The notes below the pieces were generated by a model, which saw nothing but the letters and a program-made list of their open reading frames with translations, was not told the DNA's origin and did no database searches. A stretch of DNA of 64,000 nt, taken from NCBI RefSeq assembly GCF_001713375.1, contig NZ_CP016449.1, forward strand, positions 4,610,685-4,674,684, in the 5' to 3' direction. The first letter of the stretch is position 1; each line of letters begins with the position of its first letter. This DNA comes from Hydrogenophaga sp. RAC07. Lineage in GTDB: Bacteria; Pseudomonadota; Gammaproteobacteria; Burkholderiales; Burkholderiaceae_C. Of this stretch, positions 1-64,000 are shown in pieces. The position numbers and the translations under genes were made by a program.

Positions 1-60
1 CCACTCAGATACGACCTCCCTGATCGCGCCGGAAACCATCAGTAACTCCATGCCCAGGCG

Positions 61-89
61 TTGATATATTGTTGATACGCGGCTATAGT
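61..89 (+). promoter_or_regulatory. Sigma70-type promoter of the protease-helicase-ExoVII operon
   Basis: A TTGATA -35 box (61-66) and a TATAGT -10 box (84-89) are separated by exactly 17 bases. The downstream ATG at 123 has GGAG at 116 to 113 as ribosome binding site. GTTGATA occurs twice (60-66 and 71-77), 11 bases apart and overlapping the -35 box, which is a plausible operator for a repressor. Seen by eye; not tested. Confidence 0.6.
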
Positions 90-122
90 AGCTCTAACTG
101 GCACAAAGTCAATGGAGTGGTG

Positions 123-1196
123 ATGGCAAATCGATTGTTGGACGACGAGGCGGCGTCGAAGGGCGTTGCGTATCTCGATGAGTGGGTGAGGCTGCTGTCG
201 GCCATAACTGCCCGGCCCACATTCGAGTTTGACGAAAGCCGCCGCTTTGCCAAGTGCGCGGTCGTCATCCCGTCTCGGGGTCGGGTCGAAGGCGAGGGCG
301 AATCAATTGAGGCAGCGACCGCGAGTCTGGCGCAAAAACTTCAGCACGTGATTTCGAGCGCAAGCACAAGCGGCCACTGGCCTGACGAATGGCACCAACT
401 TGCAAACTCCGTGCGGGTTTTGCGGAACCAACTGGTTCACGCGGATACCCCTCAAACTCTGAAGGAGACGACGGAGCGGATGACGACCAAGGAGCGCCAG
501 GAGACGATCGGCGTTTCATGCAAACGCTCATTGCAGACATTCATTGCAGGCTGTGCGGCGCACAAAGGAGAGAGTGCTGCGCAGGTGGCAAGAATGCTTC
601 TACGCGATGGATTCGAGGAGTTTGAGGAGCGTACTCTGAATCACAGTGCGAGCCGTGTCTTTGCTGCCTTCCAGAAGGACTACGACCAGCTTGTTGGATC
701 AGAAACGACTCAATGGATGGTGCGAACCAGTCCCAGTCTCTTCGTTCGAATTCGGCTCACCGCTAAAGAACATGGAAAGTCTGCCTCGCAACTAAGCGCC
801 ATGTGCATGGCCCACGCTTTGGTGAGGCAGCAAGTGACAGAGCTGGAACTTGAGAAGGCGCAGGCGCAAGTGATGGCGATTCAGGGACCAGCAGTGAGAA
901 AGTTGTCTGCCGAAATCGGACTCGGAAAGAACAGCGCACTGCTCAGCGGAGTATTGGCTGGGCGGACTGCGGCTCCGAGCAAAGTATTGCAGGCGTTATC
1001 CGACCGGCTCCATGTCGCCGCTCTTGCGCTCGCAGAGTCTTTTAGGCGTTCATTTGCGCACAGCACTGTGCCGGCCTTCAAGGCCGTGGAAGGAAAGCCA
1101 GTGGTGAATCCCGAGCCGCTTAGTTGGGCGGCGGCGGTGACCTCGCTGAAACTCAGTTCGTCTGAAACAGAAGCGCTTCTCGAATTGGCCGACTGA
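123..1196 (+). CDS. Putative DNA-binding regulator/antitoxin-like protein, first gene of the operon
   Basis: A 357-aa protein that I do not recognise as a named family. I chose ATG 123 because it follows a GGAG site and lies downstream of the promoter; the longer frame from 69 would start inside the promoter. The N-terminal third is helical and holds RNQLVH, an R-x4-H pattern as in HEPN RNases, though a single short motif is weak evidence. Two central segments (about residues 125-165 and 195-235) look like ribbon-helix-helix units. The C-terminal part (about 265-310) has an HTH-like helical pattern. The stop is 8 bases before the next gene, an ImmA/IrrE-type protease-helicase. In many mobile elements ImmA-like proteases are paired with the repressor they cleave, so this protein may be that repressor. 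This is inference; it could instead be an RNase-like effector. Confidence 0.5.
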   Translation: MANRLLDDEAASKGVAYLDEWVRLLSAITARPTFEFDESRRFAKCAVVIPSRGRVEGEGESIEAATASLAQKLQHVISSASTSGHWPDEWHQLANSVRVLRNQLVHADTPQTLKETTERMTTKERQETIGVSCKRSLQTFIAGCAAHKGESAAQVARMLLRDGFEEFEERTLNHSASRVFAAFQKDYDQLVGSETTQWMVRTSPSLFVRIRLTAKEHGKSASQLSAMCMAHALVRQQVTELELEKAQAQVMAIQGPAVRKLSAEIGLGKNSALLSGVLAGRTAAPSKVLQALSDRLHVAALALAESFRRSFAHSTVPAFKAVEGKPVVNPEPLSWAAAVTSLKLSSSETEALLELAD

Positions 1197-1204
1197 AAGA
1201 AGCA

Positions 1205-4200
1205 ATGAATGCGTTCGAACGTGCGATGTCGGAGGCAGCGCACTTGCGCGCGCGTCTGCTGGGATCGTCCGTCCCTGCCAAAGCGACAGCTTCCTCCCTC
1301 GTTGGGGTGGTCGAGGAAAAGCTCAATCTGCTGATTGAACGCGTACCCGCGTCTTATAGCGAATTGGGTGGCGGAAGCGCAGTACTGAAGCGCAATGAGC
1401 GGGCCATCTATGTCGTAGACGATGTCGACGACGCGACATTCTCCTACCTGGTTGCACACGAACTCGGCCACTGGGTTCTTGACGCCGATCTGCAACCACT
1501 GACTGTGGCCTATTTGAAAGAGCTCACCGGAAGCGGAACATCTCCCGCTGCGATCCAGGTTGAAGCCTATGGCGCGCGTGAGCGGCAAGAACTCCAAGCC
1601 AACGTTTTTGCCCGAGAGTTGCTGTTGCCGCGGGAAGTGGCCAGGCAGCTGTTTCTAGCGGGTATGGGGCTCACTGAGGCGGCTCGAGAGCTTGGCATCC
1701 CCAAGGATATTGCTCGCCTTCAGTTTCTGGACGCGGTGCTGCTTCCACCCGCCGCTCCCGTTCGGCCAAGCGTGCTCCACGCGCCGAGCCCAGACCAAGC
1801 TGCCGCAGCGAAGGCATCAGAGCGTTTCGCCAATGTGGTGGCAGGTCCAGGGACGGGAAAGACGTCGACCCTGGTCCACCGGGTGCGGTATCTCGTTGAA
1901 GAGCAAGGCGTTCATCCCAGAAACATACTCGTACTGACGTTCACGAACAAGGCCGCTTTTGAGTTGATCGAGCGGCTGCGCGCCGCCGACATCCAAGGGG
2001 CATCGGAAATCTGGGCTGGAACCTTCCACGGCTTCGGGCTTGAGTTTCTGCGGAAATACCACCAGAGATTCGACCTACCACAGGATGTGTTCGTAGCGGA
2101 CCGACTGAGCGTCATGTCGTTGCTAGTTCGTGCCCTCCCTCAAGCCGACCTCAAGCACTTCTCCCGACTGGAAGATCCGTATGACTGGCTGCAGCCAGTC
2201 ATTACCGGGATCAAGCGTCTCAAGGAAGAACTGGTGACCCCGGAGATGTACAGCCAGCGGCTGCCGTCACTCGCGGCAGCGGAGCCGGAGGTCCTTGCCA
2301 AGCGCGAGGATGTGGCGAAGCTCTTCGCACTTCATGAAGCCGAGCTGCGACGCACGGGGATGGTGGACTTCGTCGATCTGGTCGCTCTACCTGCCACGGC
2401 GCTTCAAAAGGACCGTCAGCCCTTCGCCGAGCTGGTGGATGGCTTCCACCATGTTCTCGTGGACGAATACCAGGATGTGACCCAAGCGATGGTCGAGTTG
2501 GTTCGCCAGCTCGCCTTCAAGGCCAAGACCGTTTGGGTTGTAGGTGACGTCAGGCAGGCAATCCATCATTGGCGCGGCGCATCCGTCAAGAGCCTGCTCC
2601 GATTTGAGAATACTTTCGTCAAATCGGCGACCGACGGCCGAACGGGGAAGTACTCTCTTGACGTGAATCGGAGGAGCTCCACGGAGATCGTCGAGCTCGT
2701 GCAACAAGTTGGACGGGCACACGTTCTCCAGGACAGTCTTCCCTTGGGCCCGTATGTGTCGTCCAAGGGCGAGAGCGGCGTAATACCGACGCTGATCACC
2801 TGTGGCATCAAGACCGACGTGCCTGCGGCCGTGGTGGATGGCGTCAGGGCATGCCTCGATGCCGGTGTGCCGCTGGGTTCCCAGGCCGTATTGGCGAGGA
2901 AGGGTGCTGATGTCGAGAGGTTGGCTCGCGCCCTGGGTGAGGCAGCCATCCCCGTTCTGTACATCGGCGAGCTTTCGCAACGTGCCGAGATCAAGAAGCT
3001 CTTGTGCCTCATGCAGATTCTCGCGGAACGTCAGCCTTGGGGTTTGATCGGCCTGTCCGGTGACCCGAGCTACGGCATGGACCTTGCCGACATCCGCACG
3101 CTGCTCACCGCGGGCAGCGAAGAGATGCGATGGCAGCGCGGACGATGGCTTCGCGACGTCCCGCCGGGCCTGTCTCCTAGAGGCGTTGAGGTTGTGAGCA
3201 TCCTCAATCGGTTGCTCACCGGCGTCACACGCTCGACCAAACCGTGGGATTTTGTCTGTGACATGCTCCTGGAGAGGAGGCTTTTCCCGATCGACCTAAC
3301 GGATCGCAGCATCGCGGGGCAAGTCAGCCGGCTTGCACTCTGGCAGTTTGCCTACTCAGTGCGCAACGGCGATGGCGACGTGCGCGAAGCACGTCTTTCT
3401 CGCTATCTCATGCGGCAGCGACTGCGCCAGCGTATTGGGGACACCTATGTGGATCGGGAGCTGCCGCCCGAAGCGCTGGCAATGGACGCGGTTCGACTGC
3501 AAACCGTCCACGGTAGCAAAGGCCTGGAGTACGACGCGGTACACGTGGGATATGTGGAGGACGGCAGCTATGGCTCTGCGGCTCCTACGTGGGTTTCGCC
3601 GGACTCAATCCTGGACATTGTTCCCCCTGAGGTGCTGGGCAGCAGCGCCGCCGAATACGAGTTCGAAACAGCGGTCGAGCGAAATAACCTGCTGTACGTT
3701 GCCACTTCGCGGGCTCGAACCTACCTGCGCCTGTACGACGATGAGGAGTTCGGTGGCAATGACCGGGCCGAGCAGTTGGAACACTTTCCTAGGACGTACG
3801 CGGAGGAAAGCTTCGGCGGGGCTGCGTCGGGGGCGGTTGTTGAGTTGCCGGTCCTCAAGGGCGTCCCGCCCCCGCCCGTTGACTACTCGGCATTCGAAAC
3901 GTATGTGCGCTGTGGGCTCCAGTACCACTACCGATATCGCCTGGAGCTGCGCATCGATCTGGATCTGGAGGTTGGTGTGCGGGCACGGATTGCGGTAATG
4001 CACGCCCTTCGAGGTATCGCGAACGGTGAGGGAACGCCCAAAGACGTTTTTCTCGCCGCATGGGCCAAGTACAAGTTGCCCAGCAGCGGAGAAGATCCGA
4101 CGTTGTGGCGTGACGCCGTTGGCGCAGTTCGACAAGGGTTGCAAGTCATAAATGCGATTGGCGGCGAATTCTGCGAGCCGACGACTGTGATTGTGGGGCT

Positions 4201-4528
4201 GCAAGTGAATATGCCTTGGGGCCTAAGAACGAACGAGCGGTATGGAAGCACTCTTCACCTCATCCGCTTCTCATCCCGGGGCGCAAGTGACACGGCGACG
4301 TTGATGCGTCCCATGGTGAACGAGCTGGACGGACAAAAAATTAATGGAATCGTGTTGCACAACATCCGCTCGGACCAAACCATGCCGGTTGCGCCGAGCA
4401 AGGCGCTGAAGAAGACCAAGTCGGCTAAGGCTGCACTTCGTTTGCTTGATCAGGACTTCTCGCCCGTTGTCGGGCGGCACTGCGGGCGTTGCGCGTTCAT
4501 GACGTCGTGTCCCTCTCAGCCCAGGTAA
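1205..4528 (+). CDS. ImmA/IrrE metallopeptidase - UvrD/Rep-type helicase - Fe-S nuclease-like fusion
   Basis: A 1107-aa fusion. Residues 1-180 form an ImmA/IrrE-type zinc peptidase with HELGH and a downstream ELQANVFARELLLP helix that supplies the third ligand. Residues 200-870 form a superfamily 1A helicase: Walker A GPGTGKT, TFTNKAA, TFHGF, DEYQD (Walker B), GDVRQAIHHWRGA, TVHGSKGLEYD and YVATSRA. The tail (880-1107) resembles AddB/Cas4/RecB-like Fe-S nucleases: one Cys in YVRCGLQYHYRY and a terminal CGRCAFMTSC (C-x2-C-x5-C). I could not find the usual acidic residues and QxxxY or D/E-x-K signature of an active PD-(D/E)xK site, so the nuclease fold may be inactive. The gene is followed by ExoVII subunit genes, which could supply nuclease activity. 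The fusion of protease and helicase suggests damage or phage sensing coupled to DNA processing. Confidence 0.85.
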   Translation: MNAFERAMSEAAHLRARLLGSSVPAKATASSLVGVVEEKLNLLIERVPASYSELGGGSAVLKRNERAIYVVDDVDDATFSYLVAHELGHWVLDADLQPLTVAYLKELTGSGTSPAAIQVEAYGARERQELQANVFARELLLPREVARQLFLAGMGLTEAARELGIPKDIARLQFLDAVLLPPAAPVRPSVLHAPSPDQAAAAKASERFANVVAGPGTGKTSTLVHRVRYLVEEQGVHPRNILVLTFTNKAAFELIERLRAADIQGASEIWAGTFHGFGLEFLRKYHQRFDLPQDVFVADRLSVMSLLVRALPQADLKHFSRLEDPYDWLQPVITGIKRLKEELVTPEMYSQRLPSLAAAEPEVLAKREDVAKLFALHEAELRRTGMVDFVDLVALPATALQKDRQPFAELVDGFHHVLVDEYQDVTQAMVELVRQLAFKAKTVWVVGDVRQAIHHWRGASVKSLLRFENTFVKSATDGRTGKYSLDVNRRSSTEIVELVQQVGRAHVLQDSLPLGPYVSSKGESGVIPTLITCGIKTDVPAAVVDGVRACLDAGVPLGSQAVLARKGADVERLARALGEAAIPVLYIGELSQRAEIKKLLCLMQILAERQPWGLIGLSGDPSYGMDLADIRTLLTAGSEEMRWQRGRWLRDVPPGLSPRGVEVVSILNRLLTGVTRSTKPWDFVCDMLLERRLFPIDLTDRSIAGQVSRLALWQFAYSVRNGDGDVREARLSRYLMRQRLRQRIGDTYVDRELPPEALAMDAVRLQTVHGSKGLEYDAVHVGYVEDGSYGSAAPTWVSPDSILDIVPPEVLGSSAAEYEFETAVERNNLLYVATSRARTYLRLYDDEEFGGNDRAEQLEHFPRTYAEESFGGAASGAVVELPVLKGVPPPPVDYSAFETYVRCGLQYHYRYRLELRIDLDLEVGVRARIAVMHALRGIANGEGTPKDVFLAAWAKYKLPSSGEDPTLWRDAVGAVRQGLQVINAIGGEFCEPTTVIVGLQVNMPWGLRTNERYGSTLHLIRFSSRGASDTATLMRPMVNELDGQKINGIVLHNIRSDQTMPVAPSKALKKTKSAKAALRLLDQDFSPVVGRHCGRCAFMTSCPSQPR

Positions 4529-4554
4529 AAGAGCAACTCGAATCGGACTGGATC

Positions 4555-6291
4555 ATGGCTCGCCAATACCTTGACGTACCCTACCGGGAAAAGGACGCTG
4601 CCAAGGCGCTTGGCGCGCGTTTCGACGGGGGCGTCAAGCGCTGGTACGTGGAGGACGGCGTTGAGCTTGCCGCCTTCCACGTATGGTTGCCGGCCGAACT
4701 TGCGTTGGCACCCTCGCCCGGCAGCGTCTCAGACATCGCTTCTTCGAACTCGGACACGACGACTGTTCGGCGCGGCGTACCCCTTTCGCGACTCCTGAGC
4801 AGTGTCTCTGCGGCCGTTGCCGAAGCATTTTCAAACGGTGTGTGGACCATGGTCGAGGTCAACGAAGCCACCCTGCGCGGGGGCCATGTGTACCTGGAAC
4901 TGTCTGAACGCGATGGTGCCGGACAGCCAGTTGCGAAGGCCAAAGGCATGATTTGGGCGAACACTGTGGCGCGAATCCTCCCAGAGTTTGAGAAGGCTAC
5001 TGGGGCCGTCATCGGCGCTGGGATCAAGCTGCTGGTGCGAGCAAGGCCGGTTTTCAAGCCGCAATACGGTTTCAGCCTGGAGATCGATGCGATCGATCCG
5101 GAGTACACACTTGGCGACCTTGAAGCCAAGAAGCGTGAAATACGGACTCGACTGCAGCAGGAAGGGCTCTTCGAATGCAATCGAAAGCTCACCGCGCCAA
5201 CCGATTTTCAACTTGTACTGGTCGTATCGCCACCAGAGGCTGCAGGTTTGGGTGACTTTAAGAAAGAGGCAGATCGATTGGGGCGGCATGGGATCTGCCG
5301 CTTTGTCTACGCTCACAGCCGGTTTCAGGGGGAGGGTGCTGCTCGCGAGATTGTGGGCGCCGCGTTGGCTGCGCTTCGCGATATGAGCAGCACAGGACAC
5401 CCCGATGCCATCGTACTGATTCGTGGTGGCGGCGCGGCCAACGACCTGGCATGGCTGAACGACTACCACTTGGCTCGTTTCATCTGCGAGCAGTCCATTC
5501 CGGTGCTGACGGGCATCGGCCATGAAAGGGACAGCACGCTGCCCGACGAGGTGGCGAACACGCGCTTCGATACACCCAGCAAGGTGATCGCCGGTATCGA
5601 GCAGCAAATCGTGCGACGAATCCGTGAAGCCCAGCGGGCATGGGAATCGATCCTTGCCACGGCAACACAGGATTGCCGCAACGCCAGACTGGACGTGGAA
5701 CGCTCAGATGCCCAAGTCCGGGCCGATGCGACAGCTCATGTCGCACGTGCCCGGCACGACAGCGTGGCGGCTCTGAACGAGATCGCCATAAACGCGGTTC
5801 GCCAGGTGCATGACGGATCGAATCAGGTGGCGGCGATGCTGAACGAGGTTCGTGCGGGTGCCAGCATGGACATCGCCATGGCGCGGCAAGCCGTTCCCGC
5901 GCTGATGACAGCAATTCGCATCGATGCACTGTCCACATTGGCCGAGGCTAGGTCGGTCACAAGCGTCGGATACAACACTGTGGTTGACCGGACGGCGGCT
6001 CTCACGCGATCTGCCGGACTTGCGGTGCAGTCGCAGCTGCAGCGCGTTGCGGAGCGTGCTGTGGGTGCTATCAAGCAGGCGCGTAGCAGCGCACAAGCGT
6101 TGGTGCGTGAGGTAGCTGGCCAAGGCCCCGAAAAAACGCTTGGCCGCGGGTTCGCGATCGTCAGAAATGGGGACGGCAGGCCGGTGACATCGAAGGAGGT
6201 CGCACAGGCGTCTTCCAGACTCAGCATCCAGTTTCGGGACGGGACGGCCGATGTCGTTCCAGCGCCCAAACAACAAAGGAGCACCAGATGA
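4555..6291 (+). CDS. Exonuclease VII large subunit homologue with N-terminal DUF5710-like domain
   Basis: A 578-aa protein starting at ATG 4555, 26 bases after the helicase stop; a longer in-frame start at 4489 would overlap the helicase. Residues 1-45 form a DUF5710-like module (YLDVPYREKDAAKALGARFD then KRWYV), known from DNA-processing and plasmid proteins. An OB-fold (about 75-185) and the XseA catalytic core follow, with RGGGAANDL and GIGHERDSTLPDEVANTRFD then TP, which contains the conserved His and Asp of ExoVII. A long helical region (about 360-540) and a GRGFAIVRNGDG segment near the end match the XseA coiled-coil and C-terminus. ExoVII degrades single-stranded DNA from both ends. 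Housekeeping XseA proteins are about 400-450 aa and lack the DUF5710-like domain, so this is a specialised paralogue. Confidence 0.88.
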   Translation: MARQYLDVPYREKDAAKALGARFDGGVKRWYVEDGVELAAFHVWLPAELALAPSPGSVSDIASSNSDTTTVRRGVPLSRLLSSVSAAVAEAFSNGVWTMVEVNEATLRGGHVYLELSERDGAGQPVAKAKGMIWANTVARILPEFEKATGAVIGAGIKLLVRARPVFKPQYGFSLEIDAIDPEYTLGDLEAKKREIRTRLQQEGLFECNRKLTAPTDFQLVLVVSPPEAAGLGDFKKEADRLGRHGICRFVYAHSRFQGEGAAREIVGAALAALRDMSSTGHPDAIVLIRGGGAANDLAWLNDYHLARFICEQSIPVLTGIGHERDSTLPDEVANTRFDTPSKVIAGIEQQIVRRIREAQRAWESILATATQDCRNARLDVERSDAQVRADATAHVARARHDSVAALNEIAINAVRQVHDGSNQVAAMLNEVRAGASMDIAMARQAVPALMTAIRIDALSTLAEARSVTSVGYNTVVDRTAALTRSAGLAVQSQLQRVAERAVGAIKQARSSAQALVREVAGQGPEKTLGRGFAIVRNGDGRPVTSKEVAQASSRLSIQFRDGTADVVPAPKQQRSTR

Positions 6292-6605
6292 CAGAAAAGA
6301 CTTTTAGAAAAGCGTTTGGCGTCCTGCAGCAGCATGCCGAGACGCTGCGTGACCAAGCCGAGCCAAATATTGATGATCTTCTGACTATCGTCCAGGAATC
6401 AGTGGAAGCGTACGGTGTTTGCAAAGAGCGCATCGACGCAGTGGAGACTGCTTTGAAGGCGGCTTTGGACGGGGCGGGCGTGGGCGCCTCCGCCACAGTT
6501 GCGCAACCCGCAATTGAGCGTGAATCTGCCAGAGCTGCCGGACAGCCTTCCAAGCCGGCGGCACCGACATCTTTCGACGATATGGATGACGACATTCCGT
6601 TCTGA
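6288..6605 (+). CDS. Exonuclease VII small subunit-like protein
   Basis: A 105-aa protein whose ATG overlaps the stop of the ExoVII large subunit gene by four bases (ATGA), indicating translational coupling. The first 65 residues form two helices with the XseB pattern (LDDLLTIVQESVEAYGVCKE-like spacing). The C-terminal 40 residues are a low-complexity Ala/Pro linker ending in an acidic tip, DDMDDDIPF. That tip strongly resembles the C-terminal peptide of single-stranded DNA-binding proteins (SSB ends DDDIPF), which recruits DNA repair enzymes. XseB proteins are usually about 80 aa and lack it. This suggests the protein mimics or borrows the SSB interaction tip. Confidence 0.8.
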   Translation: MTEKTFRKAFGVLQQHAETLRDQAEPNIDDLLTIVQESVEAYGVCKERIDAVETALKAALDGAGVGASATVAQPAIERESARAAGQPSKPAAPTSFDDMDDDIPF

Positions 6606-6704
6606 CAGGAAGAGCTTCTTGTCGCTAAGCGTATCTGAGCATCGTGAGGCTTGCGCGCCTCGATCTTCAATCCCGCGGGCTGAACGAGAACACATGAAAA
6701 GCCT

Positions 6705-6911
6705 ATGAACTACAACAGTCTCGTCGTATCGGATGACCGTATCGATCGCCTTCACGGTCAGCTGTCTTGCATTCCTGCGCTACCAACTGGGGTCCGTCCA
6801 TCGACGCCGCAGGAGCTTGAGTCGATGCTGGAAGCAGACCTGACGGAATACGAGCGGCGAACGATCACGATCCACATGATCGACTGTTCCGCTCGCCAGG
6901 GGAAGACATGA
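6705..6911 (+). CDS. Small hypothetical protein of the operon
   Basis: A 68-aa protein with no recognised domain. It overlaps the following DUF4238 gene by four bases (ATGA), the same coupling style as the ExoVII pair, which supports it being real. The sequence is soluble, with an acidic central helix (ELESMLEADLTEYERR). About 100 bases separate it from the ExoVII small subunit gene. It could be a partner or control peptide of the DUF4238 protein. No function is assigned. Confidence 0.5.
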   Translation: MNYNSLVVSDDRIDRLHGQLSCIPALPTGVRPSTPQELESMLEADLTEYERRTITIHMIDCSARQGKT

Positions 6912-7915
6912 GCGACCCCCTACAGCACTACGTCCCGAAGTTCATGTTGCGCCGATTCTGCTCCGGCAAGAATGAGTTGGTCTACGCCTACGACAAGCTT
7001 AGCGACAAGGTCTTTGCGTTTTCGACGTCGAAGAAGTCCAAGGTGGGCGTAGCCGCCGAACGGGCCATCTACGACTTTGAATTCCAGGGAGTGCCGATGA
7101 CTTTGGAGCCTTCGCTGAGCAGCCTCGAGACCAAGGCGGCCGAAGTGACCGCCAAAATCATCCAGAGCCTGCGGATCGACCCCGAATGGCATTTGGACAA
7201 GGCCACCTTGGCCGGCTTTCTTGCCGTGCAGCTTGTGCGAACAAAGGCCGCCATGGCGACGCTTGACGACCTGTCCGCGCGCATGGAGGGCTACTTCCGG
7301 TCCGAGGGGGCGCCAGAGGAATTTTTTGAGCTGGAGCCGGAAGTTGGGGACAAGGCGAACGCCAGAAAGACGCACTACACCCGGATGATCACCAATGCGC
7401 CAAATGATTTGGCGCCCTTGCTGGCGGACAAGGTCTGGCACTTGTTGCAGACCGATGAGAGCGATCCATTTCTTATGGGGGATCACCCTTTCTCCCGATA
7501 CAACGAGCCAGGCGAAGGCGTGCGCGGAACCTTGGGACTGCGATCCAAGGGGGTGCAGATTTACTTCCCGCTGACTCCCACGTTGGCACTGTGCCTCATG
7601 TGCAAAACGCATCTGGACACGATGATCGATGGGATCGAGCGCATCGACAGGCTATTGGCGGCTAGGATCGGCAATGCGGCAGAACTGCGGGCGCTGCGCT
7701 CGGAGACCATGCCGCTAGTCGAAGCCATGTTAACGGGGGGCGTGGTGAAGTGCCGACCCGAAAGCGTCGAGCACTTCAACTCATTGCAGATACTAGAGGC
7801 AGAACGCTATGTGTTCTCCTGCAAGAGCGACTTCCAGATGGCGAAGGAAATGATCGCGGCGGACGAAGCCACGCGTCACGGTCCCAGGATGGTCGAAAGG
7901 TCGGGTGCTTTTTAG
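6908..7915 (+). CDS. DUF4238 domain protein
   Basis: A 335-aa protein opening with the DUF4238 signature HYVPKFMLRRFC followed by a lysine-rich segment and an aromatic strand. DUF4238 proteins have no established activity; they are often found in defence islands and next to mobile elements. No signal peptide or membrane helix is evident. The start overlaps the stop of the preceding 68-aa gene. It is the last gene before an IS3 insertion at 8307, so the right border of the operon may have been altered. It could be a sensor or effector of the protease-helicase-ExoVII system. Confidence 0.75.
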   Translation: MSDPLQHYVPKFMLRRFCSGKNELVYAYDKLSDKVFAFSTSKKSKVGVAAERAIYDFEFQGVPMTLEPSLSSLETKAAEVTAKIIQSLRIDPEWHLDKATLAGFLAVQLVRTKAAMATLDDLSARMEGYFRSEGAPEEFFELEPEVGDKANARKTHYTRMITNAPNDLAPLLADKVWHLLQTDESDPFLMGDHPFSRYNEPGEGVRGTLGLRSKGVQIYFPLTPTLALCLMCKTHLDTMIDGIERIDRLLAARIGNAAELRALRSETMPLVEAMLTGGVVKCRPESVEHFNSLQILEAERYVFSCKSDFQMAKEMIAADEATRHGPRMVERSGAF

Positions 7916-8040
7916 TGAGCGAGAGCGGGGACGCCGCCGGCGATGTCCGGCGCGAATGACCGAGCGATGTTTAGCAGTTATGGCATCGCTCCGTGCAGCC
8001 CTGAAGGTGCCGTCCCCAGTTACCGCTTCGACTGAGAAAG

Positions 8041-8306
8041 CTAGTTTGGAATCCCCCGAACCGCTGGCCCACCCTCCACAAGAGTGATCTGCTGTTTTCG
8101 TAGCACTTCAATCTGTTCACGAAGTGCCCTACGTTGTTCGTCTGAAAGTTCGCGGGAAATGCTAACGAGCGTTGTCGCTTGAACAGTTGACCGTGGTTCT
8201 ATTGAGAGCAATGCCGCCGCACGAACTGCGGGCTCTTGCTCGCCGTTTCCCGCCAGGTATAGTTTCACCGCGTCATCCTTGGCGCTAATGTCGCCGAGCA
8301 GGGCGG
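8041..8306 (-). pseudogene. 3' remnant of an unknown gene cut by the IS3 element
   Basis: A minus-strand open frame of about 88 codons runs out of the left end of the IS3 element to a TAG at 8041. Its protein end is helical and charged (ELSDEQRRALREQIEVLRKQQ). No family was recognised. The frame beyond the right end of the IS does not continue it: the direct join gives an in-frame TAG two codons upstream. The remaining part was therefore lost or rearranged. Confidence 0.4.
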
Positions 8307-8364
8307 TGGGCTTCCCCCAGTTTCCCGGACACATCCAATGACATGATGTGTTCAGGAGATAGGC

Positions 8365-8661
8365 ATGACAAGAACCCGAAGGAGCTTCACGGACGAGTTC
8401 AAACGTGAAGCAGTGAAGCTGTGCAAGCAGCCAGGCGCCACCGTGACGCACATTGCACGGGACCTGGGTATTCAGACCAGCGTGCTCAGACGTTGGGTCA
8501 CCCAGGAGCGTGGCGGGGTGTTGGACCTCAGGCCGAACCGGCCGCTTCGCAGTGAGGCCGCCACCGAGGTGGAGCGGTTGCAACGCGAACTGCGACGTGT
8601 GACCACGGAGCGCGACATCCTAAAAAAAGCGCTCGGCTACTTTGCAAAGGACCCGCAGTGA
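8365..8661 (+). CDS. IS3-family transposase OrfA
   Basis: A 98-aa DNA-binding subunit of an IS3-family transposase. It has the usual N-terminal HTH (SFTDEFKREAVKLCKQPGAT, then a recognition helix around VLRRWV) and a C-terminal leucine-zipper helix (EVERLQRELRRVTTERDILK). The A7 run just before the stop matches the programmed frameshift site that produces the OrfAB fusion. The ATG follows an AGGAGA motif in tcaggagataggcatg. It is intact, but the element cannot make full OrfAB while OrfB is split. Confidence 0.92.
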   Translation: MTRTRRSFTDEFKREAVKLCKQPGATVTHIARDLGIQTSVLRRWVTQERGGVLDLRPNRPLRSEAATEVERLQRELRRVTTERDILKKALGYFAKDPQ

Positions 8662-9251
8662 AGTACGGCTTCATCGCGCGGCATCGTAGTGTCTGGCCCA
8701 CCCGCACCATGTGCCGGGTAATGGCGGTCTCCCACAGCGGCTTCTACGAATGGATGGGCAGAGCGCCGAGCCAGCGCAGCCAGGACGACGCCAGGCTCAC
8801 CCGCCTCATCCGAGAGAGCTTCGAGCTCAGCGACCGCACCTACGGCAGTCCACGCGTCTGGCACGACCTTCGAGCGCTGGGCGAGAGTTGCGGGATGAAC
8901 CGGGTCATCCGGCTGATGCACCTGGCCAAGCTGCAGGCCCGTCACAAGCGACGCAGGCTACCTGGCGATACGGGCAGCAGGCTTGAGAACCACATCGCGC
9001 CCAACCATCTGCAGCGCGACTTCGAGGCCAATGGTCCGAACCAGAAGTGGGTGGCTGACTTCACCTACATCTGGACGGCCGAGGGCTGGCTGTATGCGGC
9101 GGCGGTGATGGACCTGTACTCACGTCGCATCGTGGGGTGGTCGATGAGCGACACCATGCAGGCCAAGATGGTGAGCGATGCTTTGTTGATGGCCCTTTGG
9201 CGGCGCGGCAAACCCAGCTCGCTGATGCATCACTCGGACCAGGGCAGTCAG

Positions 9252-10702
9252 GGCGGATTCAACTGGTCGTCGCAACACCTTCAACCAGGAGGTGTGTATG
9301 GGGCGACCCGCAGGATGGATGAAGCAATTGACAGGGAGAGACGCGATGCGCTCCCCGGGGGCTCCTGCACTTCGGCGAGAGGTCGAGCGCCAGTTCTGGG
9401 TACAGATTGCAACCGGAATCACCAGTGAGAGGGCAGCCGAGGCGGTAGGCGTATCGCAGGCGGTGGGCTCGCGCTGGTTCCGGCATCGTGGCGGCATGCC
9501 ATTGTTCATGTCGAAACCTGTATCTGGAAGATATCTGTCGTTCGCGGAGCGAGAAGAGATTGGACTTCTGCGAGCTCAAGATGTCAGCGTGCGGGAGATC
9601 GCTCGTCGTATTGGTCGAAGCCCCTCAACTGTTTCGCGGGAGTTGACGCGCAACGCTGCGACCCGCAGTGGCAAGCTCGAGTACCGGGCCTCAGTAGCGC
9701 AGTGGAAGTCGGATCTGGTCGCCAGAAGGCCCAAGCCTGCCAAGCTTGTGACGAATCAGCGTTTGCGCGTCTATGTCCAAGACCGTCTGGATGGCAAGAT
9801 CCGCGATGCCCAAGGACGGGAGGTGGCTGGACCTCGACAGGCTCCTTTCATCGGCCGCAACAAGCCTCATCGTGGTGACCGCAAATGGGTCAATGGCTGG
9901 TCGCCAGAGCAGATTGCAAACCGCCTGCAGGTCGACTTCCCGGATGATCCGTCCATGCGCATCTCTCACGAAGCCATCTACCAAGCGCTCTATATCCAGG
10001 GCAGAGGCGCCCTCAAGCGTGAGCTTGTGAGCTACCTGCGTACGGGGCGTGCTTTGCGCACACCCCGGGCCAGGTCCCAAGCCAAGGCATGGGCACATGT
10101 CAGTGAAGAGGTGATGATCTCCAGCCGCCCTGCTGAGATAGAAGATCGTGCGGTACCCGGTCACTGGGAAGGGGACCTGATCATCGGCCTGGACAGGTCG
10201 GCCATTGGCACGCTGGTGGAACGGTCAAGCCGTTTCACCATGCTCGTGCACCTGCCGCGCGAGGAAGGCTATGGACTGATTCCTCGAACAAAGAATGGTC
10301 CTGCGCTGGCAGGTTACGGAGCCATAACCATGGCCAACGCCCTCAAGAGAACAGTGACCAAGCTGCCTACCCAGCTATGGCAGTCATTGACTTGGGATCG
10401 TGGCAAGGAGCTATCCGACCATGCACGGTTCACCATCGAGTCCGGGGTGAAGGTCTTCTTTGCCGATCCTCGCAGTCCATGGCAGCGCGGTACGAACGAA
10501 AACACAAACGGGCTGCTGCGCCAATACTTCCCCAAAGGCACCGACCTGTCTCGCTGGAGCGAGCAAGAGATTCAAGCCGTGGCACTGACCTTGAACAACA
10601 GGCCACGCAAGACGTTGGGTTGGAAGACTCCGGCGGAAGCGCTCAATGACTACCTAAAATCGGCTGACCAACCCGGTGTTGCGACGACCGGTTGAATCCG
10701 CC
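9252..10702 (+). mobile_element. IS30-family insertion sequence
   Basis: The ends are 28-base inverted repeats (9252-9279 and 10675-10702) with one mismatch, starting GGCGGATTCAAC. A 3-base target duplication, CAG, flanks it (9249-9251 and 10703-10705). The size is 1451 bp with a single transposase gene. Clean ends and duplication point to a recent insertion. An isolated copy of one end lies at 62273-62299. Confidence 0.92.
9298..10695 (+). CDS. IS30-family transposase
   Basis: A 465-aa DDE transposase. The start is ATG 9298 with AGGAGG five bases upstream; a GTG six bases earlier is less likely. It has an N-terminal HTH (about residues 30-65), the IS30 HTH_38 domain (SFAEREEIGLLRA and VSVREIARRIGRSPSTVSRE) and the integrase core with HWEGDLIIG, SLTWDRGKELSDH and QRGTNENTNGLLRQYFPKG supplying D, D and E. 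The length is somewhat above the usual 380-440 aa because of the N-terminal extension. It appears intact and potentially active. Confidence 0.93.
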   Translation: MGRPAGWMKQLTGRDAMRSPGAPALRREVERQFWVQIATGITSERAAEAVGVSQAVGSRWFRHRGGMPLFMSKPVSGRYLSFAEREEIGLLRAQDVSVREIARRIGRSPSTVSRELTRNAATRSGKLEYRASVAQWKSDLVARRPKPAKLVTNQRLRVYVQDRLDGKIRDAQGREVAGPRQAPFIGRNKPHRGDRKWVNGWSPEQIANRLQVDFPDDPSMRISHEAIYQALYIQGRGALKRELVSYLRTGRALRTPRARSQAKAWAHVSEEVMISSRPAEIEDRAVPGHWEGDLIIGLDRSAIGTLVERSSRFTMLVHLPREEGYGLIPRTKNGPALAGYGAITMANALKRTVTKLPTQLWQSLTWDRGKELSDHARFTIESGVKVFFADPRSPWQRGTNENTNGLLRQYFPKGTDLSRWSEQEIQAVALTLNNRPRKTLGWKTPAEALNDYLKSADQPGVATTG

Positions 10703-11112
10703 CAGTACACCAGCGACGACTTCCAGCAGTTGCTCAAGGCACAGGGCATCACCTGCAGCATGAGCCGTCGTGGTGAATGCTGGGACAACGCTGCGATGGA
10801 GAGCTTCTTCTCATCCATGAAGACCGAGAGGCTCAGCCGCAAGGTCTACCGGACGAGGGAAGAAGCCAGGTCCGAAGTGTTCGACTACATCGAGCGCTTC
10901 TACAACCCGGTGCGCAAACACTCAAAGCTAGACTTCCTCAGCCCAGTCGACTTTGAGCAAGGCTTAATGGGCTAAGCAAACCGTCCGGGAAACTGGGGGA
11001 AGCCCAGCTTCTACCTTTCAGGTTGAACACCCACAGACGTTGCGAGGGGATTTTGCGAAACCCTCTATGCTGCGCCTAGTATCTTTGTGCGCGTTCGAGC
11101 ATTCAATCGTGA

Positions 11113-11460
11113 TTGATCGAGCCGTTGAATGGATTCAAGCGACAGCCCTGTCGTGTCGATAGGAGCAATGAGCACCATTGCAAACACGGAATCAAATTGC
11201 CAATACACCCGCCGAGGATTTCGATCAAGAGTCTTCTCTTGCCTTTGGTGGTGCTGGCCATCGGTGGTGCAACGACCTACTTTCTGGTCATGGCTCAGGC
11301 AGTGCGAAACCAAGAACTTGTCGAACGCCAGTTCAATGCGCAGGTCGAGCAGACTGTTGAAGAGGTCAGCCGCCGCATCATTGGTTACGAATACGGCCTT
11401 CGAGGGGCTCGCGGTGCAATCACGGCGGTGGGTCAAAAGGCGCTGAGCCGCGAACACTGA
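11113..11460 (+). pseudogene. 5' fragment of a CHASE-type sensor gene truncated by an IS scar
   Basis: A 115-codon frame encodes a hydrophobic helix (LLLPLVVLAIGGATTYFLV), a periplasmic helix and the opening of a CHASE-type domain (RIIGYEYGLRGARGA). CHASE domains start sensor kinases and cyclases. The frame stops at TGA 11458-11460 within a 50-base IS3-type end (11454-11503), so the rest of the sensor is gone. The true start is unclear; a TTG at 11193 or upstream ATGs are possible. The kinase at 11650 is in the same direction but has its own N-terminus, so a simple split gene is not evident. Confidence 0.55.
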
Positions 11461-11503
11461 CGTCTCCCCCATATCCGGTCACTTCTAAACTGGAGTTGGG
11501 CGG
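11454..11503. repeat. Solo IS3-type end, copy 1
   Basis: A 50-base segment beginning ACACTGACGTCTCCCCC is repeated with one mismatch at 53798-53847. Its layout (TGAC..., a run of C, then CCGGTCAC and AAACTGGAG) is like the left end of IS3-family elements. Here it stands alone and terminates the CHASE-type sensor frame. Confidence 0.65.
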
Positions 11504-11649
11504 ATCATAGCCCCGAAGACGAGCACCTGCTCAATCGGTGAGGAACCTTGCGCGATCAAGCTACTCACGTGAAGATACCCCTGCACACATTGCGGGCGCG
11601 ATCAGACCGCAAACATCGAACAGCGGAATTCAAGGGAGCTGCCACCGTC

Positions 11650-13680
11650 ATGAGCGAACCTGACTTACCCCGACGCCCGACGCTGCACACTGCGCCGAGC
11701 GAGACTGAGCCTTCCTCGCTGCGCTCCTACGAAAGTGCGTCGTGTGGCCTGCTCAACCTCAATGAACTGCTCGATATTGTCGGTATCAACCAGACCCTGC
11801 TGGGCTGGCTGGGTTGGGAGCGCGGCGAATTCGATCGCTTGGAAAGTAGCAACTGCCCAAGTTTTGATGCGCTGGCCGGCATCCTGGATCACAGCTCGCG
11901 CGACGCGTTGATCGACCATGTGCGCGCCACGCGCGGTGCCACTGAGACGCGCGTGCTGCAGTTGCGCCTGTTCGGCAGAGGCGGCAAGTTCTTCACCGCC
12001 GAATTCCGCTCGCTGCCTGAGACGGATGCGCAAGGCCACTGGCTGCACACCCAGACGACGGTGATCGACGTGACCGAGCGCGCCGAGATCGAGCACCATC
12101 TGCTGGCCCGACTTGACCTGCTGCAGACCATCACCGACCGTACGCCGTCGCGCCTGGCCTATTACGACAAAGATCTGGTGTGCTGCTTCTCCAACGCGGC
12201 GCACGCGCGCGGCCACGGCCGCCTGCCTGATGACATGGTGGGTACCCACATCAGCGACGTGATGGCGGGCGACATGCTGCGCGAGATCCTGCCCAAGGTG
12301 GCCAAGGTGCTCAGCGGCGAGAAGCTGTGCTTCGAGGCTGAGCGCGCGCTGCCCGATGGCAGTGGCGGCTTCTTCGAGATCCACTACCTGCCTGACCTGC
12401 AGGACGATCGCGTCGAGGGCTTCTTCATCGAACAGATCGACATTACCGACCGCCGCCGCACCGAAGACCTTGTCTCTCACGCCAACTTCGAACTCGAGGA
12501 TCGCGTGGCGCAGCGAACCGCCGAGCTGCAGGCCAGCGAGCAGCGCTTTCGCCTCATGTCCGACGCGATCCAGGAATACGGCATCGCCTTCCTGGACTTG
12601 GACGGCTCGTTCAACGAATGGACTGACAGCGCGCAGCGCCTGTTTCAGCGCTCGCGCAGCCGCAGCATCGGACTGCCTCTCACGACGGTGTTGCCGGGCG
12701 AAAGCGTTCTGGACCTAGCACAACTGCTGGAGCGCTGCTCGACCCATGGCCATGTGGAAGAAACAGGCTGGGCCCAGCGCGGCGACGGCGGCCGCTTCTG
12801 GGCGCGCTTCACCTTGACCGCGCTGCGCAATGCGCGCGACGAGTTGCAGGGCTATTCGTGCGTGGTGAGCGACCTGACCGAGGCCAAGCGCCTGAACGAC
12901 CTGCTCAATCAATCCAACCGCGGACTGAAGGCGCAGGTGGACGAGCAGAGCAGCCAGTTGGTCAGCGTCAACAAGGAGCTCGAGGTGTTCTCGTACAGCA
13001 TTGCTCACGACATCCGTGCGCCGTTGCGCCACATCAGTCAGTTCGTGGGTCTGAGCCAGGAGGTCCTGGATCCGCAGAAGGACGCCCAGGTGCTCCAGTT
13101 CCAGGCGTCGATCGTGGCGGCCAGCCAGCGCATGAGCCAGATGATCGAAGGGTTGCTGGAGTACACGCGGTTGGGTCGTGCGCCATTGGATATCGGCCCG
13201 GTGCCCCTGACCCCGCTGGTGCAAGGCGTGGTGAGCCACCTGCGATCCGAGCAACCCGGCCAACGCATCGAATGGGTGCTCGATCCGAACCTGCCCATCA
13301 TCGAGGCCGATCCGATCCTGCTGGGCGAGGTGCTGAGCAAGCTGTTGGATAACGCGGTCAAGTTCACCCGCCGCAGTGCCGAGCCACGCATCGAGGTGGG
13401 CGCGCAGAGCGGGCCCCACGGGCACGCCACCGTGTACGTGCGTGATAACGGTGTTGGTTTTGATCGGGACCGCGCGCGCAACCTGTTCGTCATGTTCCAG
13501 CGCCAGCACCATTCGATGGACTACGAAGGTGTGGGCACCGGGCTGGCGCTGGTGCACCGCATCATCGAGCGCCACGGTGGCCGCATCTGGTGCGATACAG
13601 CGCCCAGCCAGGGCTGCACCTTCTACCTGGAGCTACCCACGCCCGAGCAGGCCGACTTCCAAACCGACGTCCCGGTTTAA
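11650..13680 (+). CDS. Soluble PAS-domain histidine kinase
   Basis: A 676-aa sensor kinase without membrane helices. The start is ATG 11650 behind AAGGGAG; an upstream TTG at 11548 is possible. Three PAS-like regions (about 35-150, 155-275, 300-410) are each followed by the typical D-x-T/S-E linker. A coiled helix follows, then HisKA with SIAHDIRAPLRHI and HATPase_c with LLDNAVKF (N box), DNGVGFD (G1) and GTGLALVHR (G2). The kinase half is of the bacteriophytochrome/Cph1 type. No response regulator is adjacent, so it is an orphan. It lies just after the truncated CHASE-type sensor and IS scar; its promoter may sit in 11504-11649. Confidence 0.88.
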   Translation: MSEPDLPRRPTLHTAPSETEPSSLRSYESASCGLLNLNELLDIVGINQTLLGWLGWERGEFDRLESSNCPSFDALAGILDHSSRDALIDHVRATRGATETRVLQLRLFGRGGKFFTAEFRSLPETDAQGHWLHTQTTVIDVTERAEIEHHLLARLDLLQTITDRTPSRLAYYDKDLVCCFSNAAHARGHGRLPDDMVGTHISDVMAGDMLREILPKVAKVLSGEKLCFEAERALPDGSGGFFEIHYLPDLQDDRVEGFFIEQIDITDRRRTEDLVSHANFELEDRVAQRTAELQASEQRFRLMSDAIQEYGIAFLDLDGSFNEWTDSAQRLFQRSRSRSIGLPLTTVLPGESVLDLAQLLERCSTHGHVEETGWAQRGDGGRFWARFTLTALRNARDELQGYSCVVSDLTEAKRLNDLLNQSNRGLKAQVDEQSSQLVSVNKELEVFSYSIAHDIRAPLRHISQFVGLSQEVLDPQKDAQVLQFQASIVAASQRMSQMIEGLLEYTRLGRAPLDIGPVPLTPLVQGVVSHLRSEQPGQRIEWVLDPNLPIIEADPILLGEVLSKLLDNAVKFTRRSAEPRIEVGAQSGPHGHATVYVRDNGVGFDRDRARNLFVMFQRQHHSMDYEGVGTGLALVHRIIERHGGRIWCDTAPSQGCTFYLELPTPEQADFQTDVPV

Positions 13681-13968
13681 ATAAGGGACGCACTGTGAAG
13701 CCGGCATCCTCGCTGGGCGCCCAACTTGGCTGACGCAGAGCCGCCGTGGCGCTCGCGATGGTGTTCACATCGGCCAGCCCCGTGATCTGGCGCCTCGAGA
13801 TCCTGATTTATTGACTGGGTGAGGCATTGTTTTCCAGTCTCCCGGACTTGGTGCACCTTCCTCCAGTTCAGTACGCTGGCATTGCTTTTCCACAAAGATC
13901 GGCGATGAGCCGCGCTGCGACCTTGCACCACCACTTGAAGATCCCTAACTCGCGCACCGGTGTCCGGT

Positions 13969-14448
13969 TCAAAGTGCAGTGATGTCTGTCTGCACTGGCC
14001 AAAGCAAGGCACCAAATGCGGATCTTTGTGTTGCCGCATCGAACTCGTGATTCAACACCAGCGCGTAGCGGCCCGGACGCGACGCACATAAGCGGTAACC
14101 ATCGCGCACCGCCTCTTGTGTGATGTCACGGACTTGCGGCGTGCGCAGGCGCCAGGCTTGCACTTCAGGCACGCTCACGCGCAAGGTGACGCAGAACCCG
14201 CGCTTCATATTGGACGCCACTACCAGCCGCTGCTGGGCACTCCAGTTGCCAGTGGACTCTGCGACCAGCGATACGGGGTACCTGTTTTCCAACACGCGCA
14301 GGACGCTCGGGATGACGATACGAAATTCCTGACCTGCACTGGCGCTTCCCGCGCCAACCAGCACGCTTTCGCCGATGCTGGTCGCGGGAAGCAGCAGCAA
14401 GGCACAGGCAGCCAGTGCGGATACGAGGGAATGTTTTGCGAGGTGCAT
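13969..14448 (-). CDS. Secreted hypothetical protein
   Basis: A 159-aa protein with a classic signal peptide (SLVSALAACALLLLPATSIG then a cleavage region). The mature part is predicted to be mostly beta strands with two cysteines (GFCV, LCAS). I do not recognise the family. It lies on the same strand as the decayed ompA region but is separated from it by about 365 bases, so co-transcription is uncertain. The codon pattern is consistent with a real gene. A periplasmic location is inferred from the signal peptide only. Confidence 0.65.
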   Translation of the reverse strand: MHLAKHSLVSALAACALLLLPATSIGESVLVGAGSASAGQEFRIVIPSVLRVLENRYPVSLVAESTGNWSAQQRLVVASNMKRGFCVTLRVSVPEVQAWRLRTPQVRDITQEAVRDGYRLCASRPGRYALVLNHEFDAATQRSAFGALLWPVQTDITAL

Positions 14449-14813
14449 GACTCACTCTTGGTCCTGGTTCAGAAGATACGCCCCCTACGGGGTGAAGGCA
14501 TCATCGGTGTCCTTCCACAAAAGGTATTCACTGCGCTCGACCGCAAGGCTATTCATCCAGCGACGGGCGAACCCGTGGTGCTGAGCCATTCACGGCAAGC
14601 AGCCGCTGCGCTGGGCAATAGCGTCATGTACCCATAATCCACGAATTGAATGTTGCCCGCCACCATATATTGTGGATACCCCATTCGAACAAGCCCAAGC
14701 TCTCGAATCGCCTGTGCGGCCCGGTATGTCCAGTTGTGGATCGGGGGGGGTGTTCCAGATTGAACCGTCCCATGGCAGATTGACGGCTCCAACAGGGCAA
14801 CTGGGCAGTTTGT
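14449..14813. other. Region without a confident gene
   Basis: 365 bases between the secreted protein and the ompA remnant. A 79-codon minus-strand frame (14553-14792) contains an aromatic segment (NIQFVDYGYMTLLPSA) that may be a gene fragment, but it has no good start and no recognised family. No terminator was seen. Confidence 0.4.
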
Positions 14814-15408
14814 TCAGCGTGTGCCGATCACTTCCACGTCGACGCGGCGATCGGGCTGCAGGCAGGCAGTCCACGAGCGCGGTGATGCGCTGGATGCCCT
14901 TACAGTCTTACGGTCTTGCAGGCGCGTCACCGGCTGAGTGTCGCCCTTGCCGACAGCCGAGATCTTCGCTCCATCCAGGCGAGCGGAAGTCACGAGGTGA
15001 TTTTTCACCGCCGCGGCGCGCTGTTCCGGCTGTTTCTGGTTGTAAGCGTTCGAGCCCAGGCGGTCGGTGTGTCCCTCCACACGGATCGAGTCAAACGTGG
15101 CGCCCGCCAGATCGCGGGCAAACTTGTCGAGCGCCATCCGACCTTCAGGCTTCACGGTGTCCGCGTCAAAGCCGAACAACGATTCGGCAGAAAGGCTCAC
15201 GCGCTTGGGCGGGATCACCGCAGGGGCAACTGGCGCCGGTGGGGGGCCTGAACGACGATGGGAGCCGGCGCCGGTGGCGCGACCATAACCATGGACTCTG
15301 GCGCCGCGGCACGCTGAATCGGTTGGGGCGTCGGCCCCCGAACCGGTACACCAAGCCCACCGACACCATGTCGATGTCGCCCTTGTTGCCGATGGCGTCG
15401 TTCCAGCA
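14814..15408 (-). pseudogene. Decayed ompA-type outer membrane protein gene
   Basis: The end of a beta-barrel (GDIDMVSVGLVYRFG), a Pro/Ala hinge and the OmpA peptidoglycan-binding domain (LFGFDADTVKPEG, IRVEGHTDRLGSNAYN, RRVDVEV) can be read only by changing frame twice: after the barrel at a G run (about 15345) and in the hinge at a C run (about 15245). Near the 3' end an 8-base and a 4-base duplication (gaccgtaagactgtaa and tgcctgcc, about 14860-14915) scramble about 25 codons, then restore the frame; without them a typical DCKG...CLQPDRR segment appears. The N-terminal barrel is missing and is replaced by IS110-type sequence. Confidence 0.8.
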
Positions 15409-15600
15409 GTAGGGCTTGACGAACTGCGGAGCCATCAGGCGCACGGTGTGCCCCATTGCCTGCAGCGTGCGGGCCCAGTGGTGATCGCTACCGCAAACCT
15501 CCATGCCCGGCAAACACGGAGGCTCGTTGACGAAGAATGTCGCCATCTGGTCCCGGCGCAGCTGCTTCTTCACGAGCACCTGATCTTGCCCCCGTAGTTC
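15409..15600 (-). pseudogene. IS110/IS1111-type transposase fragment
   Basis: About 60 codons match the N-terminal RuvC-like region of IS110-family transposases (LPGMEVCGSDHHWARTL and GHTVRLMAPQFVKPY). The frame runs directly into the ompA barrel remnant, so the two are fused in one open frame. Neither end of the IS was found. It is a dead fragment. Confidence 0.75.
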
Positions 15601-15658
15601 CAGACACGGCCTATACGCAATGTAGCGTCGGTTGATCAGGTTGAGCGTGGCGTGACTG

Positions 15659-15775
15659 CTCAACCAGTTGCCGCCTGAACTCGCACGGCGATTTCATCCT
15701 CAAGCTCGAGTGTGGGTGGACCTCATTGAAGTGCTCGAACGCCGCTGGCAGCTGCGTCAGGACAGTTCGGGCATC
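15659..15775 (-). pseudogene. IS3-family OrfB 3' fragment
   Basis: About 39 codons match the C-terminus of IS3/IS2-type OrfB (FEHFNEVHPHSSLRMKSPCE). It lies directly upstream of the IS110-type fragment on the same strand. The sequence on both sides is unrelated to a complete element. Confidence 0.7.
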
Positions 15776-15938
15776 TCTTGACGCGCAGTTCAGCGCAGTA
15801 GAAGCCGCCGACTTCGTTGACTGTTTGCCCACTATGCTGTTTGACGAAGCGTTGAACTCCAAGTTTGCCGACAGGTCGGCTCTTCTCAAAAACCAAACGA
15901 CCCACAAGGTTCGCCCGCTGCATCAGCTACCCGGTGGG

Positions 15939-16352
15939 TCAATTCGACGGTGCATCGGAACTTTGTTCATTCGATTGAAAGAGCAACGTTCCTGCTACGG
16001 CGGCAGTCAGAGGTTTCACCAAGAATCCAGCGATCAGCGGAATTCTTTTGGCCTCATTAACATCATCGGACCAGTTCGAAGAGCTGAGCATGAAGAGGCT
16101 GAAGAGTGCGCGCGGCTTGAGGCGCTCCGCAAGCGTTCGGGCCACTTCAAATCCGTTGATCTGCGACATGTTGATGTCCAGCAGGACACAAGTGGGCACC
16201 GAGATCTGGTCCTGCAACAAATAAGCCAGAGCTTCTGCAGGTTGCTCAAAAACAAGCAATTCACCGTTGAAGCCGGCTTTCTCCAGAGCGATACTGTGAA
16301 AGAAGTTGTCGGTCTCGTTGTCATCGATGAGCAGTACACGTTCGAATTTCAC
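15939..16352 (-). CDS. Single-domain receiver protein (CheY-like)
   Basis: A 137-aa receiver domain protein without an output domain. It shows the acidic pair LLIDDNETD, the phosphoacceptor Asp in VLLDINMSQINGFEV, Ser in MLSSS and the conserved Lys in FLVKPL. The GTG start at 16352 overlaps the stop of the upstream kinase gene (GTGA), so the two are translationally coupled and very likely cognate. Proteins of this type often carry phosphate to a second kinase or to a phosphotransfer protein. Confidence 0.85.
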   Translation of the reverse strand: MKFERVLLIDDNETDNFFHSIALEKAGFNGELLVFEQPAEALAYLLQDQISVPTCVLLDINMSQINGFEVARTLAERLKPRALFSLFMLSSSNWSDDVNEAKRIPLIAGFLVKPLTAAVAGTLLFQSNEQSSDAPSN

Positions 16353-17953
16353 GGAAGATCCCCCTGCGGCAGTAAAAAGGTCTGCCGAGGCCAACCCTCT
16401 GGTGTCTTGTCCTCTTGCAGCCATCCGCCGTGCAATGAAGCAATGTGCCGCGCAATCGCCAGCGACAGCGGCAACCCCCTGGCGCTCACGGCCTTTGCGT
16501 CCAAGTGGGTGCCTTGCTCAGTCACTAGGGAACTCTGCGGCATCAAGATGCTTCGATCGGTGATGGACAGCCGAGCCGTGGCGTTGTCGAAATCCAAGCT
16601 CAATTCCATGTTTGCAGGTCTCGCAGCAGTGCACCGCAGAAGATACTCGATCGCACACCGCAAACCCAGTTCGAATGCGTTCGCGTCCACTACCAGCTCT
16701 CCCCCGACATTCAGATTCAGCTGGGCCTGTCGCTGCGCAATCGGGTCTTTCAGCAGCTCCATACTTTGCAGAACCATCGCTCGGACCGAGTGGCGACGTT
16801 TATCCAGCCCGTGTGCTTCCAGTTCTCCGAGCAGCCACATGTCTTCCAGCAATCGAGCCAAGCGCTTTCCGGCAAGGGCGATGTAGCCCAGACACCGTTC
16901 CTCCAAGGGTTCCAGCTTGCCGTCGAGCTGCTCAATCAACATGGGCGTGGCGTTGTTGATGGCATTCACCGGCTCCTTGAGGTCGTGCGAGACAGCCTGC
17001 AAGAATCTGTCTCGCGCAGCTCGACGCCTGTCCATCCCCGCCACGTGCTCGCGCAGTTCATCGGCTTGCTGGGTCAATTCGGTGATGTCACGGGATTGTT
17101 CGACCACGCCCCGCACCTCACCATCTTCGCCGCGCGCCGGGATGAGACGTACCTCCATGCGGCGCAGCCCTACGCCTGGGTAATCCTGGGCCAGGCTGAG
17201 CCGGGCCTCCTGTCCAGCGAGCGCTTGATCGATTCCGGCCTTGATGACATCCTCATAGACCCGACGCCCGACCAGTTGAACGACGTGTGTGTCTATCAGG
17301 CTCGCGCGCGGTCGGCCCCAGTGAGTCTCGTAGGCTGGATTGACATACTGGAACCGGTGCTGCGAATCGATGAAGGAGCACATATCGCGCCCCTCATCGA
17401 GAACGCTCTTGATGGTCCAGACGTCCTTTTGTGCCGATTTCGGAATCGGGCTCAATTTGCGCTGGCTGGGCCCATCATTCTCGATCAGATTCATCGCTAG
17501 ATCGGCCAAGTTCTGCAGTTGACGCATTTGCTGCGGCAGGAGCTCACGTTGTCGGCCATCCAACACGCACACAGCGCCTAGAACATGACCATCTGACGTC
17601 GTGATCGGTGCGCCTGCGTAGAAGCGGATCACACCGCTGGATACGAGAGGGAAGTCCGAAAAGCGCGGGTCCTGTGGGGCATTGCTGACCACAAACACCC
17701 TCTTGGAGTCCATGATCGTGTGCGCACAGATGGCTTCGCTGCGTGGGGTCTCGGTGAGCGTCACACCGTGGCGCGACTTGAACCATTGGCGGTCAGCGTC
17801 GATCAATGAAATCAGCCCCATGGGCGTGTCGCAGATGTTGGCGGCGAGTTCGGTGATGTCGTCGTACAGCTTCTGCGGTGGCGTATCCAGAACCTGAAAA
17901 TCCCGAAGCGCTGCTAGGCGTTGCACTTCGTTCTGAGGGGTTGGGAAGGACAT
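16349..17953 (-). CDS. GAF-PAS histidine kinase with degenerate ATP-binding domain
   Basis: A 534-aa soluble kinase. ATG 17953 follows GGAGTTCAC; longer in-frame starts lack support. The GAF domain (about 15-160) is of the type also found at the start of the 973-aa hybrid kinase at 42484 (LDTPP..., RQWFKSR, IRFYAGAPI). A PAS domain (about 185-300) and HisKA with VSHDLKEPVNAI follow. In the HATPase region the N box reads LRCAIEYLL with no Asn, and the DxGxG box reads ITDRSIL, so ATP binding is doubtful. It is coupled to the receiver gene by a GTGA overlap. It may act as a phosphatase, scaffold or pseudokinase. Confidence 0.82.
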   Translation of the reverse strand: MSFPTPQNEVQRLAALRDFQVLDTPPQKLYDDITELAANICDTPMGLISLIDADRQWFKSRHGVTLTETPRSEAICAHTIMDSKRVFVVSNAPQDPRFSDFPLVSSGVIRFYAGAPITTSDGHVLGAVCVLDGRQRELLPQQMRQLQNLADLAMNLIENDGPSQRKLSPIPKSAQKDVWTIKSVLDEGRDMCSFIDSQHRFQYVNPAYETHWGRPRASLIDTHVVQLVGRRVYEDVIKAGIDQALAGQEARLSLAQDYPGVGLRRMEVRLIPARGEDGEVRGVVEQSRDITELTQQADELREHVAGMDRRRAARDRFLQAVSHDLKEPVNAINNATPMLIEQLDGKLEPLEERCLGYIALAGKRLARLLEDMWLLGELEAHGLDKRRHSVRAMVLQSMELLKDPIAQRQAQLNLNVGGELVVDANAFELGLRCAIEYLLRCTAARPANMELSLDFDNATARLSITDRSILMPQSSLVTEQGTHLDAKAVSARGLPLSLAIARHIASLHGGWLQEDKTPEGWPRQTFLLPQGDLP

Positions 17954-18631
17954 GTGAACTCCTACGGGCAATCTACTACCGATTGAGGAAGTACGCTTGG
18001 AATTTGAGCGCCACGCCGCATGGCGAGGAAAGTTTTGCCAACTCTGGCACGGAAAAATCAATAAAGACTCTAGGTTCCACTTGCGGTGTTCATGCCCTCT
18101 TTCAGGTTGTTTCCTGCGCGTGCGGAGGTGAGCAGGTTGAGCCGCGGCCTTGCGGTGGAGATCAGCGATGTGTTGCGTCCTCATCTCCGCAGCCAGGTCG
18201 GTCTGTTCCCGCAAAGTTGACGTGCAGGAAGGCCCCCATCTCCAGCGCGCGCTGCTTGATGCCCACGATCGTGGCTGACGGTGATCGATTGGCCACACAT
18301 CCTGTTCAGTGATCAGCTCGGCTACGTCAACACCAAGGACGCCGGATTGGTGTCTGCGTCATGTAGATCAAAATTAAGTGAGGTGCTGTCTTTGTCGTCG
18401 AAGCCCTTAGGCAGGCCGTTCTGTGATCGCTTTCTCGTTGCTCTGTTGCCGGTCGGTTCCCAGTCGCCACCCGTCCATGCCATGCGTGACACAGGACCTG
18501 CACAGGGACAAGATGGTGACCACCGAGTACCAATGTGCGGCACCATTTGGACCGGCATCGGCTGCCTTCTCGATACTTCGCCGGCATGCGTACAGGATCT
18601 CTCGGGGTGCTTTTCAGCAATGGGGCACACA
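17954..18631. other. Divergent intergenic region
   Basis: About 680 bases between the kinase (leftward) and the PBP-like gene (rightward). The open frames here are extensions of those genes without good start sites. No gene, terminator or clear promoter was identified. Confidence 0.4.
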
Positions 18632-21600
18632 ATGTTCGATCAACGCATCGGGGAGAAACTGCACACGGCACGCATCGGCGACTCACCGGGGTACCAGGCT
18701 CCGACCGGCTTTCGCCTGCCGTGGCAGTTGGTCCTGCTGATCGTCTGCGCGGTCGCCGCGATGCTGTTGCGGCGCGAGATCCAGACCTCTTACTGGCAGG
18801 CACGCGAACTCAGCGGCTACGCCGACACCCTGAGACACCACGTCGCCCCCGGTCCCGCAGACCACATCCGGTTCCCGGTGCAAGGCCCGTTCGACGAGCG
18901 CATGGGCTACGCCGGCATTCCCACCTTCACCACACGCCTGCAGGAGCGCGGCTTCGAGATCGCGGAGCAGTCGCGCCAGGACGACGCCCTGCGGTCCCAC
19001 CTGGAGCGCGGCTGGTTTGCCCCCTACGCGGAGAAGACCCACACGGGCCTGACGGTGCTCGATTGCAGCCGCGAATCGCTGCACGCCTTTCGCTATCCCT
19101 ACCGGCGCTTCGAGAGCTTCGAGAGCGTGCCGCCGGTGGTGGTGCAGGCCCTTCTCTTCATCGAAAACCGCGATCTGCTCGACCCCGAACGCCCGCAAAT
19201 GAACCCGGCGGTGGACTGGGTGCGCTTCACGCGCGCGGTGCTCGCGCAGCTGGGCAGCCACATCGATTCCGACATCGACACGCATGGCGGCAGCACGCTG
19301 GCCACGCAGATCGAGAAGTACCGCCATTCGCCCGGCGGCATCACGCACGACGCGCGCGAGAAGCTGCGGCAGATGGTCTCGGCCTCGGTGCGGGCCTATC
19401 AGCAAAGCGCCGACACGCTGCCAACGCGCCGCCAGCTGGTGCTGGACTACCTGAACACGGTGCCGCTGTCAGCCGCGCCGCGCCACGGCGAAGTGCACGG
19501 CCTGGGCGATGGCCTGTGGGTGTGGTTCGGCACCGACTTCGAGGGAGCAATGGTCGCACTCTCGGGCTCCGGCGCCGAGGCGCAAGATCCAGCGGCCCGG
19601 GCCCTGGCATTGCGCCAGGCGGTGGCGCTGATGATCGCCCACCGCCGGCCCTCGTGGTATCTGGCGCAAGGCCGCCAGGACCTCGACCGCGCCACCGACG
19701 CCCACCTGCGACTGCTGACGGAGGCGGGCATCATCGATGCCGCCTGGCGCGACGCCGCCCTGCGGCAGACGCTGGTGTTTCGCGACATGGTGAAGAACCC
19801 GCCGCGGCAACCCTTCCCCGCGAGCAAGGGCGCGACCGCCGTGCGCACCAAACTGGCCGGCCTGCTCGGCACTTCGCTCCACAGCCTGGACCGGCTCGAC
19901 GCCCAGGCCAGCACCACGCTGAACGGAAAGCTGCAGGAAGCGGTCAGCGCCTACCTCGGGCGCCTGACCGATCCGGCCTTCGCCAGCTCGCAGGGACTGA
20001 TGGGCGAGCGCCTGCTGCAACCTGACATCCTGGGCGGGGTGCGCTACAGCTTCACCCTGCTGGAAAGCACACCGCAGGGCAACCTGGTCCGGGTGCAGAC
20101 CGACACCACCCAGCAGCCGCTGGACATCAACGAAGGCAGCAAGCTGGAGCTGGGCTCCACCGCCAAGCTGCGCGTGCTGGCGACCTACCTCGAACTGGTG
20201 GCCGAGCTGCACGGCCGACTGGCTCTGCTGGAGCCCGCAGCGCTGAAGGCCACCGAAGTCAGCCCGCAGGACAGCCTGAGCCGCTGGGCAGTGCAATACC
20301 TGTCGGGCCCGAACGACCGCAGCCTGGGAGCGATGCTGGAAGCCGCGATGGAACGGCGTTTTTCTGCCAGCCCGCACCAACAGTTCTTCACCGGGGGCGG
20401 CCTGCACAGCTTCCACAACTTCAACCGCAAGGACGACACGCGCCAACCCACGCTGCGCGAGTCCATGCAGGCCTCCATCAACCTGCCCTTCGTGCGCCTG
20501 CTGCAGGAGATCGTGCACCACACCATCTACCAGGGACCCGGCGGCACCGCGCGGCTGCTGGAGGACAACCTCGATCCGCGCCGCCAAGCCTACCTGGCCC
20601 TGTTCGCCGACCGCGAAGGCCAGGCCTTCCTGCGCCGCTTCTGGCGCAAGACCGACAACCGCACCCCGGCGGAACTGCGCGCCATGCTGCTCGACGGCCT
20701 GCGCCCCGGCGCAGACCGGCTGACCGCGGTGTTCCGCTACCTGGAGCCCACGGCGTCGCCCGAAGCCTTGGCCGCCTTCCTGTCGGCGCGCCTGGGCGAC
20801 AAGGCGCCCACGGAGCCCCGTGTGGCCGAGTTGCACGCGCGCTTCGCGCTCGAAGCCTTCGACCTGCCGGACCGCGGTTATGTCGCCCGCGTGCACCCGC
20901 TGGAACTCTGGCTGGTGGCCTACCGCCTGCAGCACCCGCGCGCCACGCTCGGCGAAGCGATCGCCGCCAGCGCCACCGAACGCCAGGCGGTCTACCGGTG
21001 GCTGTTCCGCACGCGCGCCAAGAATGCGCAGGACGCGCGCATTCACACCATGCTGGAGGTGGAGGCCTTCCTGGAAATCCACCGCCGCTGGGCCCGCCTG
21101 GGCTACCCCTTCGGCCACCTGGTGCCTTCGCTAGCCACGGCGCTGGGCAGTTCCGGGGACCGGCCCGCCGCGCTGGCCGAGTTGATGGGCATCGTCGTCA
21201 ATGGTGGTATCCGCCGGCCCACGCACCGCATTTCAGACCTGCGTTTCGCGCAGGGCACGCCCTGGGAAACCGCGCTGCGGCCCACGCCGTTGGTGGGTGA
21301 ACGGGTCATGGCGCCCGAAGTGGCACAGACCTTGAAGAAGGCCTTGTCGGAGGTGGTGGAAGCGGGCACGGCCCGGCGGCTCGCCGGCAGCTTCCAGTCC
21401 GCCTCGGGGGACGACCTGTCGCCCGGCGGCAAGACCGGCACCGGCGACAACCGCGTTGTGGTGAACGGGCGCGGCGGCCTGGCCCTGAACCGCACCGCCA
21501 CTTTCGTGTTCTACCTGGGGCCGCGGCACTTCGGCAGCGTGACCGCCTACGTGGTGGGATCGAACGCGGCCGACCACCGCTTCACCTCTGGTCTGCCGGT

Positions 21601-21682
21601 GCAGCTCCTGCGCTCGATGGCGCCGGTGCTGATGGCCCACCTCGAGGGCGGGCCCGGGAGCGGTTGTCCACGCGAGCCGTGA
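18632..21682 (+). CDS. Large class A penicillin-binding-like protein (GT51 transglycosylase and transpeptidase)
   Basis: A 1016-aa protein. The start is placed at ATG 18632, with ATG 18620 also possible. It has one membrane helix (LPWQLVLLIVCAVAAMLL, about 29-47) with the rest periplasmic. The GT51 region (about 150-330) has FIENRDLL in place of the common EDxxF box, GGSTLATQIEK for GGSTxxQQ and DYLN for the last motif. The transpeptidase region has SxxK in LGSTAK, SIN in MQASINLPF and KTG in GGKTGTGDN. It is longer than most bifunctional PBPs (about 750-850 aa) because of an insertion between the SxN and KTG motifs (about 640-880). It would polymerise and crosslink peptidoglycan. No neighbouring cell wall gene gives context. 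Confidence 0.85.
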   Translation: MFDQRIGEKLHTARIGDSPGYQAPTGFRLPWQLVLLIVCAVAAMLLRREIQTSYWQARELSGYADTLRHHVAPGPADHIRFPVQGPFDERMGYAGIPTFTTRLQERGFEIAEQSRQDDALRSHLERGWFAPYAEKTHTGLTVLDCSRESLHAFRYPYRRFESFESVPPVVVQALLFIENRDLLDPERPQMNPAVDWVRFTRAVLAQLGSHIDSDIDTHGGSTLATQIEKYRHSPGGITHDAREKLRQMVSASVRAYQQSADTLPTRRQLVLDYLNTVPLSAAPRHGEVHGLGDGLWVWFGTDFEGAMVALSGSGAEAQDPAARALALRQAVALMIAHRRPSWYLAQGRQDLDRATDAHLRLLTEAGIIDAAWRDAALRQTLVFRDMVKNPPRQPFPASKGATAVRTKLAGLLGTSLHSLDRLDAQASTTLNGKLQEAVSAYLGRLTDPAFASSQGLMGERLLQPDILGGVRYSFTLLESTPQGNLVRVQTDTTQQPLDINEGSKLELGSTAKLRVLATYLELVAELHGRLALLEPAALKATEVSPQDSLSRWAVQYLSGPNDRSLGAMLEAAMERRFSASPHQQFFTGGGLHSFHNFNRKDDTRQPTLRESMQASINLPFVRLLQEIVHHTIYQGPGGTARLLEDNLDPRRQAYLALFADREGQAFLRRFWRKTDNRTPAELRAMLLDGLRPGADRLTAVFRYLEPTASPEALAAFLSARLGDKAPTEPRVAELHARFALEAFDLPDRGYVARVHPLELWLVAYRLQHPRATLGEAIAASATERQAVYRWLFRTRAKNAQDARIHTMLEVEAFLEIHRRWARLGYPFGHLVPSLATALGSSGDRPAALAELMGIVVNGGIRRPTHRISDLRFAQGTPWETALRPTPLVGERVMAPEVAQTLKKALSEVVEAGTARRLAGSFQSASGDDLSPGGKTGTGDNRVVVNGRGGLALNRTATFVFYLGPRHFGSVTAYVVGSNAADHRFTSGLPVQLLRSMAPVLMAHLEGGPGSGCPREP

Positions 21683-22285
21683 TGCGCCAAGGTTGCCCTC
21701 GCGCCAGCAAGCCTTCCCAGCCCGTTTTTGAGTGGTCTGGCCTGAGCCGAGCTGCGTATGGGCTGTGTTTGATTCTCAGTCATCAACCAGCATCAGTCAG
21801 TGAGCCATTGAATGATGCTGTATGCAAAAGAGGTCGAAAGAATGCATGAAGTGGAGGCGCACCGACTTAAAAGCCATTCTTCTTCTGGGCTATTTACTGA
21901 CACTCAGCTGGGCCCGACGTGAGTACCAAAAAGTCCTTCCATGCGTGACAAAATCCACCGTCGTTTCTGGCGCTGTGCCGTGGTTGAAGAGCATGGCGTT
22001 GAAGTCAAACGTGGCTTCCCAGTGATCACCCATATCAACCTGACCCACCAGGTCGAACGAGTCGCTGAGCACAGCGTCCACCGCCTCACCCGTTTGATAC
22101 TGCCGACCCATGAAAGCACGTTCATCACCTAGGGTCGAGCTCCACTTGTTTCGCAAGGCTTCTTGTATACACATTCAAACCACCACCCACAGACGGGGCC
22201 CGTTACATCTCCTACGCAGCAGACATGCATGTAAATGGGTTTGTGCTGCAGACTGAAGCCCTGTTCAACTGCAAAGGAGTCACAC
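21683..22285. other. Region without a confident gene
   Basis: About 600 bases. A 94-codon minus-strand frame (21890-22174) has alternating strands (DLVGQVDMGDHWEATFDFNA) that could be part of an outer membrane or lipid-associated protein, but it lacks a signal peptide and a recognised family. A small plus-strand frame overlaps it. Neither is called. Confidence 0.35.
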
Positions 22286-22666
22286 ATGACTGTCCGTTCG
22301 AAGATGACGTTTCCCGCCGCCGTGTTGATGGCCACCGCACTTTCTTGGGGATTCAACGCCCAGGCCGCAGGATTGGGTATTGGCACGGGCGTTGGCGTCG
22401 ATGCCAATGTCGGCACGAACACTGGCATTGCCGATGTCCGACTGGGAACACACAGTGGAATCTCAAGCGATGTTCGAGCTCGCGCCATGACGGGCGTCAA
22501 CGGGCGATCGGACGCTCGATACCAAAATGAGGGCCGAAGCGGCGCTGCCCTGTCAGCAGTATCTGACGCGAAGGCTGAAGGTGCTGCTTCGGTGGGCTCA
22601 CAAGTCAGGGGCGCGGTGTCTGTCGATGGACAGGTCCGCTCACAAATACGAGGCACGGCGAACTGA
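22286..22666 (+). CDS. Small secreted Gly/Ala/Ser-rich protein
   Basis: A 126-aa protein from ATG 22286 with AAAGGAG eight bases upstream. A signal peptide (MTFPAAVLMATALSWGFNAQ then AAG) is followed by a Gly/Thr/Val-rich stretch (GLGIGTGVGVDANVG) and degenerate repeats of V-x-S-x-V/A spaced through the mature part. No domain is recognised; similar glycine-rich secreted proteins occur in Burkholderiales, often stress-related. It stands alone and is followed by a strong hairpin at 22681-22720. Confidence 0.75.
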   Translation: MTVRSKMTFPAAVLMATALSWGFNAQAAGLGIGTGVGVDANVGTNTGIADVRLGTHSGISSDVRARAMTGVNGRSDARYQNEGRSGAALSAVSDAKAEGAASVGSQVRGAVSVDGQVRSQIRGTAN

Positions 22667-22680
22667 CCGGTTTTTCATCA

Positions 22681-22720
22681 ACCCATGAAGAACGCCCCGA
22701 AAGGGGCGCTCTTCATGGGT
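22681..22720 (+). terminator. Strong hairpin after the secreted protein gene
   Basis: An 18-base stem with a single mismatch closes on a GAAA tetraloop (ACCCATGAAGA and CGCCCC arms paired with GGGGCG and TCTTCATGGGT). It begins 14 bases after the stop. The T tract expected for an intrinsic terminator is missing, so it might instead stabilise the mRNA 3' end. Confidence 0.65.
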
Positions 22721-22829
22721 CAAATGCTTTGTGAACTCATCAGCCCACTGCGGGCATCCTGCGGGCAGGAAACACTACTTTGCTCTCACGTCAAGACGGT
22801 GAGAACTCGCATCAGAAGAGGGCTGGTGA

Positions 22830-23216
22830 GCTGGACCGTACATCTCCCCGCGTTGGTACGTCAATGGACAATCCAAGCGCAGAAACGCGCCGAGTTGGAA
22901 CTACGTTGCAGTTCAGGCCTGCGGAACGCTCCGCTTTGTTGAAGGCACTGATTGGATGACAGCACATCTTTCCAGGTTAACGGCCACTCACGAAGACAGA
23001 CTTCCCCAACCATGGTCAACCGCTGATGCATCGCCTGAGTTCCTCGCCCAGATGAAAAATCATCTCGTCGGCTTTGAGATCGAAATACGGGATTTGGTGG
23101 GCAAGAAGTTTCTCTCGCAACAACGCACCGAGGCAGACCGATCAAGTCTTGTAAGCAATTTGATGCTCGACCCGGCCCCTGGTTCGAGGGCAATCGCTTC
23201 CCTTATCAAGCCATAG
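22830..23216 (+). pseudogene. PaiB-type FMN-binding regulator, 3' fragment
   Basis: About 128 codons in one frame match the middle and C-terminus of PaiB-family proteins: GPYISPRWYVNG, SWNYVAVQACGTLRFVEG, LTATHEDRLPQPW and VGFEIEIRDLVGKKFLSQQR then a TEADR segment. Upstream, the frame meets TGA at 22827-22829 and the N-terminal part is absent. The 3' end looks natural (stop at 23214-23216). The IS66 element begins soon after. This is a broken gene, not a functional regulator. Confidence 0.75.
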
Positions 23217-23271
23217 GCTGCCTGCAACTGGTTTTGTTGATGCCCTTCCCACGCCCGAGGCGGATCGGGCT

Positions 23272-24546
23272 TCAGGCTGCCCGCGACTTGCGTTGCCAAT
23301 GGTGCGGAAGAAGTTCGGCGATGCGGCTGTTCGGCTGGGTCGGCAGGCGCCTGAGCACATCGTCAATGTATGCCCAAGGGTCGTGTCCGCTCATGCGCGC
23401 CGACTGGATCAAACTCATCACCGCTGCCGCCCGCTGGCCCGCGCGCAGGCTGCCAGCGAACAGCCAGTTGTTGCGGCCGATGGCGATGGGCCGGATCTGG
23501 TTCTCAATCCAGTTGTTGTCTACGGGCAGTTGCCCATCATCGGCGAACCGAATGAGTGCTGCCCAGCGCTTGAGGCTGTAGTCCAGCGCCTTGGCTGTGG
23601 CCGATCCGTCGGGAACCTTGCGCCGCTGCAGCGTCATCCATTCGTGCAGGGCGTCCAAGAGCGGCTTCGCTCTCTCCCGCCGGACTGCCAGACGCTGCTC
23701 GGCGCTGAGCTCCTTGACCTCCCGCTCGATCTCATAAATGCGGGCCATCTGCTCCAGCGCGATTTGGGCGATCTGGCTCTGGTTGGCCGCTTGCAGATCG
23801 AAGAACTTGCGACGCGCGTGCGCCAGGCAGCCCACCTCGGTGACGCCGGCCGCCAGAAGCGCTTTGTACCCGCTGAAGTCATCGCACACCAAGCTGCCCT
23901 TCCAGTCACCCAGGAAAGTGCGAGCGTGCTCGCCAGCGCGGCTCTCGCAAAAGTCGTAGACCACCGCCTTCGTCATCTCGAAGGCTCCCGTGGCATATGC
24001 CCAGAGGTAGGCCCGGTGTGTCTTGCCATTGCCCGGTTTGAGCATGGCCACCGGCGTCTCGTCGGCATGCAGCACGCGGTGCTGCAGCAACTCGACCCTC
24101 AGGGCATCGACCATCTGGCAGCCGCAGGCGCAGGTGGTGGACTCGGGTTCGTGGCGGATCTCGCGCCGCGGCAGATTGGCCGGCAGCAGTGCGCGTTTGG
24201 GGACTTGCTTGTCTTGGCAGCCAGCCACTGGCTGCGTCGCGTGCTCGATCTCATCGGCCACTGCCTGCAGGTCTTCGTCCAACGATTCATCGAGCAGGCT
24301 CTTCCGCTCGGTGCTGAAGCGCTCCGACTGCGCCGCGAACTTCATGCGCTTGAGCAGCGCGTTCTCGTGCGTGAGCTTGTCGATCAGGGCCTGCTTGAAG
24401 ACGACCTCCTGGCCCTGGCGTGCGATCACGCCGTCTCGCTCGGCCAGCTCCCCCATCAATGAAAGCAGAGCCGCGCGCATCTGCTGCGGCTCCAAGGTGT
24501 CCAGGTAGTCTGTGGTGATCACGGGAGAAGATGATGCGACGAGCAT
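23272..24546 (-). pseudogene. IS66 transposase TnpC with internal deletion
   Basis: A 424-aa open frame from ATG 24546 to a normal C-terminus. The N-terminal leucine-zipper and Cys-rich part (ALIDKLTHENALLKRMKFA, then TCACGC) and the catalytic half (HADETPV, VCDDFSGYKAL, NNWIENQIRPIAIGRNNWLF) are present. The sequence jumps from CACGCQM straight to VDALRVEL. Family members have roughly 100 residues between these points, including the rest of the zinc-binding region and a DNA-binding segment. The frame is kept, so the deletion is in frame. Usual length is about 510-530 aa. Confidence 0.85.
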
Positions 24547-24598
24547 CACCCTCGCGCATCGGTGCAAGCTCTGATTGCCTGGCCAGCGACCGGAGCAC

Positions 24599-24940
24599 TC
24601 AAAGCACGGTGATGATTCCAGCCTCGCCGACGTTCTTCCACGGCGGGCCCAGCACGAGCGCATCGAACTGCGCTCGGCTGAGTGTGGCGGTGGTGGTGGC
24701 ATCGCGAGGCCAGACGAACTTGCCGCTGTTCAGGCGCCGGGCCGCCAGCCAGACACCGATGCCGTCGTGCACCAGTACCTTCATGCGGTTGGCCCGTCGA
24801 TTGGCGAACAGGTAAGCGTGGTGTGGGCGCGCCGCGCCAAAAACAGCCACTACGCGGGCAAGCGCTGTCTCGGTGCCAGCTCGCATGTCCAGCGGCTCGG
24901 TGGAGAGCCACAGTGCATCGATGCGGATCATCGGAGCCAA
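24599..24940 (-). CDS. tnpB: IS66 accessory protein TnpB
   Basis: A 113-aa IS66 Orf2 protein with the family core (ALWLSTEPLDMRAGTET, HHAYLFANRRANRMKVLVHD, GIGVWLAARRLNSGKFVWP). It is required for IS66 transposition along with TnpA. It overlaps the end of tnpA by 13 bases, as usual for the family. It appears intact. Confidence 0.9.
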   Translation of the reverse strand: MAPMIRIDALWLSTEPLDMRAGTETALARVVAVFGAARPHHAYLFANRRANRMKVLVHDGIGVWLAARRLNSGKFVWPRDATTTATLSRAQFDALVLGPPWKNVGEAGIITVL

Positions 24941-25332
24941 TCGCGCAGCCAGGCTGCACAGGACGCTGCATCTTCCAGCGGCCAGTTCACGGTGACCACG
25001 CTGGCACTGCGCCGAATCTCAACGTGAATCGCACGCGCCACGGGCGGCGAGCTGTTCTCGGTTGCTGGGACCTGTTCAACTGGTGGAGGCAGATTCAGCG
25101 CAACGAACTCGTTCCGGGGCGCTGGCAGCAGGGCGGCCCCTTGCTCGCGCATCCAGCGGTGAACGATGTTGGCGTTGATTCCGTGTGCGAGTGCCACGCC
25201 GGCAACCGACGCGCCGGAGTCCTGGCATTCGGCCACGATCTGAGCTTTGAGTTCTGGGGAGTAATAGCGCCGCTTGGGGCGCTGGGCGATCGTGTCGTTC
25301 GCCATGGTGTGCATGATCTTCATCGTGCACAC
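24928..25332 (-). CDS. tnpA: IS66 accessory protein TnpA
   Basis: A 134-aa IS66 Orf1 protein with an N-terminal HTH of the IS66/IS3 OrfA type (RRYYSPELKAQIVAECQDSG, VAGVALAHGINANIVHRWM). Several in-frame starts exist; MANDTIAQ at 25305 may be the true one. The C-terminal half has the conserved IHVEIRR and VNWP segments. It appears intact. Confidence 0.88.
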   Translation of the reverse strand: MCTMKIMHTMANDTIAQRPKRRYYSPELKAQIVAECQDSGASVAGVALAHGINANIVHRWMREQGAALLPAPRNEFVALNLPPPVEQVPATENSSPPVARAIHVEIRRSASVVTVNWPLEDAASCAAWLRDWLR

Positions 25333-25402
25333 GATGCCTCGACGCTGGGTCTATCTCAAGATGGGATTGCCGGACGCATACGCTGGACCGTACCGGCACG
25401 TG

Positions 25403-25840
25403 CTATCTAATGTTGATGGTGCCGCGGATGGTCACACCAGGCTCAATGACGACTGCAGGCGGGTAGACATACACCGGCTCGGATTCCACATAAATCGGGC
25501 CACGTGCAGAAGAGCGCTGATAGCCCTTGCACTTGCGCTCTTCCTTGTAGTCGCCGTCCCTTTGCAACTCTCGCTTCACCCTGCAGTTCCCATCTCGGAA
25601 CTCTTCCTTGAACTCTGATCGCACATCGCTCCGGTAGTAACCGCCTTTGCAATCGATTTTTTCCTCGAACTCACCGTCTTTGTCTTGTTTGCGTTCGACT
25701 TTACAGTTGCCATCTCTGTACTGGTGCTTGTATTCCGAACCCGACCGGTACCTGCGGTTATCCCCATCGTCATCCGCCAAGGCACCAAATGACAGCGGGC
25801 ATGCTGTCAACACTACAGCAATGATTCGATTCAAGTTCAT
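25403..25840 (-). CDS. Secreted basic/acidic repeat protein
   Basis: A 145-aa protein from ATG 25840 with a signal peptide (NRIIAVVLTACPLSFGALAD). The mature part has two or three repeats of a charged unit of about 35 residues containing YRDGNCKVERKQDKDGE and a second copy FRDGNCRVKRELQRDGD, each with one Cys before and after. The C-terminus is Pro/Val-rich (VYVYPPAVVIEPGVTIRG). The family is not recognised; paired cysteines in the repeats suggest disulphides in the periplasm. The stop codon lies close to the IS66 end, but the reading frame looks complete. Confidence 0.7.
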   Translation of the reverse strand: MNLNRIIAVVLTACPLSFGALADDDGDNRRYRSGSEYKHQYRDGNCKVERKQDKDGEFEEKIDCKGGYYRSDVRSEFKEEFRDGNCRVKRELQRDGDYKEERKCKGYQRSSARGPIYVESEPVYVYPPAVVIEPGVTIRGTINIR

Positions 25841-26006
25841 AAAGAATTCTTGGCCAGTTCGGACTTTTGAGCTGTGAAGAATTGTTCTGTCAGATTCGAG
25901 CCAACCTCGAGAACCGCGCCTGATTGTTGCCACGCTAGTCAGGTGACGTGCACCCTTTGACGAGTTGATAGGCCTGCAGCAAGTCAGTCCGAGAGGTCTC
26001 ACACCG

Positions 26007-26942
26007 CTACGCAACACGCATCAGCACACTCAGTTCGTCAGCAACATACGAATTGTGAGTGGCGACCATCATGTCTGCAAATGGCAAGCGCCCATCCCAA
26101 CCCGGGAGAGACTCGACGTAGGATCGCAGGCCGTTGAACTGCACTCGCCAACTGCCATTGACAGTTTCTGCGTCGTGACGGCACTCCCTGTACAGGTCCT
26201 CCAGGCCTTTTCCTGACAAGGACAGCACGAGCCCAGCCAAGGTAAATGGCTTACCCAAGCCATTGCGCCTGAAACTCAGCGCTTCAACAATGGCCTGCAG
26301 AGCCTGTTCACCTTGTGGATTTTCTTTAACAAGATGGGCGCTGGCGTTCAGGCGTTGCACCTGGTTCTGTATCTCGGCGCAGATGTCGACCGCGTCCACC
26401 TCCTCGCGCAGCATGCTGAGAAGCGGGTTGCCGTGGTTTGGAGCTGCTGACATGTTCGCCGTTTTAGGACTGCTCAGGCTCAGACGAACTTGAATGAATC
26501 GCAAGATGGACATCAAGTCCAGCATTCTCCGGCTATCCCAGAGCTGAGAAATCGATGGCTCATCGAGCCTGGTCAGGAGAATGTTGATCTGAGAGAAGTC
26601 ATGCGCAAGGCCCGCTGACACAAAATCTTCCTGAGTGAGCCGTTGTCGTGTAAGTCTGTACTGCCCTGCGCGCATGCCTGATTTGTTCAAAAGTTTTGGC
26701 AGGCAGTTTGCGACGTTACGACCCAACGCTAGCAACTCTGCACCTGGCTCTCCCCACCCGGGCATACCCATCCACGACGCGCAGACCTCATCCAACAACC
26801 CTTCGAGGAGCTGTGACCTGCCGAGCAAGGCTCCGTGCTGCCCCCGCATCTCATCGGCCTCGCTTCGCAATGCGTAGAAGGCTACAGCAAAGCCTCCTGC
26901 CGCAACGGTGAGAACCAGGAAGGCAAAGGCGTGCAGGCCCAT
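26007..26942 (-). CDS. Uncharacterised membrane-anchored protein, paralogue 1
   Basis: A 311-aa protein from ATG 26942. One N-terminal membrane helix (HAFAFLVLTVAAGGFAVAFYAL) is followed by a predicted cytoplasmic helical domain. The C-terminal third has a highly conserved block: FRRNGLGKPFTLA, GLEDLYRECRHDAE, GSWRVQFN, LPGWDGRLPF and DMMVATHN. A homologue of exactly the same length (311 aa) lies at 46900-47835. No known domain was recognised. The location between an extracytoplasmic repeat protein and the mer cluster tells little; the other copy sits in the signalling island, so a role in signalling is possible. Confidence 0.75.
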   Translation of the reverse strand: MGLHAFAFLVLTVAAGGFAVAFYALRSEADEMRGQHGALLGRSQLLEGLLDEVCASWMGMPGWGEPGAELLALGRNVANCLPKLLNKSGMRAGQYRLTRQRLTQEDFVSAGLAHDFSQINILLTRLDEPSISQLWDSRRMLDLMSILRFIQVRLSLSSPKTANMSAAPNHGNPLLSMLREEVDAVDICAEIQNQVQRLNASAHLVKENPQGEQALQAIVEALSFRRNGLGKPFTLAGLVLSLSGKGLEDLYRECRHDAETVNGSWRVQFNGLRSYVESLPGWDGRLPFADMMVATHNSYVADELSVLMRVA

Positions 26943-27135
26943 AGAAGAGTCAGTCCTGGGGGTCGTTGGTGAACGAGAGGGTGGTCTGATCTCGATGACA
27001 GGACCGCACGCACGCGCGCGTATTGGCAGGGGGTTTCCAAGAATTGCCAGGCCCTGGGTTGTAGAAGTCTGTCCCGGACATGGAAGCCGCATGCCACAAA
27101 TTTCGCGCAAACTCAAATGATGCTGGTTGCTGATA

Positions 27136-27357
27136 TCAGCCGCAGCAGCCTTTGGACCCGCTCGCCTGTACCGGGGGACACGCAACGGTGCCGTAGGAGC
27201 AGTAGACGCAGCAGTCGCCGGCCTTTGGCTTTAGCACTGCGCCGCACCCCTCGCAGTCATAGAACCACTGACACGCATCCGTGGGCATGGTCTCGACCTT
27301 CGCGTGTCCGCAGCTTGGGCAGGTCAACACGGAGATCAGTTCCGGCTGCGCTGTCAC
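27136..27357 (-). CDS. GDCCVxC-type small Cys-rich protein of the mer cluster
   Basis: A 73-aa protein with 11 cysteines: CPSCGH, CEGCG, GDCCVYCSYG and a terminal KGCCG. The GDCCVxC family is a set of small (seleno)proteins commonly encoded beside merT and merP. The cysteines likely bind Hg(II) or another soft metal in the cytoplasm. The GTG start overlaps the merP stop (GTGA). Its biochemical role is not established. Confidence 0.85.
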   Translation of the reverse strand: MTAQPELISVLTCPSCGHAKVETMPTDACQWFYDCEGCGAVLKPKAGDCCVYCSYGTVACPPVQASGSKGCCG

Positions 27358-27635
27358 TTGGCCACCTTCACGGGTGTCGATGGGAAGCCGGCGTTTTCAG
27401 TGGCCCTCGAAAGGGTCGCCACATCTACCTTGGTGTCGTCGTACACCACAGTCGTCTGCCGCTTGGCGAGGTCGCTCTTAATGGAGGCGACGCCAGGCAC
27501 CTTTGATAGCGCGGCCTTGATCGTCACGGGGCAAGACGCGCAGCTCATTGTGGGTACAGACAAGGTGACGGTCTGGGTGTCGGCGAAAGCAGGACCAGCT
27601 GCGAAGAGCGCGATAAGAAAGAGTGCAGTTTTCAT
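27354..27635 (-). CDS. merP: Periplasmic mercury-binding protein MerP
   Basis: A 93-aa protein with a signal peptide (MKTALFLIALFAAGPAFAD) and an HMA domain with VPTMSCASCPVTIKAAL, the two cysteines of which take Hg(II) in the periplasm and pass it to MerT. It is separated from merT by 7 bases, and its stop overlaps the next gene. Length is typical (about 91 aa). There is no merA in the window, so Hg(II) taken up here would need a reductase elsewhere. Confidence 0.92.
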   Translation of the reverse strand: MKTALFLIALFAAGPAFADTQTVTLSVPTMSCASCPVTIKAALSKVPGVASIKSDLAKRQTTVVYDDTKVDVATLSRATENAGFPSTPVKVAK

Positions 27636-27642
27636 GTAAACC

Positions 27643-28014
27643 TCAATAGAACAGTGGGGCGACAAGAGGAAATCCAAGAACGACGAGGAGGAGGATCACC
27701 CCCATCACGAAAACAGCTTTCTGGGCATGCTTGCCCTCTGGCGTGGCACAGGCGCGATCGTCCTCGCACACAGGTGCGCGCCAAATCTTGCGCCAGGCCA
27801 TGAAGAGGGCCAGAACGGCTATCGTAAGGAAGATGGGCTGGTACAGCTCGAAGGCAGCGAGCTGTCCTATCCAGGCGCCTGACACGCCAATTAAGACCAG
27901 TACCAGTGGGGCAACGCAGCAAAGAGAGGCCAGAAAGGCGGCAAAGATCGCTGCCCCAAGTACAGGTGATGCGGAGCTCGTAGCTCCCTGTGTCGGCGGT
28001 TTCTCGGTTTTCAT
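27643..28014 (-). CDS. merT: Mercuric ion transporter MerT
   Basis: A 123-aa inner membrane protein with three predicted helices (about 19-45, 50-72, 100-120), the Cys pair in the first helix (LASLCCVAPLVLV) and a cytoplasmic loop with two cysteines (APVCEDDRACAT). It receives Hg(II) from MerP. The ATG is seven bases after the -10 box of a MerR-type promoter, so its mRNA may be nearly leaderless. Length is typical (about 116 aa). Confidence 0.92.
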   Translation of the reverse strand: MKTEKPPTQGATSSASPVLGAAIFAAFLASLCCVAPLVLVLIGVSGAWIGQLAAFELYQPIFLTIAVLALFMAWRKIWRAPVCEDDRACATPEGKHAQKAVFVMGVILLLVVLGFPLVAPLFY

Positions 28015-28021
28015 GCTGCCA

Positions 28022-28052
28022 AGACTAAGGCCGTACTAGGCTACGGAGTCAA
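28022..28052 (-). promoter_or_regulatory. MerR-type promoter/operator of merT
   Basis: On the minus strand, TTGACT (28052-28047) and TAGTCT (28027-28022) are separated by 19 bases, the over-long spacer typical of MerR-controlled promoters. The spacer holds the dyad CCGTAGCCTAGTACGG (28031-28046). MerR bound there would untwist the DNA on metal binding. Confidence 0.82.
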
Positions 28053-28091
28053 GGCCATTGGCTCGGGATGGTCACTCCAGCGGACCTGGGC

Positions 28092-28520
28092 TCATTCAGA
28101 GCTACTGGTTTCGGTCGGTGCATGAAAGGAAGCGATCAGGGGGCAAGCCACTTTGCCCCGACCAACGCGGCAAGCCTTCACCAGGCCGGACAGAGCCAAT
28201 TCCATGCGCGCCAACTCCGCTAACTTCCTTCGGATCTCGACAAGTTTCGCTTCTGCAAGGGCGCTTGCCTGCTTGCATTGGGCACCATCCTCAAGCCTCA
28301 GAAGCTCCCCGACTTCATCCAAGCTGAACCCCACACTCTGCGCGGACTTGATAAAGCGCAGCCTTTCAACGTCGGCAGCGCCATAGCGGCGGATGCTCCC
28401 GGCCTGCCGCGGTGGCTCGGACAGCAGCGTCTTGCGCTGATAGAACCTGATCGTTTCCACATTGACGCCGGCAAGGGCACCAAACTCGCCAATGGTCAGG
28501 TGATCGTTGTGCAGGTTCAT
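28092..28520 (-). CDS. merR: MerR-family mercury-responsive regulator
   Basis: A 142-aa MerR protein: an N-terminal winged HTH ([34 protein letters not shown]) and a dimerisation helix. The metal cysteines C82 (AQCKQAS), C117 (KACRVG) and C126 (VACPLI) match the three Hg-binding cysteines of MerR. Unlike the divergent layout of Tn21, it reads in the same direction as merT, 77 bases upstream. A second dyad overlaps its own start region (28529-28544), suggesting autoregulation. Confidence 0.9.
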
Positions 28521-28528
28521 TCGATGCT

Positions 28529-28544
28529 CCGTAGTTAGCTACGG
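28529..28544. promoter_or_regulatory. Second MerR-type dyad upstream of merR
   Basis: The perfect dyad CCGTAGTTAGCTACGG lies 9-24 bases before the merR ATG. Its arms (CCGTA/TACGG) are the same as those of the merT operator. It probably serves autoregulation of merR. No clean -35/-10 pair with it was found. Confidence 0.6.
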
Positions 28545-28719
28545 TTCCAGCGTAGCGCAGTCCAAGCTGCGAGCCCTGCTGATCGATGCTCGGCGCTGCG
28601 GTTTGTCTGCGGTGTCCATGCACCTCCGGCTGAGCGAATAGAGACAAGCCAATGTCGAACTCGCTGAACGCCGCTACAAGTGGTTCTTCGAGGGACTCAT
28701 GGATCGCCGTCACTCTCTG

Positions 28720-28860
28720 GCCGCACTGCGCTCCAACGTCTGCAGCACCCTCACGAGCTGACACTCAACTCCTTAAATTGCCTGGTCCTGGATGACCGAA
28801 ATGCGGCAACGACTGCGGGCTCAGCTTTCCAATCACAAAGTCGGCTGTCGCTGCACAACT
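28720..28860 (+). repeat. Dispersed non-coding repeat, copy A
   Basis: About 140 bases align with the complement of 62058-62200. The best blocks are TGCAGCACCCT, CTGGATGACCGAAATGCGG and GACTGCGGGCTCAGCTTTCC. Open frames across it are not supported. The rest of 28545-29127 holds no recognised gene. Confidence 0.6.
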
Positions 28861-29127
28861 GCCATCCAGCACGAATTTTGAAGTGCAAAACGAGCTGGAA
28901 GATCCAGTTCCTCAACTCGGGGCTTGGCCAAAACGCGGACTGCGTTGTATTCCAGAAGGACGACCTAGTTCGGCTTCACGAACGACAAAGCCTCTCCCAG
29001 TTGGCGACGCACCATAGCTGTGTGAAAGGCAACGCGTCAGCATGCGTTGGTGACTTCGAGGATCCTTCTAGGTCGCCAAGGTCCTGAGCACCTTCCTGTC
29101 GGAGGCCAGGTGAGCTCGGATCCTTGA

Positions 29128-29343
29128 TCAGGTCTGATCGGAGCTGCTCGTTCGCTCGAGCAACTCCGGTAAATCGATGCCGAAGTAGTCACACAGCTTG
29201 TCCAGCACGTCGATCTCCACTCGTTCAGCTGTCTCGTAATACAGCCGCGTCAGAGTGCCGCGATTGATTCCGGTATCCCTGGCAACGTCGGCGATCTTGA
29301 GCTTTCGCTCCCCGAGCAGTCGGGCGAAGTGACATCGGATCAT
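29128..29343 (-). CDS. Small XRE-family repressor of the integrase module
   Basis: A 71-aa protein consisting of one Cro/C1-type HTH (ARLLGERKLKIADVARDTGI then RGTLTRLYY). The C-terminus is acidic (GIDLPELLERTSSSDQ). Such short XRE proteins control the neighbouring excisionase and integrase genes. It is divergent from those genes, and the 150-base gap between them carries repeated motifs (29375-29440) that could be its operators. Length is typical of the Cro subgroup. Confidence 0.82.
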   Translation of the reverse strand: MIRCHFARLLGERKLKIADVARDTGINRGTLTRLYYETAERVEIDVLDKLCDYFGIDLPELLERTSSSDQT

Positions 29344-29374
29344 GACCTTGTTTTGTAGAAAATGATCTTCTGAA

Positions 29375-29440
29375 GACCAAAAAGACTTGTGGCGGCGTAA
29401 AAATCAGATACACTGACCTGTAGGAGATCAAAAAGACCTG
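29375..29440. promoter_or_regulatory. Candidate operator repeats of the XRE repressor
   Basis: GACCAAAAAGACTTG (29375-29389) and GATCAAAAAGACCTG (29426-29440) are direct repeats with two mismatches, 51 bases apart centre to centre, in the gap between the divergent repressor and excisionase-like genes. A matching inverted half-site may lie at 29436-29459. Confidence 0.5.
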
Positions 29441-29493
29441 GTTTTTTGCAAACTGGTCTCCCAGTGTAACTGTTCATTGAAAGGACATCCACC

Positions 29494-29754
29494 ATGCAAG
29501 TCGCTATCCCTGAAGCTGGCCCTCAAACATATCTGACGACCGCGGAGTTGTCGGCCTTGATCAAATATGACTCGAGGACGATCCGAGATCGCCTGAAGGA
29601 CAGTGTGTTGATCGAGGGTCGTCATTACATCCGCCCCTTCGGAGGCCGCAAGACGCTTTACATCTGGGAGCACATCCAAGAGGACATGGCGCGCTACTCG
29701 CACATGTCGAGCTCTCCCATTCCAATGACCAACGGAGGAGCGCTCCGTGGGTAG
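29494..29754 (+). CDS. Excisionase/AlpA-like DNA-binding protein
   Basis: An 86-aa protein with a winged-helix pattern of the excisionase type (YLTTAELSALIKYDSRTIRD, HYIRPFGGRKTLYIWEHIQE). The ATG follows GAAAGGA. It overlaps the integrase gene by 8 bases, as expected for a recombination directionality factor or an AlpA-like activator. Function is inferred from size and position. Confidence 0.7.
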   Translation: MQVAIPEAGPQTYLTTAELSALIKYDSRTIRDRLKDSVLIEGRHYIRPFGGRKTLYIWEHIQEDMARYSHMSSSPIPMTNGGALRG

Positions 29755-31270
29755 TATTCGCCGCCGCTCAGAATCTGGGCTCCTGTTCCTGGACTTCGTG
29801 CTTCAGGGCCAGCGGATGCGCGAGCAGACTGCATTGCCTGATACCCCGGTCAACCGCAAGCGCCTCCACAAGGCCCTTGAACGCATCGAAGGCGACATCG
29901 CCCTCGGCACCTTCGACTACCAGAAGACCTTCGGCAAGCCTCTGCCATCGGGTCAGCCGGTGGCCGAAGCCGCTGCAGAAGAAGGCAAGTCAGAACTGCA
30001 GCGCAACCCCATGTCACGCACCGGCACACCTACCTTCAAGGAGTTCGCCGACATGTGGTTCTCGGAGTCGGAAGTCTCCTGGCGCCGCAGCTACAAGGTC
30101 ACGCAGCGTGGGTCGATCGACCAGTACCTCATCCCTTACTTCGGGGAGAAGGAGGTCGGCCAGATCACCAAGGCAGACGTACTGGCATTTCGGGCAACAC
30201 TCGCCAAAGTAACCACCCGAAAATCCCAGAGCACATTGTCCAACCGTCGCATCAACTCCGTGATGAAGCCGTTGCGCCAGATCCTCAACGAAGCAGCCGA
30301 CCGCCTCGAGTTTACTTCCGCGTTCCGCAACATCAAGCCGCTGAAGATGAAGCGCAGCGACGTGATGCCGTTCACCCTGGACGAGGTGCAGCAGATCCTC
30401 ACCACTGTGCGGGCGGACTACCGCCAGTACTTCACGGTGCGCTTCTTCACTGGCATGAGAACGGGTGAAGCCCACGGCCTCAAGTGGAAGTACATCGACT
30501 TTGAGCGCCGTCTGATCCTGGTGCGCGAGGCCATCGTGCTCAAGGAAGAGGACGAGCTCAAGACCGACGGCAGTGTGCGCGACATCCAGATGAACGATCT
30601 GGTGTTCGATGCGCTGCAGGCGCAGTTCAAGGTGACGGGCAAGACCTCCGAGTTCGTCTTCTGCAACCGCAACGGCACGCCCATCGACAACCAGAATTTT
30701 CTGAACCGGGTGTGGTCACCGCTCTTGCGCCACCTGGACATCCCGCACCGCCGGGCCTACCAGATGCGCCACACCGCGGCCACCTTGTGGCTGGCCTCGG
30801 GCGAAGCACCGGAGTGGATCGCGCGCCAGCTCGGCCACACCAGCACCGAGATGCTGTTTCGGGTCTACAGCCGCTACGTGCCCAACCTGACGCGGCGCGA
30901 CGGCTCGGCCATGGAGCGCCTGCTCAAGCAGCACATCTCGGTGGCACCGGTGCAGGGGAGCGTTATCCGCTTGTCCGAAGAAGCTCAGACATTGGAACTG
31001 GTGGAGCACCAATATGCGAAAGCCTTTCAACCCATCGAGAGTGCCGCGTCTGCGGGGGTGGACTACGCAAGTGCACAGTGCACCCGTACTGCGTCGCATC
31101 AGCACGCAGACGACACGGCAACGGGTGACCCGCACAGCAAAGAGCAACCCGTTGAGGTCTTGTTCCCCCGCTCAGCTGCGCGCCGAAAGAACACGACCAA
31201 GGCGCAACCACTGAGCCCGCTGTCCTTCTTGCGCTCGGCGACCTCCGCCGAACGTTCTCCGCAGGACTAG
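29747..31270 (+). CDS. Tyrosine recombinase (integrase)
   Basis: A 507-aa integrase starting at GTG 29747 behind GGAGG. The N-terminal region (1-60) is an Arm DNA-binding domain of the DUF3596 type (RSESGLLFLDFVLQGQRMRE). A core-binding SAM-like domain follows (about 95-195). The catalytic domain holds FTGMRTGEAHGLKW (Arg I), YQMRHTAATLWL (His-x-x-Arg region), LGHTS and the Tyr in FRVYSRYV. About 120 extra residues after the catalytic Tyr form an unusual, low-complexity C-terminal tail. No att repeats were identified in the window. Confidence 0.9.
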   Translation: MGSIRRRSESGLLFLDFVLQGQRMREQTALPDTPVNRKRLHKALERIEGDIALGTFDYQKTFGKPLPSGQPVAEAAAEEGKSELQRNPMSRTGTPTFKEFADMWFSESEVSWRRSYKVTQRGSIDQYLIPYFGEKEVGQITKADVLAFRATLAKVTTRKSQSTLSNRRINSVMKPLRQILNEAADRLEFTSAFRNIKPLKMKRSDVMPFTLDEVQQILTTVRADYRQYFTVRFFTGMRTGEAHGLKWKYIDFERRLILVREAIVLKEEDELKTDGSVRDIQMNDLVFDALQAQFKVTGKTSEFVFCNRNGTPIDNQNFLNRVWSPLLRHLDIPHRRAYQMRHTAATLWLASGEAPEWIARQLGHTSTEMLFRVYSRYVPNLTRRDGSAMERLLKQHISVAPVQGSVIRLSEEAQTLELVEHQYAKAFQPIESAASAGVDYASAQCTRTASHQHADDTATGDPHSKEQPVEVLFPRSAARRKNTTKAQPLSPLSFLRSATSAERSPQD

Positions 31271-31419
31271 CAAACCCACAAGCAGATACCCCACCTGCCG
31301 CAGCCCGAACGTTCGCTCGGGACAGCAGGAAGGGCGGAGCTTTGCCCAAACCTTTTCAGACGTCGACGTCTTCACCCTCATTCGCGATGCCTGCGGGCAT
31401 CCACCTCAAGGATCACACC

Positions 31420-31782
31420 ATGCACATTCGCACCCTCATTTTCTCGAGCAAACCTCCGTTGACCCGTGTCAACGGCAAGCCTCGTCTGATCTGGCGAAAG
31501 CACCCCGCGCCCAAGACCCGCCGCTTGATTCCTGGGCGCGTACACCACGTGTCCACCTTCGCCTTTGTCGCACTCGAGGCGGCCACTAAAAACCTCAAAC
31601 CGTCAGAGCGCGCAGCCCTGGTGGACTGGTTCAGTAGGGAGCGCATTCAGGTGGCCATGGACCACAAGGGCCACCACTTCAACGTGACCCTGCGCTCGAC
31701 CGTCCTGATCGACCGCAAGGACGTCCACACCGAGCAGAAGACCGCCTCGGGCGATCCGCAAGACCCCTCTGGCCGAGAGTGA
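31420..31782 (+). CDS. Hypothetical protein of the integrase module
   Basis: A 120-aa basic protein from ATG 31420 (an upstream in-frame start at 31342 is less likely). It has a short strand-rich start (MHIRTLIFSSKPPLTRVNGK), a basic segment (RKHPAPKTRRLIPGRVHH) and a helix then strands. No domain was recognised. Its position after the integrase and before two other unknowns suggests cargo of a small integrative element. Confidence 0.55.
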   Translation: MHIRTLIFSSKPPLTRVNGKPRLIWRKHPAPKTRRLIPGRVHHVSTFAFVALEAATKNLKPSERAALVDWFSRERIQVAMDHKGHHFNVTLRSTVLIDRKDVHTEQKTASGDPQDPSGRE

Positions 31783-31919
31783 AGCCTTCGCAAGTGGTCT
31801 CGGCCGTCTGATCCCGCTTGTTCCTCGGTGCAGCAAGCCGCATCCGTGCACCGAGGTCTCACCGCCACATCAATCACCACCCGATCCGAATCGCATTCCC
31901 ACACATCTCAGGATTTCAA

Positions 31920-32717
31920 ATGAACAAACCCACCCGCAACCGCATCGTCACCACCTCCTTCAACCAAGCCGAGTTCGCCGCGTTCATGAAGAACTCCCCC
32001 AGAGAGGTGACATCGCAGCGCCTGAGCCTGGGCCGCCTGTTCGACCCGAACTGGGCCAACGCCGACTTGTGTGCCTCGGTGCATGCGCAGTTGCCCCTGC
32101 ACATGCCACCAATGCTGATCGAATTCATCAAGACTGCGCTTAGCGACGCAACGGTACGCCGTGCGTACCTCCAGCCGCGTCTGCATGCGAGCCAGCTGGA
32201 GCTGCTCACGCCGTGGAAGGGCGCCTTGGACGCAGGCGTTCGTGCCTACCTCTCGCCCATGCTGTCACCGGGCGAAGCAGACATGGCATTCACTGCTGCG
32301 TTTGTGGCGCCCATCTCCCGCTTCACCGTGCTGCTTCCCGTCGCCGAGTCGGGCGGTGCGGAGCAGGGCGCGCAGGGCGGTGCGAAACATCGCGTTGACC
32401 AAGGTATTGACCAAGGCGCTGATGAAAGCACCGATGACGGCCGGGAGGATGATCGTCCAGTGGTGCTGCCGGCGGATCCGAACACCCTGCGTGTTGACCT
32501 GCTGCACGACGCGTTGCGCCAGCTCGCCCGCCGCAGCACCGGCATGGCCGACACCATCAGCGCCGTGCTGAATCTGGACCGTGCCGCCTTTGAGGTGGAT
32601 CCCGAGCAGGTGGCGCGTCTTACTGGGGTTGTGGCGCTGGCTGTCACCCCGTTGCACAACCTCTGGCCCGTTACCGTCCAGGAGCGCGCGCTGTCGGTCA
32701 AGTACCTGCGTCCCTGA
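31920..32717 (+). CDS. Hypothetical protein of the integrase module
   Basis: A 265-aa protein starting at ATG 31920. Helical N-terminal half (SFNQAEFAAFMKNSPREVTS), a Gln/Gly/Asp-rich linker around 150-185 (GAEQGAQGG, DQGIDQGADE), then a second helical part. No membrane helix. The linker may separate two interaction domains. No family was recognised. Confidence 0.55.
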   Translation: MNKPTRNRIVTTSFNQAEFAAFMKNSPREVTSQRLSLGRLFDPNWANADLCASVHAQLPLHMPPMLIEFIKTALSDATVRRAYLQPRLHASQLELLTPWKGALDAGVRAYLSPMLSPGEADMAFTAAFVAPISRFTVLLPVAESGGAEQGAQGGAKHRVDQGIDQGADESTDDGREDDRPVVLPADPNTLRVDLLHDALRQLARRSTGMADTISAVLNLDRAAFEVDPEQVARLTGVVALAVTPLHNLWPVTVQERALSVKYLRP

Positions 32718-32866
32718 ATCGCAGGGCAGGACCCGGCCGCCAGACCTTCAAAAAATCCTCGCGCCGCGCCCTTGACACAGATCTCTTTCGTGAGATTTTG
32801 GATATGCGACCTCGCACATCACGAATCCATCACAACTGCATCACGAAAAAATCAGAAAGAAATCAG

Positions 32867-33682
32867 ATGACCGACACAACACCCCCCAACCCGGAAAGCA
32901 CGACGGAGCAGAGCAAGACGATCGTCCACGAATTGTGGAGAGGAAACATCTGCATCGAGCTGACCGGGCACTTAAATATTTTTGTCGGGCACAAGCTGGA
33001 GCACATCACGCCGGCCATGCTTGCCTTGAAATCCGGCGTCCGTCCTGAGAAGGTCATTTGGGAAGCGTTCCCCAACTGGCAAACACAGCATTGGGAGCAA
33101 ACAGTCCCTTTGACTACCCCGCCCACCCCCATGCTGACGAGCCCTGATGGCTCTCACATTCTGCTGCGCCCGGCGCAAGGCGAGTCCACGCGAAAGATTG
33201 ATCTGATCAAAGCGTTTCACGATTGGATGCTGGCATGGAAGGCCGAAGAATGCGCGATGGTATGCGCCAGTGAGGATGAGATTGAAGAGCAACATGAGGA
33301 AGAGGTGGCGCCAGATCCAGTTGAAACCCCTCGCCCCAAACCGAGCCCGTTCGGCTTGGGGTCCTTCGTGGTCACCGCAGGGCTTCTGTTCTTGGCATAT
33401 GACGCACTCAAGATCTTCATTCCGGCGGAGATCACCAAACGCGAGTCGATCGGCGTTCTAGTGTCTGCCAGTTCGTCTGATGACTGGAGTTTTCCGTGGC
33501 TGCTGGAGACTGATCGCGGTGTGTACCCAGTGGGCAAGGTGTTGATGGTCGACAAGGGTGCACCGCTAACCCTGATTTCGCTGAGCAACGGAAGACACGC
33601 TGTGTGCGATGAGCGGCTGGTCGTGTGTGCCCGCACCGTGGGGGAGGAGCGGCGGATTGCTGCCAAGGTAGGTGGGCAATGA
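32867..33682 (+). CDS. Hypothetical protein with one membrane helix
   Basis: A 271-aa protein from ATG 32867 behind AAAGAAA. A probable membrane helix lies near residue 170 (GSFVVTAGLLFLAYDALKIF). The N-terminal cytoplasmic part is acidic toward the helix (EDEIEEQHEEEVAPD). The C-terminal part is strand-rich with two cysteines (AVCDERLVVCAR). No family was recognised. Last rightward gene of the integrase module. Confidence 0.6.
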   Translation: MTDTTPPNPESTTEQSKTIVHELWRGNICIELTGHLNIFVGHKLEHITPAMLALKSGVRPEKVIWEAFPNWQTQHWEQTVPLTTPPTPMLTSPDGSHILLRPAQGESTRKIDLIKAFHDWMLAWKAEECAMVCASEDEIEEQHEEEVAPDPVETPRPKPSPFGLGSFVVTAGLLFLAYDALKIFIPAEITKRESIGVLVSASSSDDWSFPWLLETDRGVYPVGKVLMVDKGAPLTLISLSNGRHAVCDERLVVCARTVGEERRIAAKVGGQ

Positions 33683-34000
33683 CAAAATCCCCAAGAGTCA
33701 AGCTCGCACCAGTGAAAACGCATCTGCTTTCCATCAATGAAGCCTGACGTGGAGTTGACTATCTCTGGTGCGCTGATCCCTGACGGGATCACTGGCTCCT
33801 AGCTCAAGCGTCAAGTTCGCTGCACAGCGCCACAGGTTGTGCGTCTATTGATGAGCGGTACCTGCCAGAGAAAACGCGTCATCCTTTTTCGACCTCACAG
33901 GAGGCTGCGCACTTGCGAATGTGCATTCACGCGTAGCGAGCGGATGGCGGCCGTCAGGAAGCGCTTGGAGCTGCGCGGCATTGAGGAAGTCAAGAAAAAA
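33683..34000. other. Region without a gene
   Basis: 318 bases between the last integrase-module gene and the hybrid kinase. An open plus-strand frame extends over the kinase gene and is a shadow. No att-like repeat or terminator was found. Confidence 0.35.
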
Positions 34001-36646
34001 TCACTTATTTCCTTTTGGAGAAAGCGCTTGACGCAAACGCTGGGCAAGCTCCCCTCGCCGGTAGGGCTTGGTCAGCAGCATCACACCCGCGTCAAGCCGA
34101 CCCTGATGAACGATGGCGTTGTCGGTATAGCCCGATGTGTAGAGCACAGGCAAATTTGGCCGAAGAGAGTGGATGTGATCAGCCAGGTTCCGTCCGCTCA
34201 TGCCACCGGGCATCACAACATCGGTGAACAGCAGGTCAATGTCGGGATGTTGGCCGAACAGTTCAAGCGCTGCCAGGCCGCTGGCCGCTGTCAGTGTGCG
34301 GTAGCCAAGGGCGTGCAACTGAGCGCTGGCGAATTGACGCACCATGTCGTCGTCTTCAACAAGTAGGACCAGCTCGCCTCTTCCCTGGGGAACCTCCTCC
34401 TGCGTGGGGGCTACCGATTTAGCCGGTGCAGCGTCCGCACGCGGGATATAAATCTTCATGGCAGTGCCCTGGCCGAGCTCGCTATAAACCGTCACATGAC
34501 CACTGGACTGCTTCACAAATCCGTGCACCATGGACAAACCAAGCCCCGTGCCCTGACCTTTGGGCTTGGTGGTGAAGAAGGGCTCAAACAGCCGCTGTTG
34601 CACCTCGGGCGTCATGCCGGTACCCGTGTCTGTGACGGTCACCACCACGTAGTCACCCACTTGCGCGCCGGGATTCTTGTCCGCGTAGGTGGAATCCAGG
34701 TGAACGTTGTTGCATTCAATCAGCAAGTTCCCCCCATTGGGCATGGCGTCGCGTGCATTGATGGCCATGTTGAGCAGCGCATTCTCCATCTGACCAGCAT
34801 CCACCAGCGCAGGCCACAGATTCACCCCCTCCACCGCCTCGATTCGAATGTGTTCTCCCAGTGCGCGGCGCAGTAGCGGCTCCATCTCACTGACCAACCG
34901 GTTCACATCCACTGGTGCCGGTGATAAGGCCTGTTTGCGCGCGAATGCAAGCAGGCGCTGGGTCATCGCCGCACCGCGCGCGGCTGCTTCAGTGATGGTG
35001 TCAACCAGTTCGCGCTCAATGCTGCCTTCAGTTGATTGGTCGCGAAGCATTTCGGCATTGCCCATCACCACAGTCAGCAGGTTGTTGAAGTCATGAGCCA
35101 CGCCACCAGTGAGTTGTCCGATGGCTTCCAGTCGCCGCAACTGGCGTATTTGTTCAGCAACGCGGCGCAGCTCAGTCACATCGCGGAAGAAGATGGTGAC
35201 GCCACCGTCTTGCCCGGGGTAGGCGGTTACCTCAAACAGCGCGTCCAGCGGCGCGAAGAACTCCTCGAACCGCACCATGACCTGCTCGCGCTGACAGCGC
35301 TCATACTCTCTCTGAAACAGTGAGCCACGCGCCTGAGGAAATTCTTCCCATACAGTGCGCCCGATCAAGTCTTGCCGATCGCGTTGTAGGAGATTGGCGG
35401 CACGGCTGTTGACCACGGTCACGCGCCAGTCGGCATCCAAAGCCAGTACCGCGTCATTGGTGCTTTCAAGGACTGCCTCGTATCGATTGCGTGAATCCAC
35501 CGCATTCCGCTCCAATTCGACGCGATCGTGGATGTCGATTGCAGTGCCGCACCAGGCTTTCTCCATATCGGGAAGGATGTGCTGCTTGATAGCACGCGCC
35601 AGATGCCAGCGGTACTGGCTGTTCCGGTCGCGCAACCGAAAGACGTTCTCGTAGCGCTGGCGATTTAGCCGAGCGTCGGTCCAAACCGAGATTGCATTGC
35701 TGCGGTCATCGGGATGCACCAGGTCGAGCCACCCCTCTCCAAGCGCATCTCGCTGAGACACGCCGCTGAGTTGCGTGACTGCTGGGCTGATGTAGTCAAT
35801 GTGCCCCCGGGAGTCGGTCGTCCAAACGATGAAGGGCATGGCCTCTGCCAAGCGGCGCCAACTCTGTGCACTCTCGACAAGCAGACGCTGGGTGTTCTTG
35901 TGTGCACTCACGTCCTGAAATGCTCCCTGCAGCCGGATGATCTTCCCTCGTGGGTCTGTCTGTGCGCGCGCCGCCACCCGGACCCAACGCACTTGCCCAT
36001 CGAATGCACGCAACTGGAACTCGTCATCAAAGGGCTCCCCACTCTGCAGGCAGGCGTTGAACATTGCTTCGATGCGCGACTGATCGGGATCCAAGTAGTA
36101 GGACAGACCTTCTTCGACGTCGGGCTGGTAACCGGACGGACGGCCGTGCAACCGCGCCACTTCCGCGGACCAATCGACGCGCATGGTGCGCAAGTCGTAT
36201 GACCAACCACCCAACTGCCCCAGTTGACCCGCAATCTCCAACAGGTTTGCTTGACTCTGAGCCTTCTCATGCATTACGACCAGACGGCGCTGAAGGCGCA
36301 AGGTGAAAAGACCAACTGCCATCGCCAGCAGAAGCGCAAACATAGCCGCTACCCGATTGGCCACCAGCAGATGCAAAGGGAAGCCTGCAGGTGGTGGTGG
36401 CGACAGCCAGCCTGCCACAGGTACCAGCACAAGAGCAGTCAAAGTGATGGCCATCAGTACGCCAGAATTTCGCCCCAGCAGGGCAATGAGGACCACCGGA
36501 AGATAGAGAATCCCGTGAGCAAAGCCCTGCTGGGTGCTCAGGTCGAAGGTGAAGGTGAGCGCCAGAAGTGCAAAAGCCAAAGGCGCTATCCAGGTGCGCC
36601 AACCTGTGTGTTGGGTGGCGCTGGCGGAGCGCTCCGGAGCCATCAT
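34001..36646 (-). CDS. Membrane-bound hybrid histidine kinase (PAS x3, REC)
   Basis: An 881-aa protein starting at ATG 36646. An N-terminal membrane module of about four or five helices (about 15-105, APLAFALLALTFTF and VAAMFALLLAMAVGLF) is followed by three PAS domains (about 130-250, 265-380, 390-500). The kinase core has GGVAHDFNNLL, INARDAMPNGG, DTGTGM and GTGLGLSMVHG. The C-terminal receiver has VEDDD, DLLFTDVVMPGGMSG and LLTKPY. It overlaps the upstream receiver-kinase by one base (TGATG), so both are translated together. A four-helix membrane module with short loops suggests sensing within the membrane. Confidence 0.9.
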   Translation of the reverse strand: MMAPERSASATQHTGWRTWIAPLAFALLALTFTFDLSTQQGFAHGILYLPVVLIALLGRNSGVLMAITLTALVLVPVAGWLSPPPPAGFPLHLLVANRVAAMFALLLAMAVGLFTLRLQRRLVVMHEKAQSQANLLEIAGQLGQLGGWSYDLRTMRVDWSAEVARLHGRPSGYQPDVEEGLSYYLDPDQSRIEAMFNACLQSGEPFDDEFQLRAFDGQVRWVRVAARAQTDPRGKIIRLQGAFQDVSAHKNTQRLLVESAQSWRRLAEAMPFIVWTTDSRGHIDYISPAVTQLSGVSQRDALGEGWLDLVHPDDRSNAISVWTDARLNRQRYENVFRLRDRNSQYRWHLARAIKQHILPDMEKAWCGTAIDIHDRVELERNAVDSRNRYEAVLESTNDAVLALDADWRVTVVNSRAANLLQRDRQDLIGRTVWEEFPQARGSLFQREYERCQREQVMVRFEEFFAPLDALFEVTAYPGQDGGVTIFFRDVTELRRVAEQIRQLRRLEAIGQLTGGVAHDFNNLLTVVMGNAEMLRDQSTEGSIERELVDTITEAAARGAAMTQRLLAFARKQALSPAPVDVNRLVSEMEPLLRRALGEHIRIEAVEGVNLWPALVDAGQMENALLNMAINARDAMPNGGNLLIECNNVHLDSTYADKNPGAQVGDYVVVTVTDTGTGMTPEVQQRLFEPFFTTKPKGQGTGLGLSMVHGFVKQSSGHVTVYSELGQGTAMKIYIPRADAAPAKSVAPTQEEVPQGRGELVLLVEDDDMVRQFASAQLHALGYRTLTAASGLAALELFGQHPDIDLLFTDVVMPGGMSGRNLADHIHSLRPNLPVLYTSGYTDNAIVHQGRLDAGVMLLTKPYRRGELAQRLRQALSPKGNK

Positions 36647-37764
36647 CAAAGCTCTCCCAAGCGGGCGCGCAACACCGTTCCACGGCCCGGCTGGCTGCGC
36701 ACCCGCAGACTTCCTCCAGTCAGTTCACAGCGCTCGCCCATGGTGCTCAGGCCACGCCCAATGGCGGACTTGTCGCTCAAGCGAGGACGGCGTGTGTCGA
36801 AGCCAGCCCCGTCATCGGCAACCACCACCTCAAGTAAGCCGGCGTCACGAAAACGCAGACGCACGACCATGTGCTCAGGTCGAGCATGGCGCATCGCGTT
36901 GGTCACAGCTTCCTGCACCACGCGGAAGCCCAAAGCAGATTGAACACTGCCGCGCTTGCGTTCTCGTCCAAGGGTCTGGAGCTCAAAGTCCACTCCGGTC
37001 GGAGTCAGCATGACCTCTGCCAGAGACTGCACAGTGGCGAACAGACCCTGGTCATCCAGTTGAGCAGGGCGCAGCGCAAACGACAAGGTTCGCATCTGCG
37101 AAATCGCGTCTCGCAGAATGGCATATGACTTCTTGCGCAGTGAAGTAGCCTCGTCGTTGCTTTCAGCCGCATCGGCGGCCTGCATATGCAATTGCAGGGC
37201 AGTCAGTGTTTGGCCCAAACTGTCATGCAGGGTGTCCGCCAAGTGACGGCGTTCATTTTCCTGGGCCTGCACCAACTCGGCAGCCAGTACCTGTAGGCGC
37301 AAGGCTGAGGCCTGGTTGTCAGCCAGCAGGCGGCGCTGGCGTTCTCGCTGGTCGCGCGCCTCAAGTACACGGGTGATCACCATAGGCAGAGTGGCAAGCC
37401 GATCTTTGCTTACATAGTCAGCCGCGCCAGCGCGCAGGACCTCCACCGCAGCACCTTCACCCACCGCATTGCTCACCACAACCAACGGAATGTCCATGCC
37501 CCGCGCTGCGATCTCCGCGATTGCCCTGAGTGGTGAGTAGCCTCCTAGGTGATAGTCACTCAAAACGAAATCGACCCCCTGTGCAAGCGCGGCCGTCACG
37601 CCCTGCGCGTTGTCGGTGCACTGCCAGTGCAGTGGCCTGGGATAGTGCCGAGTAGCCAGCCGAACCAGTACAAGATCGTCAGGATCGTCTTCAATGCAAA
37701 GCACACGCAGAGGTGTAGATTCATCCATGGGCGTAGCAAAGGGTATTCTTGTCGTGGTTTGCAT
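36646..37764 (-). CDS. Receiver - HisKA_3 histidine kinase (NarX-type core)
   Basis: A 372-aa protein with ATG 37764 behind GGGAG. An N-terminal receiver (19-135) has LCIEDDPDD and FVLSDYHLGGYSPL, with SKDRL near the Lys. A HisKA_3 dimerisation domain has RRHLADTLHDSLGQ (His near 181), and the HATPase is of the NarX/DesK type (VVQEAVTNAMRHA, DDGAGFD, GLSTMGERCELTGG). Such kinases signal to NarL/FixJ regulators; one is encoded nearby at 39742. It is coupled to the downstream hybrid kinase. A receiver before the kinase suggests control by another kinase. Confidence 0.9.
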   Translation of the reverse strand: MQTTTRIPFATPMDESTPLRVLCIEDDPDDLVLVRLATRHYPRPLHWQCTDNAQGVTAALAQGVDFVLSDYHLGGYSPLRAIAEIAARGMDIPLVVVSNAVGEGAAVEVLRAGAADYVSKDRLATLPMVITRVLEARDQRERQRRLLADNQASALRLQVLAAELVQAQENERRHLADTLHDSLGQTLTALQLHMQAADAAESNDEATSLRKKSYAILRDAISQMRTLSFALRPAQLDDQGLFATVQSLAEVMLTPTGVDFELQTLGRERKRGSVQSALGFRVVQEAVTNAMRHARPEHMVVRLRFRDAGLLEVVVADDGAGFDTRRPRLSDKSAIGRGLSTMGERCELTGGSLRVRSQPGRGTVLRARLGEL

Positions 37765-37806
37765 TGTGCTCCCGACGTACGCTGACCGACATCACGAAAG
37801 CAGACC

Positions 37807-38943
37807 TTGATCAAGTACAACGAGAACGACCAAAAACCGGGTCCGCGCTTGCTCATCGTCGACGACGAAGATCTCCTCGTGCGTACGCTGCAAACCTTTC
37901 TTCGTACGCGCGGATACGAAGTCGATGTGTCTTCCACGCCTGCCCAGGCTCTCGATCACCCCGCGCTCGCGCAGACCGATCTGCTAATCGCCGATCTGCA
38001 ACTGCCGCAAATGGACGGCATCGAATTGATAGGGCGTGCGCAGGCTCGGCACCCCGATATGTCGGCTATCTTGATGACCGGCCATGCCACGATTGACTCA
38101 GCGGTGAAGGCGCTGCGCGGCGGCGCAGTCGACTACCTGCAGAAACCCTTCGCGCTTTCAGCGCTGGAGGCTGTGGTGGTACGCGCACTTCAGGTACAAA
38201 AGCTGCAACGCGCCAACCGCGAACTGCAGGCCACTTTAGTGCAGCGCAATGCAGAACTGACGACAGTGAACCAGGATCTGGACGCATTTGCCGCGCGCCT
38301 GGCGCACGACCTGCGCGGCCCGATCAACAACGTGCGCGGCATCGTGGCATTCTTGCGCGAAGAGATCGGCGCTGAATTGGAAACAGACGTGCGGGAACTG
38401 CTGGAACGTGCGGTGCGGTCGGGCGACCAGTCGCTGCGCATGGTGAGTGACCTGCTGGATTTCGCACGTCTGGGACATGGCCACCTGCGACTGGTACCGC
38501 TGCCGCTGGAGCCTTTGTTGATCCGCTGCGTGGAGGCGGCGGCACCGAAGCGACCTGCTGAACTTTGCCGCATCGAGATCGGACCACTACCAACAGTGCT
38601 CGGTCACGAGGGGTTGCTGTTCCAGGTGTTTCTGAGCCTTCTGGACAACGCCATCAAATACAGCGAACCGAAGCCGAAAACGTGCGTGTCCGTCTTTTCC
38701 CAACCGCGAGGCGAGAGCCTTATCGACGTCGTGGTGAGCGATAACGGCGTGGGCTTCGAGCCGATGCATTCCGACCTGCTGTTCCGCCCTTTCCAGCGGC
38801 TGCACCCTCGCAGTGAGTTCTCGGGTGCGGGCATGGGCCTGGCCAACGTCAAGCGCATCGTGGAGCGACATGGCGGGCAGGTGGTTGCCAGCGCGACGCC
38901 GGGGGAAGGTGCGACTATCACCGTCACGCTGCAACGGGCTTAG
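37807..38943 (+). CDS. Receiver-histidine kinase, paralogue A (378 aa)
   Basis: A 378-aa protein with a TTG start at 37807, divergent from the receiver-kinase at 37764 (42-base gap). The receiver (13-130) has IVDDED, LLIADLQLPQMDG, LMTGHAT and LQKPF. A helix and HisKA (AARLAHDLRGPINNV) and HATPase_c (SLLDNAIKYSE, DNGVGFE, GMGLANVKRIVERHGG) follow. A protein of the same length and domain order lies at 52369. The short shared promoter region with the divergent gene suggests joint control. Confidence 0.9.
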   Translation: MIKYNENDQKPGPRLLIVDDEDLLVRTLQTFLRTRGYEVDVSSTPAQALDHPALAQTDLLIADLQLPQMDGIELIGRAQARHPDMSAILMTGHATIDSAVKALRGGAVDYLQKPFALSALEAVVVRALQVQKLQRANRELQATLVQRNAELTTVNQDLDAFAARLAHDLRGPINNVRGIVAFLREEIGAELETDVRELLERAVRSGDQSLRMVSDLLDFARLGHGHLRLVPLPLEPLLIRCVEAAAPKRPAELCRIEIGPLPTVLGHEGLLFQVFLSLLDNAIKYSEPKPKTCVSVFSQPRGESLIDVVVSDNGVGFEPMHSDLLFRPFQRLHPRSEFSGAGMGLANVKRIVERHGGQVVASATPGEGATITVTLQRA

Positions 38944-39741
38944 GCCCTCACTTTGTGGCGCTGCTCGGCGGTCTCGCAATGCCTGACATCGCGCGGCTGC
39001 GCTCGCGGGCAAGCCAGTGCAGGAAGTTCTCACGGATCCGTCGCAGGAGTAGGTTTGTATCCAGACTGAACAGACAGCAAGGTGCCAGAAATTGGTCATC
39101 GCGCGGAGCGCACTAGGGGTTCATGCCATCCATGATTGGTCTTGATGAAAGTTGAGATAGGGGTGGTCTCCTTGGGTACGCTGCAGAAATGGACCAAAAC
39201 CAATAGGGCGGACTAGCATTGGCGCAGAGCTGAGAGGTCGGGTTCATGGCAGCCTCCGGCCATGGCGCGGCGCACAGGGGAGAGGGTGCGCACGATGGAC
39301 CGCCGAACGGTGGAGCCGAGCATCAAATCCACGTCGAGGGCTAGACGTTGGTGCTCGAAGTGGAAGGCGCGCAGTAGGCTTCGCCGTAGACGCATTCGAT
39401 TTGGTTGCGGATGTCTGGTGCCTTCACATCCTTGCGCATGGGTTTGGAAATGCAGCGGGTCTTTCAATACCAGCACCACCTTTGGCGGACATACGAAGGC
39501 GTTGGGAACCACCCCGGTGGAGGACGGGTTTCGCTGGAGTACTGGGGAACCTGATTTCAGGTCGAACACCGGACGAGATCGGTTCGCCCGATGCGCCCGG
39601 CGGGATCATGTCCACTGTAGAAATAACCGCCTCCCGTGTCAGTCGAAAGGTTTCAGCTTCTGTGTTGCAGTGTACGCAGTGGGTGCGCGATCTCCCGCCG
39701 CGCAGACTGAGGTTTGGGATGCGGCGGTGCTACGCCGGGGA
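38944..39741. other. Region without a confident gene
   Basis: About 800 bases. Overlapping frames on both strands (for example 39213-39569 minus and 39262-39801 plus) have Arg/Ser/Pro-rich products without recognised domains. It may hold a decayed gene. The NarL-type regulator ends at 39742. Confidence 0.4.
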
Positions 39742-40374
39742 TCATTGGCCTTCGGGCTCGATCAGACCTTTAGTCAAAGCGTAGCGCACGAGTGCCGGTA
39801 GATCGGGGGTGCCCAGCTTGGCCATGAGTCGGCTTCGGTAGGTATCCACCGTCTTGGGCGACAGATGCAGCAATCGGCCAATCTCAGTGCTGGATTGGCC
39901 TTCTGCCACCAGCACAACAATCTGACGTTCGCGCGCAGACAACGCGGCTACCCCATCACCCTCGGGTGGCGCTGCGGCCATGAGATTGGACACGCCTTCC
40001 CCCAGAAAAGTGTGTCCGGCCATCACCTGCTGGATTGCCAGCAGCAACTCATGATTAGGGCCGCCTTTGAGCAGATAACCTCGGGCGCCTTGGCGCATGC
40101 ATTCAGCCACGTTGCGCGGCTGAGCGGACATGGTGAGCACGATGGCTCGGGTTTGTGATCGGCGCTTGCGCAGTTCCTCCAACAGCTCCAGCCCAGAGCG
40201 TCCATTCAGGTGCAGGTCAAGCACCACGATTTCCGGCTCCATCTCGCGGATCTCCATACTGCCACGCGTGAGATCGCCCGCCTCACCCAGGATCTTGTGG
40301 CCATTTTTCTCCAGCACCAAGCGCAAGCCATCGCGCAGCAAGGAATGGTCGTCGAGTAAGTAACAGCGGCTCAT
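39742..40374 (-). CDS. NarL/FixJ-type response regulator
   Basis: A 210-aa regulator from ATG 40374. The receiver has LLDDHSLLRD, IVVLDLHLNGRSGLELL (phosphoacceptor Asp), TMSAQ and LLKGG (Lys). A LuxR-type HTH follows (LSARERQIVVLVAEGQSSTE, then LHLSPKTVDTYRSRLMAKLG). It is a probable partner of the HisKA_3 kinase at 36646, which belongs to the class that phosphorylates this family. Target promoters are unknown. Confidence 0.92.
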   Translation of the reverse strand: MSRCYLLDDHSLLRDGLRLVLEKNGHKILGEAGDLTRGSMEIREMEPEIVVLDLHLNGRSGLELLEELRKRRSQTRAIVLTMSAQPRNVAECMRQGARGYLLKGGPNHELLLAIQQVMAGHTFLGEGVSNLMAAAPPEGDGVAALSARERQIVVLVAEGQSSTEIGRLLHLSPKTVDTYRSRLMAKLGTPDLPALVRYALTKGLIEPEGQ

Positions 40375-41031
40375 GGGCACATTGTCCCAGCTAATGACCA
40401 CCCGCTGAAATGCTTCAAGTGTGCACGCCTGGGGCGCGTTCGCGCATGCCCAGGCAAGTCAAGGATTCCATCTGCCCGTCGCCACAGGGCGTGAATTGCG
40501 TGCCGCCGCCCAGAAATTTCAAGGCTCAATGCGTGATTGCTGCCATCCAGCATCAGTTTTACTTGGCACACGTCAGCTCGCGCATCAGCTAGATCGAGCG
40601 CATCGCGTGTGATCGTGCTGGGGCTCTACCCCCCTGTCGGTCGGCCACCCCCGGCCGTAGGTGCCGTCGGTTGCCTCGAACAGCACGGCACAACTGCGAT
40701 TCGTTCGGGTGCGATACGCCGAGGCGGGCATTTGCTGCACCAACAGCTTGACTGAGTTGCCCACGCAGTCGACATCGGGTGGTGGCGCGTAGGTCCGAGA
40801 AAGTGTCCTTTTCGCCCAGGCATCGTTCATGAGATACCAGCCTATACATGGTGAAACGCGACCCAGATGCATGCCCCCCCCGGATGCACTGTCGGGTCGA
40901 CCTGTTGAGAACTCCTGACAGACAAAGACCCCATGCCTTTTTAAAGTTCCCACAAGGCCCCCGCTGGTGGCGTGCACCAATTCCACGGTGTTTCCAAGCG
41001 TTGTGAAGGTCGCATACCACTGGAGAAACGC
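40375..41031. other. Intergenic region between the regulator and the sigma-factor gene
   Basis: About 650 bases. Minus-strand frames at 40371-40571 and 40585-40986 have no recognised family. They change frame around a GGGG run and could be remnants of one gene. The shared upstream element of the sigma gene is at 40908-40949. Confidence 0.4.
40908..40949 (+). promoter_or_regulatory. Shared bipartite upstream element, copy 1 (before the sigma-factor gene)
   Basis: AGAACTCCTGACAGACA (40908-40924) is followed after 17 unmatched bases by TAAAGTTC (40942-40949), 82 bases before the ATG at 41032. The same two blocks with the same 17-base gap lie before the hybrid kinase gene at 42370-42411. It may be a promoter: CAGACA and TAAAGT are spaced 17 bases like -35/-10 boxes, or TAAAGTTC could be a sigma28-type -35 box, although no good sigma28 -10 box follows. 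Confidence 0.6.
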
Positions 41032-41745
41032 ATGACTTCGAACACAGCCCCGCTCAGCCGCAACGAACAGCTAAAAAAGTACAGCCCAATAGTGCATCGG
41101 GCGGCGTATCACATGGTCTCGCGACTACCGGCCTCGGTAGAGGTGGACGACCTGATTCAAGCCGGCATGATCGGCTTGTGTGACGCAATGGACCGCTGCG
41201 TGCCGGAGGAGGGTGAACTCGAAAAATACGCCATGCCCCGCATCCGCGGTGCCATGATCGACGAGCTCCGTGAATGCGACTGGATGCCTCGCGGCAGCCG
41301 TCGGAGCCGCCGCGACATTGATGGCGCGGTGCAACGCCTGCAACAAAGGCTGCTCCGCCAGCTGGTCGCGCAGGAAGTGGCCAGCGAATTGCACCTGGAC
41401 ATTCAGGCGTATCACGCCCTGATGGGGAAGGTGCACCTCATGCAGCTTGTGCACATGGAAGACATCGACCAGCTCGACGATGAGGGCGAATCGGTGTTGG
41501 ACGGTGCCTTTGGCGACTGGCATGCCGACCCACTCAGTCAGATCGAGAACCAGCGTCGGCGCAAGGCGCTGGTGGAGGCTATTGTTGGCCTACCCCAGCG
41601 CGAACAATATGTGATCGTCGAATGCTATGTAAATGATCGCAAGCTGCGCGAGATAGCCTTGGATCTGGACGTCACCGAATCGCGTGTGTGCCAATTGCGC
41701 AGCAACGCCATCACGATGTTGCGTGCTCGTCTGCAAGCGCATTGA
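41032..41745 (+). CDS. FliA-like (sigma28-family) RNA polymerase sigma factor
   Basis: A 237-aa sigma factor from ATG 41032 behind TGGAGAAA. Region 2 is present (HRAAYHMVSRLPASVEVDDL, IQAGMIGLCDAMDR), region 3 follows (ELRECDWMPRGSRRSRRD) and region 4 ends it (LPQREQYVIVECYVNDRKLR, TESRVCQLRSNAITMLRARL). This is the FliA/WhiG layout. No flagellar or chemotaxis genes are nearby; it sits among sensor kinases. It may direct transcription of the surrounding genes. It could also be a second FliA of the organism. Confidence 0.9.
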   Translation: MTSNTAPLSRNEQLKKYSPIVHRAAYHMVSRLPASVEVDDLIQAGMIGLCDAMDRCVPEEGELEKYAMPRIRGAMIDELRECDWMPRGSRRSRRDIDGAVQRLQQRLLRQLVAQEVASELHLDIQAYHALMGKVHLMQLVHMEDIDQLDDEGESVLDGAFGDWHADPLSQIENQRRRKALVEAIVGLPQREQYVIVECYVNDRKLREIALDLDVTESRVCQLRSNAITMLRARLQAH

Positions 41746-42174
41746 CCCTCCTTGGCTCATCGGTCAGGCCGTGCAGCGCCTTCGGTTCCGACACGAAGAA
41801 TCGTGTTGCGCTCATAGCGAACAGCCTGTCCGTTCGTTGGCGAAACCGAGCGATCGAGCAATGCTTTCAGTCGTCCCGCCATTCCTGCGGAAAGCTCGGG
41901 ACTGCCTACCTTTTCAGCTCTCCAGACTGAAAAACTGGCTGAGTGTGTGGCCTCAGGGAGGCGGTGGAAAGTCACTGAAGACTTCCTCTGGGCACTTGCC
42001 TTCTCGGTTGGCTTCATGGATTTTGGTGGGGCTGCAAGCTTCTTTCTGGTCGATTCAACCGGGCGTTTTCGTTGCATGTCCGGATGGAATGCAAATGACG
42101 ACAAATTGTTCACGCTGGGTGCGATGTAGTCACTGACGCGATGCGACAGATCGCGCTTATTGCCATGTGTTCCT
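41746..42174. other. Region without a confident gene
   Basis: About 430 bases after the sigma-factor gene. A 118-codon minus-strand frame (41757-42113) and an opposing plus-strand frame (41947-42129) overlap; neither has a recognised domain, so neither is called. Confidence 0.35.
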
Positions 42175-42258
<84 letters not shown>

Positions 42259-42369
42259 GATTCCAGACTTATCGACGGGGCTGACGTTGTGTGTACGTCT
42301 GCTGTTGCCGCAGAGCGTGCCGTGTCGCATCAACTGCCCGGGAAACACTGCCAGCAGGAGGCTGCGTCA

Positions 42370-42411
42370 AGAACTCCTGACAGACACCGCGCCGGAGACT
42401 TTCTAAAGTTC
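42370..42411 (+). promoter_or_regulatory. Shared bipartite upstream element, copy 2 (before the hybrid kinase gene)
   Basis: AGAACTCCTGACAGACA (42370-42386), a 17-base gap and TAAAGTTC (42404-42411), 72 bases before the ATG at 42484. The blocks and spacing are the same as at 40908-40949. The element lies downstream of the microsatellite. Confidence 0.6.
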
Positions 42412-42483
42412 ATCACCGTTGTCGATCTGGTATCCCGCCGGGCACGGGGCACAACCCTATTTCATTTCCACTGAAGCGTCGCC

Positions 42484-45405
42484 ATGCAATCCGCACCTCT
42501 GAGATCTGATGAAGCTCTTCGCCTCTCCACACTGGACTCCCTTAGCGTGCTCGACACGCCAGCCGACCCTGTGCTTGACGGCCTCGTGCGCGCTGCCGCC
42601 CAGCTTATCGGATGCCCAATCTCACTGGTCAGTCTTGTCGATGAAACTCGTCAGTGGTTCAAAGCGCGCGAAGGTCTCGGCGCGCAGCAAACCCCGCGCG
42701 AGCTGGCGTTCTGTTCCCACGCTATCTTGCAGACCGAGCTGTTCGAGGTACGGGACTCCCGCAGAGATGAGCGCTTTGCAGACAACCCGCTCGTAACCGG
42801 TGAACCCAGGGTGATTTTCTATGCAGGTGTGCCACTGATGGTGGACGGCCATGCGATGGGCACGTTATGCGTGATCGATCACCAACCGCGCGAACTCACA
42901 TTAGAGCAGCGCAGCCTGTTGCGTGACCTCGCGCGCTCAGCAGAACACTGGTTGAACACGCAGCGAGTCCACCAGCAGATCCAGAGCGCCGACGCCGATC
43001 GGCGCAACCTCTTTGACCAGATGGGCGACGGCATGCTGCTGCTCGACCGGAGCTACCGCGTGATCGACGCCAACCGCTCGACTGCCCGCATGCTGGGTCG
43101 TAGCGTGGACGAATTGCGGCAGATTCGTCTCCAAGAGTTGTTACCAGCCAGTGAACACCCGCGACTTGCCCGCACTGCGCTGCGTGTGCTCAAGGGCGCA
43201 GAAACCTTGGCCGACTGGCAGGTGCTGCGGAACGACGGCACTGGCCTCATGGCTGAGGTCAGTATCCGTGTGCTGGATCAAAAACGCTTTGTCGTGATCA
43301 TGCGCGACATTACACAGCGCCATGTGCAGGAACAGGAGGTCCGCCTCCTATCTATGGCGGTGGAGCAGAGCGCGCAAAGCGTTGTGATCACCGATTTGGA
43401 AGGCAACATCGAGTATGTCAATGCCGCAGCCCTTTCCAGCTCAGGCTACGGCATTCATGAACTTCTTGGGCGTAACCCGCGAATGCTGCAATCGGGTAAG
43501 ACACCACGAGATACCTACAACCAAATGTGGGATCGCCTGTTGTCCGGCAGGTCCTGGCGCGGCTTACTTTTCAACCGACGTAAGAACGGCGTGGAATACG
43601 TCGAGGACGCGACCATCACGCCGATCCGTGACGCCAAGGGACAAGTGACTCAATACTTGGCGCTGATGCTTGATGTGACAGAACGGCGACGGCTCTCCGA
43701 GGAGTTGGAACGTCACCAATATCACCTCGAGGATCTGGTGGAGCAGCGAACTCAGGCGCTGGTAGAGGCACGTCGTGCAGCTGAGGCGGCCAGTGATGCG
43801 AAAAGTGCGTTTCTAGCCACCATGAGCCACGAGATCCGTACCCCCATGAACGGCGTGGTGGGAAGCGTCGACCTGCTACAGCGTTCGGAGCTATCTCCCT
43901 ACCAACGTGATCTGGTGGATACCGTCGGAGAATCGGCTCAAGCGCTGTTGAACATCATTGATGACATCCTGGACTTTTCAAAAATCGAAGCTGGTCATCT
44001 CACGCTGAAGCGCGAGCCGGTCTCCCTCGAAAGGCTCAGTGACAGTGTGTGCGACGCACTGCGTGCCACGGCGGCGTCTTGCTCGATCGCCCTGCATGCG
44101 GAAGTTGCGCAAGGCGTGCCGGATTGGATCCAGAGTGACAGCGGTCGGGTGCGTCAGATTCTTTACAACCTGCTGGGCAACGCACTCAAGTTTTCGACAG
44201 ACACCGGGCGCGCCGGCCGAGTGGAACTACGGGTGCGGCTATGCGGGCCTGAGCTGCCAGGACATCTGGAGATCAGCGTTGTCGACAACGGTATTGGCAT
44301 GCCTCTAGATGCGTTGAAACGTATTTTCAAACCTTTTGTCCAGGCCGAGGGAACGACAACGCGACGCTTTGGCGGAACTGGCCTGGGCTTGTCGATATGC
44401 AAGCGCTTGACCAGCATGATGGGGGGCTGGATTGAGGCTGAGAGCGTGGAGGGTCAGGGATCTTGCTTCAAGGTGACCCTGCCGTTCGAGCCAGCACAGG
44501 CACCGAAGCAGATCGAAGACGACAAGCCAACGATCACCATGTCAGCCGGACCACGCTTTGCACTGGCGGGTGGTCCGCTGGTGCTGGTAGCTGAAGACAA
44601 TGAAATCAACAGGAAGGTGATTGGTCACCAGCTCGCCTTGCTGGGCGTAGCGGCGGAGATGGTCGACAACGGACCGGATGCGTTGGCACGATGGCGTGAC
44701 GGTCGAGCCTCGCAGCGCCATGCCATGTTGCTTACCGATCTGCACATGCCGGGCCTTGATGGGTATACGCTGGCAGCAACCATTCGGGAAGAAGAGAGCG
44801 ACGGGTCGCGTCTGCCAATCTTGGCCCTCTCCGCCAACGCCTTGGTCGGCGAGATCGATCGCTGCCGCGCCGCCGGCATCGATGACTACCTTAGCAAGCC
44901 AGTACAAACGGACCAGCTGGGCGAGATGCTCAAGCGCTGGCTACCGCCGGAGGAAGTGTGCCGACTGGAACTACTGGATCACGTAGATTGCGAGGAAGTT
45001 GATGTGTTCGACGTCGAGCTGGGCCTTTGCGCGTACGACGACCATGCTCTTTCGCGGCTGGTTGGCGACGACCCGGAATTGCTAGCCGACTTTCGCCAGC
45101 GTTTCGTGCTGTCCGCGCTCAGCACCAAGGACGAAATGCACAGAGCCGCCAGTAGGGGTGACTTCGCGAGCATGGCCGATTTGGCTCATCGCCTCAAATC
45201 TTCCTCGCGTGCGATCGGGGCGGTCTCTCTGGGTGCCTGCTGCGAACGTATTGAGCGCGAGGCACCCACCGCTGTGGCTATACAGATGCACGGACATTTG
45301 GCATCGATGGAAGACGCACTGGCACACGTGATGACCCGTCTTTCCGAGCATACCGGTGTACCGCATTTTCAGGACGGCTCTTGGGCGCAAAAGGACACTG
45401 AATGA
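42484..45405 (+). CDS. Soluble hybrid histidine kinase (GAF-PAS-PAS-HisKA-HATPase-REC-Hpt)
   Basis: A 973-aa protein with no membrane helix. GAF (about 15-160) is of the same type as in the kinase at 16349. Two PAS domains (about 170-285 and 290-410) and a coiled helix follow. The core has [36 protein letters not shown] and [12 protein letters not shown]. The receiver has [24 protein letters not shown] and LSKPV. The Hpt domain near the end has [13 protein letters not shown] with its His. All phosphorelay steps are in one chain, as in BvgS/ArcB-type proteins. The stop overlaps the next gene by four bases (ATGA), which encodes a two-receiver protein, the likely phosphate acceptor. Confidence 0.92.
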
Positions 45406-46568
45406 GCCACAGAGAAGCTCGCATCCTCGTGGTTGGAGATAACGCGGTAGACGGCGAACAGGTCTGCAGCATGCTGCGCGAGCGCTACCCGCACGTAGAA
45501 GCCACGACAGATCCAATGAAGTCGGACGCGGTCTTTGATCGGGTCAGGCCGCAGGTGCTTGTGCTAGCCTTCAAGTCGGTGGAGGCCTGCGAACGGTTTT
45601 ACCTGGGTTTGTATCGGCGTAGCGACGTGATCCAGTCACTCATGCACCGTACGCTCTTGCTTTGCGATAAGGAAAGCGTGGGCCGCGCATTCGATCTCTG
45701 CCTGCAGGATGTGTTCGACGACTATGTGCTGTTCTGGCCACTGGTGCACGATGCCAAGCGACTGGCCATGTCGGTGCATCTCGCACTTGAGGCACTTCAC
45801 CAGGAACTCGCTCTGGCACCGCTGTCGGAGTTGGCCACGTTGGCGCGCCGAGCTGAAGCGCTGGAGGAGCAGTTGGCGCAGCAGGTCAAGGTTGGGCGCA
45901 TCCACGCTCAACATGCGCAATCCACTGCACGTCAGGCTCAGGCCTCGGTCAGTCGTGCCATGGGTGGCCTGTCTGAGCGAATCTTGGCTACCGGACTTGA
46001 CAACGCGCTCACTGTGCGGGACCCATCTAGGTTCGAACAGGCTTTTGGCGTACTGCAGCGCGAATCATTGATCCCCACGCTTGAAGATGTGGTGCAGGCA
46101 ACGGAGCCTTTGCGAGAGTGGGTTGACACCATCACCAGCGAGCTAGCCGAACCCTTGAAGGCCACGCGTGATCTGGTGAAGCACGCCAAAGTGAGTCGGC
46201 CGCAGCTGCTGGTGGTGGATGACGACGAGTACATGCGCCGTCTGCTCAAGCAGTTGCTCAGCAGCGCACACTATGACGTCGAGGCTGTGGGCACGGCAAT
46301 GGACGCCCAGCGCTACCTTCTCACGAACAGACCTGACTTGATTCTGATGGACTTTCTACTACCTGATTCGAACGGAATTTTGCTAATGCGTGAGATCAGG
46401 AGCGGTCAACTCAATCTGGATATCCCTGTGATCATGTTGACCGGCCAGACTGCAAAGCAGGTGATTGTGGACAGCAGGAAGGCTGGCGCAGTGGACTTCG
46501 TCGCCAAACCCTTCAATCGCGATTTGCTTCTGAAGAAGGTTGCCCAGCATCTGAGGACTGGACCCTGA
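45402..46568 (+). CDS. Two-receiver response regulator without DNA-binding domain
   Basis: A 388-aa protein. Its first receiver-like part (8-125) begins ILVVGDNAVDGEQV but has VLVLAFKS where the phosphoacceptor Asp should be, so it is degenerate. A helical linker (about 140-260) contains a coiled coil (ALEEQLAQQVKV). The C-terminal receiver (265-385) is complete: LLVVDDDEYMRR, LILMDFLLPDSNGI, LTGQT and VAKPF. Translation is coupled to the hybrid kinase with the Hpt domain. With no output domain, it probably signals by protein contact. Confidence 0.85.
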   Translation: MSHREARILVVGDNAVDGEQVCSMLRERYPHVEATTDPMKSDAVFDRVRPQVLVLAFKSVEACERFYLGLYRRSDVIQSLMHRTLLLCDKESVGRAFDLCLQDVFDDYVLFWPLVHDAKRLAMSVHLALEALHQELALAPLSELATLARRAEALEEQLAQQVKVGRIHAQHAQSTARQAQASVSRAMGGLSERILATGLDNALTVRDPSRFEQAFGVLQRESLIPTLEDVVQATEPLREWVDTITSELAEPLKATRDLVKHAKVSRPQLLVVDDDEYMRRLLKQLLSSAHYDVEAVGTAMDAQRYLLTNRPDLILMDFLLPDSNGILLMREIRSGQLNLDIPVIMLTGQTAKQVIVDSRKAGAVDFVAKPFNRDLLLKKVAQHLRTGP

Positions 46569-46899
46569 GGGACGACCGGGTCCCCCATCTTCAGACTGGA
46601 TCGAAGGGTGGGTTTGTTTAGTTTTCAGTATCTACGCAGAGAGGTCAAGTATGAACAGTTCCGCTTTGGGTTTTCTTCCTCGGAGAAGTTATGTTTGCTA
46701 TGCATTCGTCTCGTGTTGAGTTGTCGCATGAGTCACGCAGATTTGATCTGAGTGTGCTGAACGCATGCAGCCAACTGACCAACTCGTCGCGCTCGAAATT
46801 GAGGGTCACCATGCCTGTAGGCGACCAGTGCCTGGTGGCGCCCGACCGCTATCTCACGCGTCTTTTGCACGCATCGAGTGCCTGCACACTTGACTCTCG
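46569..46899. other. Intergenic region
   Basis: 330 bases. A GGACCC/GGGTCC stem with a 12-base loop (46560-46585) follows the regulator stop but has no T tract. A 70-codon frame (46691-46903) overlaps the next gene start; no recognised family, so it is not called. Confidence 0.4.
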
Positions 46900-47835
46900 A
46901 TGAACATGTACGCAGCGCTCGTTTTCTTCGTGCTGGTGCTGACTGCAGCCGGCTTTGCTGCAGCCTATTTTTCGTTGAGGACGGAGGCTTGCGAGATGCG
47001 CGACCAGCAGGGCATCTTGCTCGGCAGGTCAAAACTACTGGAAGGATTCGTGGATGAAGTCAGCGCTACTTGGGCTGGCTTGCCTCAAGGGGAGGGGGAC
47101 GTTGCAGAATGGCTTGCGCTTGGCTGCACGGTTTCGCGATGTCTGCCTCAACTAGTCGACAGCCCTATTGCGCGGGCGCGGCAGATCGCCCTGCCACGAC
47201 ACAAGTTCACCGAAGAGAATTTTGCATCCTCAAACCTGTCCGACGAATACTCGCAGATCAACAAACTCATATCCGTCCTGGATGACCCACAGCTTAGTCA
47301 GCTCTGGACCAGTCGGCGGCTTTTGGACATGATGTCTATGATGCGCTTTGTTCAAGCCCACCTCTGCAAAGGCTCAGTACCAAGATCTTTTGCAGACGTG
47401 CCAGACCACGGAAACCCTCTGATCCGCATGCTCCGTGAGGAAGTCGATGCGATGGTAATTTGTGCAGAAATCGGTAGGCAAGCCCAATCGCTTGGAGGCA
47501 CAAATGAGCTCGCTGGACAAACCGCGCCGGCAGACAGGGCACTAGAAGGTATTGTCGAGGCGCTGAGCTTTCGGCGAAATGGTTTAGGCAAACCCTTTAC
47601 GCTGGCGGTTCTCGTTCTGGCACTGTCGGCGCGCGGGCTTGAGGACTTGTACCGTGAATGCCGCCACGATGCAGAGTCTGTACACGGCAGCTGGCGTGTT
47701 CAGTTCAACAACTTGCGATCTTACGTAGAGTGTCTTCCTGGCTGGGATGGGCGTCTGCCGTTTACAGACATGATGGTGGCGACGCACAACGCGCATGTTG
47801 CTCGCGTGCTGCACGTGCTAATGCGTGTTTCCTAG
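46900..47835 (+). CDS. Uncharacterised membrane-anchored protein, paralogue 2
   Basis: A 311-aa protein, same length as the product of 26007-26942 and clearly homologous along its whole length. One N-terminal membrane helix (ALVFFVLVLTAAGFAAAYFS), an RTEACEMRDQQGILLGRSKL segment (LRSEADEMRGQHGALLGRSQ in the paralogue) and the same C-terminal block (FRRNGLGKPFTLA, GLEDLYRECRHDAE, LPGWDGRLPF, MMVATHN). No known domain. It lies between a two-receiver regulator and a very large sensor kinase, which points to a signalling role. It may be part of a family specific to these islands. Confidence 0.78.
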   Translation: MNMYAALVFFVLVLTAAGFAAAYFSLRTEACEMRDQQGILLGRSKLLEGFVDEVSATWAGLPQGEGDVAEWLALGCTVSRCLPQLVDSPIARARQIALPRHKFTEENFASSNLSDEYSQINKLISVLDDPQLSQLWTSRRLLDMMSMMRFVQAHLCKGSVPRSFADVPDHGNPLIRMLREEVDAMVICAEIGRQAQSLGGTNELAGQTAPADRALEGIVEALSFRRNGLGKPFTLAVLVLALSARGLEDLYRECRHDAESVHGSWRVQFNNLRSYVECLPGWDGRLPFTDMMVATHNAHVARVLHVLMRVS

Positions 47836-47867
47836 TTTCTCGGATCAGCTAAGCGCTGTGACAGTGA

Positions 47868-50800
47868 CTACGAGCGTGAGGTGAGCCTTTCTATCGCTTC
47901 GAGCAGTTCGCCACGCTGCGGTGGTTTGCTCAACAGCGTGTCCACATGGTCCGGTATTTCTCCGTCCTCGCTCATCCTCCTTCCCCATCCCGTGATCATG
48001 ATCACCGGGGTCGCAGGTGACATGGCCTTGATCCTTAAGGCAACCGCACGACCGTCAATGCCAGGCATACCGAGATCGGTGAGCACGATATCAAAAGGTG
48101 ATTTGTCCAAGTGCTCCTCAAATACTGCCAGTCCAGCCTCACCGTTGGCCATGGCGATCACCTCATGACCGGTTTCTCGAAGCACCGTGGACACAGCCTG
48201 CAAAAGAAACTGGTCGTCATCTATCAGAAGGATATGCCGTCCCTGGAGCCGGATGGCGTCCGATGCAATCCCGACAGATCCCCGTGACAGAGGCCGATCA
48301 GGTTGGGAGAGATTGAACAACAGGCGAACACGCGTGCCCTCGCCTTGACGACTGTCAAGCGCCACTTCACCACCATGGCGTTTCATGCAACCAAAAACCA
48401 TGGCCAGTCCCAGGCCAGATCCTTGGTCCCCTTTCGTGGTGAAAAAAGGCTCAATACATCGACGGCTGGTCTCTTCGTCCATTCCCACACCGGTGTCGCG
48501 CACCTCGATCTCCAACCTATCCAGTCCACCGTTAGCGACGACCCGAGTCGCCACAGTCAGCTGACCACCCGATGGCATCGCATCCACTGCATTGAGGATG
48601 AGGTTCATCACCGCATCGCGCACCTCCGCCTCCATGACCAGAATGTCTGGACAAGGCGACACCAAGTCGGTTTCAACCTCAATGGTTACCCCACTCATCT
48701 GTGACTGGGTTCTCCATCTGGCTTTGGTCAGCTCCAACGCTTGTAGGACCAACTTGCCTGGCTGAACGAACCCGCGGTGTGTGGTCTCACTGCCAGGGCG
48801 GTAGAACTCGCGCATGCGTGCGATGGTGTCCGCCACATCACGCACCGCCAGTTGAATAGTCTCCAGTTGTCGCCGCCCATCCTCGCTGATGGTTGCCTCA
48901 CGCATCAACAACGAGTCAGCGTAAAGCGACACAGGTGAGATGGCGTTGTTGATGTCGTGTGCAATGCCGCTGGCCATCTGTCCGAGCAACCTCAGGCGCT
49001 CTTGATGCAGTGCCGCATGTTGAGCCTCCTCCAGCTCTTTGTATGCCTTCTGAAGCGACTCAATCAGACGGGCGTGGTTGGCCGCCAACGACACATGCTC
49101 ACCCAACTGGCGGAGAAATTCGCACTCACCGCTGGAGAATGCCCGGGCCTTTGTTCGCGCGACAAGGATCAAACCGAAAACTTCCCCTGATGACTGAAGT
49201 GGAACCAGCACCAGCCCATTCAGCCCGGCCGCCACCAGTGAGCGAGGCAGAGGTTGGTCTTTGAAGCCCAGCTCGGGCTCATGAATCAGCTCTCCTCGCA
49301 GGCACCTCGCCAACCCGTTGGATGTGGCGTCAAATACGGTTCCCTCGCGCAGCCCTGCCGCCATTGCGAGGTGCTTTCCACGCTCGCCCAGGTGCTCGAC
49401 CAACAACACATCAACGCCGTCGCCGCGCTTGAGGACTGCACTCACGTCCACACTGAAATGGGTTTCAAGGTTCTCGCACACCACCGAAAAAACACTCTTG
49501 AGATCATGTCTTTCTTCAGTCGCTCGGGCAATCTGGTTGAGGAGCTCCGTTCGAGACAGCTGCAGCTGCAGCGTGCGCTCAGCCTCCATCTGTTCCGTGA
49601 CGTCCTGAACGGTTCCGCTCACGTGAAGCACCTGGCCTTGTTCACCAACAACCGGCGCATCGATGACCTCTTCGAACCAGCGCCACTGGCCATCACCACG
49701 CTGGCCGCGGTACCGCATGCGGGGCGTGCGCGTGCGACCGCCAAGGGCTGCATTCATCGTCGCCATGTAGTGTTCCAGGTCATCTGGGTGAACGTTGCGG
49801 CGAGCGTCCTCTAGCGGTGGAGGTCCCTCTGCCGGGTCACGTCCAAGCAAGTCGTAGAGACCGCGAGACCAGATCGCTGTCTTGTCGGCAGCGTAGCGGG
49901 TCCAGTTGCCCAGTTGGACCAGAGCTTGCGCTCGTATCAGGCTTTGTGAGGTTGTCGTCAGTTCAGCCAGCACCTGCTCACGCTCAAGCACAGCACGCTG
50001 ATGGGCAAGTGCATTGGACAAACTGGCCGCCAGATCCACCACCAGACGACACTCGGCGGCTTGGAAATAGTGAGCGCTGCCAGCCATGAGGATCACAACC
50101 GCAACCACCTCCTGATCCAACATCAGGGGTACAGCAGCAGCCGATCGGTACCCCCGGCGCAATGCCTCGGTGCGCCACCACGCACCTTCATCCGCGAGAC
50201 GAAAATTTTCAATGATGCTGAGTTTCTGAGTGCGAAAAGCGGTGGCTGCCAGCGACTCGCTTGCACCAGGAATCTGCTGGTGCAGCATGACCTCGTTGAC
50301 GTAGCCGTCGTCGTGTCCTGCCACCGCCAAGGGCGCCAGACCGTGGCCATCCGCATCCCGGCAAGCTACCCAGGCCATCCTGAACTCGCCCACCCCGACA
50401 GCCACTTCGCAAAGCTGTGAATACAACGCAGCGCGTGACTTCGAGAACACCGCCACCTGGTTCACACTGCCCAGCAGAGCAAACATGCGCTGAAGGCGCT
50501 TGCGGTCGGTGATGTCCTGGATCGCGCCCGAAATGACGCTTTGATCGGGGCGGTGGATATCCACGTCGGCCGAAAGCAGTTCAAACACCTCAACAATCCG
50601 CTGCTCCCCATCGGGACGCAGAAAGCCCAGTTCGATCCGCAGTTCGCCCCCGCTTTGCGAGAGCAGTGTTCTCTTGCGTTTCAAGTCTTCAATGTCCGCT
50701 TTGGCGAACAGGGCTTCAAAAACGGCTTCATTGTGGCCAGATGCGCCGGGCGCCATGGACAGCATGGACTCCAGTGTCCCGTCCATGCGGTACACACCCG

Positions 50801-52007
50801 CTTGGATATCCAGCGCGTAAAAGCCGATCCCGGCGATCCTCTGCGCACGAGCGATTTCCTGCTGCCCGTGACGCAATCGCCCGACCATCGTCTGCAGCCC
50901 TGCGGCAAGACCGTGCAATTCCTTCGTACGGTGTTGAAACCGCGTGGAGAGCCGGTGCGGCGATACAGACGCCTCATCCATGCTGTGTTGCAAAGCCAGG
51001 ACGGGTTTGACTACCAATGCCACGCCCAATCGCCACGCCAGGAAAAGACCAGCAACAAGCAGCGTCGACATGAACGCAAGTTGTCCCAGGAGACGCTCGT
51101 TGAGCGCTCCGAAGACTTGAAGGGTGTTTGCGCTGGCAACCACATACATCGCGCCACTTTGCTGCGGACCGACGGCCCGAACTTGAACCCAATGCCCGTC
51201 GTGCTCACTGGTCGAAACCTCTTCCTTACCTTGCACCGCCTGAGCAATGGCAGCTCGGATCCTTGAGTCCGGGTAATCGGCCCCGACCTGACCAAACCCC
51301 GCCCCTGTTGAGCCCAGCAAGATGCCGTTCGCATCCACCAGGTCCACCCTGATCCCCTCTCGCAGCATCAAACCCTGAAGAACCGAATTCACCCTCTGCA
51401 GGTTGAGTGATGCAAAGGCGACTCCGACAAAATTGTCCTGGTAGTCGTAGACAGGAATGGAAAATCCCATTGCGGGTATGACCAGCACTTTTCCCACGAT
51501 GTAGCCACCGATGGTGAAGCTCCGAGTGCTCGATGCTGTTTGAAAATAATCCCGGTCAGCTATATTGAGCTGCTGCCCTGCCCCTCGCGCGATGCACTGT
51601 ATGTCGCCTCGCACGTCGGCAAATCCCAGATTGGCGAAGTCGGCAGAGCGAGAGGCGATGTTTCCCAGAAACTCAAAGCACAAATTCCGAATGTCGGTTC
51701 GGCGCACCGAGGGCCCACTAGCCACCGTCTCCAGAATATTGCGCACGCCCGCAACCACGTTTTCTTGGCCTGAGTGCGCGAGCACCGACACCGACTGAAG
51801 CTCAAGTTTGAGGTTTTGCTCAGCATCGGCACGGGCCTGCCGGTAGTTTTGCGCAACAAGGAAAAAACCTGGCAAGAGCGACATGCCGACCAGCAGCAGC
51901 AAGAGGGACTGGATGCCTATCTGAAAGCCAGTTGGTCCCCGAGTCTCAGTCATGCCTGAACTCTCGGCAGACTTCATCTGCAGTTGTCCGTTGACGGCCC
52001 ATTTCAT
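47868..52007 (-). CDS. Very large hybrid histidine kinase (Cache-HAMP-PAS-GAF-PAS-GAF-HisKA-HATPase-REC)
   Basis: A 1379-aa transmembrane sensor. Membrane helices near 33-52 (LLLLLVGMSLLPGFFLV) and 310-330 flank a periplasmic double-Cache-type domain (FLGNIASRSADFANLGFADV, GGYIVGKVLVIPAMGFSIPV). HAMP (about 330-380), PAS (390-500), GAF (510-680), PAS (700-810) and GAF (825-970) follow. The kinase core has QMASGIAHDINNAISPV, LILNAVDAMPSGG, DTGVGMD and GSGLGLAMVFG. The receiver has LIDDDQFL, IVLTDLGMPGIDG and LSKPP. The start at 52007 gives a 32-residue lead before the first helix; a later Met near residue 11 or 19 is possible. It is divergent from the receiver-kinase at 52369. Confidence 0.9.
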   Translation of the reverse strand: MKWAVNGQLQMKSAESSGMTETRGPTGFQIGIQSLLLLLVGMSLLPGFFLVAQNYRQARADAEQNLKLELQSVSVLAHSGQENVVAGVRNILETVASGPSVRRTDIRNLCFEFLGNIASRSADFANLGFADVRGDIQCIARGAGQQLNIADRDYFQTASSTRSFTIGGYIVGKVLVIPAMGFSIPVYDYQDNFVGVAFASLNLQRVNSVLQGLMLREGIRVDLVDANGILLGSTGAGFGQVGADYPDSRIRAAIAQAVQGKEEVSTSEHDGHWVQVRAVGPQQSGAMYVVASANTLQVFGALNERLLGQLAFMSTLLVAGLFLAWRLGVALVVKPVLALQHSMDEASVSPHRLSTRFQHRTKELHGLAAGLQTMVGRLRHGQQEIARAQRIAGIGFYALDIQAGVYRMDGTLESMLSMAPGASGHNEAVFEALFAKADIEDLKRKRTLLSQSGGELRIELGFLRPDGEQRIVEVFELLSADVDIHRPDQSVISGAIQDITDRKRLQRMFALLGSVNQVAVFSKSRAALYSQLCEVAVGVGEFRMAWVACRDADGHGLAPLAVAGHDDGYVNEVMLHQQIPGASESLAATAFRTQKLSIIENFRLADEGAWWRTEALRRGYRSAAAVPLMLDQEVVAVVILMAGSAHYFQAAECRLVVDLAASLSNALAHQRAVLEREQVLAELTTTSQSLIRAQALVQLGNWTRYAADKTAIWSRGLYDLLGRDPAEGPPPLEDARRNVHPDDLEHYMATMNAALGGRTRTPRMRYRGQRGDGQWRWFEEVIDAPVVGEQGQVLHVSGTVQDVTEQMEAERTLQLQLSRTELLNQIARATEERHDLKSVFSVVCENLETHFSVDVSAVLKRGDGVDVLLVEHLGERGKHLAMAAGLREGTVFDATSNGLARCLRGELIHEPELGFKDQPLPRSLVAAGLNGLVLVPLQSSGEVFGLILVARTKARAFSSGECEFLRQLGEHVSLAANHARLIESLQKAYKELEEAQHAALHQERLRLLGQMASGIAHDINNAISPVSLYADSLLMREATISEDGRRQLETIQLAVRDVADTIARMREFYRPGSETTHRGFVQPGKLVLQALELTKARWRTQSQMSGVTIEVETDLVSPCPDILVMEAEVRDAVMNLILNAVDAMPSGGQLTVATRVVANGGLDRLEIEVRDTGVGMDEETSRRCIEPFFTTKGDQGSGLGLAMVFGCMKRHGGEVALDSRQGEGTRVRLLFNLSQPDRPLSRGSVGIASDAIRLQGRHILLIDDDQFLLQAVSTVLRETGHEVIAMANGEAGLAVFEEHLDKSPFDIVLTDLGMPGIDGRAVALRIKAMSPATPVIMITGWGRRMSEDGEIPDHVDTLLSKPPQRGELLEAIERLTSRS

Positions 52008-52261
52008 TCAGCATGAAGCGCATCCCGATGTGTTGAGCAACGCTTGAGCTCGTTGAGAACTTGTGACCTTCACAGGTGATCCTGGATTTTCCGATACAGG
52101 TTGACATCGCAGCCCAAGCGGCCCAACAGCCGCGAAGTGCCCAAAGTCATGCCCGCGTTCAAGTATGCCCCCACTGGCTTGATTCAAGGTTTTGAACAAG
52201 TGCGCTTCAAGCGCAAGTCATTCCTTAAATCTGCACTTCCACCAGCCAACGCCTAAACTCG

Positions 52262-52354
52262 GTGTACAAACTAAGTACACAAAAAAGGCATAAGTTGTGC
52301 CGATGTGCACTTCATCGTCTGTTAGGCTCAAGACTTGATGTAGATCGAACTACA
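52262..52354. promoter_or_regulatory. Two inverted repeats between divergent sensor genes
   Basis: GTGTAC-N7-GTACAC (52262-52280) and TGTAG-N6-CTACA (52339-52354) lie in the 361-base gap between the 1379-aa kinase (leftward) and the receiver-kinase (rightward). The second is 14 bases before the ATG at 52369. Both are perfect dyads and could be operators. Confidence 0.5.
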
Positions 52355-52368
52355 AAGGTCAACTTTCC

Positions 52369-53505
52369 ATGAACACCTCCACGCTTGGTCCGTTTCGAAT
52401 CGCGGTCGTGGAGGACGAAGCGGTGCAGCGGCAAGCGCTCATCGATGTGCTGCAGATCGAGGGTTACAGCTGCCAGGGCTACGCTTCACCGATCGCTGCC
52501 CTTGCCGATCCACGACTGAGTGATGCGGACTTGTTGATCACCGACTTGAACCTACCCGGGATGAGCGGCTTGGAAATGATCGAGGCACTGCGCCATCGGA
52601 ATCGAGATGTCGGCGCGATCCTGATGACTGGGCAGGCAAGTCTGCAAACAGCCATCGACGCCGTGCGCATCGGCGCGGTTGACTATGTGATCAAGCCTTT
52701 CAAACTGAGCACCATGCTCACGACAGTTTCCAAGGCATTGGAGCAAGAAAGGCTGAGGCGGGAGATTGCAAGACTCCAAGGTGACTTGAAGCTACGGTAT
52801 GACGAGCTTTTGCTCATCAACAGAGAACTCGACGCCTTTGCAGCCCGGATCTCCCATGATCTTCGAGGCCCGATCACCACCATGAAGATGGTGCTGCAAA
52901 CGCTGAACGATGAAGCACTACATGCGCTTGAGAATGACCTGCAACACCTGGTTGTTTCGGGCATTCGATCAGGAGACAAGGCCATCAAGATGGTGCACGA
53001 TCTGCTTGAATTCTCGCGTTTGGGTCATCGGGAGTTGCATCTCGAGCGCCTGAATTTGAATGAGGTGTGCGCAACGGTCCTTGAAGAGCTTCGCACACTC
53101 CACCCCGCTCAGGGCTGTGCGATTGAAGTCGGTGATTTGCCCACAGTTCAAGGACATGAAGGGCTGTTGCACCAAGTGTTGGTCAACCTTGTCGGCAATG
53201 CCATCAAGTACTCCGGCACCGTGAAATCCCCACACGTACGGGTTGCCTCAGTACCCGGCGATACCAAAGGGTGGGTTTGCGTCACGGTGTCGGACAACGG
53301 GGTGGGTTTTCAGGCAAACAAGATACACGAGCTGTTCAAGCCTTTTCAGCGCTTGCATCATCCCGATCAGTTTCCCGGCGAGGGTATGGGATTGGCGAAC
53401 GTAAAGCGCATTGTGGAGCGGCATGGGGGTACTGTCGCGGCCTCACTCAACCCCGGAGGTGGGGCATGCTTCAAACTGACGCTTCCCGCTGCTGATGCGT
53501 CGTGA
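52369..53505 (+). CDS. Receiver-histidine kinase, paralogue B (378 aa)
   Basis: A 378-aa protein with the same length and order as the product of 37807. The receiver has VVEDEAVQRQ, LLITDLNLPGMSGLEM, LMTGQASL and IKPF. The kinase has AARISHDLRGPITTM, LVGNAIKYSG, DNGVGF and GMGLANVKRIVERHGG. The ATG follows weakly conserved bases. It is divergent from the 1379-aa hybrid kinase and may receive phosphate from it. Confidence 0.9.
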   Translation: MNTSTLGPFRIAVVEDEAVQRQALIDVLQIEGYSCQGYASPIAALADPRLSDADLLITDLNLPGMSGLEMIEALRHRNRDVGAILMTGQASLQTAIDAVRIGAVDYVIKPFKLSTMLTTVSKALEQERLRREIARLQGDLKLRYDELLLINRELDAFAARISHDLRGPITTMKMVLQTLNDEALHALENDLQHLVVSGIRSGDKAIKMVHDLLEFSRLGHRELHLERLNLNEVCATVLEELRTLHPAQGCAIEVGDLPTVQGHEGLLHQVLVNLVGNAIKYSGTVKSPHVRVASVPGDTKGWVCVTVSDNGVGFQANKIHELFKPFQRLHHPDQFPGEGMGLANVKRIVERHGGTVAASLNPGGGACFKLTLPAADAS

Positions 53506-53539
53506 TTTGCACATTGAGTGCGCTACGGCTACGCTGAAC

Positions 53540-53797
53540 AAGCTGCCCTCCCAGCGCGTGGTCTATGCCGGCGTGCGCAGTTCCTGCTTCATGGTCCAGT
53601 TGCGCGGTGCACCACCCAAATCTGCGCTGGCCAGTTTGAGCATGTTCCGTCCGAAGCGCTCGTTGAGCTAATCCAGGGCCACCATGAGTTGCACTCGCGA
53701 GCTTGATGCCATGGGTGGATTGAGAGCTCCCAGCTCACCGTCTTCAAGTTCAAGTACAAACTGCTCGGATTTCTACGAATCGATGTCCAGCAGCATC
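53540..53797 (-). pseudogene. umuC: umuC 3' remnant (DNA polymerase V catalytic subunit)
   Basis: A minus-strand frame reads as the UmuC C-terminus: LMVALD then LNERFGRNMLKLASADLG and RNWTMKQELRTPA then TTRWEGSLF. Three in-frame TAG codons interrupt it: after MLLDIDS, inside ALD-LNERF (where UmuC has Gln) and before TTRW. The sequence is cut on its 5' side by the IS scar at 53798. It is dead, and umuD is absent. Confidence 0.75.
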
Positions 53798-53922
53798 ACA
53801 CTGACGTCTCCCCCATATCCGGTCACTTTTAAACTGGAGTTGGGCGGCGAGCCAGCGCAGCCAGGACGACGCTAGGCTCACCCGCCTCATCCGAGAGAGC
53901 TTCGAGCTCAGCGACCGCACCT
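53798..53922. repeat. IS3 scar: solo end (copy 2) fused to an internal OrfB piece
   Basis: 53798-53847 repeats 11454-11503 with one mismatch. It is followed directly by 76 bases matching 8766-8841 of the IS3 OrfB gene with one mismatch. The middle and right of the element are gone, so this is a deletion remnant. Confidence 0.8.
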
Positions 53923-54143
53923 AACCGCTATCCGCGAGACATTGGAAGAAAGGCTGACGCTTGCATTGGCAGAAATCGACAAGGGCTAGATGCCGTCAAC
54001 TTGGTCGTGGTCGAAAGCGGCCGAAACGCTTTCGGTCGAAATCGCTCTACAGATCATTCGTGAGCAGAAGAACGACCCTCAGGACCCAGCGTATCGAGCT
54101 GAGTGAGAGTGGCAATTTGCTGCTCGGACAGCCTCATACCCTC
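53923..54143. other. Possible gene remnants beside the IS scar
   Basis: A short plus-strand end frame (LTAIRETLEERLTLALAEID then KG and stop at 53989) is followed at once by a 38-codon frame (53990-54106, MPSTWSWSKAAETLSVEIAL start). They read like the end of one small protein and a second small protein, as in toxin-antitoxin pairs, but neither is recognised. Confidence 0.3.
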
Positions 54144-57100
54144 CTACCAGTTGGCTCGCAGGCCAACCAGCACGCCCGCATTGTGCTGACGACTGTTGTG
54201 CTCAAACTGCACATCGGCAAAAAGATCTATTCCCCTGCTGATGCTCCCGTTGGCGCCTAGGCCAACGATCAGGGTGTCACGTTTGAGCGCTACGCCGGAG
54301 ACCTGGAATGGTGAAGCCATAGCCGCACCCTGAAATTGGACGCTCATGGGCTTGTTGACATCCCCAAACTCATGTGCCCAGATGGCGCGTGGTTCCAACC
54401 GCACCCTACCGACATCAAAGCTTGCCTTGGCGCCCAATAGGGATTTGGTGGATGTGTTGGTTTGGCCAGACACTTGCAAATTCAGAGCCCCAGCCCCGGT
54501 TTCGGTAAATCCGTCGACCTTGTCGCTGTTGATTGAAAGAGCCGCCAAGGGACTCAAAGTCCAACCAAGCAGCGGAATGCTGAACGTAGCCTCGCCATAG
54601 GCGGAGAGCGTGTTACCGCTAAAGTCCGAACTGGCCTCACGAACCAGGGCACCCACCGTGACTGTTCGATCCATTTTGTTGCTGCTCCAAGCCGCACTGG
54701 CCGAACCCTTGAAGGTCCACGGGCCTGCAACGAAGCTGCCATACGCCGCCAGGGCGGTGCTGCGTGATTTGCCCGAATCGTTGTTGGCAAAGCTCAGTCG
54801 TGAAGTACCGCTGCTCAGCGCAGCACCCACCAGAAGACCTTCGCCCAACTGGGTATCGAAACCGACGCTCAACGACGTGGACCTGACTTTGCTGCCCGAT
54901 GCGTTGGCATCGGCGCTGTTGTCTTGGAAGCCGCCTGCGCCGCGCAGCCAGAAACCGTGGCCCTGTACGGTGGAGACCGGAGGCCAAAGCAATCCCTCCG
55001 ACAAACTGATCTTCTGCAGTGAATCAGAAACAAGCTCGCTCAAAGCAGACATGTGGTCATTTGAGGCGAGAAGCAAGGGCCGATTGCTGAACGCATTGGT
55101 CGGACTTCTTGTTCCGCCTGCTTGCACCGTGCCCATACGGGTCTGCAATAGGTTGCCGAATCCAGCAGAAAACCCAGTGCCTATGCCGCGAAGAGCTACC
55201 AGTCCGGCACCACTGACAGAGTCGTATGCTGCGCGAGCCTGCTCGGCAGAAAGGCCAACCAAGGCGCTCTGTACCGTCACCATGTCGCCTGTCGCTCCTG
55301 TATTTGCGCTTTCGAGTGCATCCGAGGTAGCCATCTGATTGGGCGTGCGCGCCACCGAAATAAAGCTGATGTCATTGCGTGCCAAGGTGAGGAAAACGCT
55401 GTTTGCGTCATACGTCAGCGAGGGAGTAAGGAATGCCATGTCCGTCGTCACGCCGGCGAAAGTACCGGTGTAACCACCCGCGGCGCTGAGGAGGGTGTAA
55501 GACGTGCTGTCAGCGTAACTTCCCGGTGCCGCTCGGACCTCGACAGCTCCCTCTAGAGTCGCGATGCCGGTAATGTTGGTGCGGTCGTTGTTGCCCGCAG
55601 CATCGACGTCTACACGATAAATGGAGCCGGGGGCAAAGTTGAGATTGCCGGCAACACTCAACGTGCCGATGGAGTTGCCGGGTGCAAGCGCTCCGCCTGC
55701 GGCTACGGTCGTGCTGCCTACGATGCCACTGCCACCCAGCGCGCCACCGCTGTTTACGCTGATGGACGAACCGGCCAATGAACCATTGACGGACAGCGTG
55801 CCGCCATCCACGCTGGTGATGCCGCTATAGGTGTTGATGCCCGACAGAATCAGGTTGCCTCCACCTGCTTTGGTCAATGCCCCGATACCGCTTACGACCC
55901 CGGAATACGTGCCTGTGGCAGCTTGGTCAAAAATGACTTGCGCATTGTTGAGGACGTTGCCCTTCAGGCTGGTGCTGTCGCCCTGAAGCGTGCCCGCCGT
56001 GATGGTGGTGCCTCCGGAATAGGTGTTGGCGCCGGTGAGCGTGAGCTGGCCCGCCCCGCTTTTGGTGAGCCCGCCCGCACCGGAAATCGTCCCGGTCAGG
56101 CTCATGCTGTTGACGCCCTGAACTGTCAAGCCCCCTGCGCCCAGCGACACCAGGTTGCCGACGGTGAGGTCATTGACCGTTGCCTGCACGGCCCCGCCAT
56201 TGGAAGTCAGCACCCCGGCTCCGAATGCGGCGGGGTCGCTGAACAGTGCCACACCACCGTTAAGCGTGGTGCTGCCGCTGATCAGCGCGCCCTGCAGCGC
56301 CCAGCTACCACCTTGCACGGTGAGGTTGGCGAAGTTGACGTAGGTGGCAGCAGACACGGTCCCGGTGCCGGTGCTGCTGTGGTCGTCGGCCACATTGCGC
56401 AACGTCAGCGTGTTGGCGCCGCCAGAGCCGCCGTCGATCTGGCCGGTGGCCGCGAACGTCAGATTGACGCCAGAAAGACCACCCAGTGCCTGCCCAGTGC
56501 CGCCCGCTGCGCTCACGCTGGAACCGGTGACCGCCGTGAAGCTGTTGGCACCACCGCCCGCGCCCATCGAGACCCCGCCGTTGATGGTGCCGAAATTGGT
56601 GAAGGCGTTGCCTGCCGCGGAGGCCTCGAAGGCGGTGCGGCCGGTTAGAACGCCGCTGGCGCTGTTGGTCATGTTGACCTGACCACCACCACGAACGCCG
56701 ACGATGAGCGCGTCCGAAGCAACGACCGTGGCGCCCAACAGCGAGACGGAGTTGACGAGGCCGCTGTTGACGACATTGGTGACGCCAGATGCGCCGTTGT
56801 TCACGTTCAACGCCAGTCCGTCCAGGCTGCTCAGCGTCGCACCCTCCACTCCGGCAGTGCCTTTGATCGTTCCACTCGCCAGGTTCGTGATGCTGTATGT
56901 GGTGGACACGCCCGACCCCATTACCACCCCGCCGTTCAAAGCGGGCTCCCGCCCCAGCCAGAAAGGGTCGATGAGGCCCGAGTTGTTCAGCGTGATGCCG
57001 GTGCCGGTCAGGCTCATCACCTTGCTGCCCGGCGTCCCGTTCATTGTGGCGCTCGCGTTGACGTTGACCGTCAGGTTGTTGGTGGCACTGGTGTAAGTGT

Positions 57101-57320
57101 TAAGAAACAGCGGCATACCAGGAACGCCGGAGCAAGTCACGGTCGAGCCGACGGTCGAGCAAGCTGCTTGTGCGGTACCCAGCGGTGTGAAGAACAGCAC
57201 CACCGCCGCCAGCGACAGGGCGTTGCGCGCATGGGACTTGTTGCCGTGGGCGGCGCATTCTGAGGTAGCGACGCACGCGCCAAGCGATTCGTTCCACACA
57301 GTCTTATAGGTTTTGTTCAT
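54144..57320 (-). CDS. Autotransporter (type Va secretion) with ESPR signal
   Basis: A 1058-aa protein from ATG 57320 behind GGAGAG. The N-terminal MNKTYKTVWNESLGACVATS is an extended signal peptide region (ESPR), followed by a hydrophobic core (ALSLAAVVLFFTPLGTAQA). The passenger (about 60-640) has Gly/Thr/Asn-rich beta-helix repeats, including autotransporter-associated strands (LTKSGAGQLTLTGANTYSGG). The C-terminal barrel (about 780-1058) ends in LRANW, with the terminal aromatic residue needed for Bam insertion. It probably mediates adhesion or biofilm formation. Alternative: a plain adhesin without cleavage. Confidence 0.9.
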   Translation of the reverse strand: MNKTYKTVWNESLGACVATSECAAHGNKSHARNALSLAAVVLFFTPLGTAQAACSTVGSTVTCSGVPGMPLFLNTYTSATNNLTVNVNASATMNGTPGSKVMSLTGTGITLNNSGLIDPFWLGREPALNGGVVMGSGVSTTYSITNLASGTIKGTAGVEGATLSSLDGLALNVNNGASGVTNVVNSGLVNSVSLLGATVVASDALIVGVRGGGQVNMTNSASGVLTGRTAFEASAAGNAFTNFGTINGGVSMGAGGGANSFTAVTGSSVSAAGGTGQALGGLSGVNLTFAATGQIDGGSGGANTLTLRNVADDHSSTGTGTVSAATYVNFANLTVQGGSWALQGALISGSTTLNGGVALFSDPAAFGAGVLTSNGGAVQATVNDLTVGNLVSLGAGGLTVQGVNSMSLTGTISGAGGLTKSGAGQLTLTGANTYSGGTTITAGTLQGDSTSLKGNVLNNAQVIFDQAATGTYSGVVSGIGALTKAGGGNLILSGINTYSGITSVDGGTLSVNGSLAGSSISVNSGGALGGSGIVGSTTVAAGGALAPGNSIGTLSVAGNLNFAPGSIYRVDVDAAGNNDRTNITGIATLEGAVEVRAAPGSYADSTSYTLLSAAGGYTGTFAGVTTDMAFLTPSLTYDANSVFLTLARNDISFISVARTPNQMATSDALESANTGATGDMVTVQSALVGLSAEQARAAYDSVSGAGLVALRGIGTGFSAGFGNLLQTRMGTVQAGGTRSPTNAFSNRPLLLASNDHMSALSELVSDSLQKISLSEGLLWPPVSTVQGHGFWLRGAGGFQDNSADANASGSKVRSTSLSVGFDTQLGEGLLVGAALSSGTSRLSFANNDSGKSRSTALAAYGSFVAGPWTFKGSASAAWSSNKMDRTVTVGALVREASSDFSGNTLSAYGEATFSIPLLGWTLSPLAALSINSDKVDGFTETGAGALNLQVSGQTNTSTKSLLGAKASFDVGRVRLEPRAIWAHEFGDVNKPMSVQFQGAAMASPFQVSGVALKRDTLIVGLGANGSISRGIDLFADVQFEHNSRQHNAGVLVGLRANW

Positions 57321-57689
57321 GGCTCTCCATTCGATTTTTTGTTGAATAACCAATGTGGCCACCTGCCGGTGATGGGGTGTTTGGTCGATAGACACAGCGC
57401 GTTCTGCGATAGGCAGTGCCACGAGATCGCGTATTCCCCGCCGATGCCGCTCTCATCTATGTAGTGGCGAGCCCATCGTACGGGTTACATTCAAGTCTGT
57501 TCGCGGGAAAACAGGTATGTTTCAGCGGCTTATCAGGGCACAGTCCGGCCCAAGGGAGGGGCGGGACAGGAGCTCGCACCTGCATAACATTCAGGAGAGA
57601 CACGCTGGAGCCTCTGTCGGCGATGCCGCCCCACGTTCGTTACCAGCGCATCGAGGTGTATTTGTCTTAGGCCTGCTTTGGAACGCACC

Positions 57690-58028
57690 GCTCGCAACCG
57701 CGCACATCTCGATCTTGGCCCTGTGGTGCTTCGCGGCATGGACGGTCATGCGCCTTTTCAAGTTTCTGGGTCAACTGGCCGAACTGGGAATCGTGATGGC
57801 TCCAGAACTCCACGTGCCGTTCAAGGCGGATCACGTCACCTTGGAAATGCGGCCAAAACAAGGCGTCAAGAAAGTCGAATTCGCTTCGTTCGCCACACCG
57901 CCTCATGTCCCTTGTGCGCTGGGCTCGTGTTACTGCACGACGGAAGTGATGAGTTCAAAGACTGCATCGTCGGACGTTGTGACAATTCGCCAAGGGAGCA
58001 CGTCGGAAATTCCATGCGTGGACAATGA
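57690..58028 (+). pseudogene. Frame-disrupted small gene with CxxC motif
   Basis: One plus frame holds MRLFKFLGQLAELGIVMAPE and another continues with RHTASCPLCAGLVLLHDGSD, then GRCDNSPREH. I recall similar CPxC...GRC-NSPREH proteins in betaproteobacteria, but cannot verify this. The frame change around 57880-57900 suggests a broken gene. The rest of 57321-58116 holds no other gene. Confidence 0.35.
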
Positions 58029-58116
58029 ATGGAAGGCCTGCGTGTTTCGGTTGCTGCTGGACACTCAGCTCGGTTGCTCTTAGACAGCGAAAACCGGTGC
58101 TCAACACTCAAGCGCC

Positions 58117-58587
58117 ATGAAAATATTGACTTCCCCTTTTCCTGTTGCCGTTGACTCTGTCAAACCACGTCACTCAAGCAAGGCAGACCCCTACGCCAGT
58201 GAGGCGCAGACCAGTGCACTGTTGCGCCGTGGTGCCGAATACAGGTTTCACCGAATCAATGCCTCGGACATGATCACAACCGGCGAAGCGGTTCTGCTGA
58301 GCGGCATCAGCCGCGTGACGTTCAATGCCTGGCTCAAGAGCGGCCGTTGCATTGGTGTGAAGCATTTGCGCAGCTGCATCAAGGTTCCGAAATGGCAGTT
58401 TGAGCCGTACGTGTTCCCGGTGCTTCAGGCGGTGTCCGAGGCCTTGGCCACTACGGACGGATGGCAGATGCTGTCGTTTCTGGAAACCCCGCACGTGGCA
58501 CTAGGAGGGCTGGCACCACGTATCGCCTTGGAGCAGGGCGTGATGCGACAGCGCATCGTTGAACTTGCAGCGGCACAAGGGCATTGA
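58117..58587 (+). CDS. HTH regulator with antitoxin-like toxin-binding C-terminus
   Basis: A 156-aa protein. Residues 50-80 form an HTH (MITTGEAVLLSGISRVTFNA then WLKSGR), and the C-terminal part (105-150) resembles the Xre/MbcA/ParS toxin-binding fold (WQMLSFLETPHVALGGLAPR). No RES or other toxin gene follows; the next gene is on the opposite strand. It may be an orphan antitoxin or a solo regulator. Confidence 0.55.
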   Translation: MKILTSPFPVAVDSVKPRHSSKADPYASEAQTSALLRRGAEYRFHRINASDMITTGEAVLLSGISRVTFNAWLKSGRCIGVKHLRSCIKVPKWQFEPYVFPVLQAVSEALATTDGWQMLSFLETPHVALGGLAPRIALEQGVMRQRIVELAAAQGH

Positions 58588-58637
58588 GCTCGGCTGCATA
58601 TGAAACTTAAAGATCTCGGGTTAGACAAAGCCCATCG

Positions 58638-59105
58638 TCATTCGACCTCGGTGATGAGAGCCAATGCCTCACGTTTGCCCAAGGAAAGCCGCTGGAGAAT
58701 CTGAGGGACCCGTGAAGCCCGCGGCGCTGCACCGCCGGATTCCCACTTCCAGATCGACAGTGCAGAGACCTCCAGCAATCTGGCCATTTGGTCTTGCGTG
58801 AACCCCAGGCGAGCGCGGTTGGTTTTGAGGCGCTCGGCCGTGAAGACCGCCTTGCGGCCTGGCTTGCCTTTTTTTTCTGCACCGACAGGGAGAGCTTTTG
58901 AAGGCAGTGCCTTCACGGGTTGCGTGCCTTGCACCTTAGACAACTTCTTAACCTGTGAATGCAGGACGCTGAGCTGCTTCTTCAATACAGAAATATCCGC
59001 GCGTTGAACTGCAGAAGTCTTACGCACAGCAGTGATTTCGTCGCGCAGCTCTTTTCGAGCGACACGGGCGATTTCGCGTTTAAGGGAATCGGCAAAGGTA
59101 GTCAT
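58638..59105 (-). CDS. XRE-family regulator with N-terminal coiled coil
   Basis: A 155-aa protein. A long helix of about 65 residues (EITAVRKTSAVQRADISVLK then KQLSVLHSQVKKLSKV) is followed by a basic linker (KKGKPGRKAVF) and a C-terminal Cro/C1 HTH (LGFTQDQMARLLEVSALSIW then KWESGG). The HTH at the C-terminus is unusual; similar proteins are called putative transcriptional regulators. It is convergent with the preceding gene (about 50 bases between stops). Confidence 0.75.
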   Translation of the reverse strand: MTTFADSLKREIARVARKELRDEITAVRKTSAVQRADISVLKKQLSVLHSQVKKLSKVQGTQPVKALPSKALPVGAEKKGKPGRKAVFTAERLKTNRARLGFTQDQMARLLEVSALSIWKWESGGAAPRASRVPQILQRLSLGKREALALITEVE

Positions 59106-59223
59106 ATGGCATATGTTAAGCCGTGTCGCGTTTTAGGTGTGAGGGTGGAACACACCATGATGACCTTTGGCCACAGTTAAAGGGCCACGGTACCGCGAAA
59201 GATTACTTCTCATCAAACAGTGT

Positions 59224-59568
59224 TCAGATCGGTTTCCCGAAATCTAGAGCCAACTGTTGAAAATCCAGCAGAGACCGAGCTGCCTGCTCCGTCTTGACCA
59301 GTTTCAAGCCAAGCAAGCCACATTCAAGAGAGCGAAGCTTTGTCGTCAGCGGCACCTTGGGAACCGTCAAGTCCAACTTGAGATGGCAATGAGTTGCCTG
59401 AGCAAGAAGTATTTCCTGTCGGAGTTTGTCATCGGTACAGCTCACCAACAACTGGGTGCCGATAGGAATGATGACTTCCTGACCTGAGGGAACCCCAATG
59501 TGTTGAGTTCCACTGATCTCTGACCCGAGATTTCCATCGAATGCTGACCCACCCGCTTGTGTGAGCAA
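59224..59568 (-). CDS. Hypothetical protein, low support
   Basis: A 114-aa frame that starts in the DNA beside the IS21-type fragment. It has an ordinary composition (PIGTQLLVSCTDDKLRQEIL) and no recognised domain. The start may be artificial, because the fragment next to it is a broken gene. It could be a PilZ-like or similar small domain: the segment after the start has strand spacing of that kind, but key residues were not seen. Confidence 0.35.
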   Translation of the reverse strand: MLTQAGGSAFDGNLGSEISGTQHIGVPSGQEVIIPIGTQLLVSCTDDKLRQEILLAQATHCHLKLDLTVPKVPLTTKLRSLECGLLGLKLVKTEQAARSLLDFQQLALDFGKPI

Positions 59569-59574
59569 AGCAGC

Positions 59575-59943
59575 TCACGTTGTGGATAAGTGCTTCGTTT
59601 TCTCCTTTTCAGACTTGGGGCCTGCTGAACTGTTTTTGAACCGATAGCTGTCGTTTCCGGTCTCCAGAATATGGCATCGGTGTGTGTGGAGCTGCAGCAA
59701 AGTGCGCCGCTGTTTCCGCGACTTTGTTGCCTCGATCAAGAGCCAGGTCGAAAGCTTGTCAGCGTATGGATCGAGCTTGCTGGTGCTCGTCCGCTTGGCA
59801 TAGCGGGGCTCTTCGTCGCCCGCCCGCAGGTACTTCTTAACGGTATTGCGAGCCAGGCCTGTGCGCCTGGAGATCTCGCGGATGGACATCTGCTCGCGCA
59901 ATGCCCAGCGTCTTATGACACTTAAAGTCGCCACGTCTATCAC
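59575..59943 (-). pseudogene. IS21-family IstA N-terminal fragment
   Basis: About 90 codons match the start of IstA (LSVIRRWALREQMSIREISR, TGLARNTVKKYLRAG, SRKQRRTLLQLH). After residue 95 the sequence departs from the family and stops. The rest of istA and istB are missing. Upstream (59944-60040) are two copies of GTGGGTCAG, as in IS21-type terminal repeats. Confidence 0.8.
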
Positions 59944-60042
59944 TCCTGAAATCTCCTGCTACTAAAAGCAGCAGGATAGGGTTCTTACGTGGGTCAGCTT
60001 TAAATGGAAATTGCAGCTCTAAGTGGGTCAGTTTTCAACGGA
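59944..60042. repeat. IS21-type terminal repeat region
   Basis: GTGGGTCAGCTTT (about 59991-60003) and GTGGGTCAGTTTTC (about 60023-60036) are direct repeats typical of IS21-family ends. The IS end is about 80 bases before the frameshifted kinase gene, so it may have removed or replaced that gene's promoter or 5' end. Confidence 0.6.
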
Positions 60043-60117
60043 AGCCAACAGCGTCGCACATACGAACAACTTTTTAGTGGATGCTCCACTAACTACGAAA
60101 ACTGCTGGAAGACATCC

Positions 60118-61751
60118 ATGGACTCAACAGACGCCAGTCCCCCACTTCAGGCCAAGCCCGCGGATCAAGCGCTCCTGTCTAACTTCAAGCTGTTGGCCAC
60201 AGCAGTTTCCCGGCTGAACGACATTGTTCTGATTACCGAAGCAGAGCCCATCGACCAGCCCGGACCTCGCATCGTTTTCGTCAATGACGCCTATGAGCGT
60301 CGCACGGGATACAGCAGTGAAGAGACCATCGGCAACACGCCCAGGATGCTGCAAGGGCCCAAGACGCAGCGTGCCGAGCTAGATCGCATTCGTGTTGCGT
60401 TGACAGCATGGGAGCCCGTGCGCGCCGAATTGATCAACTACACCAAGGCGGGCAAGGAGTTCTGGCTTGAGCTGGATATTGTCCCGGTCGCCGACGAGAA
60501 CGGCTGGTATACGCACTGGATTGCCATCGAACGTGACATCACCGATCGCAAACTGGTGGAGGCGGCGCGTGAGGCCATGGAATTACAGTTGCGCGAACTG
60601 CAAAAGATGGAAGCGATTGGTACTTTGGCAGGTGGTATTGCGCATGATTTCAACAACATCATTGCAACCATGCTTGGTAACGCCGAGCTGGCGCGCCGCA
60701 GCCTGGATCATGAACATGCGGCGCTGCAGAGCATCGACGAAATTGTGAAAGCCGGGCGGCGCGCGCGGGACTTGGTACGGCAGATCTTGACGTTCAGTCG
60801 TCGGCAGGTCACGGATATGAATCCGATTTCGCTTGAGTCGCTTGTCCACGAGGTGGCGCAAATGCTAAGTGCCAATCTGCCGGCGAAAATACACATCGAG
60901 GTCAATGCTGCCGCCAATACGCCTCTTGTTCGCGCCGATTCGACGCAGATGATGCAGGTGCTGATGAACTTGGGCTCCAACGCCATTCAGGCGATGCGCG
61001 AGCACGGCGGCACCTTGTATTTCACCGTTGAGGCCGTGGTGTCCTCCTTGCTGGTACCGGCAGGTCCGGGTCATAGTGTCCTGCCCGCCGTGCGGCTCAC
61101 AGTCCGTGACAGCGGTTCCGGTATGGATCAAGCCACGCTTGATCGCATGTTTGAGCCCTTTTTCACTACCAAACCGCTTGGCGAGGGTACTGGTCTGGGG
61201 CTGGCGGTCGTGCACGGCATTGTCAAATTCCATGGCGGTCTGATCGATGTAACGAGCAAGCCCGGTAGCGGTACATCTTTCACTATCGACCTTCCGGTGG
61301 CGAGTGGCATACGCGATACGGATCTGCGAGTCGCCGCAGCGCCGCTTGTGTCCGCTCCAACGCTAACAAAGTCTGGTGCGGTCGGCACATCCTATACCTG
61401 GACGACGACGATTCTTTGGTGTTTCTGGTGCGACGGTTGCTGGAGATTGAGGGCTTCAAGGTCACTGCATTTAGCGAGCAGTCCGAAGCCATCGCAGCGG
61501 TAGCGGCCGATGGTGATGCCTTTGATCTGGTGGTCACCGATTTCAATATGCCTGGCATGAACGGCATCGAGGTGATGCAAAAGATGCTCGCCATCAAACC
61601 TGGACTGAAAACAGCCATCGCATCAGGGTTTGTAGATGAAGCTCTGACTGAGGCAGCTCGACAAGTGGGCGTCACCAAGCTGATCTTCAAGGAAAGCGCC
61701 ATCGAGGATTTCTGCGCGGTCATGCGGGAACTAATCGACGAAACCAGCTAG
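60118..61751 (+). pseudogene. PAS hybrid histidine kinase with a frameshift before the receiver
   Basis: From ATG 60118: PAS (about 25-145, IVFVNDAYERRTGYSSEETI), HisKA (LAGGIAHDFNNIIATMLGNA), HATPase (MNLGSNAIQAM, DSGSGM, GTGLGLAVVHG) and then a linker. At about 61374-61385 the frame must change: the other frame reads RHILYLDDDDSLVFLVRRLL, VTDFNMPGMNG and LIFKES, a receiver ending at 61751. No start codon lies between, so a single-base loss is the simplest explanation. The uninterrupted first frame ends at 61503 with unrelated residues. The kinase half could still function alone. Confidence 0.8.
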
Positions 61752-61845
61752 GCGGGGTTGTTGCATTACCTCGCGATGTGGCGGCGCTGCAGTAAACCGG
61801 TGAGCGGCGTCGAGCGGTTGCGATCACTCGACCGACTGCTTATGG

Positions 61846-62034
61846 CCGAATGGAGAAGTCTAGCCATGCTCATCGTAGGTCGCTACCCATCAAGTGGGTA
61901 GCAACAAGTGTTGCCAGCAGGTTGAGTGGCCGGTCTTGGTGGTATAGCCGCCGTGCGGATGGAGGCAATTGAACGGCTGGTGATGGTCGCTGCGTTCTTT
62001 CGAAGCGAGGCGCCCAAATGACTCAGTTCAGTCT
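61846..62034 (+). repeat. Dispersed non-coding repeat type 2, copy 1
   Basis: About 190 bases align with 63353-63538 in the same direction. Shared blocks include CCGGTCTTGGTGGT, GGTCGCT then CCCATCAAG, and GTTCAGTCT. No gene is evident in either copy. Confidence 0.6.
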
Positions 62035-62057
62035 GCAGCCGTCGTCCGGTCGCCAGA

Positions 62058-62200
62058 GGACGACTCTGCAGCGATTACCTACTTTGGGGATGGAAAGCTG
62101 AGCCCGCAGTCCTTTCCGCATTTCGGTCATCCAGGCCCAGGCAATCACAGCTGTTGTGTGTCAACTCATTAGGGTGCTGCATCCGTTGCAACGCGCTGCG
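62058..62200 (-). repeat. Dispersed non-coding repeat, copy B
   Basis: The complement of this segment matches 28720-28860 (copy A), with a 20-base identical block GGACTGCGGGCTCAGCTTTC differing by one base in copy A. It lies between the type 2 repeats. Confidence 0.6.
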
Positions 62201-62272
62201 TGGCGCGCACGCGGCGCTTTCATGCGCCGCCCCAGATGTTCTTCCTCCCACGAGCGCACACCGATAGTTGGT

Positions 62273-62299
62273 GTGTTGCGTCGACCAGTTGAATCCGCC
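62273..62299. repeat. Solo IS30-type end
   Basis: 27 bases beginning GTGTTGCG match the complement of the left end of the IS30 element at 9252 with one mismatch, and its right end with two. No transposase accompanies it. Confidence 0.7.
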
Positions 62300-62546
62300 G
62301 CCACTTCCAGTCGCTGGCCGCGGGCACGTTCCCTCATGCTTGGCTGTCTGCGTGACGAAGTGCTCGATTCCCAGAACAGGAGACTCAGCGCTGCCCACTC
62401 GCCGCCTGACAATGCAAATCGGCGACGCACGGCGTTTCTTGGCCCACAACACGACCGCCGGGTGCGACGCCCTTCATGCTGCCGGGGTGGGTGTTTTCCC
62501 ATTGATGGTATTCACGCACCGCTCAACAAACAACAGCAAGGCATTG

Positions 62547-63146
62547 ATGAAGTTGCTTCGAGGATTGGTTCTGTCTGCCATCTGGATGCCGGCGTTGGTG
62601 TGGGCGCAAGCACCGGCCGGTAGTGCTCCCGCCCAGCAGAGCGCGGCGTTTCGCACTTGCGATACGGAAGGGTTCATGGCGCTGAACATCGCCCGCGTCT
62701 ACATGGCAGGCGGGCGCAGGCGCGACGACGTGCTGCCCTATGTGCATGGATCCGCCTTCGGGGAAAGGGTCGCACTCGAGTTGTTTGAGGGCGTGGACAA
62801 CGGAGAGGTAAAGCACTACGCCGATTTCGCGGCCGGGAAGCTCCAGGAATGCGCCGTCCGAGAGGCCATGGACCTTCAGCAGCCGGCGTGGAAGATGAGG
62901 ATTTGCTACGCCAGGACAGACATTGCGTTCTTTCTCGACCTTGATCGGAAGACAGGGGCAGACCGGCAATCTGCGGAGACCAAGACCGCGGAACGCTTGA
63001 CCAACCGTGAGGTCTATCCGTCTGGGCTCATTCAGTCGGTTGCGCGAGCCATCTACGCCCTGGAAGGGTCCCCGGAGTACTTGCGAAGGGTGATGGGCAC
63101 GGTTTTTTGGACATGTCTTAACAGCGATGCCTCGAAAGGCCGATGA
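62547..63146 (+). CDS. Secreted hypothetical protein
   Basis: A 199-aa protein from ATG 62547. A signal peptide (LLRGLVLSAIWMPALVWAQA) is followed by a mature domain with four cysteines (RTCDTEG, LQECAVRE, RICYART, FWTCLNS). The spacing suggests two disulphides. The family is not recognised. It is flanked by dispersed repeats and an IS30 end, so it may be part of a transferred block. Confidence 0.65.
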   Translation: MKLLRGLVLSAIWMPALVWAQAPAGSAPAQQSAAFRTCDTEGFMALNIARVYMAGGRRRDDVLPYVHGSAFGERVALELFEGVDNGEVKHYADFAAGKLQECAVREAMDLQQPAWKMRICYARTDIAFFLDLDRKTGADRQSAETKTAERLTNREVYPSGLIQSVARAIYALEGSPEYLRRVMGTVFWTCLNSDASKGR

Positions 63147-63352
63147 CCCGGTGCTTCTTGGCATCGCTTGTTGCATTGCCAGACTCGGGCTCAGACCGCC
63201 GAACTGACGTTAACTGGCTTGCCTATGCGCCACAGGCGCGTGGACAGACCGCACACCGACCTTCAATTTGCCGCCTCGAATCTCGGTAGGTGGGGCCGTG
63301 TATTGGGCCCCTTGCTGTCCTTCGACATGATCCGCAAAGCACTCCCGGCAGC

Positions 63353-63538
63353 CGATTGGAGAAGGCTAGCTATCGTTATCGCAGGTCGCTTCCCATCAAG
63401 GGGGTAGACCCAAGGTGACAGCTTGTTGGGTGCCCGGTCTTGGTGGTGATGCTGTCATACGGACGTAGGCGATTGAAAGGCTGGTGAGGGATGTTGCGGC
63501 CTTTAGAGGCTATGCGCCCGAACGACTCCGTTCAGTCT
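63353..63538 (+). repeat. Dispersed non-coding repeat type 2, copy 2
   Basis: The second copy of the repeat at 61846-62034. The two copies flank the secreted protein gene in direct orientation, about 1.5 kb apart, so recombination between them could delete the gene. Confidence 0.6.
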
Positions 63539-63632
63539 CGCGCTGCCATCAGGATCCCAAGACCCGTCTGGCAGCGAATGTTGACGGAAATGTCGCCATA
63601 CTGAATTCACAGTCATGGCCACACAGCGGTCT

Positions 63633-64000
63633 TCACTCGACTCGGCCGGCCGGGCGTGCCAGCGCCGCCAGCAGCCGGCGGCTGGCCTCCGACATTGCTG
63701 CCTGCACGTTGGCCAGATCGTCCGGGGTTGCACCCGCCGTCATCAACGCCACCACGTCGACCTGCACGGCCGCCGTGCGTTCGGCCATCCGGGAACCTGA
63801 CGGGGTCAGGACGAGGCGCTTCACACGCCCATCGGCCGGATCGGATTCACGCTTCACCCAGCCGCGTGACGCCATCTCGCCGAGCAGGTGGCTGATGTGG
63901 CTCTTGGCGGTGAAACAACGCGCGGCGAGCGCCTGTTGGCTCAAGCCCGACTCGCGCCGCAGGTTCATCAGGATCTCGTGCTCGGCGGTGCGCACGCCCA
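63633..64000 (-). CDS. MarR-family regulator (5' end outside the window)
   Basis: A 120-aa part of a MarR-type winged HTH protein: HEILMNLRRESGLSQQALAA, FTAKSHISHLLGEMASRGWV and the wing ESDPADGRVKRLVLTP. The last helix (VQAAMSEASRRLLAAL) is the dimerisation end. The frame stays open to the window edge and the normal first helix is missing, so the start lies beyond 64000. No ligand is suggested by its neighbours. Confidence 0.85.
   Translation of the reverse strand, partial: GVRTAEHEILMNLRRESGLSQQALAARCFTAKSHISHLLGEMASRGWVKRESDPADGRVKRLVLTPSGSRMAERTAAVQVDVVALMTAGATPDDLANVQAAMSEASRRLLAALARPAGRVE

Follow-up and report, generated by a model that had tools for sequence, protein, structure and literature searches.

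A possible defence-island locus in Hydrogenophaga that combines a regulator-helicase cassette with an exonuclease VII carrying an SSB-type tip

Six adjacent genes in Hydrogenophaga sp. RAC07 raise the question of whether a protease-helicase fusion, an exonuclease VII pair and a DUF4238 protein can be read as one DNA-targeting system, as a preliminary description proposed. All six are intact + strand open reading frames near the start of the window, by which we mean the whole 64,000-nucleotide stretch of contig NZ_CP016449.1 that was analyzed. They are P0001 (123-1196; 357 amino acids counted from its ATG, 375 from a TTG at 69), P0002 (1205-4528; 1107 amino acids), P0003 (4555-6291; 578 amino acids from its ATG, 600 from a TTG at 4489), P0004 (6288-6605; 105 amino acids), P0005 (6705-6911; a 68-residue frame) and P0006 (6908-7915; 335 amino acids). 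The common direction and the gene content given previously were thus borne out, the latter by the domain matches detailed below. The junctions measure, in order, 8, 26, -4, 99 and -4 nt; the several ATGA overlaps that had been reported come down to two, the other three of the five junctions having none. Because a 99 nt gap precedes P0005, common transcription of all six genes from one promoter is only putative. A tRNA-Arg gene lies to the left of the cluster, and a search for an integration site found no exact copy, 14 bases or longer, of this tRNA or its 3' flank within the window. Directly after the cluster are transposase-like frames, named by eye (8365-10975). A defence-type setting for the six genes is plausible.

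The region ahead of P0001 also serves a divergent gene. This encodes a TauD/TfdA-like Fe(II)/2-oxoglutarate dioxygenase of 338 amino acids (PF02668, 37.9 bits against a cut-off of 27); it starts at window position 51 on the - strand, has its first 17 codons at 1-51, and exits the window leftward (G000:C1 4609719-4610735, equal to L079:11720-12736). Between it and P0001 lies a putative operator, GTTGATATATTGTTGATA (60-77, + strand), in which GTTGATA occurs twice as a direct repeat with 11-nt spacing. The identical 18-bp word is found in the corresponding TauD/P0001 intergenic region of a second genome, G365, and each genome has it just once, even when up to two mismatches are allowed. In 1000 shuffled pairs, the longest word in common was 10, versus 18 bp in the real pair. 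Sixteen exact matches in viral contigs were taken as chance; when TauD, P0001, P0002, Xse, Bil and multiubiquitin sequences were run by tblastn against the stretches fetched, none of the sixteen lay on a stretch with a match. TTGATA/TATCAA words were absent from the 200 bases upstream of sigma-like genes at five ubiquitin-type loci. Overlapping the operator is a sigma-70-like promoter, TTGATA-17-TATAGT (61-89, + strand), which is a consensus match only: it scores 10/12, and the 8.4 kb hold three such sites versus 1.8 expected from shuffles. The single clear promoter of the preliminary description therefore survives as a promoter-like site, but in a region shared with the TauD-like gene.

P0001 is probably a regulator with RHH-like segments, a reading based on sequence pattern; no family match to it was significant, and one was weak (SeqA_N, E 0.026). 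Its residues 241-357 match a protein of about 200 amino acids that is encoded upstream of ImmA-UvrD genes in ubiquitin-like operons (hhalign probability 87.4, E 3.6e-6), and its N-terminal part is longer than in this counterpart. The ~200-residue family had no significant match among profiles of solved structures. A HEPN assignment was rejected as sub-threshold (15.8 versus 24.4 bits), and a single-sequence structure model of P0001 was discarded at pLDDT 42. The protein is rare: among 398 genomes sampled from the phylum it was present in its own genome only, and plasmid records gave no match.

P0002 joins an ImmA/IrrE metallopeptidase, a UvrD/Rep helicase and a degenerate PD-(D/E)XK-like domain. 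Pfam recognizes both Peptidase_M78 (PF06114, 30.4 bits against a cut-off of 22) and UvrD-helicase (196 bits), and the motifs are clear: HELGH at residues 85-89, Walker A at 214-220 and DEYQD at 420-424. The HExGH motif and the downstream Glu motif of ImmA/IrrE peptidases are kept in 15/15 aligned sequences. In the C-terminal domain, Fe-S type cysteines 903, 1093, 1096 and 1102 are invariant in all 22 aligned sequences, that of the window included. The nuclease motif has fared differently. Its Asp, which corresponds to the one within VVDLKTG of PDB chain 6ppu, is missing from 15 of 15 aligned sequences, P0002 among them, and its Lys, retained in four of 15 relatives (L081-L084), is also absent from P0002; with the catalytic Asp missing, the nuclease domain looks dead.

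The architecture of P0002 recalls known systems and departs from each. In having a PD-(D/E)XK-like domain with Fe-S type cysteines after its UvrD core, it resembles AdnAB, AddAB and RecB-type enzymes, and the P0002 profile matches the UvrD/REP chains 6ppu and 6ppj at E 1e-4, chains that we take to be mycobacterial AdnAB. P0002, however, lacks the catalytic Asp, and with it the active D-x-K nuclease motif that defines AdnAB/AddAB, and carries an N-terminal ImmA domain; the six genes include no second helicase subunit. Most of the PADLOC matches listed for P0002 are to GajB models of Gabija, through the generic UvrD core, and the other five proteins have no PADLOC match at all. Gabija was ruled out: the six genes lack a GajA-type (OLD-type ATPase-TOPRIM) domain. 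P0002 also differs from GajB in its added ImmA and Fe-S domains.

Where else, then, does the fusion occur? ImmA-UvrD is present in seven of 399 genomes of the order, and the family is mostly a companion of ubiquitin-like conjugation genes, either Bil or multiubiquitin/ThiF, which adjoin it in 20/23 loci read. In 9/23 of these loci, relatives of P0002 and the ~200-residue protein are encoded upstream of Bil genes (BilABCD, the ISG15-like ubiquitin-like anti-phage system), including those of Variovorax, Caenimonas, Xanthomonas, Rhizobium and Roseovarius. In 11/23 the cassette lies alongside multiubiquitin, Prok-E2 family E, ThiF-JAB and DUF6527 operons. Clusters of this multiubiquitin type were described by Iyer et al. 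(2006); a term search of the portion of that article's text consulted (PMC1779556) found neither "helicase" nor "UvrD". In a literature that took in few subscription papers or preprints, no title or opening of an abstract dealt with ImmA-UvrD alongside Bil or multiubiquitin, and we do not claim its absence from print. The window differs from both kinds of locus. In place of Bil genes it has the TauD-like gene and XseAB, and the gene upstream of P0002 is P0001, with its longer N-terminal part; BilA, BilB, BilC and BilD do not occur together in it, tblastn found no Bil relative across the whole window or the upstream stretch L079, and PADLOC assigned no Bil model to the six proteins (for P0002, among the 25 matches listed). 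It also holds no relative of the genes of multiubiquitin-type operons. The nearest arrangement is that of G365; no further genome was found to combine P0001 with a close ImmA-UvrD. In G365, homologues of the TauD-like protein, P0001 and P0002 (46%, 36% and 53% identical) keep the same order. The G365 locus is flanked by restriction genes, and neither XseAB nor DUF4238 occurs within the 20 kb read. This variant of the cassette is thus known from two genomes.

P0003 and P0004 make up a second exonuclease VII, the host having its own xseA and xseB elsewhere in the genome. P0003 consists of DUF5710 (residues 3-46; 67 bits), an OB fold and an exonuclease VII large subunit with a long helical region (Exonuc_VII_L, 178 bits; TIGR00237, 228 bits against a cut-off of 180). 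P0004, the small subunit XseB, falls under the cut-off of Pfam PF02609 (14 versus 24) but well over that of NCBIfam NF045605 (95.7 versus 40). Residues R290, G291-293, H323 and D326 of P0003 are invariant in 32/32 aligned sequences, H323 and D326 being of catalytic type, and its RGGG and GxGHExD regions align with E. coli XseA/XseB (PDB 8txr). A large-subunit domain with a catalytic motif is thus followed by an adjacent XseB. A P0003 model matched 8txr in Foldseek at E 1e-23, with a TM of just 0.26-0.35 over the whole model. The pair differs from ordinary exonuclease VII in that its XseA has an N-terminal DUF5710 and its XseB a linker and an SSB-like tip.

The last ten residues of P0004, FDDMDDDIPF (6573-6602, + strand), are identical to those of the host SSB, and they have the form of an SSB-type C-terminus, acidic residues and then hydrophobic-Pro-Phe at the extreme end. 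An acidic-x-P-F tip ends 50 of 61 readable XseB relatives, versus one of 30 housekeeping XseB proteins; among neighboring frames it occurs in 1/473, that one a true SSB. Here it sits on an exonuclease subunit, whereas in SSB it belongs to a DNA-binding OB-fold protein. The tip is missing from 11/61 relatives and from the plasmid pair L100, which has a DUF5710-type XseA, and it is therefore not essential to exonuclease VII. The same literature, with few subscription papers or preprints covered, had no title or opening of an abstract on an SSB-like tip in XseB; again we do not claim its absence from print.

P0005 belongs to no significant family (a weak tail match to NF058535 reaches 14.5 bits against a cut-off of 1000). 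P0006, which overlaps it by ATGA, is a DUF4238 protein (126 bits) with relatives on 669 plasmid records; at the two plasmid loci read, it is a single + strand gene amid opposite-strand neighbors.

If the six genes formed one integrated defence system, the helicase would unwind DNA, ExoVII degrade it, DUF4238 act as an extra effector and P0001 control them all. Genes on one strand with short gaps would suit this idea, as would a helicase whose nuclease looks dead and for which a nuclease in trans makes sense; because P0002 lacks the catalytic Asp and ExoVII keeps its catalytic residues, unwinding by the one and degradation by the other is possible. Moreover, ImmA-UvrD lies near DUF5710-XseAB also in Variovorax WDL1 (with a near-copy in RA8) and Caenimonas sedimenti, making three separate arrangements in spite of the rarity of ImmA-UvrD in the order. 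We nevertheless consider such a system unlikely. At 66 other DUF5710-XseA loci, read for up to 10 kb each side on contigs that were often shorter, XseB lies directly downstream of XseA in 61/62 relatives with a detected XseB, but tblastn found no match to P0001, P0005 or P0006 nearby. ImmA-UvrD occurs at two of the 66 (two more weakly match other UvrD-like genes), and both of these pairs hold complete Bil operons, so that islands which gather defence genes would explain the pairing. G365 has the cassette without XseAB. Because the 66 loci, the 398-genome sample and G365 all disagree with it, we reject the six-gene set as a conserved unit; conservation of the neighborhood in other genomes was the check that the preliminary description had itself named, and its single system largely falls with it.

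Could XseAB instead serve plasmids and other mobile elements, in repair, conjugation or the processing of single-stranded DNA during transfer, with the tip coupling it to replication or conjugation proteins? This is a somewhat better prospect, though still a minority one. XseA relatives are found on 218 plasmid records, 21 of which cover at least 80% of the query; an SSB-like gene adjoins XseAB in pPNAP03, and an SSB gene lies near it in L018. In XseAB of Pseudomonas, Acinetobacter and Burkholderia plasmids, the match begins after the DUF5710 part and the XseB tip is absent. Against this reading, PADLOC matches among 90 XseAB neighbors include ZorA/ZorD, SspF, DpdE, BilD, an oligonucleotide cyclase, HsdS and type IV DinG, in the first 25 of 166 families and with no control set. 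The Pfam families listed for the same neighbors are mostly ordinary, which weighs against a defence reading. Pattern scans of viral contigs confirmed no relative of P0003, and likewise none of P0002, which was also absent from phage records at E<=1e-60. Forty phage records have XseA-like proteins; in each of the ten listed, the match starts at query residue 90 or beyond and does not reach into DUF5710. A phage origin of P0002 and P0003 was rejected on these searches. Insertion sequences might also have piled the genes together by chance, with no role in common. The transposase-like frames directly after the cluster, and the fact that its modules are separable, favor this, but six intact frames with short gaps and two ATGA overlaps, and an operator-like word retained at the head of the operon, make it improbable.

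The explanation that we prefer, and to which we give an even chance, is a defence-island locus of separable modules: A, the regulator-helicase cassette; B, an SSB-mimicking exonuclease VII; and C, P0005-DUF4238. It draws together the domain content, motifs, recurring neighborhoods, shared operator-like word and tip identity observed in the sequences. P0001 would bind the GTTGATA repeat and so repress both its own gene and the TauD-like one that diverges from it. P0002 would be an SF1A helicase with an N-terminal ImmA-type metallopeptidase and a C-terminal nuclease-dead Fe-S type domain. By analogy with ImmA/ImmR, on which both peptidase activation and regulator cleavage are modeled, abnormal or single-stranded DNA engaged by its motor would trigger the peptidase to cut P0001, probably in the shared C-terminal domain, and thereby switch the locus on. 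That the P0002 peptidase cleaves its partner P0001 is proposed from their adjacency and the C-terminal domain in common. Module B, a second and mobile exonuclease VII, would break down single-stranded DNA, and its XseB tips may dock on the usual protein partners of the SSB tail; module C would be a further accessory pair. Adjacency in the window and at two other loci suggests that A and B may act jointly, and any cooperation that extends to C, like the defence role itself, would be part of the same model. A bolder version, which we regard as doubtful, makes the regulator and ImmA-UvrD-FeS protein a portable sensor cassette placed before interchangeable effectors, ubiquitin-like conjugation elsewhere and ExoVII with the TauD-like oxygenase here. 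The helicase would meet foreign or stalled DNA and the protease free the operon; many XseB tails would let ExoVII seize the network of proteins that dock on SSB and degrade intermediates that are single-stranded.

Should the tip prove functional, a nuclease would have gained the docking tail of SSB, and with it would come direct access to the repair and replication factors of the cell. A functional link with the Bil and multiubiquitin operons would make the cassette a candidate for a sensor or regulator of bacterial ubiquitin-like immunity.

The six genes of the preliminary description lie intact and all on the + strand at 123-7915, in the window that forms the final 64 kb (G000:C1 4610685-4674684) of a single-contig genome of 4.67 Mb. 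The junctions between them measure 8, 26, -4, 99 and -4 nt. They encode a putative regulator (P0001); an ImmA-UvrD fusion (P0002) with Peptidase_M78, UvrD-helicase and UvrD_C domains plus a short PDDEXK_1 match below threshold; an exonuclease VII pair, XseA (P0003; DUF5710, OB fold, ExoVII_L) and XseB (P0004, by NCBIfam); a 68-aa ORF (P0005); and a DUF4238 protein (P0006). A seventh gene, beyond those first described, starts at position 51 and runs leftward, encoding a TauD/TfdA-like dioxygenase of 338 aa. The proposal that the six genes form a single system was not borne out: matches to P0001, P0005 and P0006 occurred at 0 of 66 loci carrying XseA relatives, in the DNA fetched. The best reading of the locus is a composite defence-island operon. 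Two points are of interest, the tie of the regulator-plus-ImmA-UvrD cassette to ubiquitin-like conjugation operons and an SSB-like tip on the accessory exonuclease VII; no report of either was found in the literature searched, key Bil papers being outside its coverage.

The large neighbours of XseAB across these loci (90 of 473 ORFs) gave PADLOC matches to ZorD, ZorA, SspF, DpdE, BilD, an oligonucleotide cyclase, HsdS and type IV DinG, among the first 25 of 166 families listed, one member each, with no control set alongside; in Pfam, ordinary families predominate among the 25 listed. To the left of the TauD-like gene, a DEAD/ResIII helicase of 1163 aa (L079:8025-11516; G000:C1 4606024-4609515) matches PADLOC PDC-S71 in its C-terminal part (E 3.6e-21) and is possibly another defence gene. 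Further left lies a tRNA-Arg (CCG; L079:7281-7356), for whose end no repeat was found in the window. Near L079 ~7600, GC content drops from 66% on the left to 60% on the right; because the whole window is also near 60%, placing an island edge there is only a guess. DUF4238 relatives occur in 669 plasmid records. On the two plasmids read, the gene stands alone with its neighbours on the opposite strand, adjoining in one case a gene annotated anti-phage ppl and in the other one annotated abortive infection protein. In the window, IS3-like and IS30-like transposase ORFs, named by eye, directly follow the DUF4238 gene (8365-10975), one element apparently inside the other, and to their right is a PAS-rich histidine kinase gene (11548-13680).

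The regulator, the fusion and the divergent TauD-like gene are a real and separate unit. Another genome of the same order, G365, found via P0002 and not via P0001, has the same divergent arrangement, with identities to the window of 46% (TauD-like), 36% (P0001-like) and 53% (P0002-like); MvaI/BcnI, HNH and C5-methylase genes border this locus. An 18-bp word, GTTGATATATTGTTGATA, is identical in the two intergenic regions (71 bp in the window and 55 bp in G365, by the ORF starts used), against common words of at most 10 bp across 1000 shuffled pairs. It holds two copies of GTTGATA at a spacing of 11 nt, overlaps a promoter-like site and is present once in each genome, allowing up to 2 mismatches. 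The word looks like a putative operator, and we infer that the regulator acting there is, most simply, P0001. Two segments in the middle of P0001 can be read as ribbon-helix-helix, to which a single weak match, SeqA_N (E 0.026), points. P0001 is rare: of 398 genomes sampled across the phylum, only its own gave a match, and it has no relative anywhere in the plasmid collection.

At E<=1e-60, P0002 has relatives in 88 plasmid records and in 7 of 399 genomes from the order; at E<=1e-80, it has them in 2 of 369 genomes from the class. Both genome counts include its own. We read 23 distinct loci: the window, six other order genomes, the genome G1081, the fetched locus L050 and 14 plasmid loci (15 were fetched among the 88 records, one being a near-copy of another); because the plasmids were hand-picked for variety among 40 matches listed, this is not a random sample. 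Ubiquitin-like conjugation genes, detected by tblastn to reference genes, adjoin ImmA-UvrD in 20 of the 23. Nine of these loci have Bil genes, Aquincola with BilA alone, the references being BilA-D of Variovorax WDL1 (PADLOC E 2.7e-52 to 1.1e-166); the other 11 have multiubiquitin and ThiF genes, joined by DUF6527 in 10. At one of the 11, on Robbsia andropogonis p1 (L141), the multiubiquitin operon is divergent from the cassette and not downstream, which suggests that the two are separable units. The three loci without such neighbours are the window, where no Bil or multiubiquitin-type relative was found over its whole length, G365, and Pseudomonas koreensis, in which an IS66 gene follows ImmA-UvrD.

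In the ubiquitin-like operons, ImmA-UvrD usually has two genes ahead of it, one for a sigma-like HTH protein and one for a product of ~200 aa. An hhalign comparison (probability 87.4, E 3.6e-6, the P0001 side built from two sequences only) pairs the C-terminal ~115 residues of P0001 with the C-terminal part of this ~200-aa product. Both kinds of locus thus combine ImmA-UvrD with a regulator-type domain, and the protein bearing that domain becomes the natural candidate for what the ImmA domain would cut. ImmA/ImmR is a precedent for cleavage by an ImmA-type peptidase, and by analogy the ImmA domain may cleave the regulator.

The peptidase motifs of the fusion, HExGH and a downstream Glu, are kept in 15/15 sequences aligned; P0002 has Walker A and DEYQD, and four Cys are invariant in 22/22. 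Searched as a profile, the family's C-terminal region matches the same end of two UvrD/REP helicase chains, 6ppu and 6ppj (E 1e-4). At the VVDLKTG position of 6ppu the window reads TLHLIRFS; because the Asp is absent in 15/15 of the family and the Lys retained in four only (L081-L084), we conclude from these residues that the nuclease would be dead, with an Fe-S type fold retained.

Since the host carries housekeeping xseA and xseB elsewhere, the window XseAB is a second enzyme. In alignments, the window XseA keeps the ExoVII motifs: H323 and D326 of P0003 line up with the equivalent region of 8txr, a structure carrying H238A, and are invariant in 32/32 sequences. In an AlphaFold2 model (mean pLDDT 80, pTM 0.43), DUF5710, the OB fold and the catalytic domain are accompanied by a long helical arm. 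The 66 loci come from a search of genomes sampled at one per species, and most are Burkholderiales, judging by record title. At 62 of them an XseB was identified, directly downstream of XseA in 61 and separated by 3.7 kb in the exception; the other four have no XseB match, and three of these four stop at the end of XseA or within it. ImmA-UvrD is near XseAB at two loci: in Variovorax WDL1 the pair is convergent to a cassette-plus-BilABCD operon (near-copy in RA8), and in Caenimonas sedimenti BilABCD is followed ~3.4 kb on by XseAB. At L054 and L060 the matches were weak and fell on other UvrD-like genes. Azohydromonas australica has DUF5710-XseA relatives at several loci (L030, L031, L039, L063), and Rhodocyclaceae STC_64 at more than one (L018, L019).

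The window XseB ends in PTSFDDMDDDIPF and the host SSB in SSGFDDMDDDIPF. The C-terminus can be read in 61 of the 62 XseB relatives, the other being cut by a contig end; 50 of the 61 finish in Pro-Phe after acidic residues, and the absence of this tip from 11 counts against the tip reading. Over their last 30 residues, the 50 tipped proteins show 49 distinct sequences; the tip is therefore conserved on a variable linker. Among housekeeping XseB (the best-scoring 30 of 60 genomes) the tip occurs in one, L122 of G053, ending ...SYDEVPF, and the host's own lacks it; among the 473 ORFs around XseAB it occurs in one, itself an SSB. Of seven plasmid XseB, three have the tip (L101 and the identical L091 and L094), and it is missing from the other four (L100, L102, L103, L104). 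In the tipless pairs from Burkholderia, Acinetobacter and Pseudomonas the XseA match begins after DUF5710; in the pair from Variovorax sp. RA8 plasmid 3 (L100), whose XseA is annotated as two overlapping pieces, the match includes DUF5710. The genomic pairs of G008 and G057 also lack the tip. Beside or near XseAB are an SSB-like gene on pPNAP03 (L101:7064-7471) and a full SSB gene with its own tip at L018:5982-6530. E. coli ExoVII has several XseB per XseA; if the same holds here, one complex would display many tips.
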